Part shown: piece after piece, positions 1 through 45,207 of the stretch
How positions within the stretch are numbered: the stretch's first letter is position 1
How the letters are laid out: each line of letters begins with the position of its first letter
NCBI GenBank assembly: GCA_029262295.1
Contig: JAJCZR010000057.1
Location: forward strand, 1 to 45,207
DNA: 45,207 nt
Source: Deltaproteobacteria bacterium
GTDB taxonomy: Bacteria > Desulfobacterota_D > UBA1144 > Nemesobacterales > Nemesobacteraceae
Reading direction: 5' to 3'
The notes under the pieces: model-generated
Database searches by the model: none
What the model was told of the DNA's origin: nothing
What the model saw: the letters and a program-made list of their open reading frames with translations, nothing else
Made by a program: the position numbers and the translations under genes

Positions 1-83
1 ACAAGTTCATATTCTTTTATCATATATCTCCATTTCTGTAGATAATTCCTCTGGATTGTCTTATCTTCTGTGTTTCGTCGCAT
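1..83 (-). CDS. N-terminal fragment of a probable IS transposase (cut by window edge)
   Basis: Reading the minus strand from the ATG at 83 gives 27 open codons to the window edge, starting MRRNTEDKTIQRNYLQKW and rich in basic and aromatic residues. A strong Shine-Dalgarno (AGGAGG, rc of 89-94) sits six bases before the ATG, so this is a real start. The composition and the Y-x-x-K-W pattern resemble the first helix of IS481-like or helix-turn-helix integrase-core transposases; this is recognition from memory on very few residues. The sequence between this start and the neighbouring oppA stop holds TGTCATTCCTG (rc of about 140-150), which begins with TGT as IS ends often do. It could instead be an ordinary gene. 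The rest lies outside the window. Confidence 0.4.
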   Translation of the reverse strand, partial: MRRNTEDKTIQRNYLQKWRYMIKEYEL

Positions 84-166
84 CGCTGACCTCCTACACC
101 TTTAGTGTATAGTTCTGTCAACGAATTACTTAACCTTTACAGGAATGACACATGAGCTAGTTCACT

Positions 167-1762
167 TCATTGAGTAACATCAATAAACTCAACCTTATTA
201 AAATAGATAAGATTTAGAGGGTCTGGTTCCAAGCCCTTTACATAAGGCTTTATCATATTTTGCTGCACAGCATTGATGTAAGGCACTATTGCAACATCTT
301 TTTCTGTAAGAATTTTTTGGGCTTTGTTATAAAGCTCAATTCTTTTCACCTGATCTTGTTCCTCAGCAGCAGTTTCAACAAGCCTGTCATATTCAGGGTT
401 GCACCAGCCTGTTTCATTATTCCCGCTTCCACACTCAAACAGGTTCATGAAGTTGTGAGGATCAGGGAAATCTGCTCCCCATCCTGCCCTGAAAATGGGT
501 GGGGCATTTGTATCAAGTGTTTTTAAATAGACTTTCCACTCTTCATTTACTAATTTTACTTCGACTCCCAAATGGGTTTTCCACATACTTTGAAGACCTT
601 CTGCTAATATCCTGTTACTTGCCCTGTCGGGAAAAAGAAAAGTAATTTTCGGAAAACCTTTTCCGTCCGGAAAACCAGCTTTGGCTAAATATTGTCTTGC
701 ATCTTCAGGATTGAATTTAAGTCCTATATCAGGATTATGGGCAAGCATATTTTCAGGAATCCACGAAGTTGCCGGAATTCCAGCTCCCTGAATTAGTTCT
801 GAAATGCTTTTTCTGTCTATTGCACTGCCAAAGGCTTTTCTTACATCCGGGTTATCAAATGGTTTTTTCTTTGTGTTGAATCCAATGTAAAAACCTCTAA
901 ATGCTGTACGACTTATGAAATCAGGAGAATTTTTTAATCTTGGTATTTCTAAAGGGGGAAGCCCGGTGCTATCTAGAAAATCAAGTTCACCGCTCTCATA
1001 AAGTGCAAGTGTGGAAGTTTGATTTTCATTCATAATCATTTTTACTTTCTTTACTCCTTTAGGTTTTTCTCCCCAGTAATCCTTAAACTCTTCTATTTCA
1101 AGGAGACTGTGATGTGCCCAATTTGTGAGTTTATATGGGCCGATAGTTACAATATTTCCAGGCTCAGTCCATTTTGAACCTTTACTCTCAACCACATCCT
1201 TTCTCATTGGGAATGTTGCCATAAAAGTCAGAAGTCCGGGAAAGTATGTTGCTGGTCTTTTTAGCTCGACAACAAGGGTTTTATCGTCGACGGCTTTTGC
1301 CCCTAACTTGCTTGGATCATTGATTTTTCCTGAGTTGTACTCTTTTGCATTAATTATATCAAAGAGAAAATATGCATAATCTGCACCAATGTTTGGGTTT
1401 AATATTCGAGACCATGAGTATACAAAATCCTGTGCTGTGAGTGGTTTTCCATCTGTCCATACTGCATTCTCTCTTAGGTGAAAAGTGTATGTTTTTCCAT
1501 CATCACTTACTTCCCAGCTTTCGGCAAGAGCAGGTTCTGCTTTGTGTTTATCACTGAATCTTGTGAGGCCTTCCATAATATTATTTAGGATTGAAAATGA
1601 TGTACTGTCGGTTGCAAGCGACCAGTCGAGCGAAGGGGGTTCGGTGCCAATGTTTATTTTTAGTGTATCTTTATTAGAAATATCCGTATTTTCGGAGTTG
1701 TTGTTTCCGCCGCATGCAAGAAGAAATAGTAGAGCTATAAAGATTAGGAATTTATTTTTCAT
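167..1762 (-). CDS. oppA: Oligopeptide ABC transporter substrate-binding lipoprotein (SBP_bac_5)
   Basis: 531 residues. It has a lipoprotein signal (MKNKFLIFIALLFLLAC, Cys17 in the lipobox) followed by an N/S-rich linker. The body is typical of family 5 solute-binding proteins: a start like INIGTEPPSLDW, then a central lobe and a C-terminal VPYI segment. It should bind peptides (or nickel or another family-5 ligand) in the periplasm and pass them to an OppBCDF-type permease. No permease or ATPase gene is in the window, so this is an orphan or the end of an operon disrupted downstream, where an IS-like gene begins about 85 bases after its stop. No Shine-Dalgarno precedes the ATG and a good promoter sits almost on top of it. 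The exact ligand cannot be read from sequence. Confidence 0.85.
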   Translation of the reverse strand: MKNKFLIFIALLFLLACGGNNNSENTDISNKDTLKINIGTEPPSLDWSLATDSTSFSILNNIMEGLTRFSDKHKAEPALAESWEVSDDGKTYTFHLRENAVWTDGKPLTAQDFVYSWSRILNPNIGADYAYFLFDIINAKEYNSGKINDPSKLGAKAVDDKTLVVELKRPATYFPGLLTFMATFPMRKDVVESKGSKWTEPGNIVTIGPYKLTNWAHHSLLEIEEFKDYWGEKPKGVKKVKMIMNENQTSTLALYESGELDFLDSTGLPPLEIPRLKNSPDFISRTAFRGFYIGFNTKKKPFDNPDVRKAFGSAIDRKSISELIQGAGIPATSWIPENMLAHNPDIGLKFNPEDARQYLAKAGFPDGKGFPKITFLFPDRASNRILAEGLQSMWKTHLGVEVKLVNEEWKVYLKTLDTNAPPIFRAGWGADFPDPHNFMNLFECGSGNNETGWCNPEYDRLVETAAEEQDQVKRIELYNKAQKILTEKDVAIVPYINAVQQNMIKPYVKGLEPDPLNLIYFNKVEFIDVTQ

Positions 1763-1771
1763 AGAAGTTCT

Positions 1772-1800
1772 ATAATATAGAAACAGATGTTTTTGTCCAA
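1772..1800 (-). promoter_or_regulatory. Predicted sigma-70 promoter for oppA, near-leaderless
   Basis: On the minus strand TTGGAC (rc of 1795-1800), a 17-base spacer and TATTAT (rc of 1772-1777) form a good -35/-10 pair. Transcription would start near 1765, about three bases before the oppA ATG at 1762, so the mRNA would be leaderless or nearly so. The same short gap holds TATAAT on the plus strand (1771-1776), which could serve ilvA, though its -35 (GAATTT) is poor. Confidence 0.45.
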
Positions 1801-3011
1801 TGATAAACCTTAAAAATATAAAACAGGCTTCTGAAGTATTAAGACCTATAATTCACAACACTCCTTTAGTGTTTTCTTATGCACTGAGTGAAATAACAGG
1901 CTCAAATAGTTACCTCAAACTCGAGAATCTTCAGAGAACAGGTTCTTTCAAGATAAGAGGTTCATATAACAAACTTCATAGAATAAGAAATAACACTAAA
2001 AAAGTATTAGCAGCTTCTGCTGGTAACCATGCACAGGGAGTTGCGCTTGCGGCAAAATTACTTGGCTTGAATGCGACTGTTGTTATGCCTGAAGGCACAC
2101 CAATTAACAAGATAGTTGCAGTGAAAAAATATGGGGCAGAAGTAATTCTTCATGGTGATAACTTTGATGAATCACTAAAGTATGCGCAATTAATTGAAAA
2201 GAAATCAAAGGCCACATTAATAAGTGCCTTTAATGATATTGATGTGATTTGTGGTCAGGGAACCATTGGTCTTGAAATAGCAAATTCACTCAGTGAGGTT
2301 GATTATGTGTTAGTTCCGGTAGGTGGGGGGGGTCTAATTTCAGGTGTTTCAGTAGCTCTTAAAGAGATAAATCCAAAGATCAAAATAATAGGTGTTGAAG
2401 CAAAAAATGTTCCATCGATGTCTGTATCTTTAAAAAATAAGGAGATTCTTGAGCCAAAAACAACTAAAACAATTGCAGATGGAATTGCGGTTATAAGAGT
2501 AGGTGATATTACTTTCGATATTGTTCAAAAATATGTTGATGATGTTATAACAGTTAGTGAAAAAGAGATTGAAGAAGCGCTTATGATACTTGCAAGCAAG
2601 AAAAGGATGATTGTTGAAGGTGCAGGGGCTGTGGGGCTTTCGGGGTTGCTTAAACGGAAAAAGAGGTTCAAGAATAAAAATACTGCAGTTGTAATTAGCG
2701 GTGGAAATATTGATATAAATGTTTTAACCAAGATTATCGACAGAGGCCTTCAAAAAGATGGACGGATTGTTAAACTTGAGATTGAGCTTCCCGATGTGCC
2801 GGGCGCATTAGGTGAACTCTCAACTCTGTTTGGTGAATTAAGAGCAAATATTGTTGAGATATATCATGACAGACTTTCAACCGATCTTCCCTTAGATAGA
2901 GCCTATGTTCAGGTAACCCTAGAAACTAGGAGTTTTGAACATCAGGAGGAAGTGTTAGGAGTACTTAAAAAGAAAAATTATAAACCACAAATTATTGGAA
3001 AGAAATTTTAA
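1800..3011 (+). CDS. ilvA: Threonine dehydratase (threonine ammonia-lyase) with C-terminal ACT domain
   Basis: 403 residues. A PLP-dependent fold II enzyme converting threonine to 2-oxobutyrate and ammonia. The PLP lysine is K51 in GSFKIRG, with NHAQG at about 76-80 and the phosphate-binding loop PVGGGGLISG at about 173-182. The last ~80 residues (from VKLEIELPDVPGALGELS) form a single ACT domain, the arrangement of the shorter IlvA/TdcB type with one regulatory domain. It starts 37 bases from the divergent oppA start and has no obvious Shine-Dalgarno. Its stop abuts the stop of the VOC gene on the other strand. Its product leads either to isoleucine or to propionyl-CoA; the carboxylase cluster next door makes the second use attractive, but that is inference. 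Confidence 0.9.
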   Translation: MINLKNIKQASEVLRPIIHNTPLVFSYALSEITGSNSYLKLENLQRTGSFKIRGSYNKLHRIRNNTKKVLAASAGNHAQGVALAAKLLGLNATVVMPEGTPINKIVAVKKYGAEVILHGDNFDESLKYAQLIEKKSKATLISAFNDIDVICGQGTIGLEIANSLSEVDYVLVPVGGGGLISGVSVALKEINPKIKIIGVEAKNVPSMSVSLKNKEILEPKTTKTIADGIAVIRVGDITFDIVQKYVDDVITVSEKEIEEALMILASKKRMIVEGAGAVGLSGLLKRKKRFKNKNTAVVISGGNIDINVLTKIIDRGLQKDGRIVKLEIELPDVPGALGELSTLFGELRANIVEIYHDRLSTDLPLDRAYVQVTLETRSFEHQEEVLGVLKKKNYKPQIIGKKF

Positions 3012-3449
3012 TTATTTTTTCTCAAAAAGCTGTTCTTCTCTATTCTTAAAGGCTTTGAATTCAAGTGCATTTCCGCTTGGATCAAGAAAGAACATTGTAG
3101 ACTGTTCCCCCGGCTCACCTTTAAATCTGGTGTAAGGCTCAATTATGAACTCTATATTGTTGTTTTTTACTTTCTCAGCAAGTTCTTCCCAATCGCAAAT
3201 TTCAAGAATTACTCCAGCATGAGGCACAGGTACTCCGTGTCCGTCAACTCGATTATAGTGTGATTTTATTTTTTCTGATTTGCCAAGATTGGAATTTAAG
3301 TGACATACAAACTGATGGCCAAACATATTAAAATCTATCCAGTTTGTATCGCTTCTGCCTTCGGGGAATCCAAGAATTTTTCCGTAAAATTCTGTTGCTT
3401 CATCAATATCCCTTACCTGAATGGCAATATGAAAGGGGGTTAAAGACAT
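3012..3449 (-). CDS. VOC-superfamily metalloenzyme, possible methylmalonyl-CoA epimerase
   Basis: 145 residues with the paired beta-alpha-beta-beta-beta modules of the vicinal oxygen chelate family. It begins FHIAIQVRDIDEATEFYGKI and ends FLDPSGNALEFKAF. Candidate metal ligands are H7, Q46 or H50, H77 and E130, the usual spacing for a VOC metal site. It starts one base after the biotin carrier gene with its own GGAG ribosome site, so it is the last gene of the carboxylase operon. Epimerases are often encoded with propionyl-CoA carboxylase, so that role is plausible. The sequence also resembles generic glyoxalase/dioxygenase relatives, and the family assignment is much surer than the substrate. 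Confidence 0.7.
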   Translation of the reverse strand: MSLTPFHIAIQVRDIDEATEFYGKILGFPEGRSDTNWIDFNMFGHQFVCHLNSNLGKSEKIKSHYNRVDGHGVPVPHAGVILEICDWEELAEKVKNNNIEFIIEPYTRFKGEPGEQSTMFFLDPSGNALEFKAFKNREEQLFEKK

Positions 3450-3450
3450 T

Positions 3451-3942
3451 TTACTCCGGTGACAGAGTTACAAGAATTGTTCCTTCTTCTACAGTATCAC
3501 CTTCACTTACTTTTATCTCTTTTATCTTTCCTGTGGAAGGGGCTTTGAGTTCACTTTCCATTTTCATTGCTTCAACAACTACAACCGGCTCTTCTTCTTC
3601 GACTTTATCACCCTGTTCTTTGAGTATTTTCACAATCCTGCTTGGCATAGGTGACATTATTTCCAGACCGGTTCCTGGGCCACCAGCTTTTGAACCGTCT
3701 CTATCGGAAATAGCCTCAATTTCAAAGAGATCTCCTTTATAGAAAACCTGGATTTTCTTTCCTTTTTTGAATATCCCTATTGTAAGTGATTCATTGTCTA
3801 TAATTACGGAATATAGGTTGCTGTCTACCTTTGTGAACCTTATTTCTTTTTGTTCACCATCAATTTCGACAATGTTAATATCTTCATCTTCCTCTATATT
3901 AACTTTGTATACCTGATTCTTGAGTTTAAAGGTGTATGTCAT
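3451..3942 (-). CDS. Biotin carboxyl carrier protein of acyl-CoA carboxylase
   Basis: 163 residues. The C-terminal ~75 residues form a biotinyl/lipoyl domain with the biotinylation motif VEAMKMES (biotin on K127). The N-terminal half is a short beta-rich linker of the kind seen in separate carrier subunits of propionyl- or methylmalonyl-CoA enzymes. It is translationally coupled to the biotin carboxylase, overlapping it by four bases (ATGA), and shares the operon pccB-accC-carrier-VOC. It should shuttle carboxybiotin between the carboxylase and the carboxyltransferase. An oxaloacetate or methylmalonyl-CoA decarboxylase role is possible for such carriers, but no sodium-pump beta subunit is encoded nearby. 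Confidence 0.88.
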   Translation of the reverse strand: MTYTFKLKNQVYKVNIEEDEDINIVEIDGEQKEIRFTKVDSNLYSVIIDNESLTIGIFKKGKKIQVFYKGDLFEIEAISDRDGSKAGGPGTGLEIMSPMPSRIVKILKEQGDKVEEEEPVVVVEAMKMESELKAPSTGKIKEIKVSEGDTVEEGTILVTLSPE

Positions 3943-5438
3943 ATCTCATTACTCCCTCTAAGGGCCATTTTTCTTGCAGCAAGTTTCCAATTGGAGCCAG
4001 TTGCTTTACCATTCACGCTTTCATCACCTGAAATTGTATTGTTCATAATCATAGCCGCGGCAATCAAAGCAGGTTCATTATCTATATCTTGGGGATTAAG
4101 AAGTTCAGGATGCCTTTCAATAAATCCAGTATCTATTTCTGCTTTTTTAAATTCTTCATCATCCATAACTCTTATAAGGAAACCAATGTTGGTCCTAACC
4201 CCTAGAACAATATATTCCAGGAGTGCGGATTTCATTTTCTTAATTGCTTCTTCTCTTGTGTCAGCCCAGGTTATTAGTTTTGATAACATAGGATCGTAAT
4301 AAGAAGTTATTTCATAGCCACTATACATAGAAGAGTCATCTCTTATCCCCGGGCCTGCTGGTGCTTTTATATACTGAAGAGTTCCAGGGGAGGGAAGAAA
4401 ATTCATTGTGGGATCTTCTGCATAAACCCTGCATTCAACTGCATGGCCTTTTATCTTTAGGCTTGATTGTTTAAACGGAAGCTTTTCACCGTCTGCTATT
4501 CTTATCATCCACTTTACTATATCGAGGCCGGTAATCATCTCTGTTACAGGGTGTTCAACCTGAATTCTTGTATTCATCTCAAGAAAAAAGAAGTTCTCTT
4601 CCTGATCCATTATAAATTCAACTGTGCCAGCACCATAGTAATTAACAGCTTTTGCTATGTTTACTGCCACATCACCCATTTTCTTTCTTGTTTTTGAACT
4701 TATAAAACCTGAAGGTGCTTCTTCAATTACCTTTTGATGCCTTCTTTGAATAGAGCATTCACGTTCAAATAGATGAAGGACGTTGCCATGTTTATCCCCA
4801 AGAATCTGAATCTCAATATGCCGGGGTTTTTGTACAAATCTTTCAACAAATACAGAATCATCACCAAAAGAAGAAGATGCTTCACTTCTTGCCATACGAA
4901 GTGCGGCTTCAAACTCATCTTCTGAATTTACAAGCCTCATACCCTTTCCGCCGCCACCGGCAGATGCTTTAATCATTACGGGGTAACCAATCTCTTCTGC
5001 CACTCTTGATGCTTCCACATCTGTTACTGCCCCGTCAGAACCAGGAACAAGAGGCACTTTTGCTTTCATTGCAATTTTTCTTGCAGTTATTTTGTCACCC
5101 ATCAAACGAATTGCTTCGGCTGAAGGGCCTATGAAAACAACTCCTTCTTTCTCACAAAGTTCAGCAAAAGAATCATTTTCAGAAAGAAATCCAAAACCAG
5201 GATGTATGGCTTCTGCACCGGATTTTTTTGCAACTTCTATGATTTTTTCTTTCAGAAGATAACTCTCAGCAGGTTTTGGTGGACCTATGTGATAAGCTTC
5301 GTCAGCAAGCATTACGTGCATGGCATTTCTATCTGCATCTGAGTAAACTGCAACAGTCTTAATCTCAAGCTCTTTACATGCCCTTATTATTCGAACAGCA
5401 ATTTCGCCTCTGTTGGCAATTAGTATTTTTTTAAACAT
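3939..5438 (-). CDS. accC: Biotin carboxylase subunit of acetyl/propionyl-CoA carboxylase
   Basis: 499 residues, the full length of a stand-alone biotin carboxylase. It starts MFKKILIANRGEIAVRIIRA, has the ATP-grasp glycine loop SAGGGGKGM near residue 160-170, the catalytic region MNTRIQVEHPVTE near 290-300, and a C-terminal carboxylase domain. About 50 residues beyond the usual AccC end form a short extension (DIDNEPALIAAAM onward), as in PccA-type subunits that pair with a PccB transferase. It uses ATP and bicarbonate to carboxylate the carrier encoded next. An AAGGAAA ribosome site precedes the ATG. The context with a PccB-type transferase favours propionyl-CoA over acetyl-CoA carboxylase. 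Confidence 0.92.
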   Translation of the reverse strand: MFKKILIANRGEIAVRIIRACKELEIKTVAVYSDADRNAMHVMLADEAYHIGPPKPAESYLLKEKIIEVAKKSGAEAIHPGFGFLSENDSFAELCEKEGVVFIGPSAEAIRLMGDKITARKIAMKAKVPLVPGSDGAVTDVEASRVAEEIGYPVMIKASAGGGGKGMRLVNSEDEFEAALRMARSEASSSFGDDSVFVERFVQKPRHIEIQILGDKHGNVLHLFERECSIQRRHQKVIEEAPSGFISSKTRKKMGDVAVNIAKAVNYYGAGTVEFIMDQEENFFFLEMNTRIQVEHPVTEMITGLDIVKWMIRIADGEKLPFKQSSLKIKGHAVECRVYAEDPTMNFLPSPGTLQYIKAPAGPGIRDDSSMYSGYEITSYYDPMLSKLITWADTREEAIKKMKSALLEYIVLGVRTNIGFLIRVMDDEEFKKAEIDTGFIERHPELLNPQDIDNEPALIAAAMIMNNTISGDESVNGKATGSNWKLAARKMALRGSNEI

Positions 5439-5459
5439 ACGTTTTTTCCTTTTAAAAAT

Positions 5460-7004
5460 TTAAAGTGGAATATTTCCGTGTTTTTTAGGTGGAAGGGTTT
5501 GCCTTTTCCCGTCCAGCAAATCAAGGCCCTGCGCCACTCTCATCCTTGTCTCTTCTGGTTTTATCACTTCATCTACATATCCAAGATCAGCAGCCCTGTA
5601 TGGGTTTGCAAAGTTGTTTTTGTATTCCTCTATTAGTTTCAACCTTTCTGCATCAGGATCTTCCGCACCGGCAATCTGGCCCTTAAATATAATATTTACG
5701 GCACCGTCAGAACCCATTACCGCAATTTCACCGGTTGGATATGCAAGGTTAATATCTCCCCTTATATGCTTGGAAGACATTACGTCGTAAGCCCCACCAT
5801 ACGCTTTTCTTGTAATGATTGTAATACTTGGAACAGTTGCCTCACAGTATGCATATAGAAGCTTTGCTCCGTGCCTTATAATGCCGCCCCATTCCTGCGA
5901 CGTGCCAGGGAGAAACCCGGGAACATCTACAAATGTTAAAAGTGGAATATTGAAACAATCACAAAACCTTACAAACCTTGCCCCTTTTATTGAAGCGTCT
6001 ATGTCGAGGCAGCCAGCTAGCACTTTAGGCTGATTTCCTACAACTCCCACAACCCTGCCGTCGATCCTTGCAAAACCTACAACTATGTTTTTTGCATAGT
6101 TCTCGTGTATTTCAAAAAAGTATCCGTCATCAACAATAAGCTTTATTACTTCAGTTATGTCGTAAGGTTTATTTGGGTTATCCGGGATTATTTCTCTAAG
6201 GCTCATTTCCTTTCTATCTACAGGATCATCGCAGGCAATCCTTGGAGGATCATCCAAGTTGTTTGAAGGAAGATAGCTGAGAAGTTCTTTTATTATGCTG
6301 ATTGAATCTTCATCATTTTCAGAAGCAAAGTGTGCCACCCCACTTTTAGAGCTATGAACCATTGCACCCCCTAGCTCTTCGGAAGTAACCTCTTCATGTG
6401 TAACAGCTTTAATAACATCTGGGCCGGTAATAAACATATAACTTGTTTCTTTTGACATTATAGTGAAGTCGGTCATTACAGGTGAGTAGACTGCTCCACC
6501 GGCACATGGCCCCATTATTGCTGAAATTTGAGGTACAACTCCTGAAGATAAAACATTTCTTAGAAAAATATCAGCATAAGCCCCGAGGCTTTCCACACCT
6601 TCCTGGATTCTTGCCCCACCTGAATCGTTAAGTCCAATAACGGGCACGCCTACTTCTCTGGCCTTATCCATTATCTTGCATATTTTGTTGCCATGCGCCA
6701 TACCGAGTGAACCACCGAATACTGTGAAGTCCTGAGCGTAAACAAAAACCTGCCTTCCATTTATTTTTCCATATCCTGTTACAACACCATCACCTAAGAA
6801 CTTTTTATCCCCCATCCCAAAATCTTCACATTTGTGCACAACAAACTTGTCCATTTCGACAAACGTGTTTTTATCTAAAAGAAGGTCAATTCGTTCTCTG
6901 GCTGTCAGTTTCCCGTTTTTATGCTGACGTTCTATTCTTGCTTCTCCGCCACCAAGCTCAGCTTCTTTTTCTTTTTGTTCAAGTAGTTCAATTTTCTCTT
7001 TCAT
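5460..7004 (-). CDS. pccB: Propionyl-CoA carboxylase beta subunit (acyl-CoA carboxyltransferase)
   Basis: 514 residues, the full length of the family. It has the N- and C-terminal crotonase-like carboxyltransferase halves, with [12 protein letters not shown] near residue 35, [17 protein letters not shown] near 125, the second oxyanion region around [14 protein letters not shown] near 360, and the usual C-terminus ending KKHGNIPL. It transfers CO2 from carboxybiotin to propionyl-CoA, giving methylmalonyl-CoA. It is the first gene of the four-gene operon, with a GGGAGC ribosome site and a good promoter 54-82 bases upstream. The same family includes methylmalonyl-CoA decarboxylase alpha subunits and broader acyl-CoA carboxylases, so the substrate is inferred. 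Confidence 0.9.
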
Positions 7005-7057
7005 GTGGTTGCTCCCAAAAAGTAGAATTGGAAATGAATTAAATTTTGTAAAAATCT

Positions 7058-7086
7058 TTTATAATTAATCTAAAAAACTCCATCAA
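7058..7086 (-). promoter_or_regulatory. Predicted sigma-70 promoter for the pccB operon
   Basis: Minus strand: TTGATG (rc of 7081-7086), 17-base spacer, TATAAA (rc of 7058-7063). It faces pccB and leaves a leader of about 45 bases containing the GGGAGC ribosome site. It lies in the 139-base gap after coaE. Confidence 0.5.
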
Positions 7087-7143
7087 ATATACCATAATAT
7101 ATATTCATACAAAAAGGCGCCTATTTATCTTATCATGTGAAGA

Positions 7144-7728
7144 TCAATTAATTGATCTCCAGATTGATTCAACTTGTTTTTGAACAGCAGTTAAATCAGA
7201 GTTGTTTATGATAATGAAATCAGCATTCTTGATTTTATCATTATTTGAAAGTTGTGAGCTTATTCTGGCTTCAGCTTCTTTATTCGAGATACCATCTCTA
7301 TTCTTTATTCTTTCAACCTGAACTTCAGGATCTGCAGAAACAACTATTATTCCATTCAGAATATCTTTTAGACTTCCACCTTTCTCAAGAAGGGCTGCTT
7401 CAATTATTGTTGTTTCAGATGTACTTTCGGAAATTTTCTTTTTTATATTTTCAATTATTTCAGGGTGGGTTATTTCGTTAAGTTTTTTTCTATCTTCTTT
7501 GTCGTTAAAAACAATATCTCCAAGTTTTTTTCTATCTAAGCTATTGTTTTTGTTTAGCACTTTTTCCCCAAAGTGATTGACAATCTCATCCCATGCGGGT
7601 TTCCCGGGTTCAACAATTTCCCTTGCAACCTTGTCTGCATCAACAATAAAAGCACCAAGTTTTTCAAACATCTTAGCAATAGTTGATTTCCCAGTTCCAA
7701 TATTGCCAGTTAGACCGTAAACTTTCAT
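7144..7728 (-). CDS. coaE: Dephospho-CoA kinase
   Basis: 194 residues, normal for the family. The N-terminal P-loop is GLTGNIGTGKS (residues 5-15), followed by the DADKVAREIV substrate region and the RKKLNEITHPEI helix. It phosphorylates dephospho-CoA, the last step of coenzyme A synthesis. It follows gltX by 22 bases on the same strand. It has no Shine-Dalgarno, but TAAAAT (rc of 7736-7741) lies seven bases before the ATG with TTGTTC 16 bases further up inside the gltX tail, so a separate leaderless transcript is possible besides readthrough from gltX. Confidence 0.93.
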   Translation of the reverse strand: MKVYGLTGNIGTGKSTIAKMFEKLGAFIVDADKVAREIVEPGKPAWDEIVNHFGEKVLNKNNSLDRKKLGDIVFNDKEDRKKLNEITHPEIIENIKKKISESTSETTIIEAALLEKGGSLKDILNGIIVVSADPEVQVERIKNRDGISNKEAEARISSQLSNNDKIKNADFIIINNSDLTAVQKQVESIWRSIN

Positions 7729-7750
7729 ATGAAGTATTTTAGAATAATTT

Positions 7751-9145
7751 TTAACGAGAACAAAGCCGGGTTGCCTTGTTCAGTCTTTCGATAGTTTTTT
7801 CTTTACCGAGGATTTCTATTACTTCAAATATTCCTGGGCTTTTTGTGCCACCTGTAAGGGCAACTCTTACTGGTTGTGCAATCTTGCCGAGTTTTAACTC
7901 AGTTTCATCCATAACTTTTCCAAAAGCATTGTGGATTGGGTCATGAGTAAAGTTCTCGAGGTTTGTTAATTTCTCAATAACCTTTTGAAAGATTGGAATC
8001 ATATCTTCGGTTAAAAACTTGTTTTTAGCATTCTCATCATATTCAAAATCATTAGTGAAAAAATAGGAAGACTTCTCTACCATCTCATTTAATGTTTCAG
8101 ATCTTTCCCTTAACTCTTTAATTACTTTTAATAGAGTTATGTCAGGTTCAGTTTTATATCCTCTTTCTTTTAATAGAGGCATGATTTTTTCTGCAATTTC
8201 TTCTGTAGGCCTGTTTTTTATATACCAACTGTTTACCCAGAGAAATTTTTCAGGATTAAAAATAGAAGGTGATTTTCCTATGCTTTCAAGGTTGAATTTT
8301 TCTATAAGTTCATCTTTAGTAAATATTTCCTGATCGCCGAAAGACCATCCAAGACGCACAAGATAATTTAAAACTGCTTCAGGAAGATAACCGTCATTTT
8401 TATACTCAATTACAGAAGTTGCTCCGTGACGCTTGCTTAATTTTGCTTTATCTTCGCCAAGTATCATTGAGACATGGGCAAATTTTGGCTTTCCGAGATC
8501 AAGGGCATCATAGATAAGTATCTGTTTTGATGTATTGGTCAGATGATCATCGCCTCTGATTACATGAGAGATTCCCATATCAAAATCATCAATTGCGACT
8601 GCAAAGTTATATGTGGGAAACCCGTCTGCCCTTAGTATTACAAAATCATCAATCTCTTTCAGATCAAATTCTATGTTTCCTCTTATGAGGTCTTGCACAA
8701 GAACTTTTCCGGCATCTTCAGTCGCAAGGCGAATAGCAAAAGGTTTATCTGGCGCCGCACCAATTTCTGCCCACTCCCTTTTATATTTAAAATACTCCCC
8801 TTTTTCCTGAGCTTCTTTTCTTTTTTCCTGTAGCTGTTCGGGGGTTACATAACATTTATAGGCTTTCCCTTCAGAAAGGAGCTTATTGGCATATTCTTTA
8901 TATATTTCTGTTCTTTCAGATTGACGGATTGGCTCAGAGTCCCAATCAAGGCCAAGCCATTTCATTGATTCAAGTATTTCTTTTTCTGATTCTTTAGTCG
9001 ATCGGGCCTGATCTGTATCTTCTATCCTGAGAATAAAATTTCCACCATTATTTCTTGCAAAAAGCCAGTTAAATATAGCTGTTCTTGCTCCACCAATATG
9101 CAGAACCCCTGTGGGGCTTGGGGCAAAACGGGTTACAATTTTCAT
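7751..9145 (-). CDS. gltX: Glutamyl-tRNA synthetase
   Basis: 464 residues, a complete class I synthetase. The HIGH-type motif is HIGGARTAIFNWLFA near residue 17 and the KMSKS-type motif is KLSKRHG near 236; the C-terminal helical anticodon-binding domain follows. It charges tRNA-Glu, or both Glu and Gln tRNAs if the organism uses the amidotransferase route, which this window cannot decide. It lies between the glutaredoxin and coaE genes in a likely three-gene minus-strand unit with gaps of 32 and 22 bases. The Shine-Dalgarno is weak. Confidence 0.95.
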   Translation of the reverse strand: MKIVTRFAPSPTGVLHIGGARTAIFNWLFARNNGGNFILRIEDTDQARSTKESEKEILESMKWLGLDWDSEPIRQSERTEIYKEYANKLLSEGKAYKCYVTPEQLQEKRKEAQEKGEYFKYKREWAEIGAAPDKPFAIRLATEDAGKVLVQDLIRGNIEFDLKEIDDFVILRADGFPTYNFAVAIDDFDMGISHVIRGDDHLTNTSKQILIYDALDLGKPKFAHVSMILGEDKAKLSKRHGATSVIEYKNDGYLPEAVLNYLVRLGWSFGDQEIFTKDELIEKFNLESIGKSPSIFNPEKFLWVNSWYIKNRPTEEIAEKIMPLLKERGYKTEPDITLLKVIKELRERSETLNEMVEKSSYFFTNDFEYDENAKNKFLTEDMIPIFQKVIEKLTNLENFTHDPIHNAFGKVMDETELKLGKIAQPVRVALTGGTKSPGIFEVIEILGKEKTIERLNKATRLCSR

Positions 9146-9177
9146 GGGGCTTTAGGTTAAATAAAGATACTAAAGAG

Positions 9178-9438
9178 TCAATTAGATGCGGTTAGCAATT
9201 TGTCGAGTTCTTTTGATCTTTCGAGTTTTGCAAGTTCATCAAAACCACCGATTAGCTCATCATCAATAAGGATCATTGGCACAGTGCGCCAATTGTATTT
9301 TTTTTCGAGTTCAACTCTTAATTCAGTGTCACTTGTAAGGTTGATTTCTTCGTAGTCTGCACCTTTACTATCTAAAAGACTTTTGGCCCTTTTGCAGTAT
9401 GGGCAATAACTAGTAGTGTATATCTTTACTTTACTCAT
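9178..9438 (-). CDS. grxC: Glutaredoxin
   Basis: 86 residues, the size of a classic dithiol glutaredoxin. It has the active site CPYC (residues 12-15, followed by KRAKSLL), the TVPMILID cis-proline loop and the GGFDEL glutathione-binding segment. It reduces disulfides and mixed disulfides with glutathione in the cytoplasm; a glutathione-pathway gene (gshA) is encoded 18 kb away, which makes the biochemistry consistent. It is the first gene of the grx-gltX-coaE group, with a modest AAGGAT ribosome site. Confidence 0.9.
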   Translation of the reverse strand: MSKVKIYTTSYCPYCKRAKSLLDSKGADYEEINLTSDTELRVELEKKYNWRTVPMILIDDELIGGFDELAKLERSKELDKLLTASN

Positions 9439-9555
9439 ATGTAATCCTTAGTTTTATGGCTTATATTGATCTATGATGCTTTGTTTTTGTTTTAGATTCA
9501 AGTATCATTAATTTTCAATTTTCTAATAAAAGCATGGGAATGTGTATATACATAT

Positions 9556-10113
9556 ATGAATAAATCTATTTTAGTTTTTATTTTTGTAATTTTATCTTTT
9601 TCACTTTCCTCTTGTGCCTTAACTAAATTTGCAGGGCACTATGGTTCCGTTGGTAACAAAAAAAGCGGTAATCTTAACGGTGATATTTTTACCACAAAAT
9701 TTAATTCCTACCGTATAGGCCCTCTGTCTGACGGCTGGAAAAAAATAAGAATCAAAGGTGGCGACCTTGCTTTTTATAACTCATCTGATGATTCAACTAT
9801 CACTATTAATTCAGATTGCAGTAAAGAAAAACGGAAATACAGCCTTAAAGCACTTTCAAAGTCACTTGTAACTGGAATAAAAAATAAAGAGTTAAAGGAA
9901 AGTAAAAAAATAAAAGTAGATACATCAGAAGGGCTTTATGCTCAATATAATGCAAAGCTTGATAATGAAGTATTTGGGCTTGCAACTTTGGTTTATAAAT
10001 CACAAAAGTGTAATTATGATTTTAGCTACTCTACTGACGATACTGATTTTGAACAAAATCAGGCTTCGTTCTTAAGTTTTATTTCCGGTTTTAAAGAGAT
10101 AAGTGCCAAATGA
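9556..10113 (+). CDS. Lipoprotein of unknown function, coupled to mlaE
   Basis: 185 residues with a type II signal peptide (hydrophobic residues 5-17, lipobox LSSC, Cys20). The mature part has a beta-rich pattern around SDGWKKIRIKGGDLAFYNSS and ends in ASFLSFISGFKE. I recall similar lipoproteins directly before MlaE genes in deltaproteobacteria-like genomes, but cannot name a family. The stop overlaps the mlaE start by four bases (ATGA), which argues for equal expression and a joint role, perhaps as an accessory lipoprotein of the phospholipid transporter. AT-rich DNA with a TGTATATACA palindrome (9542-9551) precedes the start; no clear Shine-Dalgarno. Confidence 0.75.
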   Translation: MNKSILVFIFVILSFSLSSCALTKFAGHYGSVGNKKSGNLNGDIFTTKFNSYRIGPLSDGWKKIRIKGGDLAFYNSSDDSTITINSDCSKEKRKYSLKALSKSLVTGIKNKELKESKKIKVDTSEGLYAQYNAKLDNEVFGLATLVYKSQKCNYDFSYSTDDTDFEQNQASFLSFISGFKEISAK

Positions 10114-10895
10114 CAAAATTCCTACATAGTATCGGTAGCTCATCAATCAATTCTATTAGCACTCTTGGAGAAATATTTATTTTCTTTTGGCGTGCTTTAG
10201 TTGCAGCACTAATGCCGCCTTACAACTACAAACTTCTTTTAGAACAAATGTATGAGATCGGATATAAATCCATTTCCATCGTTATTGTCTCTGCTACAGC
10301 TATCGGGATGGTAATGGTAATTCAAATGGCATGGGGTTTTGAGAGATTTGGTGCAAAGCTACTAGTTGGCCCGGTGGTAACCCTTTCATTTGTGAGGGAG
10401 CTTGGCCCTGTTGTAACATCGCTTTTGGTGGGTGGCCGCGTAGGATCGGGTATAACTGCTGAAATAGGATCAATGAAAGTTACAGAACAAATTGATGCTA
10501 TCAAGACCCTGGGTGCCGATCCGATTAAAAAACTTGTTGCCCCGAGGCTTCTGGCAAGCATTATTACCTTCCCTCTTCTAGCGATCATTTCCAACCTTGC
10601 AGGAATAGGGGGCTCAATAATTATTGCAGCTTTAGACCTTAACATTTCTCCAACACTTTTTATCTCCAGTATGAAAGGCTGGGTATTTCTTGATGACGTG
10701 ATGACTGGAATTTCAAAAACACTATTTTTTGGAATAATCGTTGCTATTACCGGATGTTATGTTGGTATGAAGGCTGATGGAGGCACTCAAGGAGTGGGTA
10801 GGGCTACAACCAAGACAGTCGTAGTTGCACTTCTTTTAATAATTATCTCAGACTTTTTACTATCAAAACTCTTTGTAATATTTGTTTACGATTAA
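10110..10895 (+). CDS. mlaE: MlaE-family phospholipid ABC transporter permease
   Basis: 261 residues, full length. It carries about five hydrophobic segments and the MlaE hallmark region ELGPVVTSLLVGGRVGSGIT followed by AEIGSMKVTEQIDAIKTLGA. It forms the inner-membrane permease that works with an MlaF ATPase and an MCE-domain MlaD in lipid exchange between the two membranes of a diderm. It is coupled to the lipoprotein gene upstream. The ATPase lies 6 kb away as a separate gene, and no MlaD, MlaC or MlaB is in the window, an unusual split. Confidence 0.92.
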   Translation: MTKFLHSIGSSSINSISTLGEIFIFFWRALVAALMPPYNYKLLLEQMYEIGYKSISIVIVSATAIGMVMVIQMAWGFERFGAKLLVGPVVTLSFVRELGPVVTSLLVGGRVGSGITAEIGSMKVTEQIDAIKTLGADPIKKLVAPRLLASIITFPLLAIISNLAGIGGSIIIAALDLNISPTLFISSMKGWVFLDDVMTGISKTLFFGIIVAITGCYVGMKADGGTQGVGRATTKTVVVALLLIIISDFLLSKLFVIFVYD

Positions 10896-10896
10896 G

Positions 10897-11190
10897 CTAA
10901 TTGTTGTAACTGTTTTGCCAGATGGATTTTGTTTTAGAGTCAGTTTTACGACTATTCTGTGAACCTTCTTTGTCTATTTCTTCAGTTTTTCTAAGATATT
11001 CCCTGTAGTTTGTCAGTTCCTCTTTCGACATATTGCCAGTTTCTGTAGAAGAAACTTCAGCAGACCTTTGTGAATTCAGGTTATTCAGAAACCTTTTATA
11101 AAAGTCGGAGTCGACAATATAAATTGTGGCAGTGGCTGAAAAGAATATAGAGATTGCCGTTAATTTTAATATCTGTCCTAAAATTCCCAT
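10897..11190 (-). CDS. Small single-pass membrane protein of unknown function
   Basis: 97 residues. Residues 1-26 form one hydrophobic segment (ILKLTAISIFFSATATIYIV), followed by a polar, charged tail rich in S, T, E and K with no recognisable domain. It is convergent with mlaE, one base apart. A possible promoter lies upstream: TTGTAC (rc of 11275-11280), 16-base spacer, TACTAT (rc of 11253-11258), and a NrdR-like palindrome sits 14 bases beyond its -35. The Shine-Dalgarno is weak (TAGGTAAC). It is probably a real gene because the frame is open with a sensible membrane anchor, but no homology is recognised. Confidence 0.5.
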   Translation of the reverse strand: MGILGQILKLTAISIFFSATATIYIVDSDFYKRFLNNLNSQRSAEVSSTETGNMSKEELTNYREYLRKTEEIDKEGSQNSRKTDSKTKSIWQNSYNN

Positions 11191-11293
11191 TTATTGTTAC
11201 CTACATACTAATTGTAAAGCAATATTCCCATTTTTGGTCATTAATTTATAAAATAGTATTTCTTCCCGTTGTTCGTACAAAAGAACTGAGAAA

Positions 11294-11309
11294 ACACAAT
11301 ATGTAGTGT
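11294..11309. promoter_or_regulatory. NrdR-box-like palindrome, single copy
   Basis: ACACAATATGTAGTGT matches the NrdR box consensus acaCwATATATwGtgt at 15 of 16 positions. The usual partner box 31-32 bases away is not present on either side. It lies 14 bases beyond the -35 of a possible promoter for the 97-residue gene and about 190 bases upstream of the rplM promoter. It could be a site for NrdR, or for an unrelated regulator with a similar palindrome. Confidence 0.4.
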
Positions 11310-11495
11310 TTAATGCTAGTATAATTATAAGTCAATAATATTAGAGTACAATGCTTAAAATATAACTTAAGTAATATTTAAAGTTCTGGGGTTTGAAATT
11401 GACTGTTATTTGGTGTTTATTAGAGAATAATATAAGTAAATTTAAAGCAGTAAATCTTAGTGCAATTGGCTAATACTTAGTATGTTAAGGTTTTA

Positions 11496-11523
11496 TTGAC
11501 TTTAATATGATATTTGGTAAAAT
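11496..11523 (+). promoter_or_regulatory. Predicted sigma-70 promoter for rplM-rpsI-ino1
   Basis: TTGACT (11496-11501), 16-base spacer, TAAAAT (11518-11523). Transcription would start about 30 bases before the rplM ATG at 11561, leaving room for the AGGTGA ribosome site. Confidence 0.6.
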
Positions 11524-11560
11524 GACACTCTTATTTATATCTATTCACAGGTGAATGCTA

Positions 11561-11989
11561 ATGAAATCATATATGGCTAAAAATAACGAACTTGAAAAGT
11601 CGTGGTATATTGTAGATGGAGATGGCAAGACAGTTGGAAGGCTTGCAACTCAGATTGCCACAATATTAAGAGGTAAGGACAAAGTTTTATTTACTCCCCA
11701 CTCTGATAACGGGGATTTTGTAATTGTTGTGAATGCAGAAAAAGTGAATTTTACTGGTAAAAAGTGGCAACAGAAAAACTATTACTGGCACACAGGGTAT
11801 CCGGGTGGGATCAAATCAATAAGTGCTGAAGATCAGCTAGAAAAAGATCCGGGTGAAATTTTAAAAAAAGCTGTGTGGGGAATGTTGCCAAAAAATAAAT
11901 GGCAAAAAAGGCTTATTCAGAGACTAAAGGTTTATGCTGGAAATGAGCATCCTCACTTTGCACAGCAGCCGAAAGTCTTGGAGGTTTAG
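11561..11989 (+). CDS. rplM: 50S ribosomal protein L13
   Basis: 142 residues, normal size. It starts [20 protein letters not shown] and contains GKTVGRLAT, the L13 hallmark, and the C-terminal [14 protein letters not shown]. It binds 23S rRNA early in large-subunit assembly. I chose the ATG at 11561 over the in-frame one at 11555, because AGGTGA ends six bases before 11561 and L13 proteins usually begin MKT/MKS. rpsI follows after five bases, the universal L13-S9 pairing. Confidence 0.97.
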
Positions 11990-11994
11990 TACGA

Positions 11995-12387
11995 ATGGCA
12001 GAAACAATTTATAATGGTACAGGTAGAAGAAAAACATCAGTTGCAAGGGTGTGGCTTAAAAAAGGTGGTGGAAATCTATCTATCAACAAGCAGGATGTAA
12101 GTAGCTATTTCCCAAGAGAAACCTGGCAAATCAAGGTTATGGAACCACTTAAAATTACCGAGACACTAAATGACTATGATGTTTCTGTTACGGTTAAAGG
12201 CGGTGGCCTGACAGGCCAGGCTGGAGCGGTTAGCCATGGGTTATCAAGGGCTCTTTTAAAAGCTAATGAAACTCTTAGAAAGAAATTAAAAGTTGCAGGT
12301 TTACTTACACGTGATTCCAGAATGGTTGAAAGTAAGAAATACGGAAAACGTAAAGCTAGAAGAGGACAGCAGTTCTCAAAGAGGTAA
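11995..12387 (+). CDS. rpsI: 30S ribosomal protein S9
   Basis: 130 residues, full length, starting [20 protein letters not shown]. It contains the [19 protein letters not shown] signature and ends in the basic tail [17 protein letters not shown], whose last arginine contacts tRNA in the P site. GGAGG lies just inside the end of rplM. The next gene, ino1, starts eight bases after the stop. Confidence 0.97.
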
Positions 12388-12395
12388 CTTTTCTT

Positions 12396-13742
12396 TTGCC
12401 TACTAAAACAAAAAAAACAATTAATAGAGCTGATCTTAACAAGAAACCAAAGGGTAAGCTAGGTGTTCTTATACCTGGTATGGGTGGGGCTGTAAGCACC
12501 ACTTTTATTGCCGGCTTAGAAGCTATAAACAAGGGTATTGGTAAACCAATTGGTTCCTTAACCCAAATGGGAACTATTAGAATTGGCAAACGGACCGAGA
12601 AAAAATCCCCATTAATAAAAGATTTTATTCCACTTGCTAAAACAACAGATATTGTCTTTGCTGGATGGGATATATTCCCCGAAAATTGTTATGATGCATC
12701 TTTAAAGGCAGGTGTTCTGAAAAAAGAAACCCTCGACCAAATAAAGACAAGTCTTCAAAAAATTAAACCTTTAAAAGCTGTTTTTAGCCAGGATTATGTA
12801 AAAAATCTTGATGGAAAACATGTAAAGAAAGGCAAGAATAAAATGGATCTTGCCGAAAAACTTATTAAAGATATTGAGAAATTTAAAAAAGATAACAAAA
12901 TCGAAAGGATTGTTATGCTTTGGTGTGGAAGCACTGAAATTTTTATAAGGCCTACAAGGGTGCACGAAACAATTACGAGTTTTGAGAAGGGGCTTAGGGA
13001 AAATCATAAAGATATAGCACCAAGCATGATTTATGCATATGCAGCAATAAAATGCGGAGCAGCGTATGGAAACGGAGCTCCAAATCTTTCTGTAGATGTG
13101 CCTGCACTTATTGATCTTGCTGAACAAAACAATGTCCCTATTGCTGGTAAGGATTTTAAGACAGGCCAAACACTTATGAAAACTATTTTAGCTCCTGGCT
13201 TAAAAAGCAGAATGATTGGTTTGAATGGATGGTTTTCAACAAATATTTTAGGAAACAGAGATGGTGAAGTCCTGGATGATCCTCATTCTTTTAAAACTAA
13301 AGAAGAAAGCAAACTAAGTGTACTTGAGCATATATTTCAGCCTGAATTAAATCCTGATCTTTATTCTGATTATTATCATAAGGTTAGAATAAATTACTAC
13401 CCACCAAGAGGTGATGAGAAAGAGGCTTGGGACAATATTGATATATTTGGCTGGCTAAATTATCCAATGCAGATAAAGATAAACTTTCTTTGCAGGGATA
13501 GTATCCTGGCTGCACCAATAGTGCTAGATCTAGTTTTATTTTTGGATCTTGCTCAAAGGGCAGGAATGTCAGGAATCCAGGAATGGTTATCTTTTTATTT
13601 CAAGAGTCCAATGGTTGGGGAAGGACTTTATCCAGAACATGATCTATTTATTCAACAAATGAAATTAAAAAACACTCTTCGCTATCTTAAAGACGAAGAT
13701 CTTATTACGCACCTTGGCCTTGATTACTATGGCTTTGAGTAA
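12396..13742 (+). CDS. ino1: Inositol-3-phosphate synthase
   Basis: 448 residues, longer than the ~360-residue actinobacterial form and matching the larger bacterial INO1-like group. The NAD-binding loop is GVLIPGMGGAVSTTFIAG (residues 23-40), with the catalytic-domain region VPIAGKDFKTGQT near residue 250 and the SILAAPIVLDLVLFLDLA helix near 368. It converts glucose-6-phosphate to inositol-3-phosphate, for inositol lipids or inositol-based solutes. The start is TTG, eight bases after rpsI, with GAGGTAAC across the rpsI stop as ribosome site, so it rides on the ribosomal-protein transcript. No inositol phosphatase or phosphatidylinositol synthase is nearby. Confidence 0.9.
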   Translation: MPTKTKKTINRADLNKKPKGKLGVLIPGMGGAVSTTFIAGLEAINKGIGKPIGSLTQMGTIRIGKRTEKKSPLIKDFIPLAKTTDIVFAGWDIFPENCYDASLKAGVLKKETLDQIKTSLQKIKPLKAVFSQDYVKNLDGKHVKKGKNKMDLAEKLIKDIEKFKKDNKIERIVMLWCGSTEIFIRPTRVHETITSFEKGLRENHKDIAPSMIYAYAAIKCGAAYGNGAPNLSVDVPALIDLAEQNNVPIAGKDFKTGQTLMKTILAPGLKSRMIGLNGWFSTNILGNRDGEVLDDPHSFKTKEESKLSVLEHIFQPELNPDLYSDYYHKVRINYYPPRGDEKEAWDNIDIFGWLNYPMQIKINFLCRDSILAAPIVLDLVLFLDLAQRAGMSGIQEWLSFYFKSPMVGEGLYPEHDLFIQQMKLKNTLRYLKDEDLITHLGLDYYGFE

Positions 13743-13948
13743 CGTGAACTATAAAAAGGTAAGATTATATAAAGCTTTACCCCACTTTATTAATACTTCT
13801 TGTACTACTTACTAATAAATGTCTGAATATGTAAAACCAAACTATTTTCTTTTGAGTTTCTTTGTATTTACCTTTGTTTTTTATTAGTACATTTTATAAC
13901 TTCAGTTTAATGTGTATAGTATTAATGTATTATTAAAAACTACAACTT

Positions 13949-14662
13949 ATGCAATTTATTGGTGTTGACTCATGTAAAAAGGGATGGTTTGTTGTTGCTC
14001 TCAATGTAAGCCTTAATTGGGAAGTTGGTGTTTTCGAAGATTTTGGAAAAGTTATTTCAAAGTATAGCAGTTTTGACAATCTACTAATTGATATTCCAAT
14101 AGGTTTAGCCTCAAAGGGTAACAGAACCTGTGATCTGGAAGCCAGACGTTATCTGGGCAGAAGAGGTACAAGCGTATTTACCGTACCAAGTAGAAGGGCA
14201 GTATATTCTTCTGATTATGAAGGGGCTTGCAGGGTTAATCGGCTGATTAACGGAAAAAAGATTTCAAAACAGACCTGGAATATTGTTCCAAAGATAAAAC
14301 AGCTAGAAAAATTTCTTGTTTCAAACACATATTATCTTAATAAAATAAGAGAGTCTCATCCAGAGATTTGTTTTTGGGCATTGTCTGATTCTAAACCAAT
14401 GCAGAGTTCAAAAAAGACGCCAGATGGAATTATAGAAAGGCTCGAATTAATGAAAGGTATATTTCCAAAGGCAGAGATTCTTTTCAAACATTCAAAACAA
14501 AAGTTTAAACGCTCTGAAGTTTCAAAAGATGATATTGTGGATGCTTTGGTACTGGCTATTTCAGCTTCGAATCTTACAGGTTCTTTGGCTTCAATACCTG
14601 AAAACCCACCAAAAGATGAGTTTGGAATTGAAATGGAAATAGTGTATCCGTCAAAATTCTAA
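13949..14662 (+). CDS. DUF429 family protein (RNase H-like fold)
   Basis: 237 residues. It opens MQFIGVDSCKKGWFVVAL, the first acidic strand of an RNase H-like fold, continues with LLIDIPIGLAS and ends with a DDIVDALVLAISA helix carrying the last acidic residues. This is the DUF429 pattern; the family has conserved aspartates consistent with a nuclease-like site, but its function is not established. It is a single gene preceded by 206 AT-rich bases; TATTAT lies about 15 bases before the ATG and there is no Shine-Dalgarno. Its stop sits two bases from the stop of the convergent sigma gene. Confidence 0.85.
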   Translation: MQFIGVDSCKKGWFVVALNVSLNWEVGVFEDFGKVISKYSSFDNLLIDIPIGLASKGNRTCDLEARRYLGRRGTSVFTVPSRRAVYSSDYEGACRVNRLINGKKISKQTWNIVPKIKQLEKFLVSNTYYLNKIRESHPEICFWALSDSKPMQSSKKTPDGIIERLELMKGIFPKAEILFKHSKQKFKRSEVSKDDIVDALVLAISASNLTGSLASIPENPPKDEFGIEMEIVYPSKF

Positions 14663-14664
14663 AC

Positions 14665-15819
14665 TTACTGTCTTAAAAAGCTTTCAAGATCCTCTTTAAT
14701 GTTCGATCCCGCAAGTTTACCTAAAGCTGCTTTTTCAATCTGTCTGATTCTTTCTCTAGTGAGGTTAAACCTTTTTCCAATCTCATCAAGTGTATAAGTG
14801 CTTTGTCGTCCAATGCCAAATCTTAGCCTGATAATTTCTTCTTCTCTTGGGTTAAGCAAAGTAAGTGCTTCCTGGAGTTTTTCGGCAAGAGACATTCTTG
14901 CAATGATTGTATCTGGAATTTTTGCTTCTTTGTCTGCCACTGAATCAAGAAGAGTGGTCTTTTCGCCATCAAGGACCGGCGTATCAAGACTTATCGCATC
15001 ATTAGTGGAGTTGAGTATTCTCTTTACAACTTCCACTGAAATCCCCGACTCTTCGGCTATCTCTTTTGGAGTAGGTTTTCTTTCTATTTCCTTACTCAGT
15101 TTTGCACTGGTTTTGTAAACCCTGTTGGCTTGTTCCAGCAGGTAAACAGGCACTTTTATTGTTCTTGTTTGCCCCTGAAGTGCTCTCAGGATTGCTTGAT
15201 GAATCCACCATGAGGCGTACGTTGAGAATTTATAGCCTTTTGTATGGTCAAATCTTTCAACCGCCCTCATAAGCCCAAGGTTTCCTTCCTGGATAAGATC
15301 GGGAAGAGGGAGTCCACGGCTCATATATCTTCTGGAAATTGTTATGACAAGCCTTAGATTTGCCTTAACAAACTTCTGTTTTAACTTTTGGGCCCAACTA
15401 TAATAGACCCTTGAAAAGGTATCAAGGCTAATCGTTCTTTTGTCTATAATCTTTGCCTTAGAGCTGTTTTTTCTAAGGCCTGATCTCATATCACCAAGTT
15501 TTTTCACTTTTTTTATAAGATCTTTGGATTTTGCTTCGCATTTCTTTATTTTAGCGGATATCTCTACTTCCTGTTTGGCAGTAAATAAAGGCTCAATTGC
15601 CATATCCTTGAAATAAACGTAAAGAAGTCTGAGCTGCTCATCTGGAACCCATTTATCTTCTTCCTGTTCTTTCGCTGTAGTGGTTAGTTCTTGTTCTGTG
15701 GGTTCATCATTAAAATCATCTTCAATTTCAAGCGTGACCATTTCATCACCATCATCACTGTTAATATATGAGGTAAATCCGTCATCACTACCTGAGTTTT
15801 CCTGGTGTTTAATATCCAT
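14665..15819 (-). CDS. RNA polymerase sigma factor, RpoD/RpoS type
   Basis: 384 residues. After an acidic N-terminal stretch (residues 1-55) it has region 1.2 (DEQLRLLYVYFKDMA), region 2 (KANLRLVITISRRYMSRGLP, then DLIQEGNLGLMRAVERFDHT and the -10-reading YASWWIHQAILRAL), region 3 (TPKEIAEESGISVEVVKRIL) and region 4 (LNPREEEIIRLRFGIG, then TLDEIGKRFNLTRERIRQIE). It lacks region 1.1 and the large non-conserved domain of housekeeping RpoD, so a group 2 (RpoS-like) factor is likely. It could be the primary factor if the genome has no longer RpoD. AAGGAAG precedes the ATG. Confidence 0.9.
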   Translation of the reverse strand: MDIKHQENSGSDDGFTSYINSDDGDEMVTLEIEDDFNDEPTEQELTTTAKEQEEDKWVPDEQLRLLYVYFKDMAIEPLFTAKQEVEISAKIKKCEAKSKDLIKKVKKLGDMRSGLRKNSSKAKIIDKRTISLDTFSRVYYSWAQKLKQKFVKANLRLVITISRRYMSRGLPLPDLIQEGNLGLMRAVERFDHTKGYKFSTYASWWIHQAILRALQGQTRTIKVPVYLLEQANRVYKTSAKLSKEIERKPTPKEIAEESGISVEVVKRILNSTNDAISLDTPVLDGEKTTLLDSVADKEAKIPDTIIARMSLAEKLQEALTLLNPREEEIIRLRFGIGRQSTYTLDEIGKRFNLTRERIRQIEKAALGKLAGSNIKEDLESFLRQ

Positions 15820-15856
15820 TATTCTTCCTTCAACCTTTATTATTTCTATTTAAAAC

Positions 15857-15896
15857 AGTATTTTTCTTTATAAATTAATTGACAACAACAGTTGTT
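15857..15896 (-). promoter_or_regulatory. Sigma-gene promoter with palindrome over the -35
   Basis: Minus strand: TTGTCA (rc of 15880-15885), 17-base spacer, AATACT (rc of 15857-15862). The palindrome AACAACAGTTGTT (15884-15896) overlaps the first bases of the -35, a typical place for an activator or repressor. Further towards the sod gene lies a nine-base inverted repeat (16008-16016 and 16033-16041) with no T tract, of unknown role. Confidence 0.5.
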
Positions 15897-16077
15897 TTTA
15901 CAAAAAAGCCGGAAATTTAAATTTGTCTTCTGAGGGAGGTTTTTTAATTATTACTATAATTTAAGAGACCCCTTCAGCGAGATTCTCTGACCTTAAGTAT
16001 CATGCAATTCCAATTATAAATCTTTTCAACTTTAATTGGAAGCGAAATTTAATTTTTCAGGAATTTTGTATAACTTT

Positions 16078-16689
16078 TTATTTTGCACCGGCAAAATTTT
16101 GTGCTACCTGGTCCCAATTAACAACCTTCCACCATGCATTTATATAGTCAGGTCTTTTATTTTGATAATTAAGGTAATAGGCATGTTCCCAAACATCCAG
16201 GCCTAATATTGGCTTAAGTCCATCAGTAAGGGGATTGTCCTGATTAGGGGTTGAGGTTACAACCAAACTGCCACCTGAATCTACACAAAGCCAGGCCCAA
16301 CCACTTCCAAACCTTGTTGCAGCAGCGTTTGCAAACTGCTCTTTAAATGCATCAAGGCTTCCAAATGCAGAATCAATTGCACTTGCAAGTTCACCAGAGG
16401 GGTTTCCACCACCATTGGGGCTCATGCATGGCCAGAACAAACTGTGGTTTGCATGGCCACCGCCATTATTCCTGACACTGTTTTTAACCGAATTTGGAAG
16501 GGAACTTAGGTTGGAAATTAGTTCTTCTACAGATTTATCCTGTAACTCAGGGGTGTCTTTTAGTGCATCATTTAATTTATTTACATATCCTTGATGATGT
16601 TTTGAATGGTGAATTTCCATTGTTTTTGCATCAATGTTTGGTTCTAAAGCATTGTAATCATAGGGTAATTTTGGTAATTCGTGAGCCAT
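16078..16689 (-). CDS. sodA: Superoxide dismutase, Mn/Fe type
   Basis: 203 residues. The metal ligands are H27 (MEIHHSKHH), H82 ([11 protein letters not shown]), D165 and H169 ([11 protein letters not shown]). The [11 protein letters not shown] form and the glutamine in STPNQDNPL (about residue 150) favour a manganese or cambialistic enzyme over a strict iron one. It removes superoxide in the cytoplasm; no signal peptide is seen. I start it at the ATG at 16689, since AGGAG lies about nine bases upstream; an in-frame TTG six codons earlier would place that ribosome site inside the gene. Its promoter is separate, and the sigma gene follows after a 258-base gap. Confidence 0.95.
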
Positions 16690-16742
16690 ATTTTTATTTC
16701 TCCTCAAAATTTGTTAATAATTTTTATTTGTTTAACCAAAAT

Positions 16743-16771
16743 AGTTTAACGCCATATATAATATGTGTAAA
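16743..16771 (-). promoter_or_regulatory. Predicted sigma-70 promoter for superoxide dismutase
   Basis: Minus strand: TTTACA (rc of 16766-16771), 17-base spacer, TAAACT (rc of 16743-16748), leaving a ~45-base leader with the AGGAG site. Confidence 0.5.
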
Positions 16772-16875
16772 TAGATTTCCCCATTTTATTGATTATTTTT
16801 AAAAATTTTTCACTGATCTTTTTTAATTATTTTAATTTTACACCTAATCAAGTAAATTATGTCTCGGTTACTTAA

Positions 16876-17634
16876 ATGTCTGAAAAAGAAAACATTATAG
16901 AGATGAAAGAGGTATATAAAGCCTTTGGCAATAAATTTGTTCATAAAGGTATTAACCTTTCTGTTCGTGAGGGAGAAACCCTTACAATTCTCGGTGGAAG
17001 CGGTGGTGGCAAAAGTGTAATGCTTAAACAGATAAACGGACTTTTAAAACCCGATAGCGGAAGCGTGGAAGTAATGAATAAAAATGTATGTAGCATGAAC
17101 GATGAAGAGCTCACCGAGGTTAGAAAAGATATAGGCATGTTATTTCAGGGAGCAGCACTTTTTGATTCATTGACTGTTGCAGAAAACATTGCCTACCCTC
17201 TTATAGAGAACTCTGATTTACCTGAAGATGAGATTAAAGAAATAATTGCTACAAACCTTGAGATGATAGGGCTTCCCGGGATCGAAGACAGATATCCAAA
17301 TGATCTTAGTGGGGGAATGAAAAAAAGGGTTGGTCTTGCAAGGGCAATGGCCACACATCCAAAAATACTTTTATATGATGAGCCTACAACCGGCCTTGAT
17401 CCGCCAAATATAAGCAGGATTAATGAGCTTATTAAAACAATGAGAGATAAATTTGGGATTACAGGTGTTATTATTACTCATGACCTTCAAAGTGCATACG
17501 AGATTTCAGACAGAATAGCGTTTTTGCATGACGGTAAGATTGTTTTTACCGGAACTGTTGAAGAAACCTGGATGAACGAGATTGAAGAGTTTCGGGATTT
17601 TATTGAAGGAAAGCTCGAGAATCAAAAAGATTAA
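16876..17634 (+). CDS. mlaF: MlaF-family phospholipid ABC transporter ATPase
   Basis: 252 residues. Walker A is GGSGGGKS (40-47), the Q-loop glutamine is Q91, the signature is LSGGM (144-148), Walker B is ILLYDEP (164-170) and the switch histidine is H202 (ITHDL). The KKRVGLARAMATHP continuation is typical of MlaF/Ttg2A. It should power the MlaE permease encoded 6 kb upstream. It stands alone: no permease or MCE protein adjoins it, and its last four bases overlap the stop of a convergent lipoprotein gene. No clear Shine-Dalgarno. Confidence 0.92.
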   Translation: MSEKENIIEMKEVYKAFGNKFVHKGINLSVREGETLTILGGSGGGKSVMLKQINGLLKPDSGSVEVMNKNVCSMNDEELTEVRKDIGMLFQGAALFDSLTVAENIAYPLIENSDLPEDEIKEIIATNLEMIGLPGIEDRYPNDLSGGMKKRVGLARAMATHPKILLYDEPTTGLDPPNISRINELIKTMRDKFGITGVIITHDLQSAYEISDRIAFLHDGKIVFTGTVEETWMNEIEEFRDFIEGKLENQKD

Positions 17635-18104
17635 TAGTTTTTATCGTCTAATCCATCTATTTTTACTATCTTCCATTTTCTTAAATCCGATTTTTTAAAT
17701 GTTAACACTATATATTCAAGATGGCCGCTTTCACCTATAATTTCATTTACTAGCACACCGTCTTTCACACCAGTTACAATTATCTCAAAAGAAACTTCTG
17801 CAGTTTTTTTGCCATTTTCGTCTTTGGATATGTACACAGATAAGTCTTCATAAACTACTTCAAACTTATCAAAGCGCTCAAAATGTGTTTTTACAAGGTT
17901 TTTTATGACAAGATAATTTGCGCCATATTCATCTTTATAGTTAATTGAGAAAAAATCCATAAAACCATCAATATCTTTTTCATTGGCAGTTTCTATCATT
18001 TCATTTAGTAATTTTTGAAAGTAGATGGGGTCATCTTTTTTTCCACAAAAAAGTAATACAAAAGTTATTAATACTATTGAGATAATAAGAACTGATTTTT
18101 TCAT
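17631..18104 (-). CDS. Small lipoprotein, NTF2/SnoaL-like
   Basis: 157 residues with a type II signal peptide (lipobox LLFC, Cys20). The pattern of the mature part, helical YFQKLLNEMIETANEKDIDG then VKTHFERFDKFEVVYEDLSV and a terminal KWKIVKIDGLD strand, looks like an NTF2/SnoaL-type cone fold. This is a fold guess, without recognised family. It follows comEC by three bases on the same strand and may be the last gene of the yacL-ispD-ispF-comEC unit. Its stop overlaps that of mlaF. Confidence 0.65.
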   Translation of the reverse strand: MKKSVLIISIVLITFVLLFCGKKDDPIYFQKLLNEMIETANEKDIDGFMDFFSINYKDEYGANYLVIKNLVKTHFERFDKFEVVYEDLSVYISKDENGKKTAEVSFEIIVTGVKDGVLVNEIIGESGHLEYIVLTFKKSDLRKWKIVKIDGLDDKNY

Positions 18105-18107
18105 TTT

Positions 18108-20429
18108 TTAATTATGGTTTTCTATTTTTAGATCGTCTTTGTCAAGATAAAGAGTAACCATTCCTATCTCAGAAGTAACGAGCAAATCTTTATCAAAAGG
18201 CGGTTTTTGTGAAAACCGCTTTATTTTATTTGTTATTATTGCGCGTGGTTTTACAGTATTAATGAAATCAATAAAACCTTCATTTTTATTTTCAATCTTG
18301 CTTATAAAAATTGCATCACTTTTAATTCTATTTTCATAAGTTTTGATAAGTTCATTTTGTACATAGTTTTTTTCAATTCCTTCGCCTATCAGTGCTTTGT
18401 TACCGAAATGCTTAAATATTATTAAAACAGGTTTTGGTTCATTTGAATTCCATATTTGATTACCAACATAAGGCTTTATAAATGATATCTTAGTGTCGCC
18501 AAAATGAAGCTCTTCCAAATCATCTCTTATATTTTTCCATTTAATATTTTTTTCTCTTACTATTTTCCACAATTCATCATTAAGCTTGCTTCCGTTTGTC
18601 CAGATATTCTCAATATTGATTCTTTCGAGTATTGCCTCTGCACCTTTGAGGTGGGACCGGTCTGTTGATAAAAGCCAAAGATAGTCGATTTTTGTTACGC
18701 CTTTTTTTAGGAGGAATGGAACCACCCCTGCGTTTTCTGCAAAATCACTATTTGATAAATATGAATAACCTCCGGTAATTAATATTTTTTTGTTTTGAAA
18801 AGTTATAAGGTTGTAGTATTTTGCTCCTGCATCCAGAAAGTAAATTTTTGCCTTGTTTGCCCTCGAAGTTTGATTGTTGTTTATGATGAGCGTGAGTGTA
18901 AATCCCAAAAAGGTAATTAATGCAAAATATATTATTTTTTTTGAAAACCTGTTAAGGCTTAAAAGAACACCTGTTGAAACAAAAAGAAAGTATCCCAAAT
19001 TACCAATGTTCGGAACAGTAAAATAGCTGTATTTAAAGCTCAGAATATAATCTGCAAGATAAAAAACCATATTTATTATCTTTGAATTGAATATCAAAAG
19101 AAGCTCGCATACAGATTCTGATATGGGGTAAAAAATAATAGATAGCAGTCCGGTGGGAACTATAATAAACTCAACTAGTGGTACTGCAAAAAAGTTTGCG
19201 GGAATAGTGGCTACAGGAAGATAACTAAAGTTATTTATAATAAGAGGCAATGTAAAAAATGTAGCACCAACCGTAGTTTTCAGCATAGAAGCAAGTTTGT
19301 CTTTTATTGTGTTTAATTTGAAAGGAAAAAAGTGGTGAAAAATTATGATCCCACCCACCGCAATAAAAGATAGCCTGAATGATAGATCATAGAAAGATCT
19401 TGGGTCCAGAAGTAAAATTATTATCGCTGCTGCAGCCAGTATATTAATCTTGCTTTCATCCCTATTGAAGAAAACCGAAAGAAAGTAAATTGTTATCATT
19501 ATTGAAGCCCTTACGACTGGTGTGGAAAAACCTGCAAGTGAGGCATAAAAAATGACGGGTATTATTGTTATAAGTGAAGCAATTTTGGGCACTTCATACA
19601 TTAAGAGTAAATATTCTGATCTTTTTAAAAGCCACTTTACAATAAAGAAAAAAAACAAACTTATTGCCCCAATATGAAGCCCCGAAATAGCTAATAAGTG
19701 AGATATTCCAAGCTTGGAAAAATTTTTTCTTGTCTTCTGGGATATTGCCCCCTTAGCCCCGATTGTAACTGCATTTATTATCTCGCTCTCGGGCCCGGAT
19801 ACATTTGATCTTACAAACCCTTCGTAGCCTTTTCTGAATTTATTTATCCTGAAAAGCAAATAATCTTTTTTCTCATAAAGGCCAAGTATTTTAATGTTAC
19901 GGGGATTACTGATAAAAGCTGTGTATAAAATGCCTTTCTTATTGAAGTGCTTTTTTAAACTAAAGCTTCCAGGGTTTTTAAATTCACTTAGAGTTTCAAG
20001 TTTTAAATTCTCAATTCTAATACTGCTTCCATAATAAGCATTTAGCAGTGGCTTTTTTGAATAAGCCACTATTTTGATGTTTGTTTTTAGTTGTTGAGAT
20101 GGGGTTTTTACTTCTTTAACGTTAATAAATAACCTCCAGGTTGTCTCTCTTTTTTCCGGGTTTTTATAAAGTTTGCCACTAATTGAGAGTTTTTTATTCA
20201 GTAAATTTTCGGGGAGTGAATTATTTATTTCTGCCTGATGGCTTAAGAACATGGCTAATGGGAAAAAAGCCATTAAAAAAATATCTTTTTTAAAATAAGA
20301 TAGAAGTGCAGTGAAGATTGTGAGTGCTATTAATAAATTTTTTGGAATATTTATACTGCCAGAAATTAGTATTCCGCAGATTAAAAAAAACAGTGCAAAT
20401 ATAATTTTATGTTTTCCGTAAAAACCCAT
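18108..20429 (-). CDS. comEC: ComEC/Rec2-family DNA uptake channel with degenerate hydrolase domain
   Basis: 773 residues, a full three-part ComEC: N-terminal helices and OB-like domain (about 60-190), the Competence channel with many membrane helices (about 215-510, including GISHLLAISGLHIGAISLFF), and a C-terminal metallo-beta-lactamase-like domain (about 530-760). In canonical proteins the last domain carries an HxDxDH metal site. Here the matching place reads LLSTDRSHLKGA (about residues 585-597), and the usual DTG after the first strands is ITGG, so it is probably catalytically inactive. It would carry single-stranded DNA across the inner membrane. It lies ten bases after ispF. Confidence 0.88.
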   Translation of the reverse strand: MGFYGKHKIIFALFFLICGILISGSINIPKNLLIALTIFTALLSYFKKDIFLMAFFPLAMFLSHQAEINNSLPENLLNKKLSISGKLYKNPEKRETTWRLFINVKEVKTPSQQLKTNIKIVAYSKKPLLNAYYGSSIRIENLKLETLSEFKNPGSFSLKKHFNKKGILYTAFISNPRNIKILGLYEKKDYLLFRINKFRKGYEGFVRSNVSGPESEIINAVTIGAKGAISQKTRKNFSKLGISHLLAISGLHIGAISLFFFFIVKWLLKRSEYLLLMYEVPKIASLITIIPVIFYASLAGFSTPVVRASIMITIYFLSVFFNRDESKINILAAAAIIILLLDPRSFYDLSFRLSFIAVGGIIIFHHFFPFKLNTIKDKLASMLKTTVGATFFTLPLIINNFSYLPVATIPANFFAVPLVEFIIVPTGLLSIIFYPISESVCELLLIFNSKIINMVFYLADYILSFKYSYFTVPNIGNLGYFLFVSTGVLLSLNRFSKKIIYFALITFLGFTLTLIINNNQTSRANKAKIYFLDAGAKYYNLITFQNKKILITGGYSYLSNSDFAENAGVVPFLLKKGVTKIDYLWLLSTDRSHLKGAEAILERINIENIWTNGSKLNDELWKIVREKNIKWKNIRDDLEELHFGDTKISFIKPYVGNQIWNSNEPKPVLIIFKHFGNKALIGEGIEKNYVQNELIKTYENRIKSDAIFISKIENKNEGFIDFINTVKPRAIITNKIKRFSQKPPFDKDLLVTSEIGMVTLYLDKDDLKIENHN

Positions 20430-20439
20430 TAATTAAATA

Positions 20440-20916
20440 TTAAATGATTTTTACAAGAGTTGCAGCTTTTGCAGAAATTCCCTCCCCCCTTCCGGTAAAG
20501 CCCATTTTCTCGGTTGTTGTGGCTTTAATATTAATTTGGTCAGAAGAAATTTTTAGTGTTAATGAGATAGATTTTCTTATTTCAGAAAAAAATGGAGATA
20601 TTTTTGGTTGTTCACAAATAACAACTGTATCAATATTCACTATTTCATATCCACTTAAATTTAAAAACTCAGATACTTTTATAAGCAACTTAAGGCTGGA
20701 TATCTCTTTATATTCAGGATCACTATCTGGAAAATGTTGACCGATATCCCCTTTCCCGATTGATCCTAAAATGGCATCACATATAGCATGGGTTAAAACA
20801 TCTGCATCAGAGTGCCCTTCAAGGCCTTTGCTATGGGGTATTTCAACTCCACCTAAAATGAGCTTTTTTTCTTCGCAAAATCTGTGGGCATCAAAGCCAA
20901 GTCCAATTTTATACAT
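20440..20916 (-). CDS. ispF: 2-C-methyl-D-erythritol 2,4-cyclodiphosphate synthase
   Basis: 158 residues, normal size. The zinc ligands D9, H11 (GLGFDAHRF) and H43 (SDADVLTHA) are present, and the C-terminal TTTEKMGFTGRGEGI binds the cytidine end. It makes the cyclic diphosphate in the MEP pathway to isoprenoids. It starts on the base next to the ispD stop, so translation is coupled. Confidence 0.96.
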   Translation of the reverse strand: MYKIGLGFDAHRFCEEKKLILGGVEIPHSKGLEGHSDADVLTHAICDAILGSIGKGDIGQHFPDSDPEYKEISSLKLLIKVSEFLNLSGYEIVNIDTVVICEQPKISPFFSEIRKSISLTLKISSDQINIKATTTEKMGFTGRGEGISAKAATLVKII

Positions 20917-21618
20917 CTAACTCACTAAACCATTTTCAATTATATATTGGGCATAATGAAGATCATCGGTTGTTGTAACTTTAATATTGTACTCAGATCC
21001 CAAAGATACATTTACCTCAAAACCATTTTCTTCCACAAGTTGTGATTCATCTGTTGCAAGAGAATTCTTTAAATCAGCTTTTGAGTACACTGTCTTCAAA
21101 ATATCGAATTTGAATATTTGAGGGGTTTGGGCCCTCCAAAGTTTTTCTCTTGGAAGGGTTTTTTCGATTTTTCGATTGGAGGTTATTTTCTTTATAGTGT
21201 CGTTTATTGGAATTGCAGATATAGATGCGCCGTTTTTAATACAGTCATTTAAAGTTTTTTCTACGATCTTTTCAGTCACAAATGGCCTTGCAGCGTCATG
21301 AATGATAACAATCTCAGTGTCTGTAGATAATTTGCAAAACCCATTATATACAGAATTCCTTCTTTCTTTTCCGCCTTTGGTAATACAACAAACCTTATCA
21401 ATGCTGTTTTCATCTATAATATTTTTTGTACTTGAAAGTTCATCTTCGGGGGCAACCACAACTATTTCACTTACGTGCGGGATTGAATTAAAAGTATTTA
21501 GACAATGTACTATAAGCGGTTTTCCATCTAGAAGTGTAAACTGTTTTTTTGAATCTGCTGAGAATCTTCTTGATAGTCCTGCTGCGGCGACTATCACAGA
21601 AGTTTTTGGGTTAGCCAT
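20917..21618 (-). CDS. ispD: 2-C-methyl-D-erythritol 4-phosphate cytidylyltransferase
   Basis: 233 residues. The nucleotide-binding start is VIVAAAGLSRRFSADSKKQF, with IIHDAARPFV near residue 115 and the TPQIFKFDIL and TDESQLVE segments. It activates MEP with CTP, two steps before IspF. The start overlaps the end of the PIN/TRAM gene by eight bases. The order yacL-like, ispD, ispF is a known conserved arrangement in several bacterial phyla. Confidence 0.96.
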   Translation of the reverse strand: MANPKTSVIVAAAGLSRRFSADSKKQFTLLDGKPLIVHCLNTFNSIPHVSEIVVVAPEDELSSTKNIIDENSIDKVCCITKGGKERRNSVYNGFCKLSTDTEIVIIHDAARPFVTEKIVEKTLNDCIKNGASISAIPINDTIKKITSNRKIEKTLPREKLWRAQTPQIFKFDILKTVYSKADLKNSLATDESQLVEENGFEVNVSLGSEYNIKVTTTDDLHYAQYIIENGLVS

Positions 21619-22624
21619 TAAGACTGGAAATCATATCTTCTCTTTCTATTTTTGCAAAGATCATTCTTCCAGTGGATGTTTGCAACACGCTTGTGATTGA
21701 AACGTTGATATCTCTTCCTAAAAATTTGATTCCATCATCAACTACAACCATTGTGCCATCATCAAGATAGCCAACTGCCTGGCGCTGTTCCTTACCTTCT
21801 TTTACAAGTGTGATCCTGATAGTCTCACCTGGAAGAACAACTGGTTTTATAGCATCTGCCAGCTGATTGAGGTTTAACACTTTTACGCCCTGAAGCCCGG
21901 CAACTTTGTTAAGGTTGAAATCGTTTGTTACTATCTCGCCTTTTATTTTTCTTGCAAGTTCAACCAGCTTTAGATCAGCTTCTTTTATATCCTTAAAATC
22001 GTGCCCGGTAATTTTTACAACAAGGCCAGGTATCTCTTTTTGCATTCTTTTTAAAACATCAAGGCCTCTTCTGCCCCTAACTTTTTTGGTTGGATCAGAA
22101 GAATCAGCAATATGCTGGAGTTCTTTTATAATAAATTTAGGAATTATAAGATCGCCTTCAATAAAACCTGCTTCGGCCACATCTGCTACCCTTCCATCAA
22201 TTATTACGCTTGTATCTAGGATTTTTGTGGTGCCGCCCCTGTTTTTGTTGGAAAATTTCTTTGCATTTGCATATTGTTCAGAAGTTTTAACAAATCCCAA
22301 GGTTATTCCTAGAAAAACAAGTACCAAAAAGCTTATTGTTTTTACGTAGGGCTCGTAGATGCTTGTAATATATACAGTCTCAAGTATTTCGAGCAGAGAA
22401 AAATAAAGCAAAATCCCGACAAGTGCCCCGATTGCAATTCCAAGTGCGGATTTCTGGGTAGTACCCCTGAATAGGAGATAAAATACTGTTAGTATTGTAA
22501 ATGCCCCTAAACCGGCTGCCCCAGCTGCAATCAATGATTCCTGGGAGGTAAAGTTATTTAAGGCAAGTGCCAAAATATAGGTAGCAAGGCCAATTATTAT
22601 TGAAAATGATATTATCAGCTTCAT
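21611..22624 (-). CDS. PIN/TRAM domain membrane protein (YacL-like)
   Basis: 337 residues. Four hydrophobic segments (1-115) are followed by a PIN ribonuclease-fold domain starting KILDTSVIIDGRVADV, with acidic residues spread to IVTNDFNLNKVA, and a C-terminal TRAM RNA-binding domain (LPGETIRITLVKEGKEQRQA, ending FAKIERED). This is the YacL architecture, a membrane-tethered PIN protein whose RNA target is not well established. It is first in the operon with ispD, ispF and comEC. A CGGAAG-like ribosome site and a strong promoter lie upstream. Confidence 0.9.
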   Translation of the reverse strand: MKLIISFSIIIGLATYILALALNNFTSQESLIAAGAAGLGAFTILTVFYLLFRGTTQKSALGIAIGALVGILLYFSLLEILETVYITSIYEPYVKTISFLVLVFLGITLGFVKTSEQYANAKKFSNKNRGGTTKILDTSVIIDGRVADVAEAGFIEGDLIIPKFIIKELQHIADSSDPTKKVRGRRGLDVLKRMQKEIPGLVVKITGHDFKDIKEADLKLVELARKIKGEIVTNDFNLNKVAGLQGVKVLNLNQLADAIKPVVLPGETIRITLVKEGKEQRQAVGYLDDGTMVVVDDGIKFLGRDINVSITSVLQTSTGRMIFAKIEREDMISSLNG

Positions 22625-22660
22625 TTGATTTTCTTCCGGGCAAAGCTTTATAAGTTATTA

Positions 22661-22689
22661 ATTATATTGAATAAAATGAAGATTAACAA
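22661..22689 (-). promoter_or_regulatory. Predicted sigma-70 promoter for the PIN/TRAM-ispD-ispF-comEC operon
   Basis: Minus strand: TTGTTA (rc of 22684-22689), 17-base spacer, perfect TATAAT (rc of 22661-22666). It is the best -10 on this strand of the region and leaves about 30 bases of leader. Confidence 0.65.
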
Positions 22690-22713
22690 GGAAAATGGAG
22701 TGAGCTATATATA

Positions 22714-23241
22714 TTAATTGTTTTTTCCGTTGATAATTTCTACAGTTTTATCAACTACCCTTGTATATCTGCTATTGCCGTGGCCCGGTTTTACCGCTCT
22801 TCCCCTTAGGCTGAAGTCAGTAATAAGTATACCACTTTTTTTGTCAATAAGTTGTACCCAAACATACATAGATCCAAGGCCGCTATCATTAATACCAAAA
22901 AAAGCCCATTCACAATACTTACAACCCCTGTCAAACCTGGTTACATTGCCTTTAACCAGTAATACCTCACTTTCATCCTCAAATGCATTGCCGGTTCTGT
23001 CAACGAGAGCAAAGTTTCCCTGATCAATTAGTTTTTTTGCAATAAGATCAGGTATATTTACCGGAGAATCATAAGGGATCCATTCTCCCTTAATTTTATT
23101 AAAATCGGGTATCTCAATAAAGTTGTATTTTTTTACTGGTTTTTCTGAATCTTTATAAGTTGTGATGTCTAATGATGCACCACATGAAAGTAGAAAAATT
23201 GCAAAGAAAATTATTTTTATCGGAATGAGTTTTTTTAGCAT
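22714..23241 (-). CDS. Lipoprotein, DUF4410-like
   Basis: 175 residues with a type II signal peptide (lipobox LLSC, Cys20). The mature protein has the order seen in DUF4410-like lipoproteins: a domain with LIAKKLIDQGNFALVDRTGN, then LLVKGNVTRFDRG, then VWVQLIDKKSGILITDFSLRG. These proteins resemble TolB/CsgG-type periplasmic N-domains, and their function is unknown. A CxxC (GCKYCEW) in the middle is unusual. It is a single gene, divergent from the WalJ-like gene, with TTGGAGC as ribosome site. Confidence 0.7.
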   Translation of the reverse strand: MLKKLIPIKIIFFAIFLLSCGASLDITTYKDSEKPVKKYNFIEIPDFNKIKGEWIPYDSPVNIPDLIAKKLIDQGNFALVDRTGNAFEDESEVLLVKGNVTRFDRGCKYCEWAFFGINDSGLGSMYVWVQLIDKKSGILITDFSLRGRAVKPGHGNSRYTRVVDKTVEIINGKNN

Positions 23242-23273
23242 TTGTTTTGCTCCAAAAAAGAATAATAAAATCT

Positions 23274-23297
23274 GCTAAAAGAATACTCGCTTTTAGC
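23274..23297. promoter_or_regulatory. Eight-base inverted repeat between two divergent genes
   Basis: GCTAAAAG (23274-23281), loop AATACTCG, CTTTTAGC (23290-23297), then TTTT on the plus strand. It lies between the divergent DUF4410-like and WalJ-like genes, eight bases before the AAAGGTG ribosome site of the latter. It is either an operator or a leader hairpin that attenuates the WalJ-purB unit; a simple terminator makes little sense there. Confidence 0.4.
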
Positions 23298-23317
23298 TTT
23301 TACCGAAAGGTGTCTTT

Positions 23318-24070
23318 ATGAAAGTTTGCACACTTGCAAGCGGAAGCTCAGGTAATTCAGTTTATCTTGAGACTTCATATTCAAAAATATTAATAGATGC
23401 AGGGATTAGCCTCAGGCAGATAAAGCTCAGGCTTGCTAATATTGGTGTTGAGATAGATGATCTTGACGCTGTAATAGTATCGCATGAACACTCCGATCAC
23501 ACGCACGCAATAAACAGGATTAATGTGCCTGTGTATGTTTCTTCAAATACAACAAATATCTGGAAAGATAAGGTTTTTAATCTTATGGAGTTTGATTCGG
23601 AGACAACTTTTGAGTTTAACGATCTTACAATCACCCCTTTTTCCGTGCCCCATGATGCGATTGATCCCGTGGGATTTACAGTTGATGATGGCAATAAAAA
23701 ACTTGGTATTGCGACTGACATCGGATCAGTCACAGGCCTTGTAGTACAAAAACTAAAGGGATGCAATGTTCTGATACTGGAATCCAACCATGACAGTGAA
23801 ATACTTTCCTACAGTAAGTATCCCTGGCGTTTAAAACAAAGGATAAAGGGAAGGTTGGGCCATTTATCTAATAAACAGTCGGGATGGCTACTTGAAAGTG
23901 TTTTTAATGATGACTTGCAGCATGTGATTTTGGCGCATTTAAGTAAAGTGAACAATACTCCCGAAATTGCCTATGAAACTTCATACGGTGTTTTAGAGTC
24001 TTGTGGTGCTGAGCAAATTAATTTGTGCGTTGCTCCAAGAAATACTATTGGTGAGGTTATAACAGTTTGA
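23318..24070 (+). CDS. Metallo-beta-lactamase-fold hydrolase, WalJ/YycJ-like
   Basis: 250 residues. It opens MKVCTLASGSSGNSVYLET, as WalJ/YycJ proteins do, has the intact metal motif SHEHSDHTHAI (about residues 54-64), a further GIATDIGS (metal aspartate) and HVILAHLSKVNNTPE with the late histidine. Members are probable 5'-3' exonucleases linked to DNA repair or cell-wall regulation in Gram-positives; the role here is inferred. It is coupled to purB, whose TTG start overlaps its stop (TTGA). Confidence 0.88.
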   Translation: MKVCTLASGSSGNSVYLETSYSKILIDAGISLRQIKLRLANIGVEIDDLDAVIVSHEHSDHTHAINRINVPVYVSSNTTNIWKDKVFNLMEFDSETTFEFNDLTITPFSVPHDAIDPVGFTVDDGNKKLGIATDIGSVTGLVVQKLKGCNVLILESNHDSEILSYSKYPWRLKQRIKGRLGHLSNKQSGWLLESVFNDDLQHVILAHLSKVNNTPEIAYETSYGVLESCGAEQINLCVAPRNTIGEVITV

Positions 24071-25374
24071 TAGAAAGATATTCGCGAAAACAGATGGCCG
24101 ATTTATGGTCTGAAGAAAATAAATACAAAATATGGCTTGATGTGGAAATAGCAGTTTGCGAGGCCTGGGCACACTTTGGTGAGATACCCAAAGGGTCTGT
24201 TGATACAATAAAAGAAAAAGCTTCTTTTGATATAAACAGGATCAATGAGCTTGAAAAAGAGCTCAAGCATGATGTTTTAGCCTTCCTTACAAGTGTGTCG
24301 GAACATGTAGGTGAAGATTCAAGATTTATTCATCTTGGGCTTACCTCATCAGATGTTCTCGATACTTGTTTTGCTATTCAGCTTAGAGATGCTGGTGCCA
24401 TTATTATTGATGATCTTAAAGAGGTTATCTCCGTACTGAAAGATAATGCCTTTAAATACAAGGATCTTCCGATGATAGGAAGATCACACGGAATACATGC
24501 CGAACCTAAAACCCTGGGGCTTGTTTTTGCCCTTTGGTACGATGAGATGAAAAGAAATATAGAGAGGATGGAAAAAGCAAATAAGCAGATAAGTGTTGGT
24601 ATGATGTCTGGAGCAGTTGGCACTTATGGAAATATAGATCCTAAAGTTGAAGATCATGCGTGTAAGCTTTTAGACCTAAAACCTGCCTGTATATCTACTC
24701 AGGTGATCCACAGGGATATTCATGCGGAATATTTTATGACACTTTCTTTAATTGCTTCTTCAATTGAGCGGATTGCAACTGAGATACGTCATTTTCAAAG
24801 AACTGAGGTGCTTGAAATGGAAGAGCCCTTTACAAAAGGGCAAAAAGGTTCTTCAGCAATGCCACATAAAAGAAATCCCGTGCTTTCTGAAAATTTATGT
24901 GGGCTTGCAAGGGTTGTGAGAAGCCACGCGATACCTGCACTCGAAAATATATCCTTATGGCATGAAAGGGATATTAGCCACTCATCTGTTGAGAGGATTA
25001 TTGGCCCTGATGGCACAATCCTTATTGATTTTATGCTTCATAGGTTAAAAGGACTTCTTGAAAATATAGTTGTCTATCCTGAAAACCTGGAAAAAAATAT
25101 ATGGCTTACAAACGGGCTTATATTTTCTCAAAAGGTTTTACTTAAGCTTGTAAACAAAGGAGTGTCGAGAGAAAAGTCGTATTCCTTAGTCCAGAGAAAT
25201 GCAATGAAGTGCTGGAGAGAAAAGACGCCTTTTCAAGAGCTTCTTAAAGATGATGAAGAAATTACAAAAGTGCTCAGTGAAGCTGATATTGATTCCTGTT
25301 TTGATATTGCCCAAGATCTAAAAAATGTTGACTATATTTTTCAAAATGTATTTGGTGAAGATAGCCAAGCGTAA
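24067..25374 (+). CDS. purB: Adenylosuccinate lyase
   Basis: 435 residues, normal for the shorter bacterial form. It has HLGLTSSDVLDTC near residue 90, the RSHGIHAEP histidine region near 140 and the fumarase/lyase signature GSSAMPHKRNP (about 260-270). It acts twice in purine synthesis, releasing fumarate from SAICAR and adenylosuccinate. The start is TTG, overlapping the stop of the upstream hydrolase gene; the next ATG would remove conserved sequence. No other purine genes are in the window. Confidence 0.95.
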   Translation: MIERYSRKQMADLWSEENKYKIWLDVEIAVCEAWAHFGEIPKGSVDTIKEKASFDINRINELEKELKHDVLAFLTSVSEHVGEDSRFIHLGLTSSDVLDTCFAIQLRDAGAIIIDDLKEVISVLKDNAFKYKDLPMIGRSHGIHAEPKTLGLVFALWYDEMKRNIERMEKANKQISVGMMSGAVGTYGNIDPKVEDHACKLLDLKPACISTQVIHRDIHAEYFMTLSLIASSIERIATEIRHFQRTEVLEMEEPFTKGQKGSSAMPHKRNPVLSENLCGLARVVRSHAIPALENISLWHERDISHSSVERIIGPDGTILIDFMLHRLKGLLENIVVYPENLEKNIWLTNGLIFSQKVLLKLVNKGVSREKSYSLVQRNAMKCWREKTPFQELLKDDEEITKVLSEADIDSCFDIAQDLKNVDYIFQNVFGEDSQA

Positions 25375-25506
25375 TTTGGTTATCCATAGTTTATGGTAAA
25401 TTAATTTATGGCTTTTAGAGATTTATTCTTTATATTTAACTAAACAAATGTTGCTCAGAAAACTAAATTACTTTGAGCATTGTATTCCAAGGAGGTTCAA
25501 ATTTTC

Positions 25507-26568
25507 ATGAGAAATTTAATATTTATTTTTGCATTAATGCTGGTGCCAGTATTGGTTTCTTGCAATAATAACAATCAAAATAATAATGATACATCCACTG
25601 CTTCATCTGAGGCGGCACAAGGATCAAATGCAAATGCGGTTGAAAATGGTGATTCTAGTTCACAAGATCTGAAAACATTTTTTCTTAATAAGTATGGGGC
25701 ACAGCTCCCACCAGGTGTTGACGTGAAAGTCTCTGAGATTACATCTTCTGATATGAAAGGTTTTGATAAAGGATCTTTTGATGTAGAGGTTACTGGAAGG
25801 GGAAAACAGTCTGTGCCGTTTCTCGTTAGCGATAATGGAAGATACCTGATTATTGGTGCCAGCTCTCCGGTTGATCTTAGTGGTTTTGAAGACTCACCTG
25901 TAAAAGGTTTAAAACAGGGAAATATAAATATTGGCAGAGGCCCGGTGCCTGTGTTATTAAGTGATGATGGCAAAAGCATGCTTGTCGGAGAACTTCTTGA
26001 TACAACAGTTGATCCACTTAAAGAAGTTTCAGACAGTATATCAATGGAAAATGTGCCTACTAAAGGAAGTGAAAGCGCAAAAGTTGTAGTTGTTGAATAC
26101 TCTGATTTTCAGTGCCCTTTTTGTAAAAGAGGCGCCGATATGATCCCTCAAATACTTAGCGATTATAAAGACGATGTAAAGGTTGTTTATAAACAACTCC
26201 CACTTGCAAATCACAAATGGGCAAAGCCAGCTTCTATTGCTTCGCTTTGTGCCTTTGAACAAGACGGAGAAAAATTCTGGAGTTTTCATGACGCTGTTTT
26301 TGAAAAGCAAAAAGAGATCAATATTGATAATTCCGGCGAAAAGCTAAAAGGGATTGCCACAGATGTTGGTCTTGATGTCACAGCTTATGAAAAATGTATA
26401 GGATCCGAGGAAATGGCCGATAGGGTACAGGCTGATATTAAAGAAGCGCAGTCAATTGGCGTAAGCTCCACACCCACATTTGTAGTTGATGGAATAATTG
26501 TGCCAGGTGCAAATCTTCAGGCCCTTAAAAATGCAATAGACAGCAGACTCTCGCAGCAAGGCGGCTAA
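25507..26568 (+). CDS. DsbA/thioredoxin-fold lipoprotein, thiol-disulfide oxidoreductase
   Basis: 353 residues. It has a type II signal peptide (lipobox LVSC, Cys19) and an N/S/Q-rich linker to about residue 55. An N-terminal domain (about 60-175) contains two imperfect copies of a PVPVLLSDDGKSMLVGE-like unit. The C-terminal DsbA-like domain carries active site CPFC (203-206) and cis-proline P323 (SSTPTF). It should act on periplasmic disulfides, like DsbC/DsbG or BdbD; a proline after the first Cys is typical of oxidising types. I chose the ATG at 25507 over one nine codons earlier because AAGGAGG (25489-25495) precedes it and the signal peptide then starts properly. Confidence 0.88.
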   Translation: MRNLIFIFALMLVPVLVSCNNNNQNNNDTSTASSEAAQGSNANAVENGDSSSQDLKTFFLNKYGAQLPPGVDVKVSEITSSDMKGFDKGSFDVEVTGRGKQSVPFLVSDNGRYLIIGASSPVDLSGFEDSPVKGLKQGNINIGRGPVPVLLSDDGKSMLVGELLDTTVDPLKEVSDSISMENVPTKGSESAKVVVVEYSDFQCPFCKRGADMIPQILSDYKDDVKVVYKQLPLANHKWAKPASIASLCAFEQDGEKFWSFHDAVFEKQKEINIDNSGEKLKGIATDVGLDVTAYEKCIGSEEMADRVQADIKEAQSIGVSSTPTFVVDGIIVPGANLQALKNAIDSRLSQQGG

Positions 26569-26582
26569 AATTATTTAGCCGC
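26561..26582 (+). terminator. Strong hairpin across the dsbA-like stop codon
   Basis: GCGGCTAAA, loop ATTA, TTTAGCCGC: a perfect nine-base stem that includes the stop codon. The bases after it (AACAGTACATTTTT) reach a T run only nine bases later, so this is an imperfect terminator or an mRNA-stabilising end. Confidence 0.5.
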
Positions 26583-26618
26583 AACAGTACATTTTTAAAT
26601 ATTATTTAGACTGATAAT

Positions 26619-27512
26619 ATGAAATGTCCCAACTGTGGCTACAATAGCTATAACTATCTTGATATCTGCAAAAGGTGCAATACACCTTTGAATCCTGAGG
26701 GTTTTTACGGGCATCAAATTCATAATAGTATTAAGAAAGTGGATATTAAGGGCAAACCGGAAATTGATCTTAGTGATTATGTTACCGATTTGCCTGAATC
26801 CTATAAGAACAAAGCAGCTGATAATATGTCTGAGAATTCGAAGGAAGCGAATATGAATCAAAACGACTATGATTCTGAACTTGTTGTTAAAGATGAAGAT
26901 AAATTTAAAGGTATATTTGATAAACTTGAGCAGATAAGTGATGAACCGGCTGAAGGATCTGAAAACCTCGACACAGTAATTATAAAAAAAAGAAAAGGCT
27001 TTTTAAAGAATATATTAGGTTTTTTTAATCGTAAAAAACATCAATCAAAAGATGTAAACATTGATGAGAAGACAGTAATTCTTTACAACGCAGCGTCTTT
27101 TGAAGCAAGGCTGCTCGCTTTTTTAGTGGACTGGGTCCTTATAATATTACTTTCCTTAACTGCTTTTGTGACTGGTATAAGGCAGATAAACCTTGATTAT
27201 TCTTATGATCTTGATGGTCTTTTTATAATACTTGTGCAGGTATATCTAGTTTTACTCTTCTTTGCATCAACTTATTTTCTATTTCTTTTGGGGTACTCAG
27301 GGAAGACAATTGGAAAGATGCTTTTAAAAATAAAGGTTGTAAAAGAAGATGGTAGTGATATTGGTTTCTATGAAAGTGCAAAAAGATGGTTTGGCTACAT
27401 AGTATCGATGATCCCACTTTTTTTGGGTTTTTTATGGGCCTTGTTTGACGATAAAAAACAGTCTTTTCATGATAAAATTGCAAATACAATTGTGATTAAG
27501 ACTTTGAATTAA
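26619..27512 (+). CDS. Zinc-ribbon and RDD-domain membrane protein
   Basis: 297 residues. It begins with a treble-clef-like zinc ribbon (CPNCGYNSYNYLDICKRC, residues 3-20), then a long charged linker (about 30-145). The C-terminus is an RDD domain (SFEARLLAFLVDWVLIILL, GKTIGKMLLKIKVV, SFHDKIANTIVI) with about three membrane helices. RDD proteins may move ions or small solutes; the function is not known. The zinc ribbon would face the cytoplasm. The gene starts after the dsbA-like hairpin and its stop is one base before the gshA start, so it is probably cotranscribed with gshA. Confidence 0.8.
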   Translation: MKCPNCGYNSYNYLDICKRCNTPLNPEGFYGHQIHNSIKKVDIKGKPEIDLSDYVTDLPESYKNKAADNMSENSKEANMNQNDYDSELVVKDEDKFKGIFDKLEQISDEPAEGSENLDTVIIKKRKGFLKNILGFFNRKKHQSKDVNIDEKTVILYNAASFEARLLAFLVDWVLIILLSLTAFVTGIRQINLDYSYDLDGLFIILVQVYLVLLFFASTYFLFLLGYSGKTIGKMLLKIKVVKEDGSDIGFYESAKRWFGYIVSMIPLFLGFLWALFDDKKQSFHDKIANTIVIKTLN

Positions 27513-27513
27513 A

Positions 27514-28743
27514 ATGATTCTTACCCATCTCAACGAAAAAGTATCTGCAAAGTCAGAAGAAATATCCAAATGGCTTAAATCCCATTCAGATCGTGTTTTA
27601 ATACCTCTTTATACATCAGTTGATCTTCGTTACTCAGATCATAAGATTGCCCCTGTAGATACAAATGTTTTTCCAGCGGGGTTTAATAATCTTACAGAAG
27701 AGTTTCAAGATAATTCTGGAAAGCTTTTCAAAGAATCAATTAATAACAACTATCCCAGTGCAGAAAAAATATTGATTGTGCCTGAGCTTAATACACGAAA
27801 CCCATATTATTGGGAAAATATTTATGTAATCAGTTCTATATTGGAGAAAGTGGGTTTTGATATAAGGGTCGGGATTGTTGATGATGAGTTTACTGAACCA
27901 AAGGTAAGCTTTACTTCGCAGAGCGGGAAGGAAATAGTTGCCCATAAAGTTTTACAAAAAGAAGACTGCACTGTCTATGTTGAAGATTTTACCCCCGATA
28001 TAATCCTTATAAACAATGATTTTTCTGAAGAATGTCCTAAATCGCTCCGTAATATACGTCAGCCAGTGCTGCCACCGATAGAGATTGGATGGCATACCAG
28101 AAGAAAAGACATTCATTTTCATTTTTATAATAAGCTTTCGGGTGAACTGGCAGAATTTCTGGATATTGATCCGTGGCATATTTCCATAGAAACCAGATTC
28201 GAAAAAGGTGTTGATTTTGATGAACCAGAAAATAGAAAAAGAGCATCTGCAACTACGGGCTTACTGCTAAAAGAGTTGAAAGAGCAGTATTCAGAAAGGG
28301 ATTTGGATTACGCCCCTTCTATTTTTCTTAAAAGCAATTCAGGCACTTATGGTATGGCAGTTATAAGCGTTGATGATGCAGAGAAAATAGAGAACCTAAA
28401 TTCAAAAAACAGAAAAAAAATGAGAGTGGCTAAAGGCGGGGTTGAGGTTAAAGATGTTGTAATTCAGGAAGGGATTCCGACTTCTTTGGTAATGAACGGT
28501 GGTAGCACTGCTGAACCAGTGATATATATGGTTGACTGTAAAGTTGGTGGAATGTTTTACAGGGTCAATAAAGGAAAAGATGCTTTTTCTAACCTTAATT
28601 CAAGCGGTATGGAGTTTTTAAAATATGACCATTCAAATGGCAATGATATTTCGCCAGTATTTGCACTTATTTCCCAGATAGCAACTGTGGCAGCCGGATA
28701 TGAAATTGAAAAAGTAATTGAGGAAGGCGGTTGCAAAGAATAG
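27514..28743 (+). CDS. gshA: Glutamate-cysteine ligase, Acidithiobacillus type
   Basis: 409 residues, the size of this GshA type (family TIGR02049 as I recall it), which is unrelated in sequence to E. coli GshA. Recognisable parts are IPLYTSVDLRYSDHKIAPVD near the start, PELNTRNPYYWENI near residue 90, PPIEIGWHTRRKDIHF near 188, IFLKSNSGTYGMAVISV near 270 and NGGSTAEPVIYMVDCKVGG near 328. It joins glutamate and cysteine, the first step to glutathione, which the glutaredoxin in this window would use. No gshB is nearby. It starts one base after the RDD gene with no Shine-Dalgarno, so coupled translation is likely. Confidence 0.85.
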   Translation: MILTHLNEKVSAKSEEISKWLKSHSDRVLIPLYTSVDLRYSDHKIAPVDTNVFPAGFNNLTEEFQDNSGKLFKESINNNYPSAEKILIVPELNTRNPYYWENIYVISSILEKVGFDIRVGIVDDEFTEPKVSFTSQSGKEIVAHKVLQKEDCTVYVEDFTPDIILINNDFSEECPKSLRNIRQPVLPPIEIGWHTRRKDIHFHFYNKLSGELAEFLDIDPWHISIETRFEKGVDFDEPENRKRASATTGLLLKELKEQYSERDLDYAPSIFLKSNSGTYGMAVISVDDAEKIENLNSKNRKKMRVAKGGVEVKDVVIQEGIPTSLVMNGGSTAEPVIYMVDCKVGGMFYRVNKGKDAFSNLNSSGMEFLKYDHSNGNDISPVFALISQIATVAAGYEIEKVIEEGGCKE

Positions 28744-28768
28744 TCTTATATCAAAATTGGTTCATCAT

Positions 28769-28797
28769 TTGACACTATTTTTATTTCATGCAGAATA
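28769..28797 (+). promoter_or_regulatory. Possible promoter for the antiporter-ATP synthase operon
   Basis: A perfect TTGACA (28769-28774) with a 17-base spacer to AGAATA (28792-28797), a weak -10. It would give a ~45-base leader with AAGGAC upstream of the antiporter ATG. Confidence 0.4.
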
Positions 28798-28849
28798 ACT
28801 GCGAAAATTCTTTTCTTTTTCCACTATAAATTAAGGACTTGATGCAAAA

Positions 28850-30115
28850 ATGAGCGTTGGCGGCGAAGCTGATCATTTAACCGTAGAAAATTTCTTACTA
28901 TCATTAACACTAATACTTGTTTTTTCTAAAGTTTTTGGAGAACTTGCAGAAAGAATAAAGCAGCCTGCTGTGCTCGGGGAACTTCTTGCCGGAGTTGTGC
29001 TTGGTGGTAGTGTGCTTGCCCTTATTCCAGCAACTCAGGGTGTTATTGGGTATGAAACATTTCATCTGCTTGCAGAAGTGGGAGTTGCAATACTTCTTTT
29101 TGAAATAGGGCTTGAAACAGATCTAAAGGATCTAATCAAAGTCGGGCCTACGTCGACACTTGTTGCCATAACAGGGGTTGTGCTTCCTTTTCTTCTTGGA
29201 TTTTTTAGCATAATTGGTTTTCAAAAATATGGCCTTTTAAACCTTGATCCCAATACTTTAACATTGGTTGCGATTACATGTGGTGCAACACTTACTGCCA
29301 CCAGCGTTGGTATTACTGCAAGAGTGTTATCCGATATGAACAAGCTTCAGACCAATGAATCCAAGATAATCCTTGGTGCTGCTGTGATTGATGACATTCT
29401 TGGCCTGATAATACTTGGTGTTGTAACAGGCCTAATCGAGTCTTTTAGAAGCGGGAGTGAATCTTCTGTTTCCATACTTAATATTGGTTTTATAATATTA
29501 AAGGCTTTTGGTTTTCTTGCTGTCTCCATATTTGTTGGAAACTTAATTGCACCTAAAATGTTTAATTTTTTCTCAAAGCTAAAAGTAAGGGGGCTTCTCT
29601 TACTCTTTGCAATTTCCTTTGCCTTAATTTACGCAATCTTATCAAATCTGATGGGCCTTGCCCCTATTGTCGGGGCATTTGCTGCAGGGCTTGTTCTAAG
29701 AAATACAGCACAGTTTAATACAATTGAGCACAACCTAAAACCTGTCTCTGATTTCTTTACTCCTATATTCTTTGTCACCATTGGTGCTGCAGTGGATGTA
29801 ACGGTGTTTAACCCATTTGTATCTGAAAATATTCAGGTATTATTGATAGCTTTAATTTTATTCGTAGTTGCAGTTATAGGTAAATTTGCCAGCGGTTTTA
29901 CAATCTTTCAAAAAGATGTAAACAAAAGTGTAATAGGTGTCGGGATGATCCCAAGGGGGGAGGTCGGTTTGATCTTTGCCCAGGTGGGCCTTTCTTATGC
30001 AATATTCGACTCCAAGCTTTTTTCTGCAGTTACTGCGATGGTGATGCTAACAACATTTATTGCCCCTCCATTATTACAGAAGTTATTTAAAGAGGGTAAT
30101 GATACAGTTGAATAG
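28850..30115 (+). CDS. CPA2-family cation/proton antiporter (Kef-type)
   Basis: 421 residues with about 12 membrane helices. The signature VIDDILGLIILG (aspartates 181-182) is the exchanger site of the CPA2 family; GELLAGVVLGGS and FEIGLETDLKDL lie in the first third. There is no C-terminal RCK/TrkA-N domain, so this is the membrane unit alone (NapA/GerN-like rather than full KefB/C). It would exchange Na+ or K+ for H+. It lies 25 bases upstream of the ATP synthase b' gene on the same strand, which links ion balance with the ATP synthase. Confidence 0.9.
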   Translation: MSVGGEADHLTVENFLLSLTLILVFSKVFGELAERIKQPAVLGELLAGVVLGGSVLALIPATQGVIGYETFHLLAEVGVAILLFEIGLETDLKDLIKVGPTSTLVAITGVVLPFLLGFFSIIGFQKYGLLNLDPNTLTLVAITCGATLTATSVGITARVLSDMNKLQTNESKIILGAAVIDDILGLIILGVVTGLIESFRSGSESSVSILNIGFIILKAFGFLAVSIFVGNLIAPKMFNFFSKLKVRGLLLLFAISFALIYAILSNLMGLAPIVGAFAAGLVLRNTAQFNTIEHNLKPVSDFFTPIFFVTIGAAVDVTVFNPFVSENIQVLLIALILFVVAVIGKFASGFTIFQKDVNKSVIGVGMIPRGEVGLIFAQVGLSYAIFDSKLFSAVTAMVMLTTFIAPPLLQKLFKEGNDTVE

Positions 30116-30140
30116 TTCTTTGTTGGAGGCTTAAGGTTTT

Positions 30141-30650
30141 ATGAAATTGATTTTAATACTAATTGTATCGGCAATCTTTGTTGTCCTTTATATGATTGTG
30201 CCGCCATTTACTCAGCTCGAAGGTTTGCTTGAGGTAAATAATACAGTACTACTTCAATTCCCAATATTTTTAATTGCACTTTATATATTAAATAAGCTTA
30301 TTTTTCAGCCACTTCTTACTATTTGGGACAGAAGAGAAAGCCTTACCCAGGGCACTGTGGATGAAGCAAAAAAACTTACTGAAGAAGCAGATACTATTAT
30401 CACTCAATATGAAACTAAGCTTGATGAGGCAAGAGAGCATGCAAATGACGCGAGAGCAGAGCTTAGGCGCGAAGGGCAATTGGAAGCCGAGAAGATGATT
30501 TCATCTGTAAGACAGGATGCTCAAAAACAGATTGAAGATCATAGAGATAAACTTGAGTCTGAGATAAAAGATGTAAAATCAAAAATCGAACCCCAAATAG
30601 AGCTTTTGGCAAAAGATATTTCAAACAGAATAGTAGGCGGGGAGGCTTAA
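30141..30650 (+). CDS. atpF': ATP synthase F0 subunit b'
   Basis: 169 residues: an N-terminal region with two hydrophobic stretches (3-20 and 36-56), then the single long charged coiled coil of the peripheral stalk. Its position before a second b-type gene, and the extra N-terminal hydrophobic segment, mark it as b'. GGAGG (30125-30129) precedes the start. It pairs with the next protein to hold F1 against F0. Confidence 0.85.
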   Translation: MKLILILIVSAIFVVLYMIVPPFTQLEGLLEVNNTVLLQFPIFLIALYILNKLIFQPLLTIWDRRESLTQGTVDEAKKLTEEADTIITQYETKLDEAREHANDARAELRREGQLEAEKMISSVRQDAQKQIEDHRDKLESEIKDVKSKIEPQIELLAKDISNRIVGGEA

Positions 30651-30653
30651 ATC

Positions 30654-31214
30654 TTGTTTAATCATGATTTAATAACAATAGTTCTTACAAGTGCCTCCGG
30701 TGGCCATGAAGATCCTTTTAACTGGGTTTTTGTGCTAAAACATGCCATAAATCTCGTTCTTTTGGTTGGGCTTTTAGTTTATCTTTTAAGAAAACCATTT
30801 ATGGCTTTTCTAAAAAAGAGAAAGGAAAATATTACTTCCGAGATAGATCAGGCTAAAAAAGCAATAGAGGAAGCAAAACTAAAACATGAAGAATATTCTG
30901 CAAAACTAAAAAATCTTGAATCTGAAATAAATTCATTAAAAGATAGTATTAAAAAGCAAGGACAGCTTGAAAAAGATGAACTAGTAACACAGGCCCAAAA
31001 TAGCAGTGAGTTAATAAAAAAAGAGGTTAAAGATACTGTCGAGCTTGAAACATTAAGGGCTAAAGAGGAGCTTCAAAACGAAGTCGTTAACTCGTCTGTT
31101 AAGCTTGCTGAAAAATTAATAAAAGAAAAAACTCAAAGTGGTTCCACAACAAATGCTGTGGATGAGCTTGTGAAAATTATTGAGGAAGGTAAATGGCAAC
31201 AATTGCAACACTGA
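30654..31214 (+). CDS. atpF: ATP synthase F0 subunit b
   Basis: 186 residues: one N-terminal membrane helix (FVLKHAINLVLLVGLLVYLL, about residues 23-42) followed by a charged stalk coiled coil. The start is TTG at 30654 with GGAGG nine bases before it; the first ATG codon in frame comes only after the membrane helix. Its end overlaps atpH by 22 bases. Confidence 0.9.
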   Translation: MFNHDLITIVLTSASGGHEDPFNWVFVLKHAINLVLLVGLLVYLLRKPFMAFLKKRKENITSEIDQAKKAIEEAKLKHEEYSAKLKNLESEINSLKDSIKKQGQLEKDELVTQAQNSSELIKKEVKDTVELETLRAKEELQNEVVNSSVKLAEKLIKEKTQSGSTTNAVDELVKIIEEGKWQQLQH

Positions 31215-31735
31215 GGGATATAGTTGATGCCCTTATTGAATCTGCTAAAGAGGAAAATAAACTTGATGAAGCGACATCTAATGTTGAGTCATTCTATAAA
31301 ATAATTTTCTCTAATGATGAGCTAAAAAACATTTTATCCAACTCAATTTTTGATGTTGAAGAAAGAAAGTCGGTTGTGAAGGATATGTGTGAAAAAGCTT
31401 CATTTTCTTCGTTAACAGGTGGATTTATATCTTTAATAGTTGATATGGATAAATTTAAGGCTTTTGTAAATTCAAAGGAACTTGTTTTAGGAAAGCTAAA
31501 AGAAGCGGCTGGAAAGATATCTGCCGAGCTCATATCTGCCGAGCAGTTAAGTGAAAATGATGTTGAAAAAGTAAAGAATGCACTTAGTAAAGCAACAGGC
31601 AAAGATGTGGATATATCACTCAAAGTGGATTCATCCATAATAGGCGGGATGATAGCAAAAGTTGAAGACAAAGTTTACGATAGCAGTATAAAAACTCAGC
31701 TTGAGAGAATGAGAGGTGTTCTCTCGCCATCTTAA
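31193..31735 (+). CDS. atpH: ATP synthase F1 subunit delta
   Basis: 180 residues, the normal size, with the six-helix N-terminal domain (AEKLRDI-type start, here [17 protein letters not shown]) and the C-terminal [21 protein letters not shown] signature. It caps F1 and binds the b stalk. It overlaps atpF by 22 bases. Confidence 0.92.
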
Positions 31736-31760
31736 TCTCAAAAAATCCAAGGAGCAAAAA

Positions 31761-33281
31761 ATGCAAGAGTTGAAAGTTGAAAATATAGGTGAAATTCTAA
31801 GAAACCGGATAAAAGGTTATGAACAAAAGGTTGATACCGCAGAAGTTGGAACTGTAATATCTGTTGGTGATGGTATTGCCCGAGTTTATGGCCTGGATCA
31901 GGCTATGGCCGGTGAACTTGTAGAATTTGAAGGCGGTATTACAGGACTTGTACTTAACCTTGAAGAAGATAATGTGGGTGTTGCACTTTTCGGTGAAGAT
32001 ACTCATATTGGTGAAGGTGGTATGGTAAAACGTACCGGTAAAGTAGCTGAGATCCCCGTCGGTGAAAACATGAGGGGAAGGGTAGTTGATGCACTTGGTC
32101 GCCCAATTGATGGTAAAGGTGAGATAGAGACTACTGAAACTCAGCAGATAGAAGTTAAAGCACCTGGTGTTATTTACAGACAGTCTGTGAGTGAGCCGCT
32201 TCAGACTGGAATTAAAGCTATAGACTCAATGATCCCAATAGGAAGAGGACAAAGGGAACTTATTCTTGGTGACAGACAAACAGGAAAAACGGCTATTGCA
32301 ATTGACACGATAATTAATCAGAAAGGTGAAGATGTTTACTGTATTTATGTAGCTATCGGACAAAAACAGTCCACAGTTGCCCAGGTTGTAGATAAGCTAA
32401 AGGAACACGGCGCAATGGAGTACACAACTATTGTTGCTGCAACAGCGAGCACGCCTGCTCCTTTGCAGTTTCTTGCTCCTTTTTCAGGCTGTGCCCTTGG
32501 AGAGTATTTTAGAGACACAGGAAGACATGCGCTTATTATTTATGACGATCTTACTAAACATGCTTGGTCTTACCGTCAGATTTCACTTCTACTTAAAAGA
32601 CCTCCCGGACGTGAAGCATATCCCGGTGATGTATTTTATCTTCATTCCAGACTACTTGAACGTGCTGCAAAAATGAGAGATGAAGATGGTGGTGGTTCAC
32701 TAACCGCTCTTCCAATTATTGAAACTCAGGCTGGTGATGTTTCAGCATATATTCCTACAAACGTAATCTCGATCACTGATGGACAGATATACCTTGAAAG
32801 CGATCTTTTTTATTCTGGTGTAAGGCCAGCTATTAATGTTGGACTCTCAGTTTCAAGGGTTGGTGGTTCTGCACAGATCAAGGCTATGAAAAACGTGGCA
32901 GGAACTCTAAGACTTGAACTTGCACAGTATAGGGAAGTTGAGGCTTTCTCTCAGTTTGCATCCGATCTTGATAAAGCAACTCAGGATCAGCTTGCAAGGG
33001 GAAGTAGACTTGTAGAAGCACTTAAGCAAGGGCAATATCAACCGCAGCCAGTTGAAAAACAGGTGCTTATGATTTTTGCTGTTACTAACGGATATGTGGA
33101 TGAATATCCAATTGATGCTGTTCTAAAATATGAAAGTGAGCTTTTCAGCTTTTTTGATTCTAAATACGCTTCATATCTTCAGGAAATTAAAGAGAAAAAA
33201 GTTGTTTCAGATGAATTAAAACCAAAAATCGTTTCTGCACTTGATGAACTAAAAAACCAATTGGGAGACTTAACCAGTTAA
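31761..33281 (+). CDS. atpA: ATP synthase F1 subunit alpha
   Basis: 506 residues. The P-loop is [13 protein letters not shown] near residue 170, with the VYVAIGQK-like [15 protein letters not shown] after it and the [14 protein letters not shown] signature near 355. I chose the ATG at 31761, which AAGGAGC precedes by six bases; the frame extends 15 codons upstream, but those overlap the end of atpH and read as non-conserved. Non-catalytic nucleotide-binding subunit of F1. Confidence 0.97.
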
Positions 33282-33295
33282 AAACACAATAAAAA

Positions 33296-35601
<2,306 letters not shown>

Positions 35602-35615
35602 TTTGAGGTAAAAAA

Positions 35616-36017
35616 TTGGCTGATACAATTCAATTAAAAGTTATAACACCACTTAAACTGGTACTCGATGAGAATGTAGATGAGCTAGTTGCTCCAGGAG
35701 AGCTGGGTGAATTTGGAATCTTGCCCGGTCATGTGCCTTTTGTTTCCACTCTTAATCCCGGAGAGCTAAGATACAAGCAAGGCTCAAATGAAAAAGTGCT
35801 TATAATTGATGGCGGACTTGCCGATATTAAAGATGATGTAGTAAACATACTTACTGATTTAGCTCAAAGCCCCTCTGATATTGATATTGTGGCTGCTCAA
35901 AAAGAAGTTGAAAGTCTTGAAAAGGAACTTTCAGACCTTGAAGATAATACTGACACTGATAAAACTGAGCTTCAAAGAAAACTTAAACTTGCCCATGTAA
36001 AAGCCGGAATTAAGTAA
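35616..36017 (+). CDS. atpC: ATP synthase F1 subunit epsilon
   Basis: 133 residues: the N-terminal beta sandwich (FGILPGHVPFVSTLNPGELR) followed by a helical C-terminal hairpin. The start is TTG with GAGG ten bases before it, the second TTG start in this operon. It ends the operon b'-b-delta-alpha-gamma-beta-epsilon. The a and c subunit genes are not in the window and must lie elsewhere. Confidence 0.94.
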   Translation: MADTIQLKVITPLKLVLDENVDELVAPGELGEFGILPGHVPFVSTLNPGELRYKQGSNEKVLIIDGGLADIKDDVVNILTDLAQSPSDIDIVAAQKEVESLEKELSDLEDNTDTDKTELQRKLKLAHVKAGIK

Positions 36018-36053
36018 AATATCATTCCATCAAAAACTTAATGCCATTTTGCA

Positions 36054-36072
36054 TACTCAATTAAGTTGAGTA
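36054..36072. repeat. Small hairpin after atpC
   Basis: TACTCAA, loop TTAAG, TTGAGTA, with GCAT and CATGC outside it as a weak outer stem. No T run follows, so it is not a classic terminator. It opens the repeat-rich gap after the ATP synthase operon. Confidence 0.4.
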
Positions 36073-36086
36073 CATGCTTGATTCTG

Positions 36087-36104
36087 AATCCTGTTCTGAG
36101 CAAA
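36087..36104 (+). repeat. Left arm of an 18-base perfect inverted repeat
   Basis: AATCCTGTTCTGAGCAAA, whose exact reverse complement lies at 36906-36923, on the other side of the YkvA-like gene. It is followed by GTCGAAGGA, and this compound resembles dispersed intergenic repeats seen in many genomes. Confidence 0.7.
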
Positions 36105-36118
36105 GTCGAAGGATTATT

Positions 36119-36286
36119 TCAGGATCTATCTTTCAGTCTCTTTTCTAAAGCATCCAATTTCTTTTCTATCTGGTTCAGCTTATAAATAATGTATATATGA
36201 GTTTTTTTGGCATCAATTCCCACAGGGCTGCTATCGCTGTGAATTAATTCAGCTATTTCATTATAAATTTCTTTTTCAATATTCAT
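36119..36286 (-). CDS. 55-residue conserved-looking protein
   Basis: A short minus-strand gene: ATG at 36286, TGA at 36119-36121, 55 residues. It begins MNIEKEIYNEIAELIHSDSS, continues PVGIDAKKTHIYIIYKLNQI and ends in a charged coiled-coil tail. AAAGGAG lies seven bases before the ATG, an excellent ribosome site, and the composition is like a folded small protein. I recall small proteins with a similar SPVGIDAKKTH-type core in other bacteria, without assigned function. It lies in the gap between atpC and the YkvA-like gene; its last codons run into a TTTCAGGATC repeat unit, which may have extended or trimmed its end. Confidence 0.7.
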   Translation of the reverse strand: MNIEKEIYNEIAELIHSDSSPVGIDAKKTHIYIIYKLNQIEKKLDALEKRLKDRS

Positions 36287-36358
36287 CTTTTTTCTCCTTT
36301 TTGTTATGGTTCAAAATATATTGTGATTATTATACTTAAGTTCTATTACCATATTATT

Positions 36359-36425
36359 TGTCATTCTCGAATGCTTGAATCGGAAATTCAGATTCATTTA
36401 GTCATACATAACTCGTTTCAGGATC
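36359..36425. repeat. REP-like dispersed repeat
   Basis: Starts TGTCATTCTCGAATGCTTGA and ends in an ACTCGTTTCAGGATC unit, two word types common in intergenic palindromic repeats. The TTTCAGGATCTA word also occurs at 36117-36128, and degenerate forms occur at 38.0-38.2 kb. Confidence 0.5.
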
Positions 36426-36482
36426 TAATTAAATGTATAGTAAATATTCATTCCCAAATTAAAACAACTTGCTAAAGTAAAT

Positions 36483-36902
36483 ATGAACAAATCAGATAAA
36501 AAGAAAATACTTGATATGATCAACATGGATTTTTTGAACAAAAAAGTAAAAAATATAAAATTTGATGATCTCAAAAAGGCCCTTAAACAATCTGATAAGA
36601 TAAAAGAACTTTTCAAAAACAATTACATACTCAAAAAGTATTTTGAAGATGTAAAGCTTCTGATAATGCTTGTTAAAGATTATAAAGATAAAAAATATAC
36701 TGATATCCCGTACTGGTCTGTTGCTGCAGTTGTTTTTGCTTTATTGTATGTAATGAATCCCATTGATTTGATCCCTGATTTTATACCTGTTGTAGGTTTT
36801 GTTGATGACGCAGCAGTTATTGGATTGGTGCTCAAAGCAATAAGAGAAGATATTGCAAAGTATAGAGAATGGAGAGAAGAAGCCAGAGATGAAGTGAGTT
36901 GA
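36483..36902 (+). CDS. YkvA-like protein (DUF1232)
   Basis: 139 residues. The C-terminal half carries the DUF1232 core YVMNPIDLIPDFIPVVGFVD plus DAAVI, with one membrane-active hydrophobic stretch just before it (YWSVAAVVFALLYVM). The first 60 residues are a lysine-rich helical region. The family is widespread and of unknown function. The gene stands alone between repeat units and is bracketed by an 18-base inverted repeat (36087-36104 and 36906-36923). It has no Shine-Dalgarno; TAAAGT nine bases before the ATG could be a -10 with a short leader. Confidence 0.85.
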   Translation: MNKSDKKKILDMINMDFLNKKVKNIKFDDLKKALKQSDKIKELFKNNYILKKYFEDVKLLIMLVKDYKDKKYTDIPYWSVAAVVFALLYVMNPIDLIPDFIPVVGFVDDAAVIGLVLKAIREDIAKYREWREEARDEVS

Positions 36903-36905
36903 GAA

Positions 36906-36923
36906 TTTGCTCAGAACAGGATT
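36906..36923 (-). repeat. Right arm of an 18-base perfect inverted repeat
   Basis: TTTGCTCAGAACAGGATT, the exact reverse complement of 36087-36104. It begins three bases after the YkvA stop codon. Confidence 0.7.
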
Positions 36924-36940
36924 AATTATGCAGTCTATAA

Positions 36941-36983
36941 TGTCAAAAAATTTATGGATACCGGATCGGAGTCCGGTATGACA
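36941..36983. repeat. REP-type palindrome, probable bidirectional terminator
   Basis: ATACCGGA (36958-36965), loop TCGGAG, TCCGGTAT (36972-36979), flanked by TGTCA (36941-36945) and TGACA (36979-36983). The stem is strong in this AT-rich DNA. It sits between two convergent genes, YkvA-like and ArsC-like, and is followed on the minus strand by a T-rich run, so it can terminate at least arsC. Its form (GTCATACCGGACTCCG) is the classic REP layout. Confidence 0.65.
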
Positions 36984-36986
36984 AAA

Positions 36987-37331
36987 TTACTGAAATACGT
37001 TTTCATATATTTCAGTTTTAAAACCCAATGTGATTTTGTTTTCGTGTATTAATAGCGGGCGTTTAATGATAGATGGATTTTCGAGGGCAATATCAACTGC
37101 TTTTACTTTATTCATCTTGTTTTGAATATCTTTGGGAAGTTTACGCCAGGTTGTTCCGCGACGATTTATTACTTCTTCCCAACCGCACTCGTCTATCGCT
37201 CTTTTGATAATATTTTTATCTGCACCGTTTTTTTTGTAATCATGAAAGTTGTAAGTAACTTCGTTTTCCTCAAGCCAACTGAATGCTTTTTTCATTGTGT
37301 TGCAGTTTTTGATTCCGTAAATTGTTGTCAT
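36987..37331 (-). CDS. ArsC/Spx-family protein (YffB-like)
   Basis: 114 residues, thioredoxin fold of the ArsC/Spx superfamily. It starts MTTIYGIKNCNTMKKAFSWL with a single active-site cysteine C10 (CNTM; no CxxC), and contains RRGTTWRKLP and the SIIKRPLLI loop with the cis-proline. The pattern matches YffB, whose role is unclear, rather than arsenate reductase or Spx. No arsenic genes lie near. AAGGAAT precedes the ATG. Confidence 0.85.
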   Translation of the reverse strand: MTTIYGIKNCNTMKKAFSWLEENEVTYNFHDYKKNGADKNIIKRAIDECGWEEVINRRGTTWRKLPKDIQNKMNKVKAVDIALENPSIIKRPLLIHENKITLGFKTEIYENVFQ

Positions 37332-37379
37332 TTAGAATTCCTTTTTATTTATTTTACTTTACTTTTTTAACTTTCAGAA

Positions 37380-37397
37380 TATTATAAATAATATAAT
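37380..37397. promoter_or_regulatory. Possible operator and -10 of the MazEF-like pair
   Basis: TATTATAAATAATA (37380-37393) is a perfect 14-base palindrome. It overlaps TATAAT (37392-37397), a good -10 for the plus-strand pair. Autoregulation by the antitoxin through such a site is common, but there is no direct proof here. The -35 is poor. Confidence 0.35.
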
Positions 37398-37423
37398 CAT
37401 CAGTATTACTTGGGATATGAACA

Positions 37424-37654
37424 ATGGCTGAGCGTGCAACATTCACATTAGAAGAAGAAAATTATGAGTTTCTGGTAAAAAAAGGTGGCAAGAATCGCAG
37501 CGCATTTATTAACCGTTTATTAAAAGAAGAAAAAAAGCGGCTGCTTGCTAAAAAATTATTGGAAGCAAATAAAGAAGAAGCTCAGGATCAGAATTACCTA
37601 AAAGAGATTTCTGATTGGGATGAAACTTTACTTGATGGGTTAGAAGAGTCTTAA
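37424..37654 (+). CDS. Probable ribbon-helix-helix antitoxin
   Basis: 76 residues. It begins MAERATFTLEEENYEFLVKK, followed by GKNRSAFINRLLKEEKKR, which fits a short ribbon-helix-helix DNA-binding unit, and ends in an acidic tail (DWDETLLDGLEES) suited to masking a toxin. It lies six bases before a MazF-like toxin. It is a MazE-like functional counterpart although its fold differs from E. coli MazE. Confidence 0.75.
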   Translation: MAERATFTLEEENYEFLVKKGGKNRSAFINRLLKEEKKRLLAKKLLEANKEEAQDQNYLKEISDWDETLLDGLEES

Positions 37655-37660
37655 TTCAGT

Positions 37661-38005
37661 ATGTATAAACAACTGGAAATAAGATGGATTGATCTAAATC
37701 CAACCCGGGGTGCAGAAACTCAAAAGAAAAGGCCTTGCGTTATAATTCAGTCAGATCCAGTGAATCAAGGATCACAGACTTTTATAGTTGCCCCTATCTT
37801 ACCCGGACATAAAGAGTGGCCATTTGCGGTGAATATAAACCCAACAGCACAAAACGGATTGGATAAAGAAAGGCATATAAATCTCAAGCAGTTAAGAGCT
37901 GTTGATAAATCAAGAATTGAGAATAGGCAGGGTGTATTGGAAAAAGATTATATTGAATCAATTAAAGAAGCTTTAAAAATTATTTTTGATATTGGTTATG
38001 ATTAG
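37661..38005 (+). CDS. mazF: MazF/PemK-family mRNA interferase toxin
   Basis: 114 residues. The family motifs are the start QLEIRWIDLNPTRGAETQKK, then RPCVIIQSD, IVAPILPG and HINLKQLRAVDKSRI. The conserved Arg (R32 in KKRPCV) and Thr/Ser of the active pocket appear kept, so the toxin is probably active. It cleaves single-stranded RNA, with target sequence unknown. It forms an operon with the small antitoxin upstream and is followed by repeat DNA. Confidence 0.85.
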   Translation: MYKQLEIRWIDLNPTRGAETQKKRPCVIIQSDPVNQGSQTFIVAPILPGHKEWPFAVNINPTAQNGLDKERHINLKQLRAVDKSRIENRQGVLEKDYIESIKEALKIIFDIGYD

Positions 38006-38024
38006 GATTTTAGATACGGAAACA

Positions 38025-38165
38025 AGCCTGTGCTGAACCAGATTTAGTATTCAGCAAGACCCTTCTATCTTGCGACAAGCTCAAGACGGATGTACTCAGA
38101 GCAGTCTAAATAATAGATGCTTCGCTTCCCTTCGACAGGCTCAGGACAGGCGCTCGAGCATGACA
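38025..38165. repeat. Cluster of degenerate REP-like units
   Basis: GCGACAAGCTCAAGACGGA (38072-38090) and TCGACAGGCTCAGGACAGG (38132-38150) are two diverged direct copies. GTGCTGAAC and TTCAGCA (about 38029-38056) form a broken hairpin. These words match widespread dispersed intergenic repeats. The patch separates the toxin-antitoxin pair from the C39-like gene. No gene is called in it. Confidence 0.55.
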
Positions 38166-38190
38166 AGAACTTTTAAGGTATTTTCATTCT

Positions 38191-38601
38191 ATGAAACCGG
38201 TGATTCAGGAAGAAAAAACAGGATGTGGGATTGCGAGTGTGGCTGCGATTACCGGAGTTTCCTACAATAAAGCAAAGAAAGAAGCTTCTAAACTAGGAAT
38301 TCGAGCAACTGATCCTAAACTTTGGTCTGACTCTAAATATGTTTTAGATTTGCTAAAAGAGTTTGGAATTAAAACTACCGGTAAGAAAACCCCTTTTAAA
38401 TCCTGGGAAAAGCTTCCCAATCTTGCACTTCTTGCTATCAAATGGCATAAGGAAAATGGAAAACCTTTTTGGCACTGGACTGTTTTTGTAAGGGAGAATG
38501 AAAAAGCTTACATATTGGATCCGAAATCATCACTAAAGACAAATAAAAGAACTGATTTTGGAAGGATTAAACCGAAATGGTATATAGAGGTAAATAAATA
38601 A
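38191..38601 (+). CDS. Papain-like C39-type cysteine peptidase or inactive relative
   Basis: 136 residues. A short C39-like domain: TGCGIASVAAITGVSYNKA with the candidate nucleophile C12, HWTVFV with histidine H92 or nearby, and ILDPK with the aspartate. The catalytic Cys-His-Asp order is intact. C39 domains usually process double-glycine leaders when fused to a transporter; here the domain is free, and no peptide substrate or ABC transporter gene lies near. A housekeeping role or defence-like role cannot be told. The start has a weak AAGG 13 bases upstream. It lies after a block of repeats. Confidence 0.7.
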   Translation: MKPVIQEEKTGCGIASVAAITGVSYNKAKKEASKLGIRATDPKLWSDSKYVLDLLKEFGIKTTGKKTPFKSWEKLPNLALLAIKWHKENGKPFWHWTVFVRENEKAYILDPKSSLKTNKRTDFGRIKPKWYIEVNK

Positions 38602-38629
38602 TTTTACCTACCTCTATAGAATTTTTATT

Positions 38630-41176
38630 TTAACTACATTTTGAGTAAGCACAGCTTCTGCAAGTTACGCATCCTGATTCAAAAGCAAGTGCCCTGCTTC
38701 CGCAATCCGGGCATGCTTCAAGAGTTACATCTCCCGAGCGGCTACTTTGTTTAGCAGTGACCAACTCTTCAGTCTGGTGCTCTGCACTTTTAAACTCTAT
38801 TGGTGTTGTTTCAGTTTTATCTGAGTCATTTAGAGTTTTTTTTTCACCTACAAAGTGTTTTCTTAGCACTGTGGCTATAGCGTCTGGGATAGACATTACC
38901 AGTTTTCCTTCTGAGAAAACTGGGGAGGAACCTCCAATACCTTCCAGTTGTTCCACCACTTCTTTTACACTGATTCCCGATCTCAGTGCTAATGATACAA
39001 GCCTTCCGGTTGCCTCGGCATCTGCCATAGTGGTGTATCCGGATTTTCCTATTTGTACAAAAACTTCAAACGGTTTGTTATCGTAAGTGTTTACGGTAAC
39101 GTAGAGGTTCCCATAGCCAGTTTTGATTACCTCGGTAAAACCCTTGAGAAATTGAGGTCTCTTTGTAGGTTTTACTTCCGGTATTATGGAGGGATGAGGG
39201 GATGAGGTGAGGTTGGGGTGGGTGGTTGGCATCCCTTCATCCCGGTTAGAAGAGCTTTCCTCATCTTTATTTTTATTTATTTTTTCATCTTCAGTTACAA
39301 GGATTCCGTCCCTTGAGCCTTCTCTGTAAACTGTTACTCCCTTACAGCCAAGCTTCCAGGACTTAAAGTAAATCTTTTCCACTTCTTCAAGTGTGATATC
39401 TGCAGGAAGATTTACTGTGCTTGAAATACATGAATCTATATGCTTTTGAATTGCAGCCTGCATAAGTATTCTGAGCTCAGGTGAAATTGTGTGAGATGTT
39501 ACAAATGTATCAGGAAGATCTTTTTCATCATCTAGCCCGAATTTGTTCATACATTCTTCAACTAGGGGGTGATAAACTTTGAATTCACCTTTAGAGAGCG
39601 ACTCTGAACGGCGGAAATACGATTTTGCAAACATCGGTTCAACTCCACTTGTTGTACCGGCCAGAACGGAACCGCTCCCTACAGGAGGCACTGTGAGTAT
39701 ACAAGCATTACGGAGGCCTTGTTCTTTTATTTTTTCATAAACTCTTTCATCTATAGTTTTAAGAAAAGGTTGTCCAAGGTGGGTATCAAGATCAAAAGCA
39801 GGAAAACTCCCCTTTTCATTTGCAAGATCTGTACTTGCTTCATAAACAATATTTTTAATGTGTTCAAACATCTTATCTGTGAAGTCCACAGCTTCCGCGG
39901 TGTCATATTTAATATTGAGCTTCATGAGCATGTCGCCAAAACCTGTAAAGCCCACTCCAATTCTTCTTGAAAGAGAGGATGCCTTTGTCTGGTATTCGAG
40001 CGGATGCTTTTTCATGTTGTAATCAAGAATGTTGTCGAGAAATCTAACGGAATATTTAAATGCCTGTTCTAGCTGCTCCCAATCTATAGAAGCATTATCT
40101 TCAAATGCATTTTTAACAAACATTGATAGGTTTACATTTCCTAGGCAGCAATTGCCGTAATCTTCAAGCGCCTGTTCGCTGCATGGGTTAACTCCGTTTA
40201 CTTCCATTCCGTTGTACTCTGTAGGAGAGTATTTTTTCACGGTATCCCAAAAAATAAGCCCTGGTTCTGCTGATGACCATGCTGATTTAACAAGCCTGTC
40301 CCATATGTCCCTTGCCCGTACAGTTTTTTTGATTTCAACTTTTTTGCTTTTGAATTTAAGCTCGTAGTCTGTGTCTTCTTCCACTGCTTTCATAAACTCG
40401 TCGTTTACTTTTACAGAGATATTTGCAAACTGCACTTTTGTTCTGGCAGTGTCATTTTTTATGTCTAGAAAATCAATAATATCGGGGTGGTTAACATCGA
40501 TTGTTATCATTAGTGCCCCTCTTCTCCCTGCCTGACCGATTGTGCCAGTTGTAGTGGATAGAAGGTCCATAAAGGAAACTGCTCCGGTTGAATATATTGC
40601 AGAGTTGTTCACTGGAGCACCTTTTGGTCTTAAAACAGAGATGTCTGTTCCAACTCCGCCGCCAAAAGAGTAAGTTCTGGCTGCTTCTTTACACCACTCA
40701 AAGATTCCTTCTATGGAATCTTCTTTTATAGGCATAAAGTAGCAGTTAAGGAGGGTGGCCCTTCTGTTTTGTCCTGCTCCAAAAAGGATTCTTCCACCGG
40801 GTATGAATTTAAAGTTTGAGAGAAGCCAGAAAAAGTTGTTTTCCCACTGCTCTTTTAATTTTTTGTTTTTTTCAGGGGATGCAATTTCTCTTGCAACCCT
40901 GTGCCACATATCTTCAGGGGTTTTTTCTATTATTTCGCCAGATGCATTTCTAAGGGCATATTTTTCATAAAAAACTCTTGCTCGCAGTTCGTCACCACCA
41001 AAAGCGTCAACTGTTTTTTGCGGAATGTCCATAACTCCCTCTGTCTGAGCCACAATTTCCTCTTTTTCTAGGCTTTCTTCCAACTCTTCTTTTAGTTGCT
41101 TTTTTATGGTCTCATGGTCTATGATTCCATTGCCATTTCCGTTAGTATGACCTGAACTGAGTTTCTCATCTGACAT
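38630..41176 (-). CDS. nrdJ: Adenosylcobalamin-dependent ribonucleotide reductase (class II)
   Basis: 848 residues. The catalytic barrel has LLNCYF (Cys about 145), NPCSEQALEDYGNC (Cys about 332) and the PPVGSGSVLAGTTSGVEP finger loop; a ~45-residue low-complexity linker follows, then a C-terminal domain ending in a zinc ribbon (CPDCG, later CVTCRSCAYSKC). It reduces ribonucleotides using B12, with or without oxygen. I start it at 41176, because GGGAGG lies nine bases upstream; the ATG three codons earlier abuts that site. NrdR boxes precede it. A G/C-rich inverted repeat lies inside the linker. Confidence 0.95.
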   Translation of the reverse strand: MSDEKLSSGHTNGNGNGIIDHETIKKQLKEELEESLEKEEIVAQTEGVMDIPQKTVDAFGGDELRARVFYEKYALRNASGEIIEKTPEDMWHRVAREIASPEKNKKLKEQWENNFFWLLSNFKFIPGGRILFGAGQNRRATLLNCYFMPIKEDSIEGIFEWCKEAARTYSFGGGVGTDISVLRPKGAPVNNSAIYSTGAVSFMDLLSTTTGTIGQAGRRGALMITIDVNHPDIIDFLDIKNDTARTKVQFANISVKVNDEFMKAVEEDTDYELKFKSKKVEIKKTVRARDIWDRLVKSAWSSAEPGLIFWDTVKKYSPTEYNGMEVNGVNPCSEQALEDYGNCCLGNVNLSMFVKNAFEDNASIDWEQLEQAFKYSVRFLDNILDYNMKKHPLEYQTKASSLSRRIGVGFTGFGDMLMKLNIKYDTAEAVDFTDKMFEHIKNIVYEASTDLANEKGSFPAFDLDTHLGQPFLKTIDERVYEKIKEQGLRNACILTVPPVGSGSVLAGTTSGVEPMFAKSYFRRSESLSKGEFKVYHPLVEECMNKFGLDDEKDLPDTFVTSHTISPELRILMQAAIQKHIDSCISSTVNLPADITLEEVEKIYFKSWKLGCKGVTVYREGSRDGILVTEDEKINKNKDEESSSNRDEGMPTTHPNLTSSPHPSIIPEVKPTKRPQFLKGFTEVIKTGYGNLYVTVNTYDNKPFEVFVQIGKSGYTTMADAEATGRLVSLALRSGISVKEVVEQLEGIGGSSPVFSEGKLVMSIPDAIATVLRKHFVGEKKTLNDSDKTETTPIEFKSAEHQTEELVTAKQSSRSGDVTLEACPDCGSRALAFESGCVTCRSCAYSKCS
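39191..39243. repeat. G/C-rich inverted repeat inside the nrdJ linker
   Basis: GGGATGAGGGGATG (39191-39204) and CATCCCTTCATCCC (39230-39243) match at 13 of 14 positions as inverted arms, around a G-rich centre (GGTTGGGGTGGGTGGTTGG). Such composition is foreign to the AT-rich gene, and the protein there reads as a T/S/P/H-rich linker. It looks like a REP-type insertion kept in frame. Confidence 0.6.
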
Positions 41177-41194
41177 TAAATCCATCCTCCCTTA

Positions 41195-41210
41195 AGACAT
41201 TATCTTGTAT
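41195..41210. promoter_or_regulatory. Second NrdR box, degenerate
   Basis: AGACATTATCTTGTAT matches the NrdR consensus at 12 of 16 positions. It begins exactly 32 bases before the perfect box at 41227-41242, the three-turn spacing of tandem NrdR boxes, and lies in the likely leader of nrdJ. Confidence 0.6.
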
Positions 41211-41220
41211 GTAGAAGACA

Positions 41221-41249
41221 ATTGAAACACAATATATTGTGTGTGTCAA
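41221..41249 (-). promoter_or_regulatory. nrdJ promoter with a perfect NrdR box as spacer
   Basis: Minus strand: TTGACA (rc of 41244-41249), 17-base spacer, TTCAAT (rc of 41221-41226). The spacer is filled by ACACAATATATTGTGT (41227-41242), a perfect 16-base palindrome and an exact NrdR box. Binding of NrdR when dATP is high would block polymerase. Confidence 0.75.
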
Positions 41250-41530
41250 GATAATATTTTTTATTAATTTTTTGTTAAGCATAAAATTCAATGAAATCAG
41301 GCAATTACATTTAGAATTTTTTTTGCTCAATTAATATTCATATTTTGATGCAAGTTAGAGACAATATTTAAAGCAAAGTCTTAAGTTGCTAAGTTTTATT
41401 TTGCTAATATCAAATTTTTAAGTGTGTGTGAATTAATTTTGATCAATTAGAGCTCTAATCTTGTGAAAATCTTTGAAGTATTTTTATTGTTTACTTTTTT
41501 TGCGATTTTTAATACTATAATTAGATAGTA
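41250..41530. other. AT-rich gap between nrdJ and the DUF924 gene
   Basis: No gene seen. On the plus strand TTTACT (41490-41495), 17-base spacer, TACTAT (41513-41518) or the overlapping TATAAT (41516-41521) could be the promoter of the DUF924 gene; transcription would then start within a few bases of its ATG. I found no cobalamin riboswitch features here, though nrdJ needs B12. Confidence 0.5.
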
Positions 41531-42145
41531 ATGAATAAAGACAAGAATATAGACGAAGTGTTAAATTTTTGGTTTGGAGAACTCACTAAAGGCATAATTT
41601 GCAGAGAAGATAAAAAAAAGCTGTGGTGGTCAAAAAGCCACGAAATGGATCATTACATAAGAAATAAGTTTGGAAAGTATATTGGGTTTGCAAGATCCAA
41701 TCACCTCACACATTGGTTAGAAACTCCGAAGGGCACACTTGCCTTTATTCTTGTTTTGGATCAGTTCTCAAGGCATATATTCAGGAATTTAAAAAAGGCT
41801 TATTTCCAGGACTCCTTAGCACTTGAATCATGTCTTGATGGAATAGAAAAGGGTTTTGACGAACAGCTTCATAGTATTGAGAGGACTTTTTTTTATATGC
41901 CACTAATGCATTCAGAGGATCCAGAGATGCAAAAACTCAGTATCGAAAAGTATTCTCTACTTGCAGATAGAGAGGTGCCTGACCCAGATCTACATGAAAT
42001 GCTTTTGGAATCAAAAAAATATGCAGAGTATCATTTTAATATAATAAAAAGGTTTGGAAGGTACCCTCATAGAAATAAATTGCTTGGAAGAGAATCCACA
42101 TCTGAAGAACTGGAATTTTTAAAACAGCCTGGCAGTTCTTTTTAA
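41531..42145 (+). CDS. DUF924 family protein
   Basis: 204 residues. It has the family start VLNFWFGELT, KKLWWSKS, TPKGTLAFILVLDQFSRHIF and FFYMPLMHSEDPEMQKLS, and the late FGRYPHRNKLLGRESTSEE. DUF924 proteins are all-helical and TPR-like with no established function. There is no Shine-Dalgarno, and a TATAAT box ends ten bases before the ATG. It precedes ruvX by 50 bases on the same strand. Confidence 0.9.
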   Translation: MNKDKNIDEVLNFWFGELTKGIICREDKKKLWWSKSHEMDHYIRNKFGKYIGFARSNHLTHWLETPKGTLAFILVLDQFSRHIFRNLKKAYFQDSLALESCLDGIEKGFDEQLHSIERTFFYMPLMHSEDPEMQKLSIEKYSLLADREVPDPDLHEMLLESKKYAEYHFNIIKRFGRYPHRNKLLGRESTSEELEFLKQPGSSF

Positions 42146-42195
42146 AATTGATTTTGGTTTGATAAGTACAATTAATAGTTTAGATTGAATTACAA

Positions 42196-42606
42196 ATGAG
42201 GATACTTGCCCTTGATGTTGGCACAAAGACTATTGGTGTGGCAGTGAGTGATGAGCTTAAAATCACTGCAAATGGTGTCAAAACTATAAATAGAAAAAAT
42301 GAAACTAATGATATAAACGAATTAAAATCATTAGTTGGTGAATATAGCCCCGAAAAGATAGTTGTTGGATTGCCTTATAGAATGGATGGCTCTCTTGGTG
42401 AAAGAGGGCAAAATATAGAGAAGTTTGCAAAGAAAATTGAGAGTAAAATAAAACTTCCACTTGAATTTTGGGATGAGAGTTTTTCAACTGTAAATGCAGA
42501 AAAAGCTCTTATCGAAGGAAATATGAGCAGGAAAAAAAGGAAAAAAGTTATTGATAAAATGGCTGCAGTTATAATTTTGCAGGACTACTTAAGAAACTCT
42601 GGTTAA
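42196..42606 (+). CDS. ruvX: Holliday-junction resolvase-like / pre-16S rRNA nuclease
   Basis: 136 residues, the YqgF/RuvX size. It begins MRILALDVGTKTIGVAVSD (catalytic D7), then VVGLPYRMDGSLGERG, WDESFST and KMAAVIILQDYL with the last acidic residue. In E. coli the protein helps finish the 5' end of 16S rRNA. It has no adjacent yqgE or aspartate transcarbamylase gene. It is convergent with parE, five bases apart. Confidence 0.93.
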   Translation: MRILALDVGTKTIGVAVSDELKITANGVKTINRKNETNDINELKSLVGEYSPEKIVVGLPYRMDGSLGERGQNIEKFAKKIESKIKLPLEFWDESFSTVNAEKALIEGNMSRKKRKKVIDKMAAVIILQDYLRNSG

Positions 42607-42611
42607 TCACT

Positions 42612-42896
42612 TTATAAAAGATCTTCAATCTTTCTTGCTCCGTGAAGCACCCTTATGACCTCAACAGATTCATTTGCTAAACGGTAAAGTATTAAGTAGT
42701 TGCCAGAAGGAAAGTGTCTCAATCCTTTTGCTACCTCATTTCGTTCTCTTCCAGCCCTGGGGTTTTCTGATAGAAAAATACACTTTTGATGTATTGATTC
42801 AACCGTCTTTAAAGCGGCATTAATATTATCCTGTGCAATATAATCTCCAATTTCTTCCAGATCACTTTGCGCTTTCGGCGTTAATTTATATTTCAT
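42612..42896 (-). CDS. parE: ParE/RelE-type toxin
   Basis: 94 residues. It begins YKLTPKAQSDLEEIGDYIAQ, has the helical hairpin, then GRERNEVAKGLRHFPSGNYL and IRVLHGARKIEDLL. The H-G-A-R-K end is typical of ParE toxins, which inhibit DNA gyrase; RelE-type mRNA cleavage is less likely. It starts three bases after the ParD stop. Confidence 0.88.
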   Translation of the reverse strand: MKYKLTPKAQSDLEEIGDYIAQDNINAALKTVESIHQKCIFLSENPRAGRERNEVAKGLRHFPSGNYLILYRLANESVEVIRVLHGARKIEDLL

Positions 42897-42899
42897 TAT

Positions 42900-43157
42900 T
42901 TATTTGTTGTAGCGAGCTTTCAGTTCATGAAAAAACTTTTCTCCATCAGTCGATTCACCGCTCTCAATCCCTTCCTGCCACAACCTTCGAATGTCCTCTA
43001 TTTTTCTTTCACGGATCTCATTTTTGTATTTCCAGTCGCGAAGTGCATCTCTTATTACTTCACTTGCAGATGCATAGCTTCCTCCGTCCACTGCTTCTCT
43101 TACCATCGCAGCCATTTCGGAAGTGAGTGCAATGCTGATCTTTTTTGTACTTGCCAT
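42900..43157 (-). CDS. parD: ParD-type antitoxin
   Basis: 85 residues. It begins STKKISIALTSEMAAMVREA with the DNA-binding ribbon-helix-helix, then SASEVIRDALRDWKYK and an acidic C-terminal toxin-binding tail. It is first in the two-gene minus-strand operon. GGAGC precedes the ATG and TTGCTA-17-CATACT (minus strand) could be the promoter. Confidence 0.9.
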   Translation of the reverse strand: MASTKKISIALTSEMAAMVREAVDGGSYASASEVIRDALRDWKYKNEIRERKIEDIRRLWQEGIESGESTDGEKFFHELKARYNK

Positions 43158-43222
43158 TTTTATGCTCCAAAAGTATGAATTTGTACATCTATAGTAGCAA
43201 ATATTCCTACTTTTCCAATACT

Positions 43223-43567
43223 TTAGCTGAAATTTTCTTCATTAAAAAAAGCTTCAAGTTCTTCATGCAGAAGTTCGGAAAAAGCTGCCCACTCATCCCA
43301 ATCTTCTGTATAGTCTTTTTCCTCTCTAACTTTTCTCATCAGTTTGAAACCCTGTGCGGTTTGCTCAATTGAGTATTTTCCCTTTTCCTTGAGTTTGTTT
43401 AGAAGAATGATTCCGTATTTTTGGAGTATCTTGATCTTGTCTTCATCTGGTTCTCTGATCTCGGCAATAAAGTATCCGTTACTTTGGGAAAAGGCATCAT
43501 TCATGTATGGATTTTTGTAGGCATATTTTCCATCATCAACCCCTTTCATTGAAATTAAAATCTCCAT
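43223..43567 (-). CDS. Acidic protein of unknown function
   Basis: 114 residues, rich in E, D and K. It opens MEILISMKGVDDGKYAYKNP, has YFIAEIREPDEDKIKILQKY, and ends FSELLHEELEAFFNEE. I recognise no family; no signal peptide or membrane segment. The GAGAGG site precedes its ATG, so it is probably real. It lies 65 bases upstream of the ParDE pair on the same strand and could be a third partner, but the separate promoter spacing argues for independence. Confidence 0.6.
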   Translation of the reverse strand: MEILISMKGVDDGKYAYKNPYMNDAFSQSNGYFIAEIREPDEDKIKILQKYGIILLNKLKEKGKYSIEQTAQGFKLMRKVREEKDYTEDWDEWAAFSELLHEELEAFFNEENFS

Positions 43568-43652
43568 TGTTTAAAAACCTCTCATAAGTTTATTGCTATT
43601 GTAAATCTTGAATATAATTAAGATTATCAGTAACTATTATAGATTCAAAGTC

Positions 43653-44444
43653 ATGTCTTACTCAGAAACCAACGGAATTAATTTATATTATGAAACCCAT
43701 GGGAAAGGATTTCCCGTCGTTTTAATAAGTGGACTTGGAAGCCAGCACGAGAGCTGGGCTACACAGGTGCCAATTTATTCTAAACATTACAAGGTTATAA
43801 CTTTTGATAACAGAGGAATAGGAAAATCTGATAAACCTGACTATCCCTATACAATCAAGATGATGGCTGATGATACAGTTGGTCTTTTAGATCACCTGGA
43901 AATAGAAAAGGCACATATCGTAGGAAAATCCATGGGCGGGATGATAGCACAGTGGATCGGAATTGATTATCCTGAAAGGACTGAAAAGATTGTTATGGGC
44001 TGCAGTTCTGGCTCAAGGGATAAAGTGGGCAATCTCATATTGCAGCTTGGGAGGGATATTACAACCAAAGTTGGAGCAAAAACAGGCTGGATGCTTGCCC
44101 TTTTTCTGGGTTATTCAAGAGAGTATATTGGGCAAAATTTTGATTCAATAATGAAAGTAATGGAAGATGTCCCCGATGATTCTGATGGAATTAAAGGTTA
44201 TCTCAATCAAAGCCTTGCATGTGAAGACCATGAAGTTCTTGAACTTTTACATAAAATTAAATCTAAGACTTTGGTTATGTATGGTGAAAATGATCTTATA
44301 ACAGCCCCTTCAAGATCAAAAAAATTAGCCGAGTTTATTCCGGATTCAATTGAAAAAAGTTTTCCAGATGCGGGACATGGGTTTTGGAGAGAGCATCAAA
44401 AAAAAGTTGATCAAACTGTTTTGGATTTTCTACTTAATAGTTAA
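43653..44444 (+). CDS. Alpha/beta hydrolase
   Basis: 263 residues. The oxyanion region is ISGLGSQHESW, the nucleophile S93 lies in GKSMGG, the acid is D214 (GENDL) and the histidine is H242 (DAGHGF). The triad is complete. It resembles 3-oxoadipate enol-lactonase or BioH-like esterases; the substrate is open. I start at the ATG at 43653, at SETNGINLYYETHGKG as the family does; the open frame runs 15 codons further up to a TTG. TATTAT ends 12 bases before the ATG and no Shine-Dalgarno is present. It is convergent with the LON-domain gene, overlapping four bases. Confidence 0.85.
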   Translation: MSYSETNGINLYYETHGKGFPVVLISGLGSQHESWATQVPIYSKHYKVITFDNRGIGKSDKPDYPYTIKMMADDTVGLLDHLEIEKAHIVGKSMGGMIAQWIGIDYPERTEKIVMGCSSGSRDKVGNLILQLGRDITTKVGAKTGWMLALFLGYSREYIGQNFDSIMKVMEDVPDDSDGIKGYLNQSLACEDHEVLELLHKIKSKTLVMYGENDLITAPSRSKKLAEFIPDSIEKSFPDAGHGFWREHQKKVDQTVLDFLLNS

Positions 44445-45142
44445 TTAAGGTTCCTCTTATTAATAATACCTTTTTGCCTTGCAGATGTTATTTCTATCAT
44501 TTTTAATCTTGTTTCAAGAAAGGAAAGTATCATTTCAGCTCTTTTGATAATATTGAGTTCCTCTAAAAACTTTTGTTTTTCAAACACATTTGTAATAAGC
44601 ACTGAAGCCAGAATGTCTGTGAGCTTTGCAAGTGAAAGCTGCGGATTGACTTGTATCTTGTACTTTTTGAGTTTATCGTCGAGCATATCATTCCAGTTGG
44701 ATATTGAATAAAGAATTTTTTCTTTTAGCTCTTCGTTGTTGTTTTCACTCACATTTTCAAGAAGTTCAATTTTTGCCCTTCTATAGCTTTTGTCATCAAA
44801 AAGCTCAACTATCTTTACCCTTTTTAAACCGTATAAAACAATATTTGATTTTCCATCAGCCTGAGTTTCGGATGTAACAATTCTTCCAATCCCTGCGATA
44901 CTAAAGATTCCCGGATTTTTAAAATATTCTTTTTCCCATCCAGGCTTCAGCAGCGCCATTGCTATTAATTTTTCTGATTCCTGGGCATCTTTAATCATAT
45001 CTCTATAGCGTTGTTCAAAAATATGAAGTGGCAAAAGAGTGTTTGGAAAAAATACAATTGTCGATAAGGGAAAAACCGGCACTGTTCCCGAAAAATTATC
45101 AAGATTAGTTATTTCTCTAAAATCTATTTCAGTATTGAGCAT
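44441..45142 (-). CDS. LON substrate-binding domain protein
   Basis: 233 residues. It contains a LON N-terminal domain only (VPVFPLSTIVFFPNTLLPLH, then FEQRYRDMI, near residues 20-50, and IGRIVTSE about 110), with a helical C-terminal half. There is no AAA+ or protease part, so it is a stand-alone LON-domain protein, widespread but of uncertain role, possibly a substrate adaptor or regulator. A promoter ends close to its ATG; no Shine-Dalgarno. Confidence 0.88.
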   Translation of the reverse strand: MLNTEIDFREITNLDNFSGTVPVFPLSTIVFFPNTLLPLHIFEQRYRDMIKDAQESEKLIAMALLKPGWEKEYFKNPGIFSIAGIGRIVTSETQADGKSNIVLYGLKRVKIVELFDDKSYRRAKIELLENVSENNNEELKEKILYSISNWNDMLDDKLKKYKIQVNPQLSLAKLTDILASVLITNVFEKQKFLEELNIIKRAEMILSFLETRLKMIEITSARQKGIINKRNLN

Positions 45143-45154
45143 TGTTTTATAAAT

Positions 45155-45184
45155 AGTATATTTGGTTTCTCAAAATAGTGTTAA
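45155..45184 (-). promoter_or_regulatory. Predicted promoter for the LON-domain gene, short leader
   Basis: Minus strand: TTAACA (rc of 45179-45184), 18-base spacer, TATACT (rc of 45155-45160). Transcription would begin about six bases before the ATG at 45142. Beyond it the window ends. Confidence 0.5.
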
Positions 45185-45207
45185 CAGAAGTAATTGTATA
45201 TAAAAAG

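Follow-up and report, generated by a model that had tools for sequence, protein, structure and literature searches.

A paired NrdR-box site within the nrdJ promoter is probably the NrdR operator of a class II ribonucleotide reductase gene in Nemesobacterales

The comparative analysis predicts, with a probability of about 0.92, that a site upstream of nrdJ is the NrdR operator of that gene, at which a repressor tetramer on two boxes would exclude RNA polymerase. The window (the whole 45,207-nt stretch of DNA that was analysed) contains, in minus-strand order, the hexamer TTGACA, one base, the palindrome ACACAATATATTGTGT (box 1), the hexamer TTCAAT, ten bases, ATACAAGATAATGTCT (box 2), GGGAGG and the nrdJ start (Table 1). 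The spacer between the hexamers is 17 bp long and is filled by the 16-bp box 1 and one base (position 41243), and the two boxes lie 32 bp apart, start to start. The first-pass annotation had described an exact palindrome wholly between the two minus-strand hexamers and a second box with 12/16 matches 32 bases away, and it was right in both the coordinates and the letters. Its broader claim, that NrdR controls nrdJ, is well supported by comparison, in that nrdR is intact and the box, promoter and half-box are conserved together; its wording that the gene is 'almost certainly' repressed by a 'direct steric block' is best taken as a prediction from the layout.

Table 1. Features of the nrdJ upstream region and their positions in the window.
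Feature	Position	Strand	Remarks
nrdJ	38630..41176	-	adenosylcobalamin-dependent class II ribonucleotide reductase
Shine-Dalgarno GGGAGG	41186..41191	-	GGAGG kept at the matching place in relatives
NrdR box 2	41195..41210	-	ATACAAGATAATGTCT, 12/16; 16-bp gap to box 1
-10 element TTCAAT	41221..41226	-	4/6, without A at position 2
NrdR box 1	41227..41242	.	perfect 16-bp palindrome ACACAATATATTGTGT, 16/16
TG of putative extended -10 (TGN-TTCAAT)	41228..41229	-	lies in the right arm of box 1
-35 element TTGACA	41244..41249	-	TTGAC(A/C) kept in relatives

Box 1, a full match upstream of a ribonucleotide reductase (RNR) gene, is the sole exact NrdR palindrome in the genome (2.2 Mb searched), where about 0.004 exact matches are expected by chance under a first-order Markov model with the window's dinucleotide make-up. 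That the surrounding intergenic region is AT-rich speaks for a chance inverted repeat of AT-rich sequence, or for the site of another regulator, a reading made highly improbable by this expectation and by the match to the NrdR consensus at the RNR gene in all 31 aligned upstream regions. A scan for further paired boxes, as suggested in the first-pass annotation, showed the pair at nrdJ to be the only one of NrdR type in the genome. In particular, none of the other genomic sites with at most 2 mismatches has a partner of at least 11/16 at 30-32 or 40-42 bp, so that a regulon beyond nrdJ was rejected, and the three other genomic matches to the gapped pair pattern occur at control-level frequency and are otherwise unlike an NrdR box. 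No box above 12/16 was found in the glyA-nrdR region. One of the partnerless sites lies in the window at 11294-11309, between a 97-aa open reading frame and an rplM-like gene; it is near-perfect (1 mismatch on the minus strand) and is probably a chance match. Separately, one relative (G012; L101, position 311 of the reverse complement) carries a lone CACAACATATTGTG box about 100 bp upstream of a 152-aa open reading frame that does not encode an RNR; a similar but weaker site follows the box after 46 bp.

The comparison covered 41 genomes, the window's own and 40 relatives, with NrdR present in 41/41 and NrdJ in 40/41; the nearest named NrdJ records are Candidatus Dadabacteria assemblies at 70-77% identity, which makes it probable that the window belongs to this group. 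The alignment holds 31 distinct nrdJ upstream sequences of the same order, including this one, is gapless on box 1, and falls into 14 groups below 75% identity. Box 1 is kept in all 31 sequences, with positions 4, 6 and 8-15 invariant, where such counts are not independent trials because the sequences are related, and where conservation of the box core is partly built in because they were collected with the core pattern; a pattern-free pick of the best-scoring site gives the same sites. In the comparison of relatives, which the first-pass annotation had proposed, the promoter elements, box 1 and second half-box prove to be conserved together across the order. TTGAC(A/C) precedes the box in 29/31 sequences, one base away in 18 (spacer 17) and two bases away in 11 (spacer 18), while in the two sequences of genus g14 TTGATG abuts the box directly. 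In the -10 element that follows the box, T1, A4 and T6 are invariant in all 31 sequences, and TTNAAT is found in 28.

A few lineages depart from this layout. The box overlaps the promoter differently in G015 (f2), in G023 (f6) and in genus g14 (G030 and G032). In G015 and G023, the palindrome is kept or half kept and TTGACA or TTGACT lies farther upstream, so that the box would overlap the -10 element instead; in G019 (f6), the spacer layout is kept and the box has diverged. Given these exceptions, the overlap of box and promoter is the conserved feature, of which a box that exactly fills the spacer is the most frequent form.

The conserved pair TTGACA-17-TTCAAT has the 16-18 bp separation of a sigma-70 promoter, with a weak -10 element. 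It was passed over by a general sigma-70 scan because the -10 lacks A at position 2; the scan listed instead, as its only promoter, TTAACA-16-TATTAT just upstream (41278-41251, 10/12). If that were the main promoter, the boxes would lie downstream of the start and NrdR would repress as a roadblock. This is improbable, as TATTAT is unconserved in the relatives, where TTGACA and TTNAAT are conserved around the box, and as the scan's count falls below the mean of shuffled sequences (1 versus 3.1). For the conserved promoter, the right arm of box 1 may also supply the TG of an extended -10 element, a feature that the first-pass annotation had missed. The two TG bases are invariant in 31/31 sequences, but constraint on the NrdR box would by itself be enough to keep them, and their role in an extended -10 is therefore a suggestion from the sequence.

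Known NrdR operators consist of two 16-bp boxes with spacers of 15-17 bp (or 24-27 bp), both boxes being required (PMC12051234, PMC12176259, PMC9110341); a length of 15-17 bp has been described as optimal and one of 15-16 bp as usual (PMC12051234). Box 2 falls within the shorter spacer range and its half-site is conserved; the paired layout over 'three helical turns' that the first-pass annotation had invoked is indeed a published rule (PMC12051234), which the spacing here fits. Because scores of at least 12/16 occur at 0.05% of window positions, a box at one of the few allowed offsets is unlikely by chance. Across the alignment, conservation falls between the boxes and climbs again at box 2. 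Moreover, the palindrome score averaged over the sequences exceeds that of other offsets by 3.8 sd at offset 31 (3.9 sd in 14 representatives), and the ACAA half of box 2 is placed at column 33 in 28/31 sequences and shifted one base further in the remaining three, this sequence among them. In most relatives, box 2 has a degenerate right half, as would suit a functional box 1 alone, with box 2 a chance match and the conservation at offset 31 due to the leader or initially transcribed region. That alternative is also improbable: ACAA is found at offset 31 or 32 in 31/31 sequences while the spacer drifts, the second box is strong in genus g4 (13-14/16), and known NrdRs need two boxes (PMC12051234).

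A different arrangement is seen in most leaders of genus g2 (L024, L025, L029, L030, L036 and others), in which the left half of box 2 is kept and is followed by an inverted half, ATCTTGTGC, that is displaced downstream by about one helical turn relative to a normal box; the feature spans about 31 to 58 bases past the box 1 start. The leader RNA would form a hairpin there, with a 14-bp stem in L036 (CATACACAAAATAA/TTATTTTGTGTATG). The feature may be a box whose two halves are split apart by one helical turn, a second box for which the spacer is 24 bp, or a hairpin in the leader.

The gene downstream encodes a class II RNR, with NrdJ scoring 550.5 bits against TIGR02504 (NrdJ_Z; cut-off 399.95) and containing PF02867, PF00317 and TSCPD domains; a domain search found no ATP-cone in it. 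Its start was re-assigned to the second ATG (41176 rather than 41185), because relatives begin MASDK/MSSDK and because of the spacing to the Shine-Dalgarno sequence. NrdJ is the only PF02867 match in the genome (98.8% complete), in which no class III NrdD was found either, and a second RNR was therefore rejected. Several f3/f5 relatives (G016, G018, G022, G028, G030, G032, G034 and G035) have an additional reductase-like protein, about 570-615 aa long and sharing 37-42% identity with NrdJ, which this genome lacks. By eye, a ParD/ParE-like toxin-antitoxin pair (42612-43157) and a MazF-like open reading frame (37661-38005) flank the nrdJ region.

The first-pass annotation had named the lack of an nrdR gene as evidence that would overturn its claim, and had proposed a search for one with zinc and ATP-cone domains. 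The genome has one intact copy, on another contig than nrdJ and just downstream of glyA, whose product scores 206.6 bits against TIGR00244 (cut-off 124.65) and contains a Zn-ribbon and an ATP-cone. Both CxxC pairs, D15, R17, R26-R29 and R37 are present in it and do not vary among 30 NrdRs from the order; in Streptomyces coelicolor NrdR, D15, R17 and these arginines touch DNA or set specificity (PMC9110341). Even the NrdRs of f6, only 52-53% identical to this one, keep DSR and RRRR. Further, no protein of the genome other than NrdR has an ATP-cone that scores above cut-off, which leaves NrdR as the one dATP sensor for reductase output that can be recognised by an ATP-cone.

NrdR binds strongly with ATP and dATP or with ADP and dATP (PMC12051234, PMC12176259, PMC9110341). 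At high dATP levels, NrdR carrying ATP and dATP would form a tetramer that grips both boxes, which, at a distance of three helical turns, face the same side of the DNA. Transcription of nrdJ would start near 41214, as judged from the -10 element, placing box 2 at about +4 to +20; with box 1 in the spacer, the bound tetramer would shut RNA polymerase out of the promoter of the sole reductase gene found. If the right arm of box 1 is also the TG of an extended -10, then the repressor would be in competition with the sigma factor for these bases. A more far-reaching view, tentative and rather doubtful, is that box and promoter are fused throughout the order, with the TG rescuing a -10 element that lacks A2, NrdR and sigma factor in competition at the sole RNR gene, and NrdR as the sole ATP-cone dATP sensor of overall dNTP supply. 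Weighing against the operator are the -10 element lacking A2, the mostly unconserved right half of box 2 and the shifts in layout in a few lineages.

Paired NrdR boxes over RNR promoters, nrdJ included, are already well known, and this operator is in line with them. In Pseudomonas aeruginosa, as here, each RNR promoter has two boxes, including that of the class II nrdJ; there, box 1 overlaps the -10 element and mutation of box 2 causes derepression, and the organism has three RNR classes, whereas here NrdJ is the only RNR found and box 1 lies in the spacer (PMC4409342). The S. coelicolor nrdRJ operator likewise pairs two boxes at the promoter of a class II RNR and is bound by a dATP/ATP-loaded NrdR tetramer, although its nrdR lies inside the nrdJ operon rather than apart from it (PMC9110341). 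The Listeria monocytogenes nrdDG operator shares the 16-bp spacer and boxes that overlap the polymerase site, but it serves a class III RNR in another phylum (PMC12051234). No joint mention of Dadabacteria and NrdR was found in the literature searched. The general picture of NrdR is unchanged by this operator; what it would do is extend to a lineage of mostly uncultured bacteria the NrdR rule of two boxes, a whole number of helical turns apart, placed over an RNR promoter, and supply a clean case of one RNR, one NrdR, one site and an enzyme without an ATP-cone, which may aid promoter recognition in the group.
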